Position numbers and translations under genes: made by a program
Assembly (NCBI GenBank): GCA_030765065.1
Contig: CM060976.1
Location: 62,542,539 to 62,606,538, forward strand
Source of the DNA: Deroplatys truncata
Taxonomy: Eukaryota > Arthropoda > Insecta > Mantodea > Mantidae
Direction of reading: 5' to 3'
DNA: 64,000 nucleotides
The notes under the pieces: generated by a model
Database searches by the model: none
The model's input: the letters and a program-made list of their open reading frames with translations, nothing else
What the model was told of the DNA's origin: nothing
Shown: one piece after another, positions 1 through 64,000 of the stretch
How positions within the stretch are numbered: the first letter of the stretch is position 1
How the letters are laid out: the number at the start of each line of letters is the position of its first letter

Positions 1-362
1 TCTTGCAGATACATATTTAGGTCCTTAGCTGATTCGCATCGTATAAAATACGATTTCAATCGTCCTTCGAATGAAGTTTCGTATTCTTTCATATCGCAGT
101 CCTCCACTGTTGACAGCAACTGATGTTTAGTTGGCTCCAATCTTCTTTTCTTCTGAGGGCTGCTTATTTCACATATATCTTCGTGTCGCTGTCCCTTATA
201 ACAATCTTTGAAGGTTACATTACAATGTTTACATTTGAAGAGCTTCTTGCAGCTCATCTCGTGTCTTCTCTTGTCATAACCTCGGAGGAACTTCTTCCCA
301 CATTTTCCGCATGCATATCCAGTAGCGCTTGGAATAATATCCTTATACGCTGAGCTATTCAT
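1..362 (-). CDS. Mirror copy of protein-primed DNA polymerase B gene, 5' part only
   Basis: This is the reverse-strand mirror of the first ~121 codons of the gene at 4239. The start codon complement is at 360-362, and the frame stays open to the window edge. The translated part is identical in the blocks compared and contains the two N-terminal zinc-finger-like motifs (C-x2-C-x12-H-x3-C). The gene is cut by the window start, so nothing can be said about its polymerase motifs or whether it is intact. The two copies are divergent, with 3.9 kb between their start codons. If the palindrome is real, this element has two head-to-head polymerase genes; if it is an assembly artefact, this copy does not exist. 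Confidence 0.75.
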   Translation of the reverse strand, partial: MNSSAYKDIIPSATGYACGKCGKKFLRGYDKRRHEMSCKKLFKCKHCNVTFKDCYKGQRHEDICEISSPQKKRRLEPTKHQLLSTVEDCDMKEYETSFEGRLKSYFIRCESAKDLNMYLQ

Positions 363-490
363 CTTTATTCTTGATGTAACAACGTATTAATCACTGATCA
401 ATGAAATGTAGACCTCTTCACCTTGACACCACTTTAGAAAGCTGATTATTCTTGGAGAGAACACGATGTTAACACCTCAAGACTAATTAG

Positions 491-529
491 CACAATGAAG
501 TCCAATGCCCTAGATCACCATATTTATAG
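491..529 (-). promoter_or_regulatory. Mirror TATA box for the left polymerase copy
   Basis: This is the exact reverse-strand counterpart of the TATA and initiator region at 4072-4110, with the box at 521-528. The two promoters point away from each other across the motif arrays. Confidence 0.5.
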
Positions 530-1020
530 AGGGAGCACGAACCTTTTAGATCAATCATAAACTCGCTCCATAACCACCTGTATATGATCGCTCAACGTGT
601 ACTAACCCCCCAGCCATATAACCTCAAGTCTAGAGACAGGATGTTTATGACGTCACACCCAGAGACAGGATGTCTAGCAGCATCAAACACGTTTAAACTC
701 GTCTCATAACTACCTGCTTATGCTGTCACACCAGCAAGAGAAGTATTCCCACACGCTCATTCAGACATATATTTCAAATTCAAGCCCACCACCACCATCA
801 CCACCTATTGTACCAAGGTTAATTCAAGCTGTATTATCACAATACTTAAAAGTAAAAGCTTAAAAGGAAACCTAGAAGATTTTCCCCCTTATTTACTTAA
901 TTATTTCATGTTTTTATTCCCTTTTCAATTCTTCCTTTCCATCTTCTCACAGAAAGACCATTACATTTCACTACAATCATGAGAAAAGCAATTTTTCCAG
1001 AGTTACACAGATTCTAAGCT

Positions 1021-2161
1021 TCTAAATCGAACCCGGTAATACTTTTAATAAATGTATTTTAGCTCCCCAATATCAGCATCTACCATTTAATCTTTACTCG
1101 AACCTGATATGATCCATAAGCTTGAAGATATATGAAATCACCCTTCGGGATTCGATCTGAGTACTTTAAAGTAATATTTGTCACGATAACGATATTTAAG
1201 GACTAGATACTCTGTTTGCGTTTACCTTGACATGTTTATCTAAATTAAATTACGAGTTATTAAATTTTTGCAAGTAAATTTCATTGAATCGGTATTCGAA
1301 CCCAGAACACCAGGAACAAGATAATTTATAATAATAGTCTGACATGTTAAACAAAGTTGTATGCAGTTACATCATCGATCTAAGTGATATATTCTAGTGT
1401 ACAGAGGAAAATTAAGAAAGTCATTAAAAGATGGGGAATCGAACCAAGCACAACTGATTGGCAATTATATACGGCATTAATTACCCATCATAGAAGCTAT
1501 CAATAATGCTTTAGTCCACTCCTCTACCTCACTTAGTTCCCGAGATAATGAAAATTTTAAAATTAGGATCGAACCCAGGACGTCATGTATCTAATTACAC
1601 ATCCACAAGATACTACCTAATAACATAAACGCAATAAAGTTTATTTGGCGTCTTTATCTTAATTGGTTTAGGAGTTATTAAATTTATAAGTAAATTCCAT
1701 CGAATCAGTATTCGAACCCAGTACACCAAGAACAAAATAATTTATAATATGAGTTTGGTATGCTTAAAGGTGCTGTATGTAGTTACAGCATCAATTTAAG
1801 TGATATTTTCTAGAGTATAGAGTAAAATTAAGCAAGTCATTAAAAAATCGGGATTCGAACTAGAGACAACTGATTAAAAATTATATACAGTATTAATTAC
1901 GCATTATAACAGCTATCAAACATGCTTTGGTCCATTCCTCTAGCGTTCTTAGTTTCCGAGATAATGAAATTTTTAAAATTAAGGATCGAACCCAGGACAC
2001 CAGGTACCCAAATATACATTTACAAGAAACTACCTAATGACATTAATGTAATAAAGTTTATTTGGCGTCTTTATCTTGATTAGTCTCTGAGTTATTAGAA
2101 GATGAATTTGCATTCACTCCTAGGATTCGAACCCAGGCATCCCGGTCAACTTGCAACAATG
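1021..2161 (-). repeat. Periodic array of tRNA T-arm / B-box-like motifs, left arm
   Basis: This is the mirror image of the array at 2440-3580, on the reverse strand and facing the left polymerase copy. For example, the motif at 2468-2478 reappears at 2123-2133. The one clear arm-to-arm mismatch outside the core (1945/2656) lies in this array. Confidence 0.8.
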
Positions 2162-2265
2162 TCCTAATGACGCGGCGCATTCCAAAGAATTGATTAGTTT
2201 TTATCCCAATGTTCTATCTCTTGTCATTCAGGAGATATAAGCGATTAAACAGTAGATATAATATG

Positions 2266-2335
2266 GGCGGAGCTTGCCGGCATAGATCAAAAGAACTTTA
2301 TCAGATGTCGGCATCTCTCTGTGCGCTCAAACATA
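2266..2335. other. Non-symmetrical core of the palindrome
   Basis: These 70 bp between the arms do not pair with themselves end to end. They include the self-complementary octamer tgccggca near 2276-2283 and a related near-palindrome (gatgtcggcatc) near 2304-2315. The layout resembles the loop of a long hairpin. A covalently closed hairpin end of a linear replicon would give such a centre after replication into a head-to-head dimer. That reading is inference only. Confidence 0.6.
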
Positions 2336-2439
2336 CATATTATCTCTACTGTTTAATCGCTTATATCTCCTGAATGACAAGAGATAGAACATTGGGATAA
2401 AAACTAATCAATTCTTTGGAATGCGCCGCGTCATTAGGA

Positions 2440-3580
2440 CATTGTTGCAAGTTGACCGGGATGCCTGGGTTCGAATCCTAGGAGTGAATGCAAATTCATC
2501 TTCTAATAACTCAGAGACTAATCAAGATAAAGACGCCAAATAAACTTTATTACATTAATGTCATTAGGTAGTTTCTTGTAAATGTATATTTGGGTACCTG
2601 GTGTCCTGGGTTCGATCCTTAATTTTAAAAATTTCATTATCTCGGAAACTAAGAAAGCTAGAGGAATGGACCAAAGCATGTTTGATAGCTGTTATAATGC
2701 GTAATTAATACTGTATATAATTTTTAATCAGTTGTCTCTAGTTCGAATCCCGATTTTTTAATGACTTGCTTAATTTTACTCTATACTCTAGAAAATATCA
2801 CTTAAATTGATGCTGTAACTACATACAGCACCTTTAAGCATACCAAACTCATATTATAAATTATTTTGTTCTTGGTGTACTGGGTTCGAATACTGATTCG
2901 ATGGAATTTACTTATAAATTTAATAACTCCTAAACCAATTAAGATAAAGACGCCAAATAAACTTTATTGCGTTTATGTTATTAGGTAGTATCTTGTGGAT
3001 GTGTAATTAGATACATGACGTCCTGGGTTCGATCCTAATTTTAAAATTTTCATTATCTCGGGAACTAAGTGAGGTAGAGGAGTGGACTAAAGCATTATTG
3101 ATAGCTTCTATGATGGGTAATTAATGCCGTATATAATTGCCAATCAGTTGTGCTTGGTTCGATTCCCCATCTTTTAATGACTTTCTTAATTTTCCTCTGT
3201 ACACTAGAATATATCACTTAGATCGATGATGTAACTGCATACAACTTTGTTTAACATGTCAGACTATTATTATAAATTATCTTGTTCCTGGTGTTCTGGG
3301 TTCGAATACCGATTCAATGAAATTTACTTGCAAAAATTTAATAACTCGTAATTTAATTTAGATAAACATGTCAAGGTAAACGCAAACAGAGTATCTAGTC
3401 CTTAAATATCGTTATCGTGACAAATATTACTTTAAAGTACTCAGATCGAATCCCGAAGGGTGATTTCATATATCTTCAAGCTTATGGATCATATCAGGTT
3501 CGAGTAAAGATTAAATGGTAGATGCTGATATTGGGGAGCTAAAATACATTTATTAAAAGTATTACCGGGTTCGATTTAGA
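2440..3580 (+). repeat. Periodic array of tRNA T-arm / B-box-like motifs, right arm
   Basis: Ten copies of a ggttcgaatcc-like motif, the Pol III B box and tRNA T loop, start at about 2468, 2609, 2740, 2883, 3026, 3156, 3299, 3444, 3497 and 3568. The first eight are spaced 130-145 bp apart. Three modules make a larger tandem unit of 417-418 bp (2504-2920 and 2921-3338, then a diverged third copy). All motifs face the same way, towards the polymerase gene. Some modules keep more tRNA-like sequence: around 2460-2480 a 5-bp T stem can form. I could not fold any module into a full cloverleaf, so these are tRNA-derived or B-box repeats rather than tRNA genes. Confidence 0.8.
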
Positions 3581-4071
3581 AGCTTAGAATCTGTGTAACT
3601 CTGGAAAAATTGCTTTTCTCATGATTGTAGTGAAATGTAATGGTCTTTCTGTGAGAAGATGGAAAGGAAGAATTGAAAAGGGAATAAAAACATGAAATAA
3701 TTAAGTAAATAAGGGGGAAAATCTTCTAGGTTTCCTTTTAAGCTTTTACTTTTAAGTATTGTGATAATACAGCTTGAATTAACCTTGGTACAATAGGTGG
3801 TGATGGTGGTGGTGGGCTTGAATTTGAAATATATGTCTGAATGAGCGTGTGGGAATACTTCTCTTGCTGGTGTGACAGCATAAGCAGGTAGTTATGAGAC
3901 GAGTTTAAACGTGTTTGATGCTGCTAGACATCCTGTCTCTGGGTGTGACGTCATAAACATCCTGTCTCTAGACTTGAGGTTATATGGCTGGGGGGTTAGT
4001 ACACGTTGAGCGATCATATACAGGTGGTTATGGAGCGAGTTTATGATTGATCTAAAAGGTTCGTGCTCCCT

Positions 4072-4110
4072 CTATAAATATGGTGATCTAGGGCATTGGA
4101 CTTCATTGTG
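4072..4110 (+). promoter_or_regulatory. TATA box and possible initiator of the polymerase gene
   Basis: A tataaata box lies at 4073-4080. About 30 bp downstream, at 4102-4108, is ttcattg, close to an arthropod initiator (TCAKTY). This spacing would give a ~130-nt 5' leader before the ATG at 4239. The assignment rests on motif and spacing only. Confidence 0.55.
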
Positions 4111-4238
4111 CTAATTAGTCTTGAGGTGTTAACATCGTGTTCTCTCCAAGAATAATCAGCTTTCTAAAGTGGTGTCAAGGTGAAGAGGTCTACATTTCAT
4201 TGATCAGTGATTAATACGTTGTTACATCAAGAATAAAG

Positions 4239-7200
4239 ATGAATAGCTCAGCGTATAAGGATATTATTCCAAGCGCTACTGGATATGCATGCGGAAAATG
4301 TGGGAAGAAGTTCCTCCGAGGTTATGACAAGAGAAGACACGAGATGAGCTGCAAGAAGCTCTTCAAATGTAAACATTGTAATGTAACCTTCAAAGATTGT
4401 TATAAGGGACAGCGACACGAAGATATATGTGAAATAAGCAGCCCTCAGAAGAAAAGAAGATTGGAGCCAACTAAACATCAGTTGCTGTCAACAGTGGAGG
4501 ACTGCGATATGAAAGAATACGAAACTTCATTCGAAGGACGATTGAAATCGTATTTTATACGATGCGAATCAGCTAAGGACCTAAATATGTATCTGCAAGA
4601 GGCAAAACAACGTATAATCCATGCTGTGCATAAAGAGCTTAGCATTCATAAGAGTGTTAAAATTAATCTGCTGGCTGAGTGTCGATTTGTTAACAGTATT
4701 GGAGAAACCTGTGACAAAACATTTAAAACACGGAATCAAGCTGTTTTCCTGGAAACTGATCTGGACTCAACGATGGAAGTGAAATTCAAGAAATTGGTGA
4801 CTGAAATGGAGGAGTCTCAGCTTAAGGGTAGCAGCTGGGCTTTGCTTGCTGTGGAAGGAGTTCGACTTCGTATCAACAAGTACAACCCGTTACGAGGAAG
4901 TAGCTACATACCACTACCGTCAGCTGTTGAAGCAAGGAAAGCATGTATAAACATCCAGAACTTTAGCGACGAGAAATGTTTCATGTACTCTATACTGGCC
5001 AAATTCATAGGGAAGGATGCACAGCGTGTGAACAAATACAAACAACTTCAAGATAAGTACGACTTCAGCTGTGTTTCCTACCCTACTCCACTTTCTCAAA
5101 TACCTAAATTTGAGAAGTTTAACAATATGTCTATTAACGTGTTTGGGCTGGATGAGAAGCACGAAGTGTATCCGATAAAGGTTGCTGATATTGAACTACC
5201 TGAACATCGCGACCTGCTACTATTGAATGATAGTAGTGGAAAACATCACTACGTATATATAAAGAATTTTGAGAAACTCGTTCGACGCCAGAAAACTAGC
5301 CATAATGGACGGGTTTATACTTGTAAGCGCTGCTTTACACATTTTGATGATCGATATGGACTAAGTGGACAGGAAAAACTGCAAGAACATGTAGCCGTCT
5401 GTATTCAACATGGTGTTGCGAGGGTAGTTATGCCTACCAAGGAGAAATCAATTGTTCAGTTTAAAAATGTTGAGAGGATGCTGAAAGTACCTTATGTCGT
5501 CTATGCTGATTTTGAGAGTATTCTCACTCCATGCCATACGTGTATACCCAATCCTGAAACTTCCTATACAACCCCTTATCAAGAGCACACACCAATGAGC
5601 TTCTGTGTTTACGTGAAGCCTACATCCAGTGTTGAACATCTCGAAACTGGTCTTCCTAAGCAGCCCTATGTGTATCGTGGTGCAGATGCTGCTCAGAAGT
5701 TTATGCTGTACCTGACATATCTTGCAAAAATGATTGATGGCATATACAAATCTACTAAGCCTCTGAAACTTACGGAACAACAGCAAAAGGATTTTGAGTC
5801 TTCTACGGCATGCTACTTGTGTGGAAAAGGCTTTACAGGAGAAAACTACAAAGTACGCGACCATGATCACATCAGCGGTGAATATCGTGGAAGTCTTCAT
5901 AATGAATGTAATTTAGCCTGTAAAACACCTAAATATATACCAGTCTTCATGCATAACCTTAGCGGATATGACTCTCATTTCATTGTTAAGGAGCTGGGTT
6001 GTACAAGTGAACGTGTGGAGGTAATTCCTAACTCTGAAGAAAGCTATATCTCATTCACCAAGTATGTAGGAGATATAAAGCTTCGATTTGTGGATAGCTT
6101 CCGATTCCTCAGTACAAGCTTGGATAAGTTGGTAAAAAATCTAACCTCGTATCCTGAAACTCTAAAGTACTTTGGAGAAGACAAATTGAAGTTGATGACC
6201 CGTAAGGGTGTATTTCCCTATGATTTTGTTACGTCATGGGATGTCCTGAACGAGACCTGCTTGCCTCCTAAGGACTGCTTCTACAATAGATTAAACGAAG
6301 AAGAAATTACTGATACTGACTACGATCATGCTAGAAATGTATGGGAGCTGTTTAATGTGAGAAACCTGGGAGAGTACAGCGATCTCTACTTAACTTCGGA
6401 TGTACTTCTCCTAGCTGATGTCTTTGAGACGTTCAGAGAGCAGACCCTTAAAACACACAAAGTTGATCCTGCCCATTATTTTACCTCTCCAGGTCTTACA
6501 TGGGACGCCATGTTACTGTATACTGAAATTAAACTGGAGCTGTTACAAGATTATGATCAACTACTCATGGTGGAATCAGGTATAAGAGGAGGTTTATGCC
6601 AAGTTTCCCATCGGTATGCTGAGGCTAATAACACTTATATGGATAAGTTTGATCCGTCGAGACCAACCCAATTTATCACATACGAGGACGCTAATAACCA
6701 ATATGGGTGGGCAATGTGTCACGCCCTTCCTTTTGGTGGATTTCAGTGGGTGTCGCCTGAAGAAATCAACTTACAAAGACTAGAAGAAGATGATCCTCAT
6801 GGGTACATATTAGAAGTCGACATAGAGTATCCTGCTGAACTTCACGATCTACACAACGATCTACCTTTCCTGCCAGAGTGTATGAAACCATTGGAATCAT
6901 CTACAAAGAAACTGATACCTCATCTTGGACCTCGAAAGAAGTATGTAGTGCATTACATGGCTTTGAAGCAAGCTCTTAGTCATGGACTACGACTAACAAA
7001 AATCCATCGTGTGCTACAATTCCGACAGTCTCAGTGGTTGAAACCTTATGTGGAATTTAACAACAGGCTACGACAACAAGCTGCAAATGATTTCGAGAAG
7101 GATCTCTACAAGCTCTTTAACAACGCTATGTTTGGAAAAACTATGGAGAACCTGCGTAACCGTATGGATATACGACTGGTGACCAATGAAAAAACTCTAG

Positions 7201-7892
7201 AGAAGCTGATCGCCAAGCCTACGTTTATCGACAGGACGATATATGCTGATAATCTAGCTGCTGTACATATGGCCTCTCGTCAGATTGTATTCAACAAGCC
7301 TATATACATTGGTATGAGTGTGTTGGACATCTCCAAGACATTAATGTATAACTATCATTACGACGTTTTGTTGCCTTATTATGGAGCTGAAAACCTGAAG
7401 CTTATGTATATGGACACTGATTCGTTCATTCATCGTGTAACAACTGAAGATGTGTACCAGGACAAGCTACGTTTTCTTGAGCATCTCGATACATCTGATT
7501 ACCCTGCCAACCATATATGTTACTCTTCTCAGAACAAGAAGGTATTGGGAAAATTTAAAGATGAGGCTAATAGCAAAATCATCCTACGCTTTGTTGGACT
7601 ACGTCCTAAGATGTATGCCTTAGATATTCAAGGGTCAATGATAAAAAAGATTAAAGGTATAAAACGTAGCGCTATTAAGCAGTACATTTCGTTTGACAGC
7701 TATACAGACTGTCTTAAAACCTGTGAAATCATCAGAACACCTATGAATCTGATCCTATCACGAAAGCATGCTCTTGCTACAGTGCAAGTGAATAAAATTG
7801 CATTGACTCCGTTTGATGATAAAAGAATTATTGCTGAGGATGGGATAACGACATATGCGTATGGACATTACGCCATTACAAACAGTGCTTAA
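4239..7892 (+). CDS. Protein-primed family-B DNA polymerase (DNA_pol_B_2 type)
   Basis: A 1217-residue intact frame for a replicative DNA polymerase with 3'-5' exonuclease. In order: two C2HC zinc-finger-like motifs (C18, C21, H34, C38 and C44, C47, H60, C64), a third (C362, C365, H384, C388), Exo I with D424 and E426, an inserted endonuclease VII-like cluster (C525 with VRDHDH at 539-544 and a later HNEC), Exo II H572-N573 to Y577-D578, and Exo III Y717/D721. The polymerase part has motif A D817, motif B K958 with NNAMFGK at 961-967, motif C YMDTDS at 1057-1062, and KMY at 1124-1126. This layout is known from Maverick/Polinton-type and related insect virus polymerases. The ATG at 4239 follows a TATA box at 4073 and precedes all the finger motifs. 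No partner genes of a Polinton are nearby. It is the only undamaged large gene in the window. Confidence 0.92.
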   Translation: MNSSAYKDIIPSATGYACGKCGKKFLRGYDKRRHEMSCKKLFKCKHCNVTFKDCYKGQRHEDICEISSPQKKRRLEPTKHQLLSTVEDCDMKEYETSFEGRLKSYFIRCESAKDLNMYLQEAKQRIIHAVHKELSIHKSVKINLLAECRFVNSIGETCDKTFKTRNQAVFLETDLDSTMEVKFKKLVTEMEESQLKGSSWALLAVEGVRLRINKYNPLRGSSYIPLPSAVEARKACINIQNFSDEKCFMYSILAKFIGKDAQRVNKYKQLQDKYDFSCVSYPTPLSQIPKFEKFNNMSINVFGLDEKHEVYPIKVADIELPEHRDLLLLNDSSGKHHYVYIKNFEKLVRRQKTSHNGRVYTCKRCFTHFDDRYGLSGQEKLQEHVAVCIQHGVARVVMPTKEKSIVQFKNVERMLKVPYVVYADFESILTPCHTCIPNPETSYTTPYQEHTPMSFCVYVKPTSSVEHLETGLPKQPYVYRGADAAQKFMLYLTYLAKMIDGIYKSTKPLKLTEQQQKDFESSTACYLCGKGFTGENYKVRDHDHISGEYRGSLHNECNLACKTPKYIPVFMHNLSGYDSHFIVKELGCTSERVEVIPNSEESYISFTKYVGDIKLRFVDSFRFLSTSLDKLVKNLTSYPETLKYFGEDKLKLMTRKGVFPYDFVTSWDVLNETCLPPKDCFYNRLNEEEITDTDYDHARNVWELFNVRNLGEYSDLYLTSDVLLLADVFETFREQTLKTHKVDPAHYFTSPGLTWDAMLLYTEIKLELLQDYDQLLMVESGIRGGLCQVSHRYAEANNTYMDKFDPSRPTQFITYEDANNQYGWAMCHALPFGGFQWVSPEEINLQRLEEDDPHGYILEVDIEYPAELHDLHNDLPFLPECMKPLESSTKKLIPHLGPRKKYVVHYMALKQALSHGLRLTKIHRVLQFRQSQWLKPYVEFNNRLRQQAANDFEKDLYKLFNNAMFGKTMENLRNRMDIRLVTNEKTLEKLIAKPTFIDRTIYADNLAAVHMASRQIVFNKPIYIGMSVLDISKTLMYNYHYDVLLPYYGAENLKLMYMDTDSFIHRVTTEDVYQDKLRFLEHLDTSDYPANHICYSSQNKKVLGKFKDEANSKIILRFVGLRPKMYALDIQGSMIKKIKGIKRSAIKQYISFDSYTDCLKTCEIIRTPMNLILSRKHALATVQVNKIALTPFDDKRIIAEDGITTYAYGHYAITNSA

Positions 7893-8095
7893 AAGAATGT
7901 AAGTTAAAGATAAAGATTTTCTCGTGAGTCTACAATCTTAAAAAGAAGGTTATCTGTGTGCTGTATATGCAGATAGCTGGCGCCTGATGAAGAAAGAAGA
8001 AGATGGAAGGGAAGGTGGTAACCCTGCCATTAGGAGCAATCCTAGTGCTAGTCTCAAGCCTAGATAAAAGGGGAGAGACATCTATAACGAACTGA

Positions 8096-8101
8096 AATAA
8101 A
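8096..8101 (+). terminator. Polyadenylation signal of the polymerase transcript
   Basis: An aataaa hexamer lies about 200 bp after the polymerase stop codon and before the tandem arrays begin. With the TATA box at 4073 it would define a transcript of about 4 kb. Confidence 0.45.
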
Positions 8102-8269
8102 GGTATGTTGACGCAAAGCTTTTCAGTTTGTAAACCATATACAGTTTATCCCTCTCTGCATCGTACAATAACTGTTTAACATATAAAAATTTGTAAGATT
8201 TAGAAAAAAGTATATAAATTGTTGTAACGCTGGATGAGAAAAGTTTTATAATCGAATTACTCTCTATAT

Positions 8270-9760
8270 TACCATGAGTACCTGTGATACCAGTTGAATT
8301 GCCTGTTAAAATGACTTAAATACCTGTGATACTACTCGAATCAAGTGAAATTACATTAACTAGCTCAGATACGAATTCCTACTCTAAATTAGTACGAGCA
8401 CCTGTGATACTATCAGAATTATCTGTTAAAATGACTCAAATACCATTGATACAACCTGAATCAGCTGCATTTACCTTAAATAGCCGTGATACAAATCTCT
8501 GATAGAAATTATTACGAGCATCTGTGAAACTATGCTGATTATCCAAATACTTATGATATTACCTGAACTATCTGTAAAATACGAAACTAGGCTATAACCA
8601 ACCCCTGGAACCTACCCTCCTGTAATGCTTGCTTAATTACTCTAAGCACCTATGTTACTTGAATTATCCTAAATACCTACGATACCCTCTGAATTACCTT
8701 GAAATATGAAACTATGCTATACCCAACCCTGGAATCTAGCCTCCTGTGATACTACCTGAATTAGCCTAAATACCTACGATACTAGCTGAATTAGCTGTGA
8801 AATCATGCATAGCTATGATGCAGTTAGCCTCTGGAATCTAGCCTCCTGTGATACTAGCTGAATTAGCTTAAATGCTCACGATACTAGCTGAATTGGCTAT
8901 GAAAATGATTTAAATACCTGTGATACTACCCGAATCATGTGAAATTACTTTAACTAGCCCTGATACGAATTCCTGCTCTAAATTAGCACGAGCACCTGTG
9001 ATACTATCTGAATTACCTGTTAAGATGACACAAATACCATTGATACAACCTGAATCATCTGCATTTACCTTAAATAGCTGTGATACAAATCTCTGATCGA
9101 AATTATCAATAATATATGTGAAGCTCTGTCGATTACCTCAAATACTTACGATATTACCTGACCTATCTGTGAAATACGAAGCTAGGTTATAACCAACCCC
9201 TGGAACCTACCCTCCTGTAATGCTTGCTTAATTACTCTAAACACCTATGTTACTTGAATTATCCTAAATACCTACGATACCCTCTGAAATACGAAACTAT
9301 GCTATACCCAACCCTGGAATCTAGCCTCCTGTGATACTTGCTTAATTACTCTAAACACCTATGTTACTTGAATTATCCTAAATACCTACGATACCCTCTG
9401 AATTACCTGTGAAATATGAAACTATGCTATACCCAACCCTGGAATCTAGCCTCCTGTGATACTAGCTGAATTAGCCTAAATACCTACGATACTAGCTGAA
9501 TTACCTGTGAAATACGACACTAAGCTATACCCAACCCTAGAATCTATCCTCTTGTGATACTAGCTGAATTAGCCTAAATACCTACGATACTAGCTGAATT
9601 ATCTGTGAAATTATGCAGAGCCATGATGCAGTTAGCCTCTGGAATCTATTCTGTGTTACTAGATGAATTAGCCTAAATACATACGATACTAGCTGAATTA
9701 CATGTGAAATCATACACTGCTATGATGCAGTCAACCTCTTGCAATACTAGCTGAATTACT
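8270..9760. repeat. Tandem array 1: degenerate GATACTAGCTGAATT-type repeats
   Basis: About 1.5 kb of imperfect repeats built from phrases such as cctgtgatactagctgaat, taaatacctacgatac and a longer block beginning ctggaatctagcctcc. Short phrases recur every ~30-35 bp and are grouped into larger blocks with internal duplications. No open frame runs through it. It begins just after the polymerase 3' region, so it may be part of the same element or a local satellite. Confidence 0.8.
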
Positions 9761-9774
9761 TACCTGTTAGTGTT

Positions 9775-9975
9775 AGTGGGTTAGCTTTTCCCGTTGCAGG
9801 TCACCTTTTTCCCTTTGGTGGTCGCCTTTTTTCCCTTTGCTGGTGACATTTTTTCCCTTTGCTGGTCACGTTTTTCCCTTTGCTAGTCAACTTTTTCCCT
9901 TTGTGGGCCTCCTTTTTCCCTGAGCAGTCACCTTTTTCCCCTGAACGAGTCACCTTTTCCCTGAATAGGTTACGT
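9775..9975. repeat. Tandem array 2: ~22-bp TTTTTCCCTTTGCTGGTCAC repeats
   Basis: About nine imperfect copies of a 20-23 bp unit with a pyrimidine-rich half (tttttccctttg) and a ggtcac-like half. It is unrelated in sequence to the arrays on either side. Confidence 0.85.
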
Positions 9976-10039
9976 GATGGGCATGTCTAGAACATTGACA
10001 TGAAACAGTTTTCCACTAAGTTCACGTCTAAAGTCGCTT

Positions 10040-10935
10040 TCAAGTCTAGCACCTCATATTCCCTATCTCTCCTGTATATAAGTCCATATTCCTACTGCTA
10101 CACTACCTGTCTAGCCTAACACCTCTCCTCCTGTTCCTATACCTCTCATATAAACCATACTCTACTCCTCTAGCTCTGTCTAGCCTAACGCCTCTCTCGT
10201 TTACCTATGACTCTCACATAAACCATACTCTGCTCCTCGACCTCTGTCTAGTCTAACTCCTCTCCTCGTTTTCCTATACCTCTCATATAAACTATACTCT
10301 ACTCCTCAACCTCTGTCTAGCCTAGCACCCCTCTTCCTGTTCCTATACTTCTCATACATATAAACGCATACTCTAAACCTCTGTCTAGTCTAACACCACT
10401 CCCCGTATCCCCTACCTCTCAAAAGCTCATTCCCTCCTGCCCCCCTCTAGCTGAGTATCACTCCTTGGTTTCCTATCTAACCTAACTTTAACACCTGTCT
10501 ATCCTAGCATAGGATCTCTCTCCGTTTTCTCGTCTCTCCTTATAAACACAAACTCAATTCTCCTAACCTAATACCTCTCCTCGTTTTCCTATACTTCTCA
10601 TATAAACCATACTCTACTCCTCGACTTCTGTCTAGCCTAACACCTTTCCTCGTTTTCCTATATCTCTCATATAAACCATGCACTACGTTTCAAGCCCTGT
10701 CTAGCCTAACACATCTCCGCGTTTTCCTATACCGCTCATATAAACCATACATTACTCAGCCTCTGTCTAGCCTAGCACTTCTCATATTCCCCTACCTCTC
10801 TCATATAAGATGCATTCCCTCATTCAACACCGTCTAGCCTAGCGTCAGTCCTCGTATTCCCTATCTCCCCCATATAAACGCATTTTCCTCCTTGAACCGT
10901 CGCATCTAGCCTCGTTTTCCCTATCCTTTCCCATA
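10040..10935. repeat. Tandem array 3: ~69-bp pyrimidine-rich repeats
   Basis: About a dozen copies of a unit containing ctctgtctagcctaacacc, cctcgttttcctata and ctcatataaaccatactc. The phrase gtctag recurs at about 10109, 10179, 10246, 10315 and 10383, giving a 67-70 bp period. The strand shown is strongly C/T biased. Confidence 0.85.
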
Positions 10936-11559
10936 TAAACGCAAAAAACTGCGCCAGCTCTCTCCTATATATCCTACTAACAGGGGATGATGTACCCTCC
11001 CTACCCCTCTCCTAATTAAAGCTCCACCTTCAAGCAATAATAGTTTCTCAAGACTGGAATCCTGAGTGCAAATGTCATGGAGGGCAAGTGTCGTAGATTC
11101 ATCCTCATCACTCTTGTCTATGATTGCCAGTAAACAAACATTAATCAATGAGCGAACCAATACTCGGTATGGAATGAAGAGGGGAGAGGTAAGAATGCCC
11201 TCCCCTCCTCTTGACTGGTGTAAACAACTAGAGATGGGATAGCCCAATATGAGTAGTGATTCAAATATGCAGAGGGAAGGATGAGTGAGGAATGAGTTAT
11301 CTGTAATGTTAACATGTACAACAGGCATGCTATTTATGTAAAACGATTTCTCTGAAGTAGACACTGAGAGCAAATATAAAATTATTGCCTCTATCAAATA
11401 GGAATGTAACATTGCAATTGCTACTACACTATGTGGCACACCTTGAACAACCAAAATCCCGTTGGTGGAAAAGTTATCAAGAAAGAGACCATAATTTTCA
11501 TTTATTTGGTAATTTCAGCAACTACTCTTGCCCAGAAGCATTTGGATACCCGTATAATA

Positions 11560-12078
11560 ATAATAATGATAATAATGATAATAATAATAATAATAATAAT
11601 TAATAATAATCGGGTTAGGAATTCTTAAGCATTTGGCTTCAAATTATCTACACCAGTGGTGGCGAAAGCGCGACTCGCAAGGCACTGTGACTCGCAGGCG
11701 CAACCCCTTTTCTAGGCGTCTGTTCATTTGTTTTCCATGTGCTGTTGAGTGGTGTAGTGCGTGTTGCATATTTGACTCGAGAGAGAAAGGCATTTTCGCC
11801 ACCCTTGATCTACACTCAAACCAAAGATTGCAAAACAACAGAGGCCAACTCACCGACAGGCAAGTACAAAATGGTCCGAGTGCTGTCTTCAAACGCTAAA
11901 AGATGTACGAGGGATAGGCGATAGCTTGTTATCGACGACCTTTCTGCCTATAGTCTAGTGACAGTTCAACCTTGTTTCCTTCCCTGTTGGCTTTAATGCT
12001 TAGAAATTCCTATGCCTAATAATAATTAATAAATAATAGTAATAATAATAATAATAATAATTAATAATAATCACTAAC
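11560..12078. repeat. AAT microsatellites (11560-11605 and 12018-12076)
   Basis: Two interrupted (AAT)n tracts flank unremarkable sequence. A third, (ATT)n, lies near 13315-13345. The reading frames that cross these tracts are low-complexity and not genes. Confidence 0.85.
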
Positions 12079-12299
12079 AAGGCTTGCAGCCTGTTTCGTC
12101 TTCACTCTAGCCATCTCTTTTAGATTCTTTTATCTCGCCTTCCTTCTGGCTTAATTTATTATTTGTCAGTATTTTTTCATTTCCTATTCTTTTGATATAT
12201 TGTATCCATTGTTTATTTTCTTGTACGTTCATTGATGGAAAATATTTTTAATTCTGTTCTTATTTCCTCGTTTCATATTCATTCATTCATTATCTGTTT

Positions 12300-12624
12300 A
12301 CCCTCCTCTTATGTAGGACTTACACCCCCCAGGACTTACAAGCGGGTGCCTGGGGTCAGAGGCCCGTCGAGGAGCAGACACTCATGGATCAGACAGAGCA
12401 TCCAGGATGAAGGAAGTAGATGAAACGAAATGATGCTGAAATGGATGAAAGGAAAGGTGATGATGGAGCAGTTGGTGGAATGAGTGGCGGGGGAAACCGG
12501 AGAACCCGGGGAAAACCCGCCCAGACGCCGCTTCGTCCACCACAAATCCCACATGCAGGTCCCTGGGATTGAACCCGGCCGCCTCGGTGGGAGGCGGTCT
12601 AACCACTCGGCCACGGCGCCGCCT
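12300..12624 (-). repeat. tRNA-derived SINE (family 1)
   Basis: On the reverse strand the element opens with a tRNA Leu/Ser-like head: tggccgagtggtt (A box) at 12601-12613 and gggttcaatccc (B box, reverse strand) at 12565-12576. A non-tRNA body rich in C and T runs towards 12300. The gggttttcc body phrase resembles that of the family-5 SINEs here, so the two may be related. Confidence 0.8.
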
Positions 12625-13115
12625 TCGTTTCATATTGGATCCAATATTATACAATCTTTTAATTTGTTTAAAATGTTCGTTTCTGCAATCTGCTTGATTC
12701 ATTTCCATAGGTTAGAGCTCCTATGTCCATTACCTTATAGAATTTTAATTTTCTCTCTTTCCTTATTTTGCTTTTTGGGGTTTATTGTTTATCATTTTCT
12801 CTCGCTTATATCGCATCTTAAAATTATAAAATGAGATATTTGTTCATTTATATTATAATTTATTATAAACTTAGAACGTACAGGGTATTTGTCTCTGAAA
12901 TCTGACTAATTGTCTCGATGCTTATCTAATTTTGGATCCATCTAATTATATGCGAGGATTCTCAGTCATGTTGTATTTGTCTGACTACCTTACGAGGGCT
13001 GTGCAGACATGTTTGGGTGGTGGGCTGCCACCTTTCAATCTCCCAATTAGGGTAGACTCCCTTAGATCAACGGAATTAGTTGTTTTTCCGTACAAGCCCT
13101 GTGTTGGACAGGGTT

Positions 13116-13212
13116 GGAAAGGTAGAATCAGACGACTGAAAAATTCAGTGCCATAGTGGTTCAAATCCCGGCTATGGCATTGAAATATGCAGTCGTCTGA
13201 TTCTACCTTTCC
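13116..13212. repeat. Nested hairpin enclosing a B-box-like motif
   Basis: A perfect 23-bp inverted repeat (13116-13138 against 13190-13212) encloses a second perfect 8-bp hairpin (tgccatag at 13149-13156, ctatggca at 13172-13179). The inner loop reads tggttcaaatcccgg, a T-arm or B-box-like sequence. It may be a minimal tRNA-derived or foldback element. Confidence 0.75.
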
Positions 13213-14165
13213 ATCCCTTAGATCAGTTGCTTTCTCTTCAGCTTAGAGTCTGATCCGCTCTTCCATCTGCAAGACAGCAGATTAAAATACATTATCTCTT
13301 TCGTCTTCTGTATCAATAATAATAATTATTATTATTATTATGATTATTATTATAACATTGATATTTGCCCAATTTTCAAAAAAAACTTATTTAATTAAAC
13401 ATACTATTATAATTATCCCTATTATCATTATACTATTATAATTAACCCATGAATGTAAAACTTAATGGTATTCAGCAATTTGGTGACTGTTACCATCGCC
13501 CACCTTTTGCGATGACGTAAGGAATTGTTAAGTGACCAGAATTGTATAAAGGAAAGGTAGAATTGTGACGTATGGAGAGGGTGAAATTATATATTTCAAT
13601 AAAAACTTAAAATCCCCCTGTATGGATTACTTTTTGCATCCAAGTTTGCATTTCAGCAGTTACCTATATATGCGGAGATTGTTGGAATTCGGTAAGAGTT
13701 TTAGAGAGAGTACATTCCATTAGTATCTGAATCTTTTACAACAGCACAGGGTCTCTTCCACTTTTAAGTTGGGAAAGGCAAGTCAATTCATAGTCTTCTT
13801 GTACTTATCCCTTCCTTTAGCGACAATCTGTCGCCGCCAAATTGCACTCGCTTCATAACACTATTATTTCTGACCGAAGCAATGAGCTTAATGCTCGCTA
13901 GGCAACGAATATAGAAACAGAGTCCAAAGAGTAATAATTGGCAGGATGTTTTGCTCACATAGCCAAATTAACCATCCGTTGCAATTTGAAACCGTTCTTT
14001 CTTCCTGACACTTAAATGTCAAGCAATTTAATTTTATTATTTACCATTGTCTTTCTATATTATAGCCTCATAAAAGGATAAGTTAATAATATACTTCAAT
14101 AATATAACAAGTACTAGCTTCCAGTGTTTTAGTAATCTAAACGAACATTTATAGTGAAGTGTTTA
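13213..14165. other. Non-coding stretch, no feature recognised
   Basis: AT-rich sequence with one ATT microsatellite and no credible frame or repeat that I can name. Confidence 0.6.
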
Positions 14166-15140
14166 CTTTCTCTACTACGTATAGTAAGTAGGGGAAGTAT
14201 TGTATTCCACCCAAAAATTCGATACCGAGATTGCAGCGGAAATATATGTTTGAAGCCTCCTGAATAAAAAAAAAAGCATTTTTGGAAACATATCCGTGTG
14301 TGTGTCTGTGAACAGCATAACGAACTGTCGGATAAACACCAAACTTTTATTTAGGTTCACTATCTTCCAGGTTTTCAAGAAAATCCCCCCACCCAGATTA
14401 CACTTTACATGGAACATTTTTCGAAAACTTAAATTTTCTCTAAAATGGCTCTAACGATTTTGATTAAGATATCATATGTTTAAGATATTTTCATGACAAA
14501 TGAAATGTATCTCGAACTTTCTGGGAATATTTCCAAAAGCATTCTTCATTGTGAACGACTTTTGCATAACTGGTAAACCATAAGAGATAGACAAAATTTT
14601 ACTACACAAAAATGTAGGTCGCGTTAAAATACACAATTTATGTCATACACATTTTTTTTTTGAGTGAACCATTTTCAGGATATTGCTTGTTATTCCCTTA
14701 AATATTTCTATACTTATACTTTTTCTCAAATGTGAATTCGTTATTCTTTTTACTTTCTCTGCTACGTATAGTAAATAGGGGAAGTATTGTACTTCGCCCA
14801 AAAATTCCATACCGAGATTTCACCGGAAATATACGTTTTGAGGCTCCTGAATCCAAAAAAAAAGCATTTTTGGAAACATGTCCGTGTGTGTGACTGTGTG
14901 TTTTGAACAGTCGGATAAACCCAAAGTTGGTATTTAGGTTCAGTATCTTCCAGAGATGCGACACGAAGGTTTTCGAAAAAATCCCCCCACCCCAGATTAC
15001 CCTTTACATGGAACATTTTACGAAAATTTTAATTTTCTCAAAAACGGCTCTAACGATTTTGATTAAAATATCATATGTTTAAGATACTTTCATGACAAAT
15101 AAAATGTATATCTGGGAATGTCTCCAAAAGTATTCAGATT
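14166..15140 (+). repeat. Dispersed ~0.8-kb repeat, two truncated copies in tandem
   Basis: Two copies start at about 14166 and 14753 with actttctctactacgtat-like sequence, followed by a conserved aagtattgtattccaccc-type phrase. The first lacks its 3' end where the second begins; the second ends near 15140. Homologous copies occur throughout the window in both directions (30664, 31712, 35312, 45345, 46715, 56085). There is no conserved coding frame. The short frames crossing it are by-products of shared sequence. Confidence 0.85.
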
Positions 15141-15224
15141 TTTTAAGTCTGCCCTTGCTTCAATTTTATATAGCGATTAATGTTACCTGCATTGTTTTAT
15201 GATGCCATCTCGTAGCTTGTTCTA

Positions 15225-16000
15225 TTGTTTCAAGCGCCAGTTGGTCTAGTAGTACAGCTTTGAGATCTTTCTCTCGGGATATGCGTGGATGGGTGTAAGC
15301 ATAAACAATAGCAGTTAAATTGACTGAGAAATTTAATATGATCTATTACTTGAACTATTGAAGTGAGTTGCCGACCGTTTGAAGATAGAGAATGAAACTG
15401 ATTATGAATCATAGCAATTGAAACTATAATAATCGAATTATTATACCTGCAAGCTTCTGCAGTATCAATTTTACGGTTTAAATAACTATTTCTGCAATAA
15501 AAGAAACTAGAAGTGTAACTTTCCGCGAGTAGCTAAGGTACTTACCGGCAAAACCCCTCGCGATGGCCGCTAAATCTTTCTCACTCGAGCGCAACGCTAT
15601 GCAGTACACAACTTAAAATGAAAGTGAAATTCAAACGTGTAGTCTAATGAATAAGTCTCAAGAGAGTCAGTAACCAGAGTCACAAATGTCTGCACGAATG
15701 TCGATCAGTACCTCTCTGATGTAGATTGCACGCCTTTATATTAACTTAAGCTACACCTACTATTACTCCCTTACCAACTTTCCTTCTTACGCATCTCTGA
15801 AACTGTTACTTTGTTGCTAAGCCGTACTTCGCCGAATCCCACAATTTCTTTCCTTTCTCTTTTACAGAATTTCTGTCTGACTCTGAAAATGTACTGAACC
15901 TATAACCTAACTGCATTCCAGGAATCGTTATGCCTAGCGCGTTCGCTCTTAGCTGTTACTAATTGCAGCTCGCTAATTACCTTTTTCTTACAGGACAAAT
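15225..16000 (+). repeat. Dispersed repeat R2, copy 1
   Basis: About 0.75 kb of sequence that reappears in inverted orientation at 44590-45290. Shared phrases include tgcaataaaagaaactagaa, caaaacccctcgcg, cttttacagaatttctgtct and a block near 15285 related to one near 45245. I recognise no coding frame, and terminal repeats were not identified. Confidence 0.7.
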
Positions 16001-16285
16001 CTTTCAACTCAAGTTTGTTACATTATACATTGATTTACTATACATAAATTATTTATTCCAATAGTTTCTATATCTTACTGTCATTTCTTCGTTTAATTAT
16101 TTATATCTTCCAGTCAATAATTACGATACTAATTGTCAGTATTCATACAGCAAAATGTTGCTAAAATATGTCATAACTAAGGAGATATTATTATACAAAC
16201 TTTCTGGAATGTTTGTCTTTTGTACCTTAGATGGAAATAAATGTAACTAATATAATCTTTAAACATCAGTTAGGTAAACAATATA

Positions 16286-17640
16286 CACTGCCGCTTGTGA
16301 AAATTGCAACACCAAGAAAGAATTTCCCGATTAACTCCAAACTTGGTGGAAGTGTAGGAGAGTGTGCAAGAAATAAGTGATGTGGTTTGGAGAGGGATGG
16401 GGCGCACGTAGGCAAAGCAGAACCCTCTCGTGTCGGTCCGGCAAAGGTCAGTCTTAGGCCCAGTGTAGTCAGTGCAGAGCTGTCAAACAAGGTGGAACAA
16501 TAAACGGAGTGCTAGTATGCCTCGTCGACGCCAAAGGGAGCCATATCGGCATGTGAGTGAGTTCAAACGGGGCAGAATGATCGGTCTCCGGGAAGCGGGT
16601 TTGTCATACTGTGACATTTCGGCTCGTACAGGGCATGCTGCTACGACAGTGATGCGTGTGTGCAAGCAGTGGATAGATGAAGGTCATACGCAGCGAACAG
16701 CCGATACTGGGCCACGGAACATGACCACAACACGGGATGACCGTCATCTTGTCCGCATGGCCATAACGGACCGTACAGCTTCATCCACATTGTTGGCTCG
16801 ACGCTGGAGCACTGCAACAGGTGTGAACTGGTGTGCATCAACGGTTCGTCGCCGTCTGCTGCAGGTTGGACAGGTTGCATGCATGCCATTACGTCGGATT
16901 ACATTGTCCAGAAACCACAAGCTCCTCAGACTGCAATGGGCACGTGAACACCGTCACTGGGGTGCTAAGTGGCGAAATGTAGTCTTTTCGGACGAGTCCC
17001 GCTTCAACGTGTCCTACAGTAATGGCCGCATACGTGTCCAGCGGTACCGTGGTAAGCGCAACCTGGAGGGCTGCATTGTTGAGCGGCATAGCGGACCAAC
17101 ACCAAGTGTGATGGTTTGGGTCGCCATTGGTTACAACAACCGATCTCGCCTCCTAGGAATTGAGGGCACTAAGAATAGCAACCGGTACCTAACGGTGGTT
17201 GTAGAGCCTGAGGTACTCCCCCTGCTTCAGGCACCTCCACAGGTCACATTTCAACAGGGCAATGCCCGACCACATATTGAGAGAAATGTACAAGCCTTCT
17301 TCGAAGAGCGACGGGTACCATTGCTTCCCTGGCCTGCACGTTCGCCTAACATGTCGCCCATCGAACATATCTGGGATATGGTAGGTGGGCACCTGGTGCG
17401 TCACGGTCCTCCAGTAACCAGTGTCACGGATTTGTTGATTCGAATACAAACTGCGTGGAGGGAAATCCCTCAGGAACTTATTCAGAACCTTTTTGATTCA
17501 ATGCCAAGCACTAATTGCTCTAATTGCAGCACATGGAGGCCACACCATATACTGAATATTAGAGCTCAAAGGTAATGTACAGGTTTGAAAAGTTTATCAT
17601 TTGTTACTTGTCATGTACGTAACCTGTGGTATTAAATTCA
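16286..17640 (+). mobile_element. Tc1-like DNA transposon, 3' end degraded
   Basis: The left end appears at 16286 after a TA dinucleotide, with cactgccgcttgtgaaaat and ttgcaacaccaag, a typical Tc1-family terminal sequence. It is followed by a ~230-bp leader and the transposase frame. I could not find a matching inverted end downstream of the gene, so the right terminus is lost or too diverged, and the stated right limit is approximate. Confidence 0.75.
16517..17575 (+). pseudogene. Tc1-family transposase with open frame but mutated catalytic triad
   Basis: A 352-residue frame from the MPRRRQREP start. Two N-terminal helix-turn-helix regions bind the element ends, and an RNase H-fold DDE domain cuts and joins DNA. 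The first catalytic Asp is D159 (FSDESRF) and the Glu is E283 (SPIEHIWD). The second Asp of the usual QQDNARPH is Gly at residue 248 (QQGNARPH). The spacing from that position to E283 is 34 residues, as in DD34E elements. Loss of this metal-binding residue predicts an inactive enzyme although the frame is intact, so the copy is young but dead. An upstream in-frame Met exists at 16472, but the family start fits 16517. Confidence 0.9.
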
Positions 17641-17660
17641 TTGAATTCATAAGTAGGTGT

Positions 17661-17691
17661 TCTGGAATCAGGTTTTTATGCTGATTCCAGA
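17661..17691. other. Short perfect hairpin
   Basis: Eleven-bp arms (tctggaatcag against ctgattccaga) are separated by 9 bp, just downstream of the Tc1 gene. It is not a match to the left Tc1 terminus. No function is assigned. Confidence 0.6.
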
Positions 17692-17904
17692 AATAACTTC
17701 CGTTTTTTTCTATCACGTCAGGTTTCTACACAAAATAAGAAGTAATGCATTGACAATTTTACTAATGAGCGTAGAAAAATATTCAATTACCATTTCACAC
17801 AAGGTGAGTTTTTATTCAAGAAACATTTTAAGAAAACTCTCAAGAACTCCCCTAATGTATTTCATGACTACATTTTAACAAAACAAGAAGCCAAAGTGTT
17901 TCAT

Positions 17905-19579
17905 TTAATTTTTATCAAACTTTCTCTTCTTTGACTTCCTTGCAGATCCTTGAAGATGACTGTCCCTCCTCAACATCCAACAGTCGTCGGCCATCATAGT
18001 TTCATTCCATCTCCCCTGGTACTTCCTCTCCATTTCCTTCATATGTTGGTGAAAACGTTTACCCTGCTCTTCACTATAATGTCCCAGATTTTCTGGAAAG
18101 TAGTCGATATGTGAATGCAGAAAACGCACCTTTACACTCATGTTACAACCCATCTTCTTAAAATTTTCCAACATTGTTTCGACAATGGCCTTGTAATTAG
18201 GATCTTTGTTTTGCCTAAGAAGTTTTCAGTAACCAATCGGAAGGCGGTCCATGCTTCTATTTCTCTCTCATTCATTGTCTTCTCAAAATCTTCATCCTTC
18301 ATCAATTTCTTTATTTGAGGACTAACAAAAATTCCAGCCTTTAATTTGTCTTGTGTAATGAAGGGAAATTTCTTGGAAAGGTACTTGAAGCAGGGCCCAT
18401 CCTGTGGTAGAGCCCTTACAGATTGCTTCATCAAGCCCAATTTTATGTGTAGTGGCGGAAGCAATATCTTTTGTCTCTCTACAAGCGGTTCGTATAGGAT
18501 GTGTTTAGTTCCAGGCAACAAGTTTCTCCGCTGTGGCCATACTTTCACACTTCAACGTCTTTACTTTACCCGACTGTCCCATTCGTACAGAAAACAAGGC
18601 ATTTTTGTGAACCCAGTTTGTTGTCCTAATAGTATTCCAATAACTTTGAAATCACCGCAGATACGCCATTTGTGTTCCTCGTATTGGATACTTGTTAAAA
18701 GTATCTTCATGTTTTCAGCTGCCTCTTTCATTTGAACTGAATGTGCGACAGGAATGGACCCATACACATTCTCATTATGCAGCGCCTTTCAGGCTCCTCT
18801 TTGATGCATCTATAAAAAGTCTCCACTGAGTATGATCATGTTCAATGTCATAAACGTGCATTAACTCGTTTATGTTATTGCAGTAAACCATGGACTCGAT
18901 CTGTGAGGAAAAAGGGGCTCTTGTTCTCTGTGCCTGTACCATGAATAATGTGTTCGTGGTTCCAGAAGATTCTTATTTTTTAAGACGGGAGCCTTAACTC
19001 TGCAGAGTTCTTAGACAAATTCAAATCACGTATTAGATCATTTAGTTCACTCTGAGAGAACACTTGTGGAGTCACGTCGTATTCAGGGCGGTAGACATCA
19101 TCAGAATCGTCTTTGGTGATTGCATGAGGTTCACTTTCAACAGCATCCTCTTCCAAGTTCTATAAAACAGCTCGAGGAAGAGGAGTAGGCAGATCTTCTC
19201 CGTGTGGAACTGGCCTGATGGCTGAAGAAATACTTGGATACACAATGTGTTTCTTATTTTTCGAATTGCACCCCTGAACATTAACTAAACAGAAATAACA
19301 GTCTTTAAGGTGGTATTTAGACTCCCTACACACCATAGGAATTGCAAATGGCATGCATGATTTCTTTCATTTTATCCACAATTTTAACCTCTCAACACAA
19401 TAGCGACAAAATGTCTTCGGAGCCCAGGCCTTGTCTTGGTCACCAAGTTTCATTTTAAAATAAGCATGGTACACTTTTTTCACAAAGTCTGTTATATTAG
19501 TTCTCTGCTGAAGCACTGTATAATTTCCACAAATGTAGCAGAAAACATTTGGATTGTTCACACACTTGCGTGTAGACAT
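17905..19579 (-). pseudogene. Decayed copy of a multicopy arthropod protein family
   Basis: Read from 19579 downwards, one ancestral protein of ~550 residues is scattered over several frames. Its start has Cys pairs (CYICG and CRYC) with FVKKVYHAYFKMKLGDQDKA. Next comes CYFC with CNSKNKKHIVYP and AIRPVPHGEDLP, then a middle part, and a C-terminal part with KVRFLHSHIDYFPENLG and a lysine-rich end. I recall many predicted insect proteins of unknown function with this order of motifs; the function and any link to a transposon are not established. At least four frame changes and missing pieces show the gene is dead. The paired Cys motifs suggest zinc binding. Confidence 0.75.
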
Positions 19580-20322
19580 AATGTATTTATAACTTCAATC
19601 ACGATATAGCACTGGTAATGCAAGCCTCTGATATTAACAATGCCTAAATTACAAATAACAACCAGCATCTACAGGTGTAATAACTAATAACCTAACGACT
19701 TTCAAGTCTGTATTGAGAAATTTCCCTCCAAGAAGTGATAAATTACCCTTCAACAATACTCATCATCTGCTGGCTCAACTCTATATTTTTGAAGTGAAAT
19801 TGTAAAAAAACTGTACGTGATAGAAAAAATCTAAAAGCAGTTCTGAAATCAGAATAAAAGTGAGTCAGAACACTTATTAGTTTTCAGTCATTCGATATCA
19901 TGCAGACTAGTGTAATCAGTTGCCAAAAATAATTATTAATGTGCGTTCCATTCTTTTCAATAAGGCTACACCTAGAATTGCTAATTTGAAACCAAAAGCT
20001 ATTTGTTTATTCACCAGTAGATATATAGGTTATACAACCGAGGGAGACATCTCGTGCACTGCGATCTACATAAATTTATTGTGACTACCACCCTCAGGAG
20101 GAGTAGATAGAACTTAAGGAACCGTAGGAGGCTACACGCCGCAGGCAGATAGGCTACAAAGACGCGCAGAAGTCTTTTACATTTTCTAGCTCGAAGACAC
20201 AGGTCTCTGCTGGAGCTGTCCAGAGAGGGCGATGAAGGATCCATACAATCAGGCAGCCCGCTATGTCTATGTTTTCCTTGGAGCAAGCTCCACGCCGCTA
20301 AACCTGGAAGCAAACCTGAAAC

Positions 20323-21875
20323 TAAGATGGGCCAACCGAATGTTTTACACAATCGATTGTTAAAGGATAGTTTCCTGTAACAACCGAATGTTTTCATTCG
20401 GTGTGACATTCGTATAAACATGTTGAACTTTAGTCGTAGCAGTGAAAACAGTTTTCATTCGATAGCCGCACTGTAGATTGTACGGTAGTATTCGGTTTTG
20501 CGTTGCGTTAAAATGATATTTGGAGCACAAACGTAAACACTGTTAATGTGGTCCGGAAACAGAATTTTGGCCATAAATTTGTAATTGTTAAGTAATCAAT
20601 GAAGTTAATATGTGCATTACAAGTTACTAATTCCTCGGTTTATTGATAATGTTTATCATGATGTGCTGCCCTGAAATGTAATTATAATTTTTGAAATTGG
20701 ACTGTCGTGCTGAACCATAAAACAAAATGACTTTAATTTCTTTTAGTTGATTGAATAACTAAATTCATATAAAATATAAACATGTTATTCATTTTTATCA
20801 CCGTTTTTTACTCTGATTTGTCGCAACATTTTTCTCTTCTTGCTTTTTAACTAAAATTTTAATTACAAGATTTAATACCAATATTCACAGTGCATGCCAA
20901 GGAAAAAAATGCAATACTAAATGTGGAAATGCTAGAGGAGTTGTCGTTATTATTATTTTTTGGCATTCACTTCATCCAGATCATTCATGCATCTTGTAGA
21001 GTGTAAAGTATTAGAAACTGAACAGTAGCAATAGCTCCAATACATACAGAATTATCAAAGCAGCATTTCTGTATTTATACTCCGTATTGCGTCACACTCC
21101 ACATTATTTGTTGCATTTATTCTAAACACTTCTATAACTTTAGTTTGAGTTCAAATTAAGTAAATGAATTGGAGTTGATTGTACAATGCTCTATGCAATT
21201 TAAAACCTCCAAAATTCACCATGTGCTGTTATAACCTAAATTAATTAACTATTTTATTTTGTTTTATTAATTTTCCTTTTATTACCTAACTTGCGCAGTG
21301 ATATCAATTTTATTAAAATATATTTTAAAATTTAATTAACAGGGGCAACGAAGCGAAAACTTGTGGACAAACTTGTATTGTAATACGCACCGAAGTCGAC
21401 GGCATTACGGCAGCCTTAAGGTGAGTTAAGCAATTTTCCATTCTCAATTTTCTCTCCCCTCTAAAATTTAAGTCAATACAATATCTTATTTTCTAATTCC
21501 TTCATAGTTATCATTGCATGGTGAATAGATTCCATCGTGTGGTGTAATATATTACAGGTTGTGATTGTGAGATTCAGAAGGTGTCAGCAGATGGCAGCAT
21601 TATCGTATATTTGCGGATGGTACATAATCAAATTATTGACATGGGAAAGTGCGTCATTCATTGTTTTAGATGTACTAATGTAAATGGCAGGGTTTTATAT
21701 TCCTTTAATCTTATTGGTTGGGTAAACCGAATGAAAGCTACTATCGTTTTGAAACATAGCAACTATAATCGGTAAACCGAATGAAACATCGAATGCTGAC
21801 GGAAACTACCGAATAATTTGGTTGTTTTCGACTGTCGAATAATTCGATAGTTTTCATTCGGATTGCCCAACACTA
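20323..21875. mobile_element. hAT-like non-autonomous element
   Basis: The left end (taagatgggccaaccgaatg) and the reverse complement of the right end (tagtgttgggcaatccgaat) are similar. They are flanked by 8-bp repeats that match at 7 of 8 positions (cctgaaac 20315-20322, actgaaac 21876-21883). Short motifs such as ttttcattcg recur near both ends in both orientations, as do subterminal transposase-binding motifs in hAT elements. No transposase frame lies inside the 1.55 kb. Confidence 0.55.
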
Positions 21876-21904
21876 ACTGAAACTTGAAAAGGAAGTGGAA
21901 TGAA

Positions 21905-22076
21905 AGAGAATGAGAGAAAGGGAATCGCGCTAGAAGAGAAGCAACCCAAAAATTCGCCTTACTGACTAGGGGAAACTACGAAAAACCCAAAGTCAGAGGG
22001 GCGGTCTACGGGAATTGATCCGGGATCTCGTGAATGCGAGCCTCACACGTTTCCGCAGAACCACCTTGATCGGTTT
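21905..22076 (-). repeat. tRNA-derived SINE fragment (family 5-like)
   Basis: The reverse strand has a decayed tRNA-like head with gaggctcgcattcacgag and a ccggatcaattccc B box near 22013, then the gggttttt / gtttccc body phrases seen in other copies at 59301 and 61457. Confidence 0.6.
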
Positions 22077-22399
22077 ATTCATCAGTATCAATTGTTCATC
22101 AACATACTGCAAGGAAGTACACCCACGGACAAAAAATATTAGTCGTCCTCGGATTGCATGTGACAATCGGAGGGCTTCGTGTACCTTCGTAACAGCTGTG
22201 TTCACAAAGCATGCAGGAACTGTAGAATGGTCTGTGCCTGTGAGCGCAGTGGTCATCTTATAACGGTGCTTCTCGGTGGTGATGCTTATAAGCTGCTGAA
22301 AACATGAGGGAGGAACGACGTTTCTTTGTCCGAGAGATAAGACACTGCTTGTGCTCATAAGCTCCTGGGTTCAAATCTCGCATTAGTAACTGTTACCTT

Positions 22400-23395
22400 T
22401 TATGTAGTTAATTTTATGACTGACTGTATGAAGTCAGTAATTATCATAATAATCTGAGAAGGATAGTGATATAAAATAAATAATAAAATATTTAATTTCA
22501 GTGTATGTATAAAAAGGAGAAGCATTGTGAAAATTGTTGACTATTAAAAGTGACAAAGACCAGACAGGCACAGTTTAGCTAATTAGGGACCAGCCCCAGA
22601 TATAAAGGGTAAAATAGCTGAAGCCAGTTTCTCTTGGAATTTATGGGCACAGTTGAACTGGCCGGGATGTGAAGGTCATTAGAGGCTTCATGACGCTAAC
22701 TTTGAGGAGAGTTTTGAGGGGAGAGAGGGGAAGTTAGGAGTTTTTCCTCTTTGTAGCGCGGTGGTGAAATTCAGTCTGTCTTGAGCGATTGGTTAAACGG
22801 GACGACATTCTCGTCGAGTTGTGAACATTGGCGGCGAACATGCAAGAGGGTAGAACGTTCAGCTGTAGTTAATCTTCGGCCTTGGTAAAGACACAGTAGC
22901 ATCGTATGCATTTAAAAGTGATCGGCAAACCTTAAGTTTTATTTTAAATGGTGAAAATAAGTGTTCCAAGAAAGCGTTCGTGTTTCTCTGTACACATCCA
23001 CGCATACCCATTGATTAAGATCTCATGCTCGAGCAGCCGTGGCAAAGTATAAAAAAAACAACTAGGAGGAGAAACGCAGCAATCGTGAGGCAAAGGTATT
23101 GCTTCATTGCTGGAGGACGTAACGTGGCTGCGTCAATGTCTAGAACATGACATTGCGTTAATATAACCTTGGCATTTTAAGTTTTAGGCACATCTAAGCA
23201 TAAATACACAGTTCTACTAAAGCAATCATTTTAAATAACTAAAGAAATAAATATAAATAAGCTATTACCTTCTAAAACTAAAACACATACAAAGTAAACA
23301 AAACTAATATCGGGTGTATGAACCCTGAGCACGTATAACTGCCCTCAATTTTCGGGTTATATATGAAATTAAATTCTTGTAGTAACGAGGACGAG
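22400..23395. other. Non-coding stretch, no feature recognised
   Basis: I see no credible gene. A moderately GC-rich patch at about 22560-22870 is not matched elsewhere in the window by eye. Confidence 0.5.
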
Positions 23396-23399
23396 ACGC

Positions 23400-23644
23400 T
23401 ACAGTTCCCAGACTTCTTGAATTTGTGCGCAGAAGCCATCTCTTGTCCTCCACGCATCTGCAGGGAAATTCAGCTCCCTTTTCACCTCAGCCCACACATC
23501 TCCAATACGGTTCAAATCTGGTGAAGAGGGAGGCCAGTCTATCACTTTGATTTTCTGCCTCTCAGAACCAATTTGAAACCTTTCGACGTATGTGAACAAG
23601 ATGATTATCTGTACAAATTCAACAATTCCACCAGTCATACTCAA
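23400..23644 (-). pseudogene. Tc1-like transposase C-terminal fragment
   Basis: The reverse-strand frame carries KVIDWPPSSPDLNRIGDVW followed by AEVKRELN, the conserved block around the catalytic Glu of Tc1-family transposases. The usual NPIEN has become NRIGD, so the Glu is lost. The N-terminal two thirds of the gene and both element ends are absent. It differs from the Tc1 copy at 16517 and belongs to another family. Confidence 0.75.
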
Positions 23645-24776
23645 AAAGAAAGTGGAATCAAAATATTCTCAAGTATTACGTTGCACGCTGTTCAGTGTAT
23701 CGTCAAGCTGCCACAACAAACCTAGACCGTCCTTTGATATCTAACAAAATACAGACATGCGACCATAATAAAATTGTGAAGCCACATATTTTGTATCGTA
23801 TAACTATTCTATTACGAACTTTACCAAATGCCGTGTATGAAATGAAGTATATCGAAAATAAGCAGTCACTATGTGTTGATTGAACATTATAAACAAAAGA
23901 GGGGAAAAAAGTGTTTTTCACATGCGAGAAGCAACCTGCGGTCTTAACCCCAAAAATACCCTACGCTTTGCCACAGCGCTACAGCGAAGGTAGCATGTTT
24001 AGTAATGTCGTACAACGTACTACAGTGGCTACACAGTTGTATTGCGTATGGTGTGAACAAGGCTCTGTGCCGTGTAGGACTTGAAAAAAATTGTCGTTTA
24101 AGACATGCCTTTTTTTTTGTCCAGGTGTAAGAGTGTGTTATAATAAACTATTCGCTAGAATTTCTTGTGCTGGTTATTACTCTATGGTTAACGCACAAGT
24201 GTTTCCTTTCATTATATCAAAGACTGCTTTGCATCCTTGTTATCTTGGTACAATATTTTCTTATGAATGTCTTAAATCATTTTCATCTTGTCATCCTTGA
24301 CCCTCTTATGCTCTGGTATTCACTTCGTCGATTTTCAGCGTATAATTATCGTAACATTCCTTGCATATGTTTAAATAACAATTAATGCTAATGTATTCTT
24401 TCTATTAATATTAGAATGTCTTGCATATATCATGAGCAAAGCCATTTTTGTAAAATTGTATTTTTTTTATAATATATGAATTTATTTTTTAAAAGTAAAC
24501 ACATGTATTACTCAAGGCTGTAGATTTGTATTTCGAGTATAATTTCATGTATGCCCTATCGGCGGAAAAGCGCAATTTGAAGAGTGCCATTCTGCAGTTG
24601 CACAAAATAGGTTTTCTCTCGATACTGAATTTTCGACAAGATTGCCAAAAACCTCGCAGTTTTAAAAATTCATCATAAAATCTTCAGACACTAGAATCAG
24701 GATCCGATTATGACTTGTATAGGTGTGAACAAATAGAATACGACATTTTTAAAGACGATGTTTTCTCTTAAAATTT

Positions 24777-25373
24777 TTACTTTCCATACCACGTAGAGGA
24801 TGTGTTGCAATCCAATAAAAAATTTGATGCTGAGATTCGGATGAATATGCATGTTTTAAGGCCCCTTGAATAGGGAGAAAACATTTTTAAGAAAAGGACC
24901 ACTTATTTACGTTTCTGCGCGTGTTTTTTCCCCAACAAAGTAGTTGAGAAAGTCAAAAGTATGTTTTTGAAAATTCAAACCACTATCAAAGAACATCTCG
25001 TAAATTGTTAACGGCACAGAAAGGATTGACATAAATTCCGTGCTTTAACGAGATCTACATTTTTTGTATAGCAAGATTTTGTCAATCTCTTCCGTTTACC
25101 AACTATATAAAATTCGTTCTGAATGAAGAGGCCTTGATTTTCTCCAGGAAATTCAAGATACACGTTTTATTTGTCATGCAACTATCTTAAAGGTATGGTA
25201 TTTATATAAACATATTTAGAGGAATTTTTGATAAAATAATTTAGAAAAGTTTACCATGCAAAGGGTGGTTTGGGATGGGGAATTGTTTAAAATCGTGTTG
25301 CATACTTTAAAGACGCTAAACGTAAATACAAAGTATAGTATTTGAGCGATTCTTGTTTCTGAGTTATGCTGTT

Positions 25374-25422
<49 letters not shown>

Positions 25423-25690
25423 GGACCTTTATTCTAAAAATATTGTCTTTTATATTTGCATGCCTTTCTCTACTCTCTGTCGCTTATTAGTGGATATACA
25501 AATTAATCTTACTATCTAAGGTTACTTTTTCTATCCACTTCATTTTAATCCAAATAAATCTTTGCAGTACACATAACGGCGATAGTCAACTGGACGCTAG
25601 ATGCTGGCCTTAAAAATTTCACACTGTTTCCATGCAATCGCAAGAAACATTGAGAATCGACGGGACTTTAAAAAATACTTTGTCATTCTT
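24777..25690. repeat. Dispersed ~0.8-kb repeat: three pieces in opposed orientation
   Basis: 24777-24935 is a 5' piece on the plus strand. 24936-25420 is a minus-strand piece running up to a (CA)n tract, and 25455-25690 is a minus-strand 3' piece ending with the gtagagaaagg terminus. They look like separate insertions of one family into each other. Confidence 0.7.
25377..25421. repeat. (CA)n microsatellite inside the dispersed repeat
   Basis: About 22 CA units sit at the place where other copies of the repeat have a short gtgtgtgtctgtg. They precede the conserved ggaacagcataactcag phrase on the reverse strand. Confidence 0.9.
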
Positions 25691-25854
25691 TTTAAGTGAC
25701 ATTTATATCCCGCCTTTAACTGCATTAGTCTTATCGGGGACCTTTCCTTTGGAACATATCATTGCCTATAGGCAATAGTGTTAACTTGTATTCTCTTGTC
25801 GTTTGATTTGTGGTAAACGTTTGGTGTTGGTGGTGTATTTTATTCATTACATCT

Positions 25855-25865
25855 CTCTCTCTCTC

Positions 25866-25914
<49 letters not shown>
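25855..25914. repeat. Compound (CT)n-(TA)n microsatellite
   Basis: A short ctctctctct tract and a longer tatata tract of about 25 units directly precede a SINE fragment. Confidence 0.9.
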
Positions 25915-25918
<4 letters not shown>

Positions 25919-25992
25919 CACTTTCAAACTCTGGTGAGGATAAAGAATAATCCTGGTAGAGAAAAAACCCACCCCCCAGTCGGAAATCGACA
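25915..25992 (-). repeat. Truncated tRNA-derived SINE (family 4)
   Basis: The phrases actctggtgaggataaagaa, ccaccccccagtcggaaatc and a following cgaca match the body and B-box edge of the family-4 copies at 37800-37953 and 56485-56741. The tRNA 5' half is missing. Confidence 0.55.
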
Positions 25993-25999
25993 AAGTATT

Positions 26000-26432
26000 G
26001 AACAAATCGAGGCATTAATAACAGATATCTCGGAAACGGCATATGCTACAAAAAACTTTATTCGAAATAAATTGTGTGTTTTAAAGAGCTCTACATTTCT
26101 TATGCAGTACGTTTTCGTCTATCGCTTAACGTTTACCAGTTGTATATACAAGGTTCCTTCCGAATGAAGAGGACTTCACAGGGGCCATTCCCAGAAAATT
26201 CAAGATAAACATTTCATTTGTCATGGTACATCTTTAATATATGGTCTTTTAAACAAAATCGTCAGAGCAATTTTTTAGAAAATAAAACATTTCGAAACAT
26301 TTTCGATGTAAAGTGTAGTTTAGGGTAGGGGAATTTTCTTGAAAACCTTGGTGTCTTATCTTTGGAAATGCTGAACTGAATGCCACATTTGGCATTTATC
26401 CGACTTTTGTTTTTGAGTTAATGTTGTCACAG

Positions 26433-26463
<31 letters not shown>

Positions 26464-26470
26464 TACACAG
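26000..26470 (-). repeat. Dispersed ~0.8-kb repeat, middle part, ending in (CA)n
   Basis: Minus-strand copy with the conserved ataaatgccaaatgtggcat, gaattttctgggaatg and actggtaaacgttaagcga blocks. It ends at 26430-26461 in a CA tract, again at the gtgtgtctgtg position of the family. Confidence 0.75.
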
Positions 26471-26487
26471 ACAAAAAACTAAAATTT

Positions 26488-26762
26488 AGCTTATTTATGG
26501 ACGCTCTATAATACTGTGGTTCGTAGTGTCCCATTCTACACTGGGCATTAAAGATAGGAAAGTTTGCTCAGAGGCCTCTTTTATCAGACTTGAGGTTCGT
26601 TTTCGTGCCATAAATCTACGGTACGGAATCGCCGGCTTTACTTCCCTTCTGAAGGAAGTATGCTAAGAATTTTTAAGTATATCGCCCTCTGCCGGGTTTG
26701 ATCCCGCGACCTCGGGAACTAGAGGCAGAGGCTAGCATGGCACCCCTACACCATGGAGGGTG
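26488..26762 (-). repeat. tRNA-derived SINE (family 2), copy 1
   Basis: The reverse strand begins with a tRNA-like head (ggtgtaggggtgccatgc, B-box-like gggatcaaaccc) and continues with ttccttcagaagggaagtaa and a ggcctctgagcaaa block. The same order is found on the plus strand at 36305-36585. Confidence 0.8.
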
Positions 26763-26779
26763 AAACACACACACACATT

Positions 26780-27120
26780 TACACACGGGCCTTTTTCTAA
26801 AACTTTTTTTTTTCGTTTTTCACGTGGCCTCAAAACACGTATTTCTGATGAAATCTCCGAATCGAATTTTTGAGTGGAATGCAATATCTTCTCTATCTAC
26901 TTATGTGGTACAAAAATTAAAAATATCTTTTTTGGATTCAAGTAGCCTCAAAACATGAATTTCCGGTGACATCTTGGTTGTCAAGTTTCCGCTACTTACT
27001 ACAGGTAAGTAATAGAGAAAGTAAAAACGAATATAGACTTGGAAAAGTATTTGAAAATCCAGACCAATAATAAATAACATTTCGGAAACCGCAAACGCCA
27101 TAAAAAACTTTTGACATAAA
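26780..27120 (-). repeat. Dispersed ~0.8-kb repeat, two 5' pieces
   Basis: Two overlapping minus-strand 5' ends (about 26895-27030 and 26780-26900) show tactttctctattact and the cattccactcaaaaattcga phrases. A CA tract lies at their left edge. Confidence 0.6.
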
Positions 27121-27124
27121 TTGT

Positions 27125-29045
27125 TTCCTGTTTAGCGACACGTCAATTCCCTGCGATAATGACACCACATTGCATGTGAATGAGCGTGTTGCTAATGCTA
27201 CATTAAAAGGAAAGTAAAAGCTATGAAGATGTGTGTTTGACATAAATCGGAGGAAAATAGAAACTGAATCCATACAGGGGTAACACCTGGAGCTACAGCA
27301 TGAAATTAAATTTGGATAGGGTAAAGAATCTTTAAAGTTGGGCATGAAGCAGAAGTCGGGAATATCATTGTCTTGACTGAGAGACTCAAAGTTTGTTGAC
27401 GGTGCTGGCAGGAGGGTTTGCCCATTATACGGCGAACCAGAAGAATGGATACATATTCTGGCTACATGTACAGAGACGAAAGATGCTATGTTATACTTCA
27501 CTTACCTTCCAACATGGAGAGGCAGATATTTTGAAAATTCAGAACTGGAAAGCTAAACAATGACAAATATTTCAAAGTGTACATGAACTTGTGGATGAGG
27601 TATTTGTGTAAATATTTCATATACCTAAAATGCAAAACTTAAGTATGGATGAGAATCATCCCACCCGGTGATTGGTTGATTGCAATATATTTGTACCAAA
27701 AGCGAACTCGACCCACCATATGCATAAACGAATGTTAAGAGCCAATTTATAATTATAAACATCCAATGATTTAATTTAACATTTTGAAAACCATTATGCA
27801 CATGTTAACCATACTTCGAGCATATCGTGACGTCACAGACAGACCCAACAGCGTGAAGCGAGCAAAGAGAACGAAAACCGAAAAATCTTACTTGCAAAGG
27901 ACGGGTCCGTAACGGTTCCAACATACACCAGTCCTGACGCCGGCTGGCCCTGCCTTCGCCACCTGTAACCTAGGGTCCCAAGAATAGACGAGGCTGCTCC
28001 CGGGAAGGAATCGGCAGTCTCGCCAAGTGCTAGGGAGAAATCTTTCCATAGCGCAAATTCCACCATCCTGCCACAACGCACCAACCACCGTCCTGGTCCT
28101 ACTGAAACTGAAACAGATGAAAGGAAACTATGGGGGCAGGAAATGTGTGGTGGAAGAGGAACCGCCCCAGCGTTCGTTGCGGATGTTTATGTTAGGAGGA
28201 GTTGTATTGTATTTCGAATGTTGGGGAGCCGAACTTGAAGTAGTTGCAACCGCACGTATGGTACAATGTTCTGGTAGCCTTCGCCCCAAGTTTAAAAATA
28301 TTAATTTTGTAATTTGACCGTTTCTTAAATATTATATATTTATGTTCGCCTCGGGAGCGTCTGTATTATTGTTAGAGACATGAATTTCTTTGCAGAGAGT
28401 GGTGCGGCTAAGAATGTAGACTTACACAGATTATAATTTTTACTTCACTCCTTTTATTAATTCTTGACATGATTTAAATAAAACTTCACTGATATAGAGA
28501 GCTGTGAGATTATTTATTAATTACTTGCACTTTTTAACATGTAAACTATTTCTGTCTCACACTGAATACGTATTAAACTTCTCGAGGACGTGTCTCGCGT
28601 CCGGTTAGGAACGCTGTCTACAAGCAACTGAATTCTGAATTTGTACAATTTCTGATTGGCTATTCCTACTCCAATAGTATACTTTTATTTAACTTAAGCT
28701 TTTTTTCTGGTTGTTGATTGGCTATTTTATAAACTGTCTCAAAATAACATTATTGTTGTTCCAAGAATTACCAGTAACATTATTAACTTTCTAATTCATT
28801 ATTGTCTCAAGGTTACCTCATTGTTACCTCATTGTTAGCAACTTTTAACCTATTATTCTCACAGCTCCTATATTATTAAATGACGTAATACATTCACATA
28901 ACATTATTGAACATGTACATAATAATATAAAAATTAATAAAATGACTGTTACATATCTTTTTATATTATAGTATACACATATTGCTTTAAGGCGAGCTGT
29001 TATTGAATTTATATATTATACAATTTGACTGAAATCATTTAAGTG
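27125..29045. other. Non-coding stretch, one GC-rich island
   Basis: 27890-28260 is clearly more GC-rich than its surroundings and has short overlapping frames on both strands. I recognise no protein. The rest is AT-rich and featureless. Confidence 0.5.
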
Positions 29046-29051
29046 TTAAAA

Positions 29052-29190
29052 ATACTGCTTCATCGTCTACCGATCCGAGAAACCACGAAAAAAGTCAGTG
29101 GCTGACCCGATGTGAATCGAATACGGAACCTCCCGAATGCGAGCCTCACATGTTACCGCTGAGCTATCTCGCTCTTTCTCTACCTAGGGA
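29052..29190 (-). repeat. tRNA-derived SINE fragment (family 5-like)
   Basis: On the reverse strand: gagatagctcagcggtaaca (A box) followed by gtgaggctcgcattc and gtattcgattcac (B box), then ttttttcgtggtttctcgg. The A box is close to a real tRNA, but the rest does not fold as one. Confidence 0.7.
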
Positions 29191-29949
29191 CTTAACCAAT
29201 AGTCCGACGGCATTGAATCTATGATTTTTCAAGGCAGAATGAGAAATACATTTTTTGGAACGCAGAAATATTGTCACAAAAGCACCGGTTAGCTTTTCCT
29301 CTTAATGTTAGCAATGAATGTCTTTATCTTTACAAAACTAATAAAACATCTTGAAATAGATAGTGTTCCTGGGTGCAAGGTGTGATAGAATTATCGTTAT
29401 GTGGGTGTGTTCATATCTGAAAAATGTGTGCGTGCGAGCGGTTGTGCAGAGTTTGGACTTGATTTTAACAGTTCATATATCATATCATATATATCTTGAA
29501 TGTGTGTTTACTATAATGTGTGTATCAACTTTAAAATATGTAATCTAACACTAGGCGTATATTACGTGCAAAATTACCTACCCAATTTATAAATTCTAAG
29601 TCTAGTGGGTGGTTTGACAAGGATGGTAATTGTTTACGTAATTTCATTTATATTATCTTAAGAAAACAAATAACTTATCAATAGTAATTTGAATTATTTA
29701 CATCCAGAAGTTTTACAAAATTATATATTAAAGATTTATGTTTACAAAAAATAATGCAATTAAAACTAAACTAAATTAAGTAAATGGAGAAATATTATAC
29801 AATTATTTTGATAGAATGAAATTCTTCTCCTTATAAAAGATGAGAGAGATAAAAATATCTTATTATGCCACTCGGAACATAATTTTGTTAGTGTACAATT
29901 ACTTTGTAGGTGGTGGAATTGAATTAAACAATATCATACATTGTAGTAT

Positions 29950-30236
29950 GCTGCGCCGTGGGCTGGAGCGTGCAGCTCCGGTTTTCCGGATACGAAATGC
30001 GCCCGTGTTCTATCCCACTCATGGGGATGCGGTTTTAAGCCCCGGGTATAGAATCGGTGCACCCTCAGCATCATAGGGGCTGTGATAGACATCGATCCTT
30101 GGCTCGTGAGACAACTTTCCGGCTGAGTGAATGCTGCGTGATGCTGGCCACATCACCTCCTCCTATCAGCTGAGGTGTAACCGTGCGTATGTAGGCGTGA
30201 GACCGGCAGTGGGCTGTAGCGCCACATTACAAATAC
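29950..30236 (+). repeat. SINE (family 3), copy 1
   Basis: A ~290-bp unit shared with 62210-62520: gctgcgccgtgggctggagc at the start, ggatgcggttttaagcccc, ctcgtgagacaactttccgg, gtgatgctggccacatcac, and a gcgccacatt end. Its head resembles a decayed tRNA. Confidence 0.8.
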
Positions 30237-30663
30237 CATTGTAGTAAACCACTTTTTGGAATGCTTACAAATTGTTACTGGTCTGTAGAAGTCTTGTCTT
30301 TGTTCGGTTTCTTATCTGTGGATATGTGTCATTTTTATGAATACATCTGGAATTTCTACTAGAAACAAAAACGACAATGGGGAAAAGAAGTATTGGAAAA
30401 CGAAATAAAAGCTGGCGCAAATAAGATATGTAGAGTGCTACAGACAAGAGATATCTAATGTATAAGGGAAGAAGAAGATGATAGTGCAGCTGCAACGTAT
30501 TCGCTAGCTAACGGTAAAATTCCAAATCTTTGAAGAGCGGTTTACAAGAAGTCTCTCCTGCCATTATTCTTATTAGTTTTTTTTATAAGAAATACTTTGT
30601 CAGCTAAACTTTCCAGAACATAATTCCATAAATCATTTATGAATTAAAGTATCATAATATATT

Positions 30664-31255
30664 TTTAGTTTCTCTTCCATGTATCTGGTAGATGGAGAAG
30701 GTATTACATTCCACCCAAGAACTCCAGGCCGAGATTTCACCGGAAACACCTGCTTTGGGAATGCAAAGAGAAAATTTTTAGAAGAAGGTCCGTGTATGTG
30801 TGTGCGAACAGCATAACATAAAAATGAAATGTCCGATAAATACAAAACTTCGGTTTTCGTCAGCATCTTCCAAAGATGCAAAAGGAACATTTTCAAGCAG
30901 TTCTCCTCACCCTAAGCTTTACATGGAGGATTTTTAGAAATTTTCGACTTTCTTAAATATAGCGCTAACGATTTTGAATAAAATACATTATGTTTAAGAC
31001 ATTTACATGACAAATAGAACGTATATCTTGATTCTCCTAGGAATAGCCTGTGAACTCCTCTTCGTTCGGAAGGGATTTAGTAAATTTTGTATAACTGGTA
31101 AATCATAAGAGATAGACAAAAACTTACTAAACAAAAATTGGGATCTCCTTGAAACGCAATTTATTTCAAATAACGTTTCTTGTGCCATTAGCCATTTCCG
31201 AGATATCCGTTGTTATTGGCTTTAGTTTTCAATACTTTGTAAAATTTTTAAAGTG
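30664..31255 (+). repeat. Dispersed ~0.8-kb repeat, 3'-truncated copy
   Basis: It starts near tttctcttccatgtatctgg and keeps the tattccaccc, ttcaccggaaa, gtgtgtgcgaacagcataac and ggtaaatcataagagatag blocks. It stops just before the piggyBac pseudogene. Confidence 0.75.
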
Positions 31256-31369
31256 CTATGGCCTTAAATGTTGCCAAAGTTGTTTTTTCGCGATGTAATG
31301 AAAAGCAGACATATTCTTGTATGTTCAAGAATAGATTGCAAGAAAGAAAAAAAAAGCATTTGCATTTCA

Positions 31370-33420
31370 TTGACAATAACACTGATATGGAAGACAAATA
31401 TTACAAAGTGAGGCCATTATATGATTTGGCAAACAAGTCCCTTATGAAATCTGGGGTTTTCAGTGAAAAATGAACAATAGACGAAAGGAGGGTGAAATAT
31501 TTTGGAAGACATTCTTTGAAAATGTACATGGAAAGGGAAACGAGTAAAATTTGGATGTAAGCTTTGGATATGTAGTCATAATGGATATCTCTTTCAGATT
31601 TTACCACACCAGGGAGGAAAGAACAGCACAATGATCCTCTACCGACAAGAGTTGTAGGAACTCTGTCATTAGTAACTGAACAATCAAATCAGCGTAAACA
31701 TATATGGATAATTTTTTTTTACTCTCTCTACTACATATAGTAAGTAGGAGAAGTATTGTATTCCACCCAAAAATTCGATACCGATATTTCACCGGAAATA
31801 CACGTTTTGAGACCTATTCAATAACAAAAACCATTTTTAGAAAAGGTTCGTGTGTGCGTGTCTGTGCACAGCATAACTCAAAAACGAAAAGTCGGATAAA
31901 TACCAAACTTGGTATTTGAGTCCAGTGTCTTTTAAAGATGCGACACGAAGATTTTCAAGAAAATCCTCCCCACCCTAGACTACCCTTTACATGGAATACT
32001 TTTCGAAAATTTTGATTTTATAAACAATGGCTCTAACGCTTTTGATTAAAATATCATATGTTTAAGATATTTTTATGGCAAATGAGATGTATATCTTGAA
32101 TTTTCTGGGAATGTTCCCAAAAGTTCTCTTTATTGTGAATGGCTTTTGCATAACTGGTAAACCGATAGATACGATTTTCGTACAGAAAAAAAATGTAGAT
32201 TTCGTTAAAACATTCAATTTGTCATTTTTGTCGAGTGAATAATTTCTGAGACATTCCTTGTTATTTGTTTGAATTTTCCATGACTTAAACCTTCGTTATT
32301 CGTTTTTTTATGTCCTGGACAGGCAAAGAGAATGGAATTCCCCACATAGCAAACAGCTCTTAAAGATTTGAGTATCGTAAAACCTACCATATTCCCCTTG
32401 CACCTACAAGAAAATTAGCAATAGGATTAACATGAAGTATATGGAGAATAAGCGTTTGTAAAAATAGTTTGTACAGGAGTAGAGAAAGTCATGCGAGTGC
32501 AACATATCAGATTTTTTCATCTTATAGTCTGGTTGTATCAATGAAAAACAAAGGACTTTTCATGACCAGAAAACCGAATTGCAAAGTGTCCACTGGAGTT
32601 GCCATCAGACATGAAGAAGAAAGACAAGAGTAACAGTCCATAAATGTTTTGACACAAACAATGTAATTGGAATCGTCCGATGGAACGATAATAAAGTAGT
32701 AAAACTGCTTTTACCAACTTCGAATCTCTGGACTCAACAACTCTGGACTCTGTGCAACGTCGAACAAAAGGTTCAATGACAAATGTTCCAATTCCAGAGT
32801 GTATCAAGTCATTCAACAAACATAAAAATGGGGTTGACCTGTTTGATCTCTTTATACCTGCCTGCAGGATGCAGATTCAAAGAAATAAGCGGTATAGCAA
32901 CATCTTGGACACGATGTTGTTGCTTCCTGGAAATTATATACCTTTGCTGAACTTGGAACCTATAATCTGACATTTCGCAGAGAGTATGTTACTTATATTT
33001 CATTATATATATTATACTAAGCAGCATATAAGATAAAATATTTTGGTTTGCTAATCTCAGTGTTCTTCGATTCCATATGAAGGGATGCTGAGCTGAATAA
33101 TCTATTGTGCTTATGAGCTTTCTGTATTACATTTCAGATTGGCTACTTTTATCTTAAAGAGCAATGCCACATCAGGACCAAGAACTGAACCACAGTCAAA
33201 ACGAAAATGCCACACGAGTCCAACGTTTGACAACATAGGACATTTCATTGCCAAGAAGCTAATAGGAAAGCAACGACGATGTGCATTTTGCACAAAAGGA
33301 AAACTGACCACCATTTGTGTGAAGTGTGAGGGGTCTCGGATGTTTGTGCTTCGAGCCTTATTATAAGTTATAAGAAGTTCCAATCGAGGGATGTATACAT
33401 TTCAAATATACAATAAGGAA
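31370..33420 (+). pseudogene. piggyBac-family transposase, split by a repeat insertion
   Basis: Pieces of one piggyBac transposase (DDE_Tnp_1_7 type) in several frames. 31395-31560 holds KVRPLYDLANKS, TIDER and YFGRHSLKMYM. 31570-31711 has weak similarity and ends at FF of the expected DNFF motif. 32525-32990 resumes with SSYSLVVSMKNKGLFMT, IVRWNDNKVVKLL and FNKHKNGVDLFDLF. 33139-33420 has the C-terminal Cys-rich zinc motif (RRCAFC, CVKC). The enzyme normally cuts and pastes at TTAA sites; this copy is dead, with stops, frame changes and an ~0.8-kb dispersed repeat (31712-32524) inside the coding region. I did not identify terminal inverted repeats or TTAA flanks. Confidence 0.85.
31712..32524 (+). 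mobile_element. Full-length dispersed ~0.8-kb repeat inside piggyBac
   Basis: Its limits can be set because the piggyBac frame stops before it and resumes after it. It begins actctctctactacatatag and ends gagtagagaaagtcatgc plus ~20 bp. The ends share an inverted actttctctact-like motif, and both flanks carry a T run, possibly the target duplication. This suggests a non-autonomous DNA element (MITE-like) that inserts in T-rich sites. Confidence 0.7.
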
Positions 33421-33424
33421 GCGG

Positions 33425-35305
33425 GGGCCTACATATTGGCCGAATGTCCTATAATAGGAACGTCTCTTTTATTTATATTGCGTTGCTTTTATGTGTGTTC
33501 ATTATTAATATTCAATTGGTGTATCTGAGTTGGTTTATAGTGAACTTTTGAAAAAAGAATGTTAATTTTATTTTGGGTCTTCATGACTTAATAGACATAC
33601 TGTATATTTATTGTTGTAGGCGTACAATATAACCATATTTCATAGTTGAATTGCATCATTGAAAAGGACAAGGTACTCTGAAATGTGCAAAAATCACATT
33701 TTTTGTTTTAGGCACAATAAAATCTGATTATTTCCAGTTTCAGAAAATATATATCTTTTTGGGGGTTAAGAGGTTCTTAAGACATTTAAATACCATTTAA
33801 ATGCTAGTCTGCATTCCTTTAAAGCTGTCATGCAACTCCCCTTTTTAGAACATCTTTGTATCTTTCAACAACGAACGACTATATCATGCCCAGCGAGTAG
33901 TTCAGCAATTAACAAAGGAGGCCAGGACCAAGAAAATGCAATCACAAAAGCTGCAGTAATCCAGGAATGAAGGTGCAGATGATAATGACCCTGGAATGTA
34001 CTGAAGTGTGTCAGAATTTTAATTTTAAATTAAGTTTTCTCAAACAACATTTTTGGATACGTATGTACCTTTTTCTCAGAAAGTATGAAAGGTAAAGAGC
34101 TGAAATTTTCAGTACATGTATACAACACATAGTTAGACTTTCGGAACTACATTCATAATTTTATAATGTATATTAGTGATATTAAGAAAGCAACAAAATT
34201 GCAAATTTTCCACATTTTTACTTTATAATTAATTTTGTATTCAATTTCTAGTGAACTGATATACATAACTAAATAATTGAGGTTCAGAAGATAGATGATT
34301 ATACTAAGAACAAGCATGCAAAAGTGTGATTCTGTATTGCAAGTAGTATCAGAGAAAAAGGTACATGAATTCACATGTTTTAGGAGTAAATTTTATTATT
34401 TTTCTGCTTAATGAAATAATTTTTACGGACTCAACTACATAAGCTATCAATACAAATAACCACTTGAAATAATTGCCATGATTTATAGAGCAATTCATAA
34501 ATATTTCAGGATAAACCATTGAGAACTTTAAGAGCAGTGGAATTTAACACACTTTCCATGTGTTCAGACTACCTTGTCCCCTTAAATCTTATGGCCTTTG
34601 CTTCTCTTTATTGGTTAGCATTTACTTATACTTAAACGCTGTATGAATTAAATCATAATTCTTTCGGCGCAGCAGCCATCTCAACTTCAGTTGTAGTCTG
34701 TCTTGGTCAGAACTACCAAGCGTGACTAATCGATCTGGTGTTCGCAGACTTTAGCACGGTCGACCTTGATACTGCGTTTGAAAGCAGTGATTAATTTTAT
34801 TTTCGCGTAAACATTTTTATTATTCGTTATCCTCGGTAAAACAGTATAAAAATACGAAGTGAAGTGAAAATACGAGACGAAATTGAACTTCTTCAAAGAT
34901 GCACTTATACTATTTTGAAACAGGACAAATCGAAGGTGTTTGTTAGCATCTTTAAACTCGCATATCCCTGTAGAAGCGATACTTGCAGAAGTTAAACGCA
35001 CCTTTATACGAGGGTGGTCCCGAAACACGGCATAACAAAAGAAAGCTGCTGGTAATTCGCATTGCATCGCGCTATGTTTATCTGTGTTGTGGCACAGTAA
35101 GCAGTTGAACACAGGAAGCAGAAGGCTAGAGGCATGGGCGTGCTGCAGCGCTGAGAATAGGGATTTGCATATGGAAGAATAGCGGGTTGCCGGTGAACCC
35201 CTCGGGCTGCTCACCTTCCGTGGTAAATCACATTGGCTCTCCCGTCTATTTGTGTGGCCGAGATAATTCAGAATCCCAAAACATGTACCGCACCTACCAC
35301 GTCGT
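33425..35305. other. Non-coding stretch, no feature recognised
   Basis: Mostly AT-rich. The 34726-35214 reverse frame (162 codons) has no motif I know and is not called a gene. Confidence 0.5.
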
Positions 35306-35311
35306 CCTTTT

Positions 35312-36145
35312 TACTTGCTCTACTACGTATAGTAAGTAGGGGAAGTATTGTATTCCACCCAAAAATTCGATATCAAGATTTCACCGGAAATACATGTTTT
35401 GAGGCCTCCTGAATAAAAAAAAGCATTTTTGGAAACATGTCTGTGTGTGTGTCTGTCTGTGAGCAGCATAACTCAGAAACGAACAGTCGGATAAACACCA
35501 AACTTGGTATTTAGGTTCAGTATCTTCCAGAGATGCGACACGAAGGTTTTAAAGAAAATCCACCCACCCCAGATTACCCTTTACATGGAACATTTTTCGA
35601 AAATTTTAATTTTCTCAAAAATGGCTCTAACGATTTTGATTAAAATATCATATATTTATGACAAATAAAATGTATAACTGGGAATGTCTGCAAAAGTATT
35701 CTTCATTGTGAACGACTTTTGCATAACTGGTAAACCATAAGAGATAGACAAAATGTTACTGCACAGAAAATGTAGATCGCGTTAAAATACACAATTAGTG
35801 TCATATACTTTTTGTTTGTTTGTTTGTTAAGTGAACCATTTTCGAGATATGAGTTGTTATTCCCTTAAATTTTCCAATACTTATACTTTTCTGAATTGGG
35901 AATTCGTTATTCATTTTTTGTCCTGGTAATGCAAAGAGAATGGAATACTCCACATAGCAACCAGCTCTCAAAATGTTTGACTATCGCTTAAAGCCTGCCA
36001 ATTCCCCTTGCATCTGCAACAAAATTAGCAATAAGATTAATATCTCGATATCTCGATTAACATGAAGCATATGGAGAATAAGCGTTTGTAAAACTAGTGT
36101 GTACAAGAGTAGAGAAAGTCATGTGAGTGTAACAGATCAGATTTT
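35312..36145 (+). repeat. Full-length dispersed ~0.8-kb repeat
   Basis: One of the best preserved copies, from acttgctctactacgtatag to agagtagagaaagtcatgtg and a short tail ending agattttt. It is colinear with 31712-32524 over its whole length. Confidence 0.85.
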
Positions 36146-36304
36146 TACTTTATGGAAGAGCTTCAAACTGTCCCGGCGATACTCTCTTCCAGGGCTGTTT
36201 TTAGGTTTTACTATTTCGCTTTTAATATGTCGTACTACTTTCCAGCAAGTATTTAAAACAATCATGGTTGCCTATAGCTATCAGTTTATCACTTGTTTAT
36301 AACA

Positions 36305-36585
36305 CCTGCGGGTTTGCCATAAGCAACACTACGAGCGGGTACAGGTCGAGGGTTCAAAGCCGGCGGAGGGCGATGAATTTTTTCGGACGTAAAACTCCTT
36401 AGATGGCTTCCTTCGGAAGGGAAGTAAAGCATGTAGCCCCGTGTCGTATATTTACGGCACTTAAAAGAACCTCAAGCCTGATAAAGAGGCCTCTGAGCAA
36501 AATTACCGTTCTTTCACGCCCAATACAGAATGGGACGCTAAGAACCACAGCAGTTAAAGAGCGTCTATAAATAAAACAGTTTAAT
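36305..36585 (+). repeat. tRNA-derived SINE (family 2), copy 2
   Basis: Plus-strand counterpart of 26488-26762: a B-box-like gagggttcaaagccgg, then ttccttcggaagggaagtaa, ggcctctgagcaaa and gagcgtctataaataa. Confidence 0.8.
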
Positions 36586-36639
36586 TTAGCGAGCGGATAC
36601 GGGTTTATCGATATCTTCACGAGTGTGAAGCCGAGCATT

Positions 36640-37010
36640 GCGAGGCTTGTTTTTAAAGTGAGTACCGATAATTTTTTTAAAAACTAGCAGAACATTATCA
36701 TTGACCTTACACTTCTCCACATAGTCATCGCCGTTATTCAGCCACTTATCGTAACGGGAAACCAGTTTTGTATGCCTTCGTCAAAGAATGATGCCGCTTG
36801 TAATGAAAGGCAAGTCTGCATTTCTTGTTTCACACCATCATGGTTGAAATGTTTTTCACCAGGGAATTTATTCAGATAAAAAGGCAGATGAAACTCGCTT
36901 GGAGCCAAATCCAGACTGTGCGGAAGGTGGTAAATTATTCCCAACTAAATAATGCAATCAGATCTTGAGTTTGTTTGGCTGCGTGTGGCCGGGCATTATC
37001 ACTCATTATT
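36640..37010 (-). pseudogene. mariner transposase C-terminal fragment
   Basis: The reverse strand reads SDNARPHT near 36985-37008 (second catalytic Asp), then a damaged stretch with frame changes and a stop, then SLDLAPSEFHLP, FPGEKHFNHDG and AASFFDEGIQNWFP. Mariner transposases use a DD34D triad and usually have APSD here; this copy has APSE. The N-terminal half is absent beyond 37010. It is a remnant of a mariner element distinct from the Tc1 copies. Confidence 0.8.
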
Positions 37011-37452
37011 GTTTTCCCATAAACCTCACATGATTGACGATGAATGTTTGTTCGGTAACAAACGAAAGTTTGTTATTTCAATGGATATATATGAACTTTA
37101 CGAAAGAAATTGTAATTTGAAGATTGTCAGTATTTGTAACTCTTGCAAAAGACAGTTTTAGTAAATTTCAAACCAGGAGTATTATACACAGTTTCTTGAA
37201 TTCGTGTTGTTCCTTTGTATTGCCTTACTCATTTCTCCTTTATCTTAGCCCTTTAAGCCCCTGATTGGTGAATGCGATCCACGCTTGGCGTGCGGTGTTG
37301 TGATTTAGGACGAAGGTCAAGTAGGTCACAACGAAATGTTAACTCCAAGATACACGCTTCCACATATATCTGTTCATAGAAAGTTAAAGAAAATGGTAGC
37401 GGTAGCGTGAGTGTAAAATACACTCTACAAGATACTAGCAGAGTATAAATGT

Positions 37453-37490
37453 AAAAAAAAAAAAAAAAACTTGCTAATTATCATCTCCTT

Positions 37491-37520
<30 letters not shown>
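37453..37520. repeat. Poly-A tract and (TA)n microsatellite
   Basis: Eighteen A residues near 37453-37470, and a tatata tract at about 37494-37520. Confidence 0.85.
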
Positions 37521-37525
<5 letters not shown>

Positions 37526-37799
37526 GAATGAAATATCCACGATATTTGTGTTGTTTTACATGCATATTGTGTGGAATAACAAATATTTTCTACTTCATGC
37601 CGTTCTCGGCTAAAAGTCGAGGTCTTCTTTGCAAACATTTTTTTTTTTTTTGGAAGCTTGTTCCATTTAATATTAAGACCATATTGGTAGCTTTTGCCTT
37701 TGGAACAACTTCTCATCAGCAATGCCGTTCACTCGTTTTACTATCGAGTTAGGCTTAGGGTTTATTTATTTTGGTTTTTCTCTTTAAACATTATTTCAC

Positions 37800-37953
37800 A
37801 TTCACACATTTACACTCATACTTGCAGACTCTAGGGAGGATGGGTAATAATCCTACTTAAAGAAAAATTCCCAGCCTGCAGCCGGGAATCGAACCCGTAA
37901 CCTCTGTATTTGGAAGTCAGCATCGTAACCACCAGAATAGACAGCCTGCAAGC
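37800..37953 (-). repeat. tRNA-derived SINE (family 4)
   Basis: On the reverse strand: ttctggtggttacgatgctg (A-box region), gacttccaaatacagaggtt, acgggttcgattcccggc (B box) and a body ending with a tctagagtctgcaag-like phrase. It matches the plus-strand copy at 56485-56741. Confidence 0.85.
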
Positions 37954-38820
37954 AAGTTCTTTTATAACTCCAATATGTTTTTATCTTGTATTCAAGTACA
38001 ATGTCTTTGTAAATCCTTTTTTAGTCTTAGTAATTTATGAAATGATATTATAAGTGTTTTGTAGCCAAATGTCCGTCAGAGCTATTTGGCTTTCCAATGG
38101 TGAAAGAAGTATCAAAATCGGTTGACTGGTTTTTGAGATTACCTATCACACACACTTTCTCTATTTATAATATTAATACAAATAAAATATAGCATATTAT
38201 ATAAATAAAAATTACTTTCTTACTTATGATGTTTAAAATCAAACCAGCATTGTGACAGCTGTTGGATCACGGCATACCTACTAAATGACTGAACCATAAA
38301 ATGTGTTGCGGAGTACTAACCAATACTACCAACAATGGGAATGAGAAAACGGATAACCTCAAAATAAGCTAAAATCAGAATACCATAAAGACATTCTTTT
38401 TCAAGAACATGATTTATTTTGACCCTATGTGCACTATTTGAATGGGCATTGATTAAAAACAAAATTGCACGACGTAGCCTGCATACCGATGCTACTATGG
38501 TTCTTTTTTCCGATAGAATAATATCCTTGAAAGCATATTATAACATAAACAACCGTAATTAGTGGATATCTAAGGCATTACCAAACCTTACTGTTCAATA
38601 ATCACATGTACGGCCGAAGAATGGAATAGTCTGTACAAAATCGATATCCAGCAGTCATAGTATCTGCAATGCTTTTAATAACGCCAACACGTTATGGAGA
38701 GAAATGTTCTAATAACAATCAAAGCGAATCATAGAATTCCCCTAGGGTTTCTCTTGTTTTGAAAACCAGTTAAAACGAACGAGTTATAGATAGTGCCCAT
38801 TGATCTGCTTAGAAGATAGT

Positions 38821-38821
38821 C

Positions 38822-38907
<86 letters not shown>

Positions 38908-38925
38908 TATTATTATTATATTTAG
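38821..38925. repeat. Long (AAT)n microsatellite
   Basis: About 30 uninterrupted ATA/AAT units followed by a short inverted (TTA)n. The poly-Tyr frame across it is not a gene. Confidence 0.95.
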
Positions 38926-38929
38926 TTAT

Positions 38930-39630
38930 TTTAGTACTTTGTTGAAGCTGCAAAGATTATTCGACAAACTTCTGGCATTTTTAGCGTATCATAGAGAGCT
39001 TGTTTCCAAATGGTACCAAATCCATAACACCAAAACATTTAGTTATGGATGACAACTCTTTTTAGATATCTCCGGAATATAAAATATAATTATTTTTCTC
39101 AAATCCTGTGTCCAGAGATCAGTGAATATTGTATTTTACGACACGAAATATCAAATCCATTCTCAGTTTGATGCCAAAACATACTAAATCTGAAGAGATT
39201 CCCTATTGTCCTCGATTTTGATGAGAATAATATTCATGTCGATTGTTATGCTTAGAACAGCAAAAATTGGCTGCATGTTTTGAAAGAAATAATGTTTAAT
39301 AATGTATTCAATTTTACTGGGATATTAATTCATTTTTGTGTCCCCGCAATCATAATATTGAATTATTTCATGCCACTACGTACTACATAAAATTTTGTTG
39401 CCAAAATATACAAAACCTAAGCTAAAACTATTAACAAATACTTGTAAATATACTAAATATCCTAAAAATTCTAATATCCTAAACATATGATTGATAATAC
39501 ACAAAGAATAATAATATGAAGCCATAACAGTATACGATTAGTTCTGTTGGATTTGCTACATTTTGACACACACAATACTCACATATGCAGGGAAGTTGTT
39601 ATATCAACTTAAACCAGTTACAGAATTCAT
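38930..39630. other. Non-coding stretch, no feature recognised
   Basis: AT-rich and featureless by eye. Confidence 0.5.
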
Positions 39631-39634
39631 TATT

Positions 39635-40447
39635 TAGAACATATTTTGTAACTTTTTCTATGACCATTTCCTGTGGGATGTTTTGGGTTTAACATAAAAC
39701 AGACATGCTCGCAACGTTGCAGGGTTTGCTGATCAATGGTAGCCAGGGTTTCACTTTAACTTTCAAAAACAGTTGGAGAACACCACGTAAGCAGGTTTTA
39801 CTTTTGCTTTCACAGTGGCGTGTGTCTCATGAACGCAGACACGGACGTTTCGTATCTGCTGCCTCCTAAAAATTGCATCTGAATCTTCAAATGCATCTAT
39901 AATCTTTAATTACAGCATTTAGTAACCTAAACTAGCAATCTACGAATATTCTTATCAGTTTGTTCAACATTAAACTTAAATTTGATTTGCAATTGACTGC
40001 TGTAATGTAATCAACCAAATCATCTTTCTGACATGTAAACACAAACCAACTACATCATTAGGTTCTTACAACTATACCATAAATTGTAGTAATTTGCCAT
40101 AAATGGTAGATTTAACATGGGCAGTAAAATAATAAACAATAAAGCAAATGATGCACCCGCTTTGCAGGTACTGTTCAAAATATATGCACCATTTGTGTAC
40201 CTGTAAGCTCCACACCTTCTTAACAATTACATCGTACTGTAGCAAAGACACTCTCATTGTTGCGTATTTCCTCCGCTGAAGACATTGCTTCTACTTTGTA
40301 CTTTTCTAATGTAGGCCAAAGGCTTGCCAGTTATATTTGTTATTTCGCCAAAAACATTACATCACCCTTTCTCATGTTTGTTTAGATTTAAGAACGTATG
40401 GAAAACGTATGTCAGAAATAGGTTTACCCTACTCATCTTAAAAGTAA
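39635..40447 (+). repeat. Dispersed repeat R3, copy 1
   Basis: It matches 57266-58295 in inverted orientation. Shared phrases include tctatgaccatttcctg, gtggcgtgtgtctcatgaac, ctgcctcctaaaaattgcat, caccatttgtgtacctgtaa, gctccacaccttctta and cagaaataggtttaccctac. No coding frame is conserved between the copies. Confidence 0.75.
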
Positions 40448-40449
40448 GA

Positions 40450-42215
40450 AACTACTATTTTAATATATTCTCTTTGAAAAAAGGTCTAATTTGAATCAAA
40501 AACTAAGTTTTTTTTTGAAAACGAATGATCAAAGAACAAAATGCTGTTATACTATTTTTTTGTAAAAACAAAAGCTATGAATTACATATTAGAAAGAATG
40601 TAATAAGTTCACTTCCAGCCGCTATATATAACATCGGCATAATCTGTATTTTATACAGTGAGCCTCCTAAGATTTTACAACTTTTAGGCATGTACGGAGA
40701 TGAAATTGTGTGAAAAAGACGTTGACAATTTTTTCTTCGTTGATTTTAAATTTTCTTTAACTTGATTCAAAATTATCATTAGTTTGTATGAAAAACCTAC
40801 TAAAAATGTGCGACTGTTTGTGATTGTTTACCAAAACATTCATCGTGATAAGTATTACAATACTGCCATTAAGTGAACACTTGGAAGTTGACGGTTTGCA
40901 TGCATTTATGAGCGTGCTCAATATCGACTGTAAAGTTTGCTGTCATAAGTTCAAATATAGAAAACTGTGTTCACTTAATAGGTTAATGTCAGTATTTTAG
41001 TTTACAAATTTTATTTTTCTTTCCACTTTGAACTACAGCCTTAAATACGTTTGTTAGGCAAAGAGTTGTAGAGGACCAGGAAGAGGAAACTAACTATAGT
41101 TATGGAGGATTTAACTGTGCAAACTGCTTCCTAAATAATAAAAGTAATACATTTTTTTTCTCATTTTATAAGGTTTTTAATTTTTCAACGCTTATGTACT
41201 TTTTCTCAAACTATTAGAGATGCTAATTTCAAACAATGCTGAGTATTTTGATGTAGCAGTTTCCCTTTATTTTAGTTTTCATAGATTTTGTGCTATGAAA
41301 TACAGAAGAATTTGACAGAAAAACACTTATTCTCACTGGTAGATAATTTAACAATTACTGAAAAGAGATGAGGGGAAAACTGTTGGAGCAGTATCATATT
41401 GTGTACCCTGTGCACGTGTTTTCGTGCTACTTCTTCAGATGGCGAGATTATACGCTATGTAATGTATGAAAAATGCAATGTAATGTTAAGTTTTTCTTTA
41501 TGACCAAACTGTGTATAAAAATTTGATGTGTTATATCCACAAGACTTTCTGTTGGTACGAAGAGAGACAAAGGGAGACGCCGAGAGACTGTTCGACAGTT
41601 ACATGCGCGGTGGAAAGCACTAAACCAAGGTGCACTGTGTTTCGGCCTTGTCAAAATTTAATTAACATCCTTTTGGTGAGTAACTAATTCATTTAATTTC
41701 CGAGTGCAGTGAGAAGGTAAAAACAAACAAAGAGAGATTGTTACGTTTGCTTGTTCTTTAAAATATTTTATTACGTGGGGAAAGAGATTGTAAAGGTTGA
41801 ACATTGCAATTCTTATAGCAGTGTTGATTAGTATTACATTATATAATATTGTATGGCAAAAGTTAAAATTCTAAAATTTATAGTGGAGATAATTCAAGTT
41901 AAATTATATAATTGCTATGGAAAAATTTGAAGAATTTCAATGAAATAACTGCGTGTTAATATTTTCTCATTAGATAGATAGCGCAACGAAATAATTCTCT
42001 AAAATACTGTATTACGTGCAAACGTCAGTCGTTTTGTTCCTCAACCTCGATGTTTTTGAAAATTCGTTATAGAACAAATAATTTTAACGTCATTAATAAA
42101 GATAGGAAAGGAAATATTCTTGTGCTTTGTTAAAAGGGATTCCTACCTACACCAATTATTGTCTACCCCTTTCCCTAGCACATTTCGATTTTCCTCCTCA
42201 AAATATAGGTATATT
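40450..42215. other. Non-coding stretch, no feature recognised
   Basis: AT-rich, with no gene-like frame and no repeat that I can match. Confidence 0.5.
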
Positions 42216-42218
42216 TAT

Positions 42219-42566
42219 ATTCAGGTTGGACCATTTAAGTTGAGACTGTACAATATATGCAAAACTAACTGTTGTAGAAACTTTAATAATAGTTGCTTGA
42301 TATTATGGGGGAAAGTAAATGTCATTAGTCGTGTTTTGTTTGATGGTCATTTTAGGATCAATTTAATTATTTTAAATGCGAACCTACAATTAGGGTCAAA
42401 TTAAATTGACCTAAAATGACCATCACAACGTCCTCCAAATAAAACACGACTAATGACAGTTACTTTACCCCATAATATCAAACAACTTTTATTCAAGACA
42501 TTCCTTTCTACAACTCTTAGTGTTGGAGATATTGTACAGTCTCGACTTAAATAGTCCGCCCTGTAT
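42219..42566. mobile_element. Foldback MITE (~350 bp, almost entirely palindromic)
   Basis: The left half from tcaggttggaccatttaagt pairs with a right half ending acttaaatagtccgccctg. Matching pairs include tggtcattttagg / cctaaaatgacca and cacgactaatgac / gtcattagtcgtg, leaving a loop of about 25 bp near 42371-42395. TA-rich flanks are consistent with a TA target. It has no coding capacity. Confidence 0.8.
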
Positions 42567-42589
42567 ATAATTGTATCACAAAGAAATCG

Positions 42590-42770
42590 GTAAAATAATG
42601 AGTTACACTACACTCTATCGTTTATTAGTGGGTATACAAACTAGTCTTACGAGAGCTTATTTTTATACCTAGTTCATTTTAATCAAAATAATTTACAGAA
42701 ATAGCTGCATTGCACATTTCGTTATAGATACAAAGGGAACAGCGACAGTCAAATGTTTAAGAACTGGAAG
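42590..42770 (-). repeat. Dispersed ~0.8-kb repeat, 3' piece
   Basis: actctatcgtttattagtgg, gtatacaaactagtcttac and cagcgacagtcaaatgttta match the 3' part of the minus-strand copies at 25455 and 45345. Confidence 0.65.
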
Positions 42771-42799
42771 CTATACGCTGGCCTTCATACTCCACGCAA

Positions 42800-44420
42800 T
42801 CGCAATCGTTCAGTGTGTCCTCTGAAGATGCACGACGGAATGTCAGGCGAAGCGTCAGGCGATGCTTTATCGTTTAGACTTCGGCCAAAAAGCCAGGTTT
42901 GTTCTTCGAATTTTATTAATAATTTTTATAACATTGATGCCGCCGTGAAAGCAAATATGTATAGATACCTCTAAACCTACTAAAACGCATTTGTGTAAGC
43001 ATACACATATTTATAATAGCGGGACTAGGTTCAGAGGCTTCGCTTCCACTCTATCACTAAAACGAAAAGCACAACATTATTTTAGTCACCAGTGTTTCCA
43101 AGGTTGGCAACCGTGATAGCAAAAATCAATAGTTTTGAGTACTCCATGACTTTGTTTCACAACTTTTCCCTTCTTGTGATCAGAGGTGACCATCAGGGAC
43201 TCCAAGGCAAAGAATTTAATGAATGGGAAGCTCATTCATTTAAACTTGTATTTTATTATTAGTAATTATTCTTTCGCAGATATCTCTTGGATCGGAAGGT
43301 TGCCTTTCCTAAAGTATGTGTTGCATTCACATGACTTTCTCTACTCAATCTTCTACACATTGTTTTTACAAAAACTTATTCTTCTATCTACTACTTCTTG
43401 TTAATGGACATAAACTTCCATTACATATTAGTTATAATAAGGATACAGTAGGTTAAAGCGATATTCAAGTTTTAAAAAGAGAATCGCAATTTGATTGCTT
43501 TGAAATTTAGTGACTGCCGACTTCATGGTTGAAGAGATAAGGAGAGGGAGGAGCGCTCTCCTCCGACATAATTCCCAGAAACGCTTGAGACTCAAAGATA
43601 TAATTCTGGAAGCTTCTTTTCCCCGCCTCCCTCGAGCATTCTCGAACTCTGCGACAGTGCTCACGAGTAGTACATTTTTTATGTTGATGCGACATAGTGA
43701 TGGTAACTCAGTGTATTCTAGAGTGAGGTGGTGAGGACAGTGACGGACATAAGTACTGCTCGGCGTGCGATAGAAGAGAAATCCAGTGCTCGACACTCCA
43801 GCGAGTTAAGCGGAAGGAAGAGGCACGCTTCGCGCGTGAATCATTACACCTCTGCTGCAAAGCAAAGTGAAGTGACATTGAAAACTAAATTGTCACATTA
43901 GTGAAGTGACAGTAAAAACACACAGTCACAAGATTATAATTTGTAATTACTCTGCGATAATATTAACTATGCAATCCTTTTTTTTTCTTCCAAAATTCAC
44001 TTTCGTTTACTGTTCTATCCCTTTATTGTATTCAAAATAAAAGGATTCGGAGTAGTAAGCCATGACAGTCGCTATGTTTCAGTAAGTATGGTATATTTTA
44101 TTCCATACTGTATCCAAATGTACGTTTTTATAAACTGAAAAAGCCTAGAAAATATGACTTTATGTTGCAGTGCCTATTTTCCACACTACACGCCTACCGA
44201 TGCTAACCAGAAAAAGGTATAATATTAGAATAATTCATAAAGCTTCATAATGATCCAAAACTTACTCATTAAATTAATACTGTGAGCACAAAGCAGGAAT
44301 GCATAATTGAAATGTTCGTGCAGAATAATTTCAAAGCCTTGAAGACCACTTTCCAAAAGACAAAGCGGTATAACATTAAAATTTTCTTGATCGTCACTTT
44401 AATGCCACAGATTTAATTTG
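42800..44420. other. Non-coding stretch, no feature recognised
   Basis: Overlapping frames at 43428-43796 on both strands have no recognisable motifs. An isolated tgactttctctac terminus near 43331 and another near 44461 may be solo ends of the dispersed ~0.8-kb repeat. Confidence 0.45.
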
Positions 44421-44589
44421 TGAAAAATTAAACAAAAAATCTGATGTGATACATTCACATGACTTTCTCTACCCTCTGATGCCGTAATTATTGAAAGAAA
44501 GATATAAATAGTTAAAAAGGAAATTATAGTAAGATAGAGAAATAATTGTAATAAATAATTTCTGTATATTAAACCAATGTATAATGTTT

Positions 44590-45290
44590 AAGCAAGTCTG
44601 TCCGGAAAGAAAAAGGTGATTAGCCAGTCGTGTAAGGAAGACATTAGTAACAGCATGAATAGCGAACTTTAGTTCAATACGTTTGAACAGTCACGTAGAC
44701 AGAAATTCTGTAAAAGAAAAAGGTAAATGAAATTCTTAGATTCGGGGAGGTTCCGCAAAGTAACAAGGTAACATGCGCATAAGATTGAGAAAGAACGTTG
44801 GTAGGGGTAGCGATAGGTAGGTGGAGCTTAGGTTAATAAAAGAGCGTATATTTTTAAAGTTAGCGTCTTTCTTCTTTTTTTCGTGTACAACCTTACAGGC
44901 TTAGTCTCTTACGATGATCGGCAGTTCGTAGCACCTAAGACAGGGTTACCTGCTACATAGCGGTAACCGCGAGGGGTTTTGCGGATAAGCATTTTAATGA
45001 CTCGCGGCAACTTACGCTTCTAGTTTCTTTTATTGCGGAAGCAGTTATTTCTAACCGTAAAATTGGTACTGCAGAAGTAAGCAGATATAATAATTCAATT
45101 GTTATAGTTTCGAGTGTTACTTTTCATAATAAATTTCATTCTTTATCTTAAAGCGGTAGGCAACTCCCTTCAATAGCTCAAGTATTAGATTACATTTAAT
45201 TTCTCAGTAAATTTAAACTGGTGCTATCCTTTTACACTACGTCCACGCATACCCTAAGAGAGAGCTCATAACCAACTACTGCAGTAGCCG
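44590..45290 (-). repeat. Dispersed repeat R2, copy 2
   Basis: Inverted counterpart of 15225-16000, with gacagaaattctgtaaaaga, cgcgaggggttttgc, ttctagtttcttttattgc and a related end block. The two copies are clearly diverged and carry different small indels. Confidence 0.7.
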
Positions 45291-45344
45291 GCAGCAGAAT
45301 CAACGGCAGATATGGGAGACGTCAAAGGTGACCCGGCCTTTTGT

Positions 45345-46050
45345 CGCCACCTCTATGGTTTATTAGTTAGTATACAAACTATTCTTACTAAAGTCTATTC
45401 TTCTATGTTTAATCCAAGTAAACCATTGCAGAAATAGCTGCATTACAAATTTCGTTATAGAATAAAAAAAAGGGGAACAGCGATAGTCAAATGTCTAAGA
45501 ACTGGAACACTAACCTTAAAATTCAATACTCTTTACATGCAAGCGCGAGAAACAACTGATTGTTGACAGGACTTGAAAAGAATGATCAAGTAATGAACAA
45601 TTTGAACCAGTAATAACAGGTATCTCAAATAGCTTATGACACAAAAAAGTTATTGGAATAAATTGTGTTTTAAATATATCCATATTTTTTGATAATACGT
45701 TTTCGTTTATCGTTTAACGTTTACCAGTTATGTAAGATGATACAAAATTCCTTCTAAATGAAGAGAGCCTTATAGGTTATTCCCAGAAAATTCAAGATAT
45801 ACATTTTGTTTTTCTTGTAAATGTCTTTAATATATGGAATTTAATGAAAATCATTAGAAAATAAAAAAATTCGAAAAATGTTCCGTGTAGTTTGTGGTAG
45901 GGGCTTTTCTTGAATGTCTCTCTCTCTCTCTCCCTCTCACACACACACACGCATACACACACGCGGATCTCATTTCCGTGAAATATCGACATCGAATTCT
46001 TGGGTGGAATACAATACTTCTCCTATCTGCCATATGTGGTAGAAAATGTA
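45345..46050 (-). repeat. Dispersed ~0.8-kb repeat, near full length
   Basis: Minus-strand copy with its 3' part at 45345-45600 and 5' end at about 46045. At 45917-45965 the variable position carries a compound (TC)n-(CA)n tract. Confidence 0.8.
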
Positions 46051-46710
46051 GTGTTCTAGTGAGCACAAGAACGGTTTTCACTGCATATTAAAGTTTATCT
46101 TGTATTACACTTAAACCTAAGCAGGTAATCCATCCAATTGCTAGTGGTCAAACACACTTGTAGACCAAAGTCTCAGTCCTTTTATAATAACAATCTTTGA
46201 GAGCCTAGGGCTAGAAAAGCGAATGGTATTAAATCAGCTTTCACAATCATTGCAGTTGGAAGTATAATGTTACAATGATCGTTATGTTCACCATTAACAT
46301 AGATTCTAAAATAAAATATAATTTTAACACTATATGGAGCAACATATAGAATGTGTTAATTATTTTGTGACATCCCAGGATGATAAAGGAGATAAAAACA
46401 TATATATGTTTTACCGTGACCAAAAACCTCTCAGACTTGTCATTTAGACACTTTGTGTTCGTAAGTGCTGTCATGATTTTGTTTTCGGACTCCCTTTACT
46501 TGAATGCATACGGGATGCGAACCATGCTATTTAGAAAATGCACAATTTATTTTTGTGTACTGCTTACTATGTGACGCGATGAAAATGCAAAGATTTTTTT
46601 GAGTAATCTTTCGAGGTTCCACAACGGAAGTCTGAGAAGATTTTGTCACACGCGCTAAAACAGTTTGTTTTTCTCTCCTCTATTACCGCTGAAACGTTGT
46701 AAACAGTGTT
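46050..46710. other. Non-coding stretch, no feature recognised
   Basis: AT-rich, with no gene or repeat recognised. Confidence 0.5.
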
Positions 46711-46714
46711 TATT

Positions 46715-46854
46715 TTCTCTATCACGTACTTAATAGTTCGAGAAGGTATTCCGTTCCACCCAAAAATTTGATATCGAGATTTCACCGGAAATATATATTT
46801 TGAGACCCCTTGAATCCAAAAAAGAATTTTTCTGAAAAGGTCCGTCTCTCTCTC

Positions 46855-46887
<33 letters not shown>

Positions 46888-47530
46888 GTCTGTGAACAGC
46901 ATAGTTTAAAACCGAAAAGCTGGGTAAATACCAAACCTGGTATTTAAGTTCAGTACCTTCCAAAGATGTGATACAAAATTTTAAAGAAAACCTCCTACCC
47001 CAATTACCCTTTACATGGAATATTTTTTTGAATTTTTTGATTTTGTCAAAAATGGCTCTAATGATTTTGATTAAAATACCATATATTAAAGACATTTACT
47101 TGATAATGTATATCTTTAATTTTCTGGGAATAGACTATGAAGTCTTCTTTATTAGGATGGAATTTTGGAGACATTAAGCAATAAGAGAAAGGTACTACAC
47201 AAAAAATGTAGATCTCTTAAAACACACAATTTATTTCAAATAATAATCTTTTTGTTTCATTCTTTTAAAGCTGATTTTCAGTTGTTTCTCGCGATTGCAT
47301 GAAAGGAGTATGGGATTCTAAGGTCAGTATATAGCGTCCAGGTCTTAAACATTTGACTATCGCTGTTCCCTTTGTAGCTATAACGAAATATGTAATGCAG
47401 CTATTTGTGCGAAAGTTTATTTCCATTAAAATGAATAACAAGATAGGAAAGAAAGCTTTCGTAAGAATAGTTTGTATATCTATTAATAAACGCTATAGGA
47501 ATAGAAAGTCATATGAATGTAACACACCAG
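46715..47530 (+). repeat. Dispersed ~0.8-kb repeat, near full length
   Basis: It runs from ttttctctatcacgtactta to ggaatagaaagtcatatgaa. At 46841-46888 the variable position is expanded to (CT)n, immediately before the conserved gtctgtgaacagcatag. Confidence 0.85.
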
Positions 47531-47534
47531 GCCC

Positions 47535-48390
47535 TTTTTGGGGGGCGGACATACGCTGGATTACAAACCATTAGGAAAGTGTTGTTTTTTCCTAATATAT
47601 TTCCAACCACGCCTACAGAAGGAGCTTGAGTACCTCGCCGTAAGAAGATGTATAATTTTCTTTAGAAAATGCGTAAATAAGTATTCTTTGGCATCGTTTG
47701 TAAATGTGAAGTATTACAATAAGGACAAAATACAAAAGGCTTGTGACTTAATTTTCTCATAGTGACCCCAAGGGAGATGTGATGGTATTTCAACTTCTAC
47801 TTTTTTGCAGTAGTCTCTGATTGGCTGTATTAGCTGGGTATTGTGATGCTCCAGACATAACAGAACCACAAGATTGGCATTTCTATCGATGTCTTGGCTT
47901 CCATTCAAGGTTCAGAAGGTCAGTGTATCTTTAACAACTCATAGACGCTGTTTACTGCAGGTATTCTATAGTACCACTCCCTTTTGACCTAGGATAGTGT
48001 CAGCAACAGCTTTCTGATGGTACTTATACTCTTCTTAATTGCATGCAGTACAGTGTGTTCCACAAACTGCTAACATGCCATTCTCTTAGTACTATTAAGA
48101 CGTGAAACTACTGCCACCGAATTTGAAAAATATAACTAGACCCGGCATTTTAGGCCCATAAAATAGGTCCCAAAATGGTTAAATTAGGCACTGTTAGGCT
48201 GAAAAGGACACTTATGTTATAGGCATAAACTAAAATGTTGTTACACTGATACTGCCTTCTTCTTACGGAGATTTTGTTTATACAACTGGATGTTTATTTG
48301 ATCAATCAAACACAGTTAACAGTCGGAGGGGGGAATAAATAAAGTTTTTGCAAAGATAAAATCCGAAATTTATTTTAGTAGTAAAAATAA
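47535..48390. other. Non-coding stretch before the KRBA2-like pseudogene
   Basis: I see no frame with known motifs and no clear terminal repeat. It may include the lost 5' flank of the following gene. Confidence 0.45.
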
Positions 48391-48393
48391 GAA

Positions 48394-50792
48394 ATGGCTT
48401 CAAACAATGAGTCATGTGCTGTGTTTAAACAGCCTTTTAAAGAAAAGTTTGATCAGTTAATTCTACAAAGGAATCGAGCAGTTTCTACACAACTTATGAA
48501 AAGTATTATCAGCTTATAAACTCTGTGAAGAATGCAAAGACAACAGTTTTCAGAACATCTAAAGACTATCGCCACCTGAAACGGTTTGGCCTGTTTGCTG
48601 TTGGAGGAGTGGAGATGCTTATCGTTCCTGTTCGACCAAGTCAGTCTAATGTAAGGTATTTTGTGAAGAATGAAGACATGTTTGATGTGTTGTAGGATAC
48701 ACAGGTCTCTATAGGACATTGGTGGTAAATACAGGTGCCAACCAAGTTAATAAGAAGTACAAGAATGGACACAAGAAGTTATTAATCTCTATTTGAAACT
48801 TTACACCATGTCAAAAGAAATTTAAGTTACATAAAAAAAGGATTAACTGTGAGGCCAGTGGTTTTTAACGAGATGAACGGTCGCTGGCAAGTACATCTCC
48901 TGCAAACAAGATCGGATGGACGTTTCAAAATTATCATGGTTTACCAAGACCATTAACCAAATTTGTGCGGTTGCGTCCGTTAGAATCAAAAGCTGTTGAA
49001 GAGGTGGTTAAAAACCTTATGGATATATTTGTATTTTTGGAGCCCCATCAATTCTCCATTCAGATAATGAATTCAGAGAATTTTCCAATCGTGTAGTTGA
49101 TGAATTACGCTTTATGTGGTATGGACTTACATTGGTACTGGTAAGTCAAGCCATAGTCAATCAGTGTCGAAAGGGCAAATCAAGATACTCCGAACATACT
49201 CATGTCGCGAATGGATGATACAAACTAATTCCATTGGTCTGAAGGATTAAGAGTTGTACAGCTTATGAAAAATTGAGCTTATTACGATGAAATAGCGCGT
49301 CTTCCTTATCCGGCTAGGCTCGGTTGTGACATAATTTTGCACTGGCTACATCATGTTTGCCCAAGAGTGTTGTTGATGGCCTTGAAACTGAAGGAGACAT
49401 AAAGGGATTAGTGGAACCCACAATAAAAGGACTGACATTGATGGAGATGACGATAACAATAGGGAGGAGCTAGGCAGAAGGAGAAAGGCTGGAAATTGGA
49501 GGGATCAAGATAGTGATAATGGAAACCAGAACATTCCAGTGAGTGACGACAGAGGGTTCAGGCTGTGACAATGGAAACCAGGAAGATCCAGACAGTAACA
49601 ACGGAAACCAGGATATTCTAATGAGTGACGACCGAAGCAAGGGGTGTCCAGGCAGTGACAGCGGAAACAAGGCAGTCGAATAAGTGACAACGGAAACCAG
49701 GAGGGCCCAGGCAGTGATAATGGAGACAGGGCAGTGCAATCAGTGATGAACGGAAACCAAGAGAGCCCAGGCAGTGACAACGGAAACCAGAAAGGTTCAG
49801 GCAGTGACAGCGGAAACTAGGAGGATCCAAGCAATGACGACAGAAACCAGGACAGTCCAATGAATGACGACTGAAACTAGGAGGGTCCAGGCAGTGACGG
49901 CAGTAACCAGAAGGATCCAGGCGGTGGCGAAGCAAACACGGAGGGATCAGGCAGTGACGAAGGAATCGGGAAGGTCCAAGCAGTGGCGACAGTAATCAAG
50001 AGAATGCCGGCAGTGACCCAGGAAACCAAGAGAGTCAAGGCAGCGGCCACTGAAGCTAGGAGAATTCAGGCAGCGACGAAAGTAACCAGAAGAACACAGG
50101 CAGTGTCGACGGAAACCAGGAGAATCCAGGCAATGACGACGAAGCCAGGAGGGTCCAGGAAATGCCCACGGAAGCCAGGAGGGTCCAGGAAATGCCGATG
50201 GAAAACAGGAGAACCCAGGAGGGCCCATGCAGTGAAACGGAAAACTTGAAGGTGTATATAGGGGCCTGTGCTAAACTGTGCAGGGAATTGGGAATTTATG
50301 AGACTTGTGTTAAGAAAGGAGGTTTCTGTATTAACAGTCATAAAGCCAAGGGGAATTCAGAAAATCAAGCAAATAAGATTTAGTACCTCTCTAACTCGAG
50401 TTTACACGAGGTTAAGATTGGCAACAGTTCGAATTATAGTCTCGGATGTTGATAGATGTCGAGGATATTTTAGCAACGTTGTTGCTGTAATTGTAAATAT
50501 TTATGCAAAGGGCTTATATAAAGTAAGGAACAAACATGGAATAATCACCGAATGCTTTACCAGAAATCACTTTTGGATTTGTGACAAAAACCTGATTGAT
50601 TTAAGAGCACTATCCGTAGAAAATAAACCGTTACGTCATATAGCAAATGCACAGTCATTTTCTTTCCTCAAGCCTATAAAAGGTGTCGCTGAGAAAAAGA
50701 ATGTTACGACCGAAGAACGTAAATATAGAGTATCAGACATTTTTTACAAATCCAAGTGCCATTCAACCGCATACTGTTTAAAGAAGTAGCTG
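48394..50792 (+). pseudogene. KRBA2-like transposon-derived integrase, full length but broken
   Basis: Starting at ATG 48394 and read across frames, the order matches KRBA2-like proteins, which carry a retroviral-type (rve) integrase core. The parts seen are FDQLILQRNRAVST, TSKDYRHLKRFGL, DTQVSIGH, CQKKF before KKGLTVRPVVFNEMN, a decayed core with FKIIMVYQD, FVRLRPLESKAVEEVV and LHSDNEFREF, then a 30-bp minisatellite. The conserved C-terminal part follows: SDVDRCRGYFSNVVAVI, GLYKVRNKHGIITE and a cysteine-poor end with KSKCHSTAYC before the stop at 50790-50792. Internal stops and frame changes occur from about 48690 onwards. KRBA2 genes are known as domesticated or multicopy relatives of DNA-transposon integrases. 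I saw no element termini. Confidence 0.85.
49490..50225. repeat. 30-bp minisatellite within the KRBA2-like pseudogene
   Basis: About 24 imperfect 30-bp units of the type gtgacaacggaaaccaggag followed by ggtccaggca. The unit is exactly ten codons. In the integrase frame it encodes an acidic, Asn/Gly/Gln-rich decapeptide (e.g. SDNGNQEDPD), so it probably expanded while the gene was still coding. Indels now shift the frame. Confidence 0.85.
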
Positions 50793-50814
50793 AACTAAAT
50801 AGCTATTGAAGTCA

Positions 50815-53800
50815 TTTCTTTACGGAGAAGAAATCCAAGCAGAAACTTCGTAAGGAAGATATTCTTAAAGACCCTCCGCGTACGCGCGGTAAGAAAAGTT
50901 CACCTTCTCTTCCTCCTCCTCAAAGGTCGCAGTCCCAGGATGCTCGTGGGACAAGCCGCGCTCAGCGGCGCCCTTCACCCATTGCCACCCAGAACCGATT
51001 CTCGGAGCTTGAATCGGTTTCTACTACTAAGCGTGTGGGCCCTCCCTTCAAGGAGGCTATGAAGTCGGACCAACGCCATACCAAATGCCCGAGCCAAAAG
51101 GTTAAGCAGAAGGTTATTTTGAACTACCCTTCTAAGTAGACAGTTTATTCCTTTTATTCGTGGCTATATTGACCTGGAATTGACGTGGTGTACTATCGCA
51201 TAGGGCGGAACTGCAACTTTTATTGCGTTCCCATTCACCTATGGTCGTGTGTTTGCAGGAGACCAAGCTTCGCCCTCACGATCCTTGTGATCCCCGAGGG
51301 TATACTCCGGTTCGCCACGATCTTGCGCCGGATGAGGGTACTCCTGCTCATGGAAGTGTCATGCTATTAGTGCGTAACGACGTTCATTTTCAGACTCTCA
51401 CATTTACGTCCGACTTGCAAGGTGTTGCCGTTAGGTTTCAATTACCCGACTTTTTCTTTTCTCTTTGCTCTGTCTATTCACCTCCATCGTCTCCCCTCGC
51501 TAACGCGGACCTTCGAGATTTCCTGTCCGCTCTCCCAACACCATTTCTTCTGTTGGGAGATTGATATGCCCATCACAGCCTGTGGGCTTCGCCTAGGGTT
51601 CGTGTAAGGGGAACGCTTCTTTCCGACATTTATGGTCAGTTCAACCTCTCCATTCTCAATACACGTGAGCCTACTTTTCTTTCTGATTCTTCTGGTACAT
51701 TCTCTCATTTGGACCTTGCCGTTTACTCAATCCGGCTTGCTTGTCGTCTGCAGTGGAACGTCGTTGCTGACACCTACTCCAGGGATCATTACCCCTGCAT
51801 CGTGTCTCTTCTGTCTCACCACGTCCAGCATTCCAGAGCACCTACCTGGCAATTCCATAAAGCCGACTGGAGACTGTATTCCAGCCTCGTGTCTTTTGTG
51901 GACCAGCCCTTCACTGACATTAACCAAATGGTGCAGCACTTTGCGTCTTCGATCCTATCTTTCGCCGAACGCACAATTCCCCGTTCGTCTTCCCACCTTC
52001 GGCGTACTCCTGTTCCGTTGTGGACCGAGGACTGTCGAGACGCCGTTCGTGCCTGTAGAGCTGCGCTCAGGGTGTTTCGGCGATATCCTACTATAGATAA
52101 TTTGGTTACTTTTAAACAATCGCGCGTCAGGGCTCGTCGCATTATTCAGGATAGCAAAAAGGCATCCTGGACTCGTTTTGTCGAGTGTTTTAATTGCTTC
52201 ACGTCTTCCTCTGTTGTTTGGGATAACCTTCGTCGCTTCTCCGGTAAAGTGTCGCAATATACTCTGTCTGGCCCTCAGGTTTCCAATGCCACCATAGTGG
52301 ATCCGGCTGCCATTGCTAACACTCTGGGTGCTGTCTTTGAGGCGCTTTCCAGTTCTGACCATTATTCCGCCGGCTTTCGCGCTCTCAAAGACCGGCTGGA
52401 TTCCGTGACCTATAGTTTTCGGTCTCCTAATCAGGAGTATTATAATGACCTTTTCTCAACGAGGAAGCTGGAGTACGCCCTCCATTTCTCTAGGCACTCC
52501 GCTCCTGAGCCGGACGGCATTCATGTCTTGATGTTGCAGAACCTTTCAGCCGACAGTAAACTCTTTCTCTTACAGGTCTATAACCGTATTTGGCAAGACG
52601 GCGTTTTTCCTTCAGTTTGGCGCGAAGCCACTATTGTCCCTATACTTAAGCCTGGGAAGGATCGCCAACTACCTTCCAGCTATCGCACTATCTCTTTCAC
52701 CAGTTGTATTTGCAAGGTGATGGAGCGCAAGATCAACGGGCAGTTGACATGATGGCTTGAGTCTTAGAACCTTCTGGCGAAAGCTCAGTGCGGGTTCCGT
52801 CACTATCGCTCTACCGTCGACCATCTGGTATCTTTGTCGATGCATATTATGAACGGATTTCTGAGAAAGTGTCAAACAGTGACTGTGCTTTTTGACCTGT
52901 AGAAAGCTTATGACACTTGTTAGCGGGATGGCATTTTACGTACACTCCGCGCATGGAATATACGCGGTCGTCTTCCCATATTCCTTCGGGAGTTTATGAC
53001 GGATCGCGTCTTTCGTGTAAGTGTGGGCTCGGTTTTATCTAGTCATTTTATTCAAGAGAACGGTGTACCGCAGGGCTCTGTACTCAGTGTCACACTTTTT
53101 GCGATTGCTATCAACTCCATTGTTGAGTGTGTTCCACTTGGTGTTTCATCGTCCCTTTTCGTTGACGATTTTGCTATTTATTGGTTCACGGCGAACCTGT
53201 CTGCTCGAACGCCGTCTCCAGAGCTGTATGGACCGTCTCTACGTCTGGAGTAACGCTAACGGCTTTAGTTTCTCCGCCGAGAAATCCGTCTGTGTCAATT
53301 TCTGGCGCCGGAGGGCTTTCCCTTCGCCCTCTCTCCATCTTAGGCCGGATAGTCTTCCATTTGCAGAAGAGGCGAAGTTTTAGGGTTGGTCTTTGATCGA
53401 AAGTTGAGCTGGATTTCGCACATTTCCTTTTTGAAAGCAAAGTGTGACCGTTCTCTTAATCTTTTACGTGTTTTAAGTGGCACATCCTGGTGGGCTGATC
53501 GGACCGTCCTTCTGCGTCTTTATCGCTCTTTGGTCCGATCCAAGCTTGATTACGGGTGCATTGTCTATTCATCGGCGCGTCCATCTGTGTTACGTCGCTT
53601 GAATGTCATTCACCATCGTGACGTAAGAGTCGCTACAGGGGCCTTTCCAACTAGCCCTATACCTAGTCTGTATGCTGAAGCTGCAAAGCCTCAGCTGTCC
53701 TTCAGGCGTGAGATGCTTTTGTGCAGCTATGCATGTCGACTCTCAAGCTTGCCTGACCAACCGTACTTCGAGTTATTTTTCGAGGATTCGCTTGATTGGC

Positions 53801-55149
53801 AATTTTTAGTTATCTCCTCTGCATTGCTCCCTCCAGGGGTTGATTTCACCAGTTTCTTCGGCATTTGGACGTTACGCCTGCGCCGACCCTTCCCAGGGGG
53901 AATCGCGGTTTCCTCCTTGGTTGCGTTCTGAAGCCCACTGTCACATTGGGTTAACGTCGATGCCGAAGAATGAGACCCCTTCTTCAGTCCTTAGATCCGC
54001 CTTTTTGGAAGTTCAGGCGCAATTCGGGGAATGTCATTTTATATATATTGATGGGTCTAAGATTGATGTTGGAGTAGGGTGTGCCTATATTGTCGATCGA
54101 CATAGTTTTACCTTCCGTTTACCGTGGCAATGCTCGATTTTTACCGCCGAACTTTTTAGTGTTTATCAGTCTCTTTTAAACATCCAGCGGCACTACTTAC
54201 GGCACTGTGTTGTTTGTAACGACTCTCTGAGTGCCCTTCAGAGTTTTAACGCGCTGTACAATTGCCATCCCGTCGTACACGGCATACATGATCTCCTCCA
54301 CTCTCTTGGTACTTCTGGCATCAACGTCTCCTTCGTGTGGATTCCAGGTCATTTGTGCATCTCAGGGAACGAGTCTGCCGACGCCGCTGCCAAATCGGCA
54401 ATTTTATCACCCAGATGTTCTACCTCTGTTGTTCCCTCCACAGATTTGTATGTTATTTTACGTCACCGTATCCTCTCGCTTTGGCGCGATGGTTGACGGC
54501 CCTCCGAGGGAACAAATTGCGGGAGGTTAAACCTCTCCCGTTAGTCTGGGGTACCTCTTCTCGTTGGGAATAGGTAATTTTAGCTCGTTTACGTATCGGT
54601 CGTTGCCTTTTTAGTCATAAGTACCTGCTCAGTGGTGACCCTGTACCACTCTGTGAGCAGTGTGATGCGCCGTTAACGGTGCGTCACATTTTAGCAGAGT
54701 GTCAGGTTTTAGCTCCTTTGCGCGTTTGTGTGTCTCTTCCTGTTGGCATGGCCAACGTTTTGGCAGACGACGCGCATGCTGTAGACTGTCTCTTAGTTTT
54801 ATCAGTGACAGTGGTTTTAGCCGGCGCATTTGATGGGCTGTGCGTCTTTTAGTTTTTTGATTTTCTTTTGTCTGTTTTAATGGTGGCTCTTCTCCCCTGC
54901 GGACGTATGGCGCTCTTGGCGCTTGACTTCTACAGTTCCTGGTACGTCGTTTACTCTTTTATTGTTTTATTTATCATGTTTTAGTGTGGCGTTTTTAGAA
55001 TTTGTGCCGTGTTTTTTTTTTTTTTTTGGTGTTTTGGACTAAGCGGTTTTGTGTGCGTGTTTTAGTTTTTGGATTTTAAATTTTATGCGTTGTAAGGGCA
55101 CTGATGACCTTCGATGTTCAGCGCCCTTAACCCCATATCATCATCATAC
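50815..55149 (+). mobile_element. Degenerate non-LTR retrotransposon (I/Jockey group, with RNase H)
   Basis: 5'-truncated LINE. 50815-51137 is the end of an ORF1 (basic, Ser/Pro-rich tail). 51160-51790 is an apurinic endonuclease with VVCLQETKL, LLLGD followed by a stop, and YSRDHYP where SDH is expected. 52100-53400 is the reverse transcriptase: EPDGIHVLML, FPSVWREATIVPILKPGKD, GVPQGSVLS and FVDDFAIYW. 54030-54400 is RNase H with YIDGSK and FVWIPGHLCISGNESAD. 54651-54704 is a CX2CX7HX4C motif. The 3' UTR ends with gcactgatgacc, gcgcccttaacccc and an (ATC)n tail. Many stops and frame changes, e.g. 52750 and 52902, make it dead. It starts ~25 bp after the KRBA2-like stop codon. Confidence 0.9.
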
Positions 55150-55291
55150 GACATACGGAAACGACATTCAAATGCTTATTCAAGGTAAGAAGCTCTCACA
55201 ATTGAAAGACGTAATCAAAGAAAGGAAGGAAAGGAGGAAAGCAAGGAAGGAATCACGAACTTTCGAGCACATTCTAAGGCTCCCAGATTAG
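55150..55291 (+). other. Unrecognised Lys/Arg-rich coding-like remnant
   Basis: A short frame after the LINE tail encodes QGKKLSQLKDVIKERKER and more charged residues before a stop at 55289-55291. It looks like the end of a helical, basic protein, but I know no match. It may equally be chance. Confidence 0.25.
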
Positions 55292-55299
55292 TCTTTAAC

Positions 55300-56080
55300 T
55301 GCGTAACTGGCTCCAGTAAGTTTGAGAAATGTAAAAATATGTAGTTTTCCTTTAAAATGCAATTTTCCTTTTTATTAGAAAGTTTTATCACGTTTCTATG
55401 TAGGTCTGCTGTTAATTCGCGGTTTCCTAATGTTGGTCACCCTTATAAAGTCGATTCCAGGAACGAAGATGGAGCTTTTCGGTTGTCAAGCTTACAATGA
55501 ACGCAATTCCTCCGCTATAAGTAACTACCGAATAAATGCATTTTAAATCCAGGCTTTAACAGAGTCATTTATCATACTTTGGCATTTAGGAGACTCGACG
55601 AAGGGCCAAAGCTCGCAGTATGACTCCGACGGGCGCCAACAAGGAAGCCTGGGATTGAACTAAATTGCCCCCCAGGGAGTGCCTTGTGCTCATCATCATC
55701 CTAGATAACGAATTAATTTCTTAAACCCTCAGTCCCTAATGAGTGTGGTAAATGAACTTCCGCCCTCGAAACATGAGATACTCTCCTGAGAATTACGGAA
55801 TACTGTCTAGTTTAAACATCAAGCTTTACAACATGGAATAATTTAAGTTTCCTTGAAGGGCATTGTAGAGCTTACAAAATGCTCTCTTCTGTAGAGAGGG
55901 GCGCTTATAAATTAGCAGTTACAGATGCAGACTTCTTAATAAGGAAGATATTAATACTGCAGCCGTTGATAGTTACATTTTACATCAACCAGTTTTTAAA
56001 TATAAATGCAAATTTATGACTGTAACAAGAAGCCAAAAGCTAATAAATATTTGTGCTTTCTGTGTAATCTTTTAATTTTT
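55300..56080. other. Non-coding stretch, no feature recognised
   Basis: No gene or repeat recognised by eye. Confidence 0.5.
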
Positions 56081-56084
56081 AATT

Positions 56085-56990
56085 ACTCTACTACTGACAT
56101 AAGTAGAGAATGTATTGATTGCACCCAAAAACTTGATGTCGAGATTTCACCCGAAACATATGTTTTGAGGCCACTGAATAACAAGAACATTTTTTAAAAA
56201 AAGGTGTGTGGGGGAAGGGTTGGCGTCTTGATGAACACATAGCTCAAAGCGAAAAGTCGAATAAATATAAAATATGAGACATAAGGATTTTCAAGAAAGT
56301 CCCCCAACCCCTTTCTTTACATGGATCTTTTTAAAAAGTTTTATTTTCTCAAAGATGGCTACATTTACATCGCAAAATGCATATCTTGAATATTCTGTAA
56401 AGTCCACTTCATTCGGAAGGAATTTTATATAAATAGTAAACATTAAGAGGTAGACAATAACGTACTACACAAAAGAATGTAGATTGCTCTGCGGTCTGGT
56501 GGTTAGATGCTAGCTTCCAAATCAGAGATCCTGGGTTCGATTCCTGGCTGGAACCAGGGTTATACCCCATCCTCTTTAGAGTCTGGAACTATGATTGAGG
56601 GAGTAAATATGGTGTGAATTCAATGTTTATAAAAACCTAAAAATAAACCTAAAGGTTAATACAATAATTAACGAAATAACATCATTGCCACGAACAATAA
56701 AATTGTTCTAAACGCAAAGCCTCCGATATGACCTCAGATGTTGTAGATCACTTTAAAACACGCCATTTATTTCAGGTAGTGAGTACCTTTTAAAAGCTGA
56801 CTATCGATATGGTGTCCTCTATCCCTTTTGTACCTACAACGAAATATGTAATGAAACTATGTCCGTAAATATTTATCTCGATGAAGATAAAGCAGATAGA
56901 AAAATGAAATTCCGCAAGAACAGTTTGTAGAAGCTATATAAAAATAAAAGATGGGTAGAGAATGTCATGCGAATAAAGCATCTGATTTTA
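56085..56990 (+). repeat. Dispersed ~0.8-kb repeat interrupted by a SINE
   Basis: The 5' part at 56085-56484 has actctactactgacataagt and tttacatggat. The 3' part at 56742-56990 has tgactatcgatatggtgtcc and gggtagagaatgtcatgcg. The two are colinear once the SINE at 56485-56741 is removed. Confidence 0.8.
56485..56741 (+). repeat. tRNA-derived SINE (family 4) with target duplication
   Basis: It opens with gctctgcggtctggtggtta (A-box region), gcttccaaatcagag and cctgggttcgattcctggc (B box). The body tctttagagtctggaactat matches the family copy at 37800. A 7-bp duplication, tgtagat, flanks it (56478-56484 and 56742-56748) inside the host repeat. Confidence 0.8.
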
Positions 56991-57037
56991 AAATATGTAT
57001 TCTCTTGAGCTCATTCCTATCTTGAAGCGTATAAACA

Positions 57038-57043
57038 AACGCG

Positions 57044-57074
<31 letters not shown>

Positions 57075-57085
57075 ATACACACGCA
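57038..57085. repeat. Compound (CG)n-(CA)n microsatellite
   Basis: A cgcgcgcgcg tract followed by about 15 CA units. Confidence 0.9.
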
Positions 57086-57265
57086 CACATGTACCCGATG
57101 GAGGGGATCTCATTACATTTCTTATATGTGCCTCATAGAAGTATTAAAAACAAAAAAGCATAATAGGATTTTGTTTGTTGATCAACCGTTTTCGAAAAAA
57201 TACATACTAATTGTTCTAAATTGGATGTTTAATTCAACGAGAGTGTATAGAGGTAATACTTCGTT

Positions 57266-58295
57266 ACTTGTAAGATGAATAGAGTAGGTAACCTATTTCT
57301 GACATACCTTCGGTAATAACTTTATCATAGGGTTTTTTCAATAATTAATAATACGAAAGGATACTCCGAAAACGTTTTTGCAGACATAATGTTGCTGTAA
57401 AACAGTGGAAACAGGTCGAGGTAGGTCACGCGATCTGAACTAGTTTCCAGACGTAAATAAAACATAGTCTACCTCACTTCTGTCCTTTAGTTTTTACTGT
57501 CCTAGCGGTTCTGTTTTCCATATGGCTCTTAATTCAAACAGACACGACGAAAGGGTGATGTAAATGTTTTAACGAAATAAAAAATACAACTGATAAGCTA
57601 TTGGCCTACACTAGAACAATGTAAAATGGATGGGATGCCTTCAGTGTTCAATATGAAAAGCAGGTCTACAAAGCATCGTTACTCAGAGAAACTTGCGGAG
57701 TAAATACGCAACAATGAGGGTGTCTTTACTAGGGTACGATGGCATTAGTTAAGAAGGTGTGGAGCTTGTAAGTGCGCAAATAATGAACATTTTGAACAAT
57801 ACTGTGAAGCGATTGAACCATTTGGTTTATTGTTTTTGCTGCCTATGTTAAAAGCACCATTTAGTGGACTTTGTAAGGGCCTAACGATGTGTTTACATGT
57901 CAAAAAGATGAGTTGGTAGGTTAAATTACAGTACTGCTCAGTATCAATTGCAAAACGTATTTAAGTTTAATGTTGAACGAGGTGATAAAAAATATCCGTA
58001 GATTGTTCGTTTAAGTTACAAAATGCGTCACTAGAAGATTCAGATGCAATTATTAGGAGGTAGCAAACACGAAACGTTTGTTTGTTTACGCTCATGAGAC
58101 ACACGCCACTGAAACCGAAAGAGAAACCTTTTTCGTGATGTCCTCCAACTGTTTTGAAAGCGAAAGTGATATCCCCGCTCTCGTGGATCAGCAATCCTTG
58201 CAACGTTTCCAGAATATCATTTTATGTTCTCGAAAAAAATCTATCTCGCAGGAAATGGTCATAGAAAAAATGTAAGTTACAAAACGTGTTCCAAA
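57266..58295 (-). repeat. Dispersed repeat R3, copy 2
   Basis: Inverted counterpart of 39635-40447 (see the phrases listed there), with extra sequence not present in copy 1. A short open frame at 58078-58275 is not conserved in the other copy and is therefore not called a gene. Confidence 0.75.
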
Positions 58296-58299
58296 TAAT

Positions 58300-58875
58300 G
58301 AGATCTGTAACAGGTTTACTCGTAAATTAATGTAATAACTCCCCTTCCATCCGGTACAGGTATATTTCGTGACTTTGCACAGTTTTCACTGCCGTTACTC
58401 ATAAGTTCCTAATGTTACTTCACTGTTTTGATCTCGTTAAACTTTTCACTGTTACTTCCCTTAGTGTTACTATCACTTGTAACAAAATACGCACGACGTA
58501 GCCTCCTCTCCCTACGGTTCACTTACTGGAGAGTCGAACGCAAAACTTTTCCAATCTCTTCTGGAGTAGCAGCTCTCACTGCACGTCACAGCAGTCTTAC
58601 AAACTCGCTCGGAGGAGAGAACGTTTTGTCGCATCAGAAAGCACTCGCCAACTCGCTTACTAACTTACTGACCAGCTCGCGAAAGTGCTCGCTTATATAT
58701 CCAGCAACTAATTAGAGTTCCTATAGAGGAAAACTTCCAGAAGTTTCCGATTATCTGACGATGGCGTTTTCGGTGTTTACGCCGGGCGAGAGTACTGCTT
58801 ATCTTTGTTTATCTCTCCGTCTGATCAGTGCTGATCTCCCAAGGCTTAAATAATAGCCGCTGCTTCATACAGCTC
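58300..58875. other. Possible LTR-like sequence next to the Gypsy fragment
   Basis: It begins near tgtaacaggtttactcg, contains a cttatatatcc TATA-like site near 58690 and lies beside the Gypsy integrase remnant. A second copy was not found, so calling it an LTR is only a guess. Confidence 0.25.
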
Positions 58876-58879
58876 CTCC

Positions 58880-59137
58880 TCATAGCTGTTCGTATCCGCG
58901 ATCAGCAGAGAGCCTAACTACCATCAGCTTCCCTCGGGGTTGACACCGAATACCTGACGGGGACCCAAGACCTGCTGCGCAGTTGTCGCATTGCTGGCGG
59001 CATCTCTCCACGTCGCTTTTAAGATCAACCAATAGAACTGGCGACTTGTTCACATCCAGGTGCTGCCCGGTAGTACTGGCATGGGTTTCCTCGAGGACTT
59101 CCTTCACCTTACTCCTCGGGAGCACCAGCTTTTCCAC
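58880..59137 (-). pseudogene. Gypsy-type integrase, N-terminal zinc-binding fragment
   Basis: The reverse frame reads LVLPRSKVKEVLEETHAST and TGQHLDVNKS, then DVERCRQQCDNCAA. This is the H2C2 zinc domain that precedes the catalytic core of Ty3/Gypsy integrases: the two His lie in ETHAST and GQHLD, and the two Cys in QCDNC. The following conserved block is shifted and soon lost; neither reverse transcriptase nor catalytic core is present. It is a short relic. Confidence 0.8.
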
Positions 59138-59300
59138 CTAGTTTTCCCATGAACAGGAATTAGTGTTTATTGCATCCTTTAATGTTGCACTTTGCTATTG
59201 TTTTCAATACATTTTGATGTGGACAGTAATGTTGTTTAAATATGCTTCTTCATTCTAAGTATTTATATTTATTTCTGACATTAATATTTACATGTAGTTA

Positions 59301-59890
59301 CCAAGCGAGGTGGCGTAGTCGTGGATTCAATTCCCGCGGCCGACCTTCTTGACCTTGATGTTTTTCGGGGTTTCCACGGGTTGCTAGGCGAATGCTGGGA
59401 AGTTTAATTACAGCCCCCGACTTTCCTGTACCTCTATTTCACCTCCCTTTACATTTCAAGACCTTTCATCTGCTTGATTGTTTCAGGGTTGCAAGTGTCG
59501 GCGGGAGTCTCGGCATGGCAGGGAAAAAGCATGATCTCTGCACACTTCATCTCCCGGAATTGGGGCAGTCACCAGTGACGTGTGCAAGACTGCAGGGGGG
59601 AGGGGAGTCGGTTATGCCAGCTGCCATTGGGAATTTCAACCTGGAAAATGTAGGGACCCTTCCCGCCGTTCTGCCGCGACTCCTGCTCCGACTGCGCTCT
59701 GTCTCCTCTCACCTCAACCCTCTTTCCCGGAGGCGTCCCGTTATGGGCCTAGGCACAAAAGATCTCCTTAGGTCGAGGTACTAAGTCCCTCTCTGCTCAT
59801 AGTTCTACGTACTACATGTAGTTTCTGAATAAGAGAATGCATCGAAACTATTAACAAAGATCTGAAATGCCTAAGTGAATGTGAATTACT
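59301..59890 (+). repeat. SINE-like composite repeat (family 5), copy 1
   Basis: A tRNA-like head (aagcgaggtggcgtagtcgt, B box ggattcaattcccgc) is followed by tttttcggggtttccacggg, ttgctaggcgaatgctggga and a GC-rich body. It ends near aatgcctaagtgaatg. It is colinear with 61457-62055. Open frames in the body differ between the two copies and are not genes. Confidence 0.75.
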
Positions 59891-60411
59891 TGTTTTAGTA
59901 AAAGTATAGCGCATAGTGAATATTTTATTCTTTTTTATTTTATTATTTACTTTTGACTATATGTTCGAGAAAAATGAAAGGTTATTTTCTGTCTTAGTCT
60001 TTCCTTCTTTTATCTAGACTGTTTTTGCAGTGTAATATGATAAATTCATATTCTTGGATTCTATGCAATTCTTACTTTATACATTTGGTCCCACTAATTA
60101 ACTGTGCACAAACCTCTATAGCAGCCTTTAAGACATGCTTAAAACAATATAAAAGCTACCATTAAAAGTAAATAGAACCTTGGGAAAATTCATAGATTTA
60201 CAAAACATTCCGTCATAAAACGTAAAGGTAAACGTTTACTCATATAGATAGACTTGTAAAATGAATACAGCACGCTGATGCGTAACGAAACGATGTTAAA
60301 TCGACTATACTGGTATTAAATAAGTACGAAGGCTTTCACGGCCGGAGTTAATCGATAAAGCATTAAAATCTTCCGGGCTGGAAGGCCGTGGTCTAAGGGT
60401 AAAATTACTAG

Positions 60412-60453
60412 CACCCGACGTTTCGGTCAACTCTGTGGTTGCCATCTTCAAGA
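60412..60453 (-). ncRNA. Hammerhead-ribozyme-like motif, left pseudo-LTR
   Basis: The same fold on the reverse strand, here with the GAAAC box preserved (gaccgaaacgtcggg) but still ttgaaga instead of ctgaaga. It is better preserved than the right-hand motif. Confidence 0.5.
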
Positions 60454-61074
60454 GTGTAACACCCAGGACAGCTTGATAACGACTGCCGACTAGGCGTTTT
60501 TTTTATAGGGGCGGCCCCACACCCGCCGCCCCCGGTGACGATCATCCTCAGAGGCTACATCGTCTCCCCATGCTGTTAGTTCTAACATGCAACTAGGGGG
60601 GGGTGCTCGGTTAGTAGTGACGTGCTAGTGCGTGGAGAAAGATGTGAGTTAAACATGGTCGGGTTCCGCGGAAGCACCCCGGTTAGTAAGTTAAACTACT
60701 CATGCGAGCATACATGCGAGCGTGCCTGGTTGGGTTTACCGGCGCCAGCCATGGCAGACCCTGCCTGGCGCTCGGTGGTTAGTACGGGTTAGGTTGGGTG
60801 GGATTGACAGGGATGCGTTAAGAGCTACGGCTTAAGATTAAATGGTATGGCGCGGGTGTTAACATCATGCAAGTGATCGTAATGAAAGGTGTGGCGGGAT
60901 TTTACCTTTGGTTGCCGAGCTGCTGCTGCAGTGTTCCTGTGATGGTGGGTGGCCTAGAGATGTTCCGCAATTTATAGCTCACGTCAAGGTCAAAACTGCC
61001 GCAGTGGGTCTGCACTGCAGTCGCTTAACACTTTGTTACCATGGGTCATCGTATCCTATATGAAGACAACGCAA

Positions 61075-61210
61075 GTACTATCTTCTACAAAATTTTATCA
61101 CGCCAGACTTCATAGAGAAGCAATTGAAATTTATAAACACTCCAACAACTTTAATAAAAAGGAAGAAAAGTTTAAGCTCAATCGTACATGGATACCAGCG
61201 ATGACACGTC
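61075..61210 (+). pseudogene. GIY-YIG endonuclease C-terminal remnant of the Penelope-like element
   Basis: The frame encodes RLHREAIEIYKHSNNFNKKE and then LNRTWIPAM, matching my recall of the C-terminal consensus of Penelope endonucleases (REA-EI-KH--NFN---G--L---W-P). The GIY-YIG motif itself and the reverse transcriptase are missing. The fragment is directly followed by the right pseudo-LTR, as expected for the 3' end of such an element. Confidence 0.75.
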
Positions 61211-61314
61211 ACTGCAGACTCACTGCGGCAGTTTTGACCTTGACGTGAGCTATAAATTGCAGAACATCTCTTGCCTAGTCGGCAGTCGTTATCAAGCTGT
61301 CCTGGGTGTTACAC

Positions 61315-61356
61315 TCTTGAAGATGGCAACCACAGAGTTGACCAAAACGTCGGGTG
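61315..61356 (+). ncRNA. Hammerhead-ribozyme-like motif, right pseudo-LTR
   Basis: ttgaaga (core CUGANGA with the first C changed), a bulged 6-bp stem with the loop cacaga, then accaaaacgtc where GAAAC is expected. Penelope-like pseudo-LTRs are known to carry hammerhead motifs. This copy has a changed G12, so cleavage is unlikely. Confidence 0.5.
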
Positions 61357-61456
61357 CTAGTAATTTTACCCTTAGACCACGGCCTTCCAGCCCGGAAGAT
61401 TTTAATGTTCTATCGATATACTGGTATTATTTACATAATAAGAAAACCATTGAAGA

Positions 61457-62055
61457 TCCGAGCGGGATGACTAAGACGGTAATGCCTGTAGCACCCATTC
61501 GGGAGGTCCAGGGTTCGATCTCCGGCACCATCCACTATAACTCATGGGTTTTTTTCCGGAGTTTCCCGGGTCGTCAGGCGAATACTGAAACGATTTCTTT
61601 CATCCCCCGAATTTACTGACCCTTCATTTCGTTCCATTCATCATTTCATTCATTATTCACCCGTTTGGTCTATTTCAGGGTTAGAAATATCGGCGATGGT
61701 GTTTCGGTGCAGCGAAACAGGGAAAATGATGCTCTCCGTAAACGTTCTCCGTACCTCGTCTTTCGGCAGGTTCCCGGGGTATAAAGACCGCGCCTTGAAG
61801 AGGGAGTTGATCCCTATGTGGGACGGATCCCCGCTTTGGATATCTATATCTGGAAACGGCAGGGACCCCGTCATTGCTGTGCCACCACTCATGGTTCCGT
61901 CCGCCCGGTTTCTCCCTTCACCTCATCCCTTCCATCGATACAATATTCTCATTTCTGGATCAGTGCCTGCATTCCGTCCGCTTCTCATCCAATGCAATCC
62001 AAACCAGTGAAGACGTTATGTCAAGTATCTTTAAAATGCTAAGTGAATATTTATG
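61457..62055 (+). repeat. SINE-like composite repeat (family 5), copy 2
   Basis: Head: gagcgggatgactaagacgg, and a B box in ccagggttcgatctccgg. Then ttttttccggagtttcccgg, gtcaggcgaatactgaaacg, a GC-rich body and an end near aaatgctaagtgaat. It lies directly after the Penelope-like remnant. Confidence 0.75.
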
Positions 62056-62209
62056 TGTGTAAGTTGTTTGAAATACATAGAAATTTAGGAGTAATTCTAT
62101 GGGGAATCTGCTAAAAATGTACGATCTTCAGGATTATTTTCCTATAAGTCTAGTGAATACCAAAATGCAAGATACTCACCTAAAATGTAACGCTATGTGT
62201 ACAATTAGT

Positions 62210-62520
62210 CCTGCGCTGTGAGCTAGAGTGTGGTTCCCTTACGGAATGGACTCGGATTCGATCCTACCCATAGGAGTGCGGATTTTAAGTCCCAAGTATA
62301 GGACCGGTGCCCACTAGGCACCGTGAGGAAAGTGAGGAGCTGCGATAGCAGTTGTCCTGGCCTCGTGAGGAAACTTTTCGGCTGGGGGATGAGTGATGCT
62401 GGCCGCATCACGTCACCGTATCGGTTGGATGATCGGCCACCTCTGTTGTGCGTAAGTGGGCGTGAGGTCGACAATCGGGTTGGCGGGCCCAGCCCTTCGC
62501 AGGCTATAGTGCCACAGTAT
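62210..62520 (+). repeat. SINE (family 3), copy 2
   Basis: Colinear with 29950-30236: cctgcgctgtgagctagag, B box ggattcgatcct, gcggattttaagtcccaag, ctcgtgaggaaacttttcgg, gatgctggccgcatcac and an end near tagtgccacagt. Its B box is better preserved than in copy 1. Confidence 0.85.
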
Positions 62521-62524
62521 TTAT

Positions 62525-63535
62525 TTATGTGTACATTTACGATCTTGTTTTAGAAGTTAATGAAAGTGAGATTTTGATAGTTACTCACATTATATTTTTT
62601 ACAGGAAAAAAGAGATGTTTTCTTTGTCGCTCTTGCTTTTAATCACTATGTTAATATACATTCAGTGGCTATTAATAAAATGCCTATTTGAGAAGCGAAT
62701 TTAAGATTCGTTATAACCCAACATTACTAAAACCTGGGATTTTACTAGTTTTGTATTCAATATTACTTTTAATTAGCAGAGATATACGGCGTTGTCCGAT
62801 TTTTGTAAAAAGAAATCGATTTTCCAAACAGCTGTTTACTTACATTTAAATAAATTAAAACAATTACGATATTGCTAGTATTCAATTATTTTAATCTGAT
62901 CACTCTGCTTCATTGAGCCAAACTTCCCATTCCTATTGAAAATCCTCCAAGTTTCCTCTCATCCAACATTTTTCAAGCCAATTTTCCATTCGGATGGTTT
63001 TTGGGGATTATCAAACCCTAAAAGAAAAGAGAGCAACATTTATCCTGTTATTATTGAGAAAAATGGCCCATTGTACTGAATAACCTCAAAATTATTCCTG
63101 CCAACATTGACCGCACCCTTTCCCCTTAGGAGTGGTTATTCTTATACTCCCCAAAAATAATGAATATGTATATTTTTATTTTACAAACGTATTGTGAAAA
63201 CAAGACTCGTTTTTGCTAAAAAAAAACCCTCAAAATTACTTCTCGCTGAACATTTCCGTTTATGGGCGCTTTTGTGTCATAACACTCTTGTCCTAAAGAA
63301 GTGTGTTTGTCAAATTTCCCATTCTTACCTAAAAATCTCCAAAGTGTCTCCCATCGAACAACTGTTAACCCATCTTCCATTAGGGGTACATGTAGTCATT
63401 GTGATGCTGGACTTATGGTCTTAGTTTCATAGCTGTCTTCCTGCATAATATTGCTTTTATTATTTCCATTTCTTTTATTCTGTAGGAAGAACTAGGAGTC
63501 ACAGTTTTGAGCATTCACCTAACAATATTTACCTG
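62525..63535. other. Non-coding stretch, no feature recognised
   Basis: AT-rich. 62920-63400 contains an imperfect duplication (phrases around gagccaaacttcccattcc and gtcaaatttcccattcttac, each followed by a cctccaagt / ctccaaagt phrase), but no gene. Confidence 0.45.
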
Positions 63536-63539
63536 GCAA

Positions 63540-63662
63540 CTGAAGGGAACAAGGAGAAAATCTGAAATAAGATTGCCCAGTGCTGGTGCGGAATTTGAAC
63601 CTGCAACCTGCCTATTGCGAGCCACAGTTGCTAAGTACCTGAACTATCTCGCTCGTTCCAGG
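63540..63662 (-). repeat. tRNA-derived SINE fragment (family 5-like)
   Basis: On the reverse strand: aacgagcgagatagttcagg (A box), gtggctcgcaataggcaggt and gcaggttcaaattccgc (B box). Confidence 0.65.
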
Positions 63663-64000
63663 AGGTTTGTCCATGAGAAACTATTTAATATCTACATCAA
63701 ACCTGACGATTCATGGCAGAATGGTTCAAAACAACACCGTCGAAACTTTGTTTACGGAGCAGTAAGTAGCTTATATTTCAATAAGGAACGCATGTCCAGA
63801 AATGCATCATTTGGAAATATGAGGCTCCTAAGTTTAAGAATGCTAATGGTCAGTTATAAAATTCATTAACCCAGCCATCAGTGTAAGGTTGATAAACTTA
63901 TACCTGAAACTACTTGCACATGAGTGACATCACAGTACATGGTTTGCATCTCAGTGAGGAAGTTTGTGGTATGTTCCATTGCAACAACGTTGCTGGCAGC

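What the first reader, a model, noticed from the sequence alone, without database searches (positions are those of the whole stretch)
1..4600. Giant near-perfect palindrome joins two head-to-head DNA polymerase genes
Seen: base p pairs with base 4601-p over all blocks compared from 1 to 2265, with no indel and only two differences found, around a 70-bp core. The symmetry still holds at base 1, so the palindrome extends beyond the window and the left polymerase copy may be complete. Known: linear replicons with hairpin ends (parvovirus-like, some protein-primed elements) pass through head-to-head dimers. Inference: this could be an integrated dimer of a linear polymerase-coding element, a homogenised inverted duplication, or an assembly artefact. 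The mismatch at 1945/2656 argues mildly against a simple read-through artefact.
Basis: partly seen in the sequence, partly recalled or inferred. Interest (0 to 1): 0.9.

Follow-up and report, generated by a model that had tools for sequence, protein, structure and literature searches.

The report
Transposon that is one giant palindrome
The palindrome is one copy of a mobile element, present in an estimated 850 copies in this animal's genome, that is a 17-kb mirror image of itself carrying two copies of a virus-type DNA polymerase gene; its two halves mostly stay alike within a copy although the copies differ, which points to an unusual hairpin-based way of multiplying.

Summary
Positions 1-4600 pair with two mismatches around a 70-bp core. 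The whole genome (4.29 Gb; the window lies inside a 280-Mb contig) shows no artefact and no unique duplication: it is one insertion of a dispersed element, a 17,356-bp palindrome (C2:62536161-62553516; right end at window 10978) with two complete head-to-head PolB genes and no other frame above 110 codons in the halves examined. Its terminus occurs 858+838 times, reversed-pattern control 0. Of 20 copies probed for ends, 17 showed both, and all 17 have a perfect 6-bp target-site duplication. Ends (AGTAGG...CCTACT) and duplication are Maverick/Polinton-like. PolB is an adintovirus/Polinton polymerase with a terminal-protein-like fold and a probable vOTU region. No integrase was found in the element; a separate abundant integrase family might act in trans. 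Halves of one copy are each other's closest relatives in 9 of 10 copies, except within about 45 nt of the axis. This points to homogenisation through a snap-back hairpin during multiplication; that mechanism is inferred. My searches listed no such element.

The parts
1..10978 (.). The part of the palindromic element that lies in the window (element = C2:62536161-62553516, 17,356 bp; 6,378 bp lie left of window base 1)
1..2265 (-). Left arm, inner part (the arm continues 6,378 bp beyond base 1)
2266..2335. Non-palindromic 70-bp core (loop); present and asymmetric in 10 of 10 copies aligned; in six more copies core plus flanks are 87.6-99.2% like the window's
2257..2344 (.). Tip including the 2257/2344 mismatch; the mismatched pair is seen in 4 of 10 copies, a matched pair in 6 of 10; the zone within about 45 nt of the axis is not homogenised
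2336..10978 (+). Right arm, complete, ending ...CCTACT
2468..3585 (+). Array of GGTTCGA-type motifs, mostly 130-145 bp apart if a degenerate one at 2740 is counted (8 of the window's 10 plus-strand GGTTCGA lie here; mirrored in the left arm)
2504..3366 (+). 416-bp tandem repeat, 2.1 copies, about 82% alike, mirrored in the left arm
4073..4080 (+). TATAAATA about 165 bp before the PolB start codon (candidate promoter, consensus only)
4239..7892 (+). Right PolB gene, 1,217 aa: weak C2H2-like N terminus, terminal-protein-like fold (residues about 98-216), probable vOTU region, exonuclease and polymerase motifs, Endonuclease_7-like insert just under Pfam's cut-off
3..362 (-). First 120 codons of the left PolB gene (complete outside the window, C2:62539250-62542900)
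8253..10943 (.). Tandem-repeat arrays of the outer arm; length varies between copies, in most copies by the same amount on both sides
10954..10978 (-). Terminus AGTAGGATATATAGGAGAGAGCTGG (read from the outside inwards); 858 forward and 838 reverse matches in the genome with up to 2 mismatches
10979..10984 (.). Target-site duplication AACAGG (other copy just left of C2:62536161)

Best explanation
SHOWN: the palindrome is one copy of a dispersed transposon whose inherited form is a palindrome of about 17 kb: two mirror-image halves of about 8.7 kb around a 70-bp asymmetric loop sequence, each half with one gene found (PolB), Maverick-like ends and a 6-bp target-site duplication. INFERRED: PolB starts DNA synthesis with its own terminal-protein domain at the AGT end and reads through the whole palindrome. 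Single strands fold back on themselves into an 8.7-kb hairpin whose tip is the core. In that state one half acts as template or repair partner for the other (repair of the mispaired hairpin, or self-primed copying of one half), so each new double-stranded element has two equal halves, while the loop and about 45 nt beside the axis, which do not pair, keep their own sequence. A Polinton-type integrase made elsewhere in the genome then inserts the linear product with a 6-bp stagger. After insertion the two halves drift apart independently.
Confidence: 0.68

Rival explanations
1. The same transposon family, but the halves are kept alike by gene conversion between the two arms after insertion, as in long chromosomal palindromes, not during multiplication.
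For: Conversion between arms would also spare the core and give L/R identity above between-copy identity. A mosaic copy (C12a) shows that some exchange happens.
Against: 45 of 46 L/R differences in 9 copies are private to one half, as expected if they arise after insertion and are not erased. One-sided deletions persist: 16 of 18 sampled off-size elements have an arm, not the core, at their midpoint. C12a keeps a long block of L/R differences. The four copies most distant from all others have L/R of 0.54-0.98%.
Confidence: 0.2
2. A single palindrome arose once and was then amplified as an ordinary transposon, with no mechanism that equalises the halves.
For: The 10 copies aligned share the same core, so the palindrome probably has one origin.
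Against: The core marks the two sides, so without equalisation halves should group by core side across copies; instead they group by copy in 9 of 10, and 84 sites carry copy-private alleles on both halves in those 9 copies.
Confidence: 0.03
3. Assembly or library artefact (fold-back read or contig-end duplication).
For: Fold-back reads are known in nanopore genomic libraries (about 0.55-0.6% of reads, PMC12870357, Results and Discussion read).
Against: The window lies inside a 280-Mb contig; the structure recurs with its own 6-bp duplication in 17 of 17 copies with both ends read.
Confidence: 0.005
4. A degraded ordinary Maverick/Polinton whose integrase and capsid genes were lost, the palindrome being two insertions side by side.
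For: PolB, ends and duplication length are Maverick-like.
Against: One duplication brackets the whole unit in 17 of 17 copies, and the axis is at the exact midpoint in 11 of 12 sampled elements of the main size class.
Confidence: 0.01

Closest known systems
Maverick/Polinton elements, including adintoviruses
   Same: PolB of the same family (46% identity to the Ladona dragonfly adintovirus PolB over 93%); 6-bp target-site duplication; AGT/ACT ends close to the 5'-(AGT)2//(ACT)2-3' end motif of vertebrate Mavericks (PMC8097293, passages); similar total length (15-20 kb, PMC4028283, passages).
   Different: No integrase, capsid, ATPase or protease gene found in the element; the whole element is an inverted repeat with two PolB genes; halves evolve in concert.
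Foldback elements (FB, Galileo, Tetris; recalled apart from a search listing of Tetris)
   Same: Very long inverted repeats with internal tandem arrays and a short middle.
   Different: As recalled, those do not code for a protein-primed polymerase and have other duplication lengths.
Adenovirus symmetric recombinants (recalled) and parvovirus dimer intermediates (head-to-head concatemers in the listed abstract of PMC3087758)
   Same: Linear replicons that can give palindromic or head-to-head molecules through fold-back of a displaced strand.
   Different: There the palindrome is a by-product or an intermediate; here it is the inherited chromosomal form of a large family.
Poxvirus telomere junctions (recalled)
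   Same: A palindrome around a short imperfect loop sequence.
   Different: Poxviruses have covalently closed genome ends; here the loop is in the middle and the ends are integrase-type ends.
Inverted dimers made at short interrupted inverted repeats (ODIRA model, PMC4689423, passages)
   Same: A head-to-head junction around a short interrupted inverted repeat, through a closed-loop intermediate.
   Different: That is a one-time amplification of a chromosomal segment; here a transposon family carries the palindrome from place to place.

Membership tests
Maverick/Polinton | Family-B DNA polymerase of the Polinton/adintovirus type, protein-primed | tested here: met
   Sequence family. Protein priming itself is inferred from a terminal-protein-like fold, not assayed
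Maverick/Polinton | 6-bp target-site duplication | tested here: met
   17 of 17 copies with both ends found, of 20 probed; control 0 of 90
Maverick/Polinton | Terminal inverted repeats with AGT/ACT-type ends | tested here: met
   AGTAGG...CCTACT against (AGT)2//(ACT)2: five of six letters agree; the repeat is the whole half
Maverick/Polinton | RVE integrase in the element | tested here: not met
   No other frame above 110 codons in the right half of the 10 copies viewed; tblastn on the window with 15 proteins of L001 and L002, the L001 integrase among them, gave only one 20-residue match at E 0.61
Maverick/Polinton | Capsid, packaging ATPase and protease genes | tested here: not met
   Same searches; single open frames scanned with Pfam (10 frames). 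The tblastn queries are distant relatives; the absence of long frames is the stronger point
Polinton pPolB architecture of PMC11071308 | Active vOTU protease domain | tested here: inconclusive
   Cys247 and His337 invariant, assignment mine; no OTU structure among the listed matches, and one domain may have filled the list
Foldback elements | Long inverted repeats with tandem sub-repeats | tested here: met
Foldback elements | Their own transposase ancestry and duplication length (definition recalled) | tested here: inconclusive
   This element codes for PolB and has a 6-bp duplication; no foldback reference was compared
Hairpin-forming linear replicons | A hairpin or snap-back form exists | not testable with these tools
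   Needs DNA from the animal

The most novel reading that the evidence does not exclude
A new class of mobile element, a 'snap-back' transposon: its unit of inheritance is a half-element, its single strand is a self-complementary hairpin, and each round of multiplication rewrites one half from the other, so that a protein-primed polymerase gene is carried twice but evolves as one gene; integration is done by an integrase supplied from elsewhere.
Probability: 0.5. Interest if true: 0.92.

Novelty: new variant of a known kind. Interest (0 to 1): 0.87.

Why it matters
Large palindromes are expected to be unstable in chromosomes (general knowledge), yet here an element that is nothing but a 17-kb palindrome has reached an estimated 850 copies (half of the 1,696 terminus matches; about 15 Mb if all were full length, which not all are). 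It gives a natural, replicated experiment on how two inverted copies are kept alike: many insertions, each with two halves, a built-in marker of side (the core), and a clock (divergence since insertion). It also shows a Maverick/adintovirus relative in which neither capsid nor integrase gene was found and which lives as a polymerase-only element, which bears on how viruses, linear plasmids and transposons turn into one another.

Tried and rejected
Artefact and contig-end explanations were considered first and were leading until; they fell with the copies and duplications. A hairpin structure of the core alone is weak (z -1.98, 8 of 200 shuffles as good; 21 of 300 simple shuffles reach the alignment score) and is not used as evidence. 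A template-switch reading of the 2257/2344 mismatch was dropped when that site proved variable between copies. Among 21 relative loci from viral and genome contigs none has a palindrome like this one; L018 has an imperfect one of 257 bp (80.6%) and L005 a 76-bp inverted repeat; those are mostly short contigs and could break at palindromes. Host identification by the Tc1 transposase gave named relatives that are almost all arthropod (spiders, cockroaches, a stick insect; one row is labelled Salmonella); the species stays unknown. A claim of purifying selection on PolB within the family was cut back after a recount with the post-insertion differences as control. No OTU fold was listed for the N-terminal model. 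Searches for print on palindromic Mavericks or snap-back transposons: (titles and abstract starts of the listed papers seen); nothing like it was listed, but only open-licence PMC papers were searched and only the best rows are shown. Notebook corrections: entry 4 says 16 of 20 halves have an intact PolB frame; the right figure is 14 of 20. Entry 6 says 17 of 18 off-size elements have their midpoint in an arm; it is 16 in an arm, one (23,033 bp) with no element sequence there, and one symmetric.

Full report
WHAT WAS CLAIMED AND WHAT IS THERE. One search confirms it: 2,265 compared positions, two mismatches, no indel, and a 70-bp non-palindromic core. The open frame at 4239-7892 (1,217 aa) is a PolB. 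Its best named relatives are arthropod proteins and the PolB of Ladona dragonfly adintovirus (46% identity, 93% covered).

THE GENOME CHANGES THE PICTURE. One search places the window at C2:62542539-62606538 of a 4.29-Gb assembly of 818 contigs. The contig is 280 Mb long, so this is no contig end. The 4.6-kb query matched 33 scored places (3,121 first-look candidates), 33 of 33 on both strands over mirror-image ranges; the query itself selects palindromes. I fetched 10 kb on either side of the axis for 10 of the 33. In the window's copy the two halves are colinear from half-position 36 to 8678 with 7 mismatches in 8,643 positions. The element is therefore C2:62536161-62553516, 17,356 bp, and its right end is at window 10978. 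The left PolB is complete.

IT IS A TRANSPOSON. The 10 copies end at the same point of the element...CCTACT, and 10 of 10 carry a perfect 6-bp duplication at their flanks; the window's is AACAGG. Pairing left and right flanks of different copies gave 0 six-base matches in 90 (and 1 five-base match). For 10 further copies I fetched 701 bp where the ends were expected. In 7 both ends were found and all 7 have the duplication; in 3 at least one end was not found in the stretch. Flank comparisons gave local, partial similarities (74-87%) between a few copies and within three copies, among them a tandem array in which copy C1b sits, but no shared locus. The terminus occurs 858 times forward and 838 times reverse with up to two mismatches, against 0 for the reversed pattern; if each element has two termini that is about 850 elements. 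Of the first 100 listed places (contigs 1 and 2), 92 form 46 +/- pairs and 8 are unpaired, one of them the window's own, cut off by the end of the list; 28 of the 46 pairs are 16.5-18.0 kb long. I sampled 12 of these 28, all on contig 1, at the exact midpoint: 11 have the axis within 1.5 bp of it, though lengths run from 16,527 to 17,711 bp. The twelfth (L098) is asymmetric. One of the 11 (L099) lacks the usual core and has another, shorter loop. Of the 18 pairs outside that size class, 1 is symmetric, 16 have an arm at the midpoint, and one of 23 kb has no element sequence there. Palindromic symmetry is thus the rule for full-length elements in this sample, and large deletions are one-sided.

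THE HALVES EVOLVE TOGETHER. Over about 6 kb, tip columns left out, the L and R halves of a copy are mutual nearest neighbours in 9 of 10 copies (0.017-0.217% apart), while halves of different copies are 0.217-2.205% apart, median 1.086%. The core is asymmetric and labels the sides, so without equalisation the halves would group by side. In the 9 copies, 45 of 46 L/R differences are private to one half, and 84 sites have an allele found on both halves of one copy and in no other copy. Equalisation thus seems to precede insertion, with drift after it. The tenth copy, C12a, has 108 differences, half of them with both alleles known from other copies, mostly 2-5.5 kb from the axis, which suggests exchange with another copy. 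For six more copies I fetched 2 kb around the axis. Over the inner 0.9-1.0 kb, 13 of 16 copies have L/R closer than either half is to any other copy; C10a ties, C11 and C1b do not. C13b, C6, C1d and C7 lie 1.8-3.0% from everything else but have L/R of only 0.54-0.98%. Half lengths agree within 2 bp in 8 of 10 copies (C12a differs by 502 bp, C4a by 729) and in 6 of 7 further copies (C13a differs by 23), while those 7 copies differ among themselves by up to about 410 bp.

THE TIP IS EXEMPT. Within about 45 nt of the axis complementarity is not kept: the mismatched pair at half-position 44 is shared by 4 of 10 copies, the other 6 being matched there, and 4 of the 6 further copies show other differences in that zone, while C8c and C7 show none outside the core. 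Just outside, C1d carries a change mirrored on the other side. A zone that cannot pair in a hairpin is what a snap-back intermediate would leave untouched.

HOW IT PROBABLY WORKS. Shown: structure, copies, ends, duplications, concerted halves, exempt tip. Inferred: protein-primed synthesis from the AGT ends, a folded single strand of two paired 8.7-kb halves, equalisation there by repair or by self-primed copying, and insertion by an integrase in trans. An abundant integrase family exists in the genome (129 scored of 9,144 candidates, the commonest open frame 309 codons; one copy read in full has an rve domain, no other Pfam domain), but none of its 14 listed hits on contig 1 lies within a terminus pair, and it is not shown to recognise these ends. 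The chief rival, conversion between arms after insertion, is weakened by private one-sided changes and by persisting one-sided deletions, but early conversion cannot be excluded.

KNOWN OR NEW. Ends and duplication length (PMC8097293 passages; rve integrases and 6-bp duplications in PMC12220804 passages) and polymerase tie it to Mavericks/Polintons. It fails two defining features as far as tested (integrase; capsid module) and adds one that my searches did not list: a whole-element palindrome whose halves are rewritten together. I therefore call it a new variant of a known kind, and keep the stronger reading, a new class, as the novel case.

Noticed in passing
G000; L107, L108 at C72:159931-165772: An abundant integrase family, commonest open frame 309 codons, with an rve domain in the copy read; 129 scored of 9,144 candidates. 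At C72 two copies 99.9% identical over 998 bp lie head-to-head about 4.7 kb apart, but no palindrome axis was found near the midpoint between them.
   Followed up: partly
window 2468-3585 and mirror 1027-2127: Array of GGTTCGA motifs, mostly 130-145 bp apart, in the inner arm, resembling the B box of tRNA genes (resemblance recalled); 8 of 10 plus-strand occurrences of the window lie here.
   Followed up: partly
C12 copy (L040, L041): A copy whose halves differ mainly 2-5.5 kb from the axis, half of the differences having both alleles in other copies: probable exchange between copies.
   Followed up: partly
L099 (C1:93400784-93400984): A palindromic copy that lacks the usual core and has another, shorter loop.
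   Followed up: partly
L003-L021 (genome contigs): 19 contigs in bacterial and archaeal MAG records encode relatives of this PolB at 29-47% identity, probably eukaryotic or viral contigs binned with prokaryotes.
   Followed up: no
window 60351-61417: A 145-bp inverted repeat, 97.9% identical, flanking about 0.8 kb.
   Followed up: no
window 16472-17575 and 53840-54496: A Tc1-like transposase frame (367 aa) and a frame with an RNase H domain (218 aa), as in a repeat-rich animal genome.
   Followed up: no
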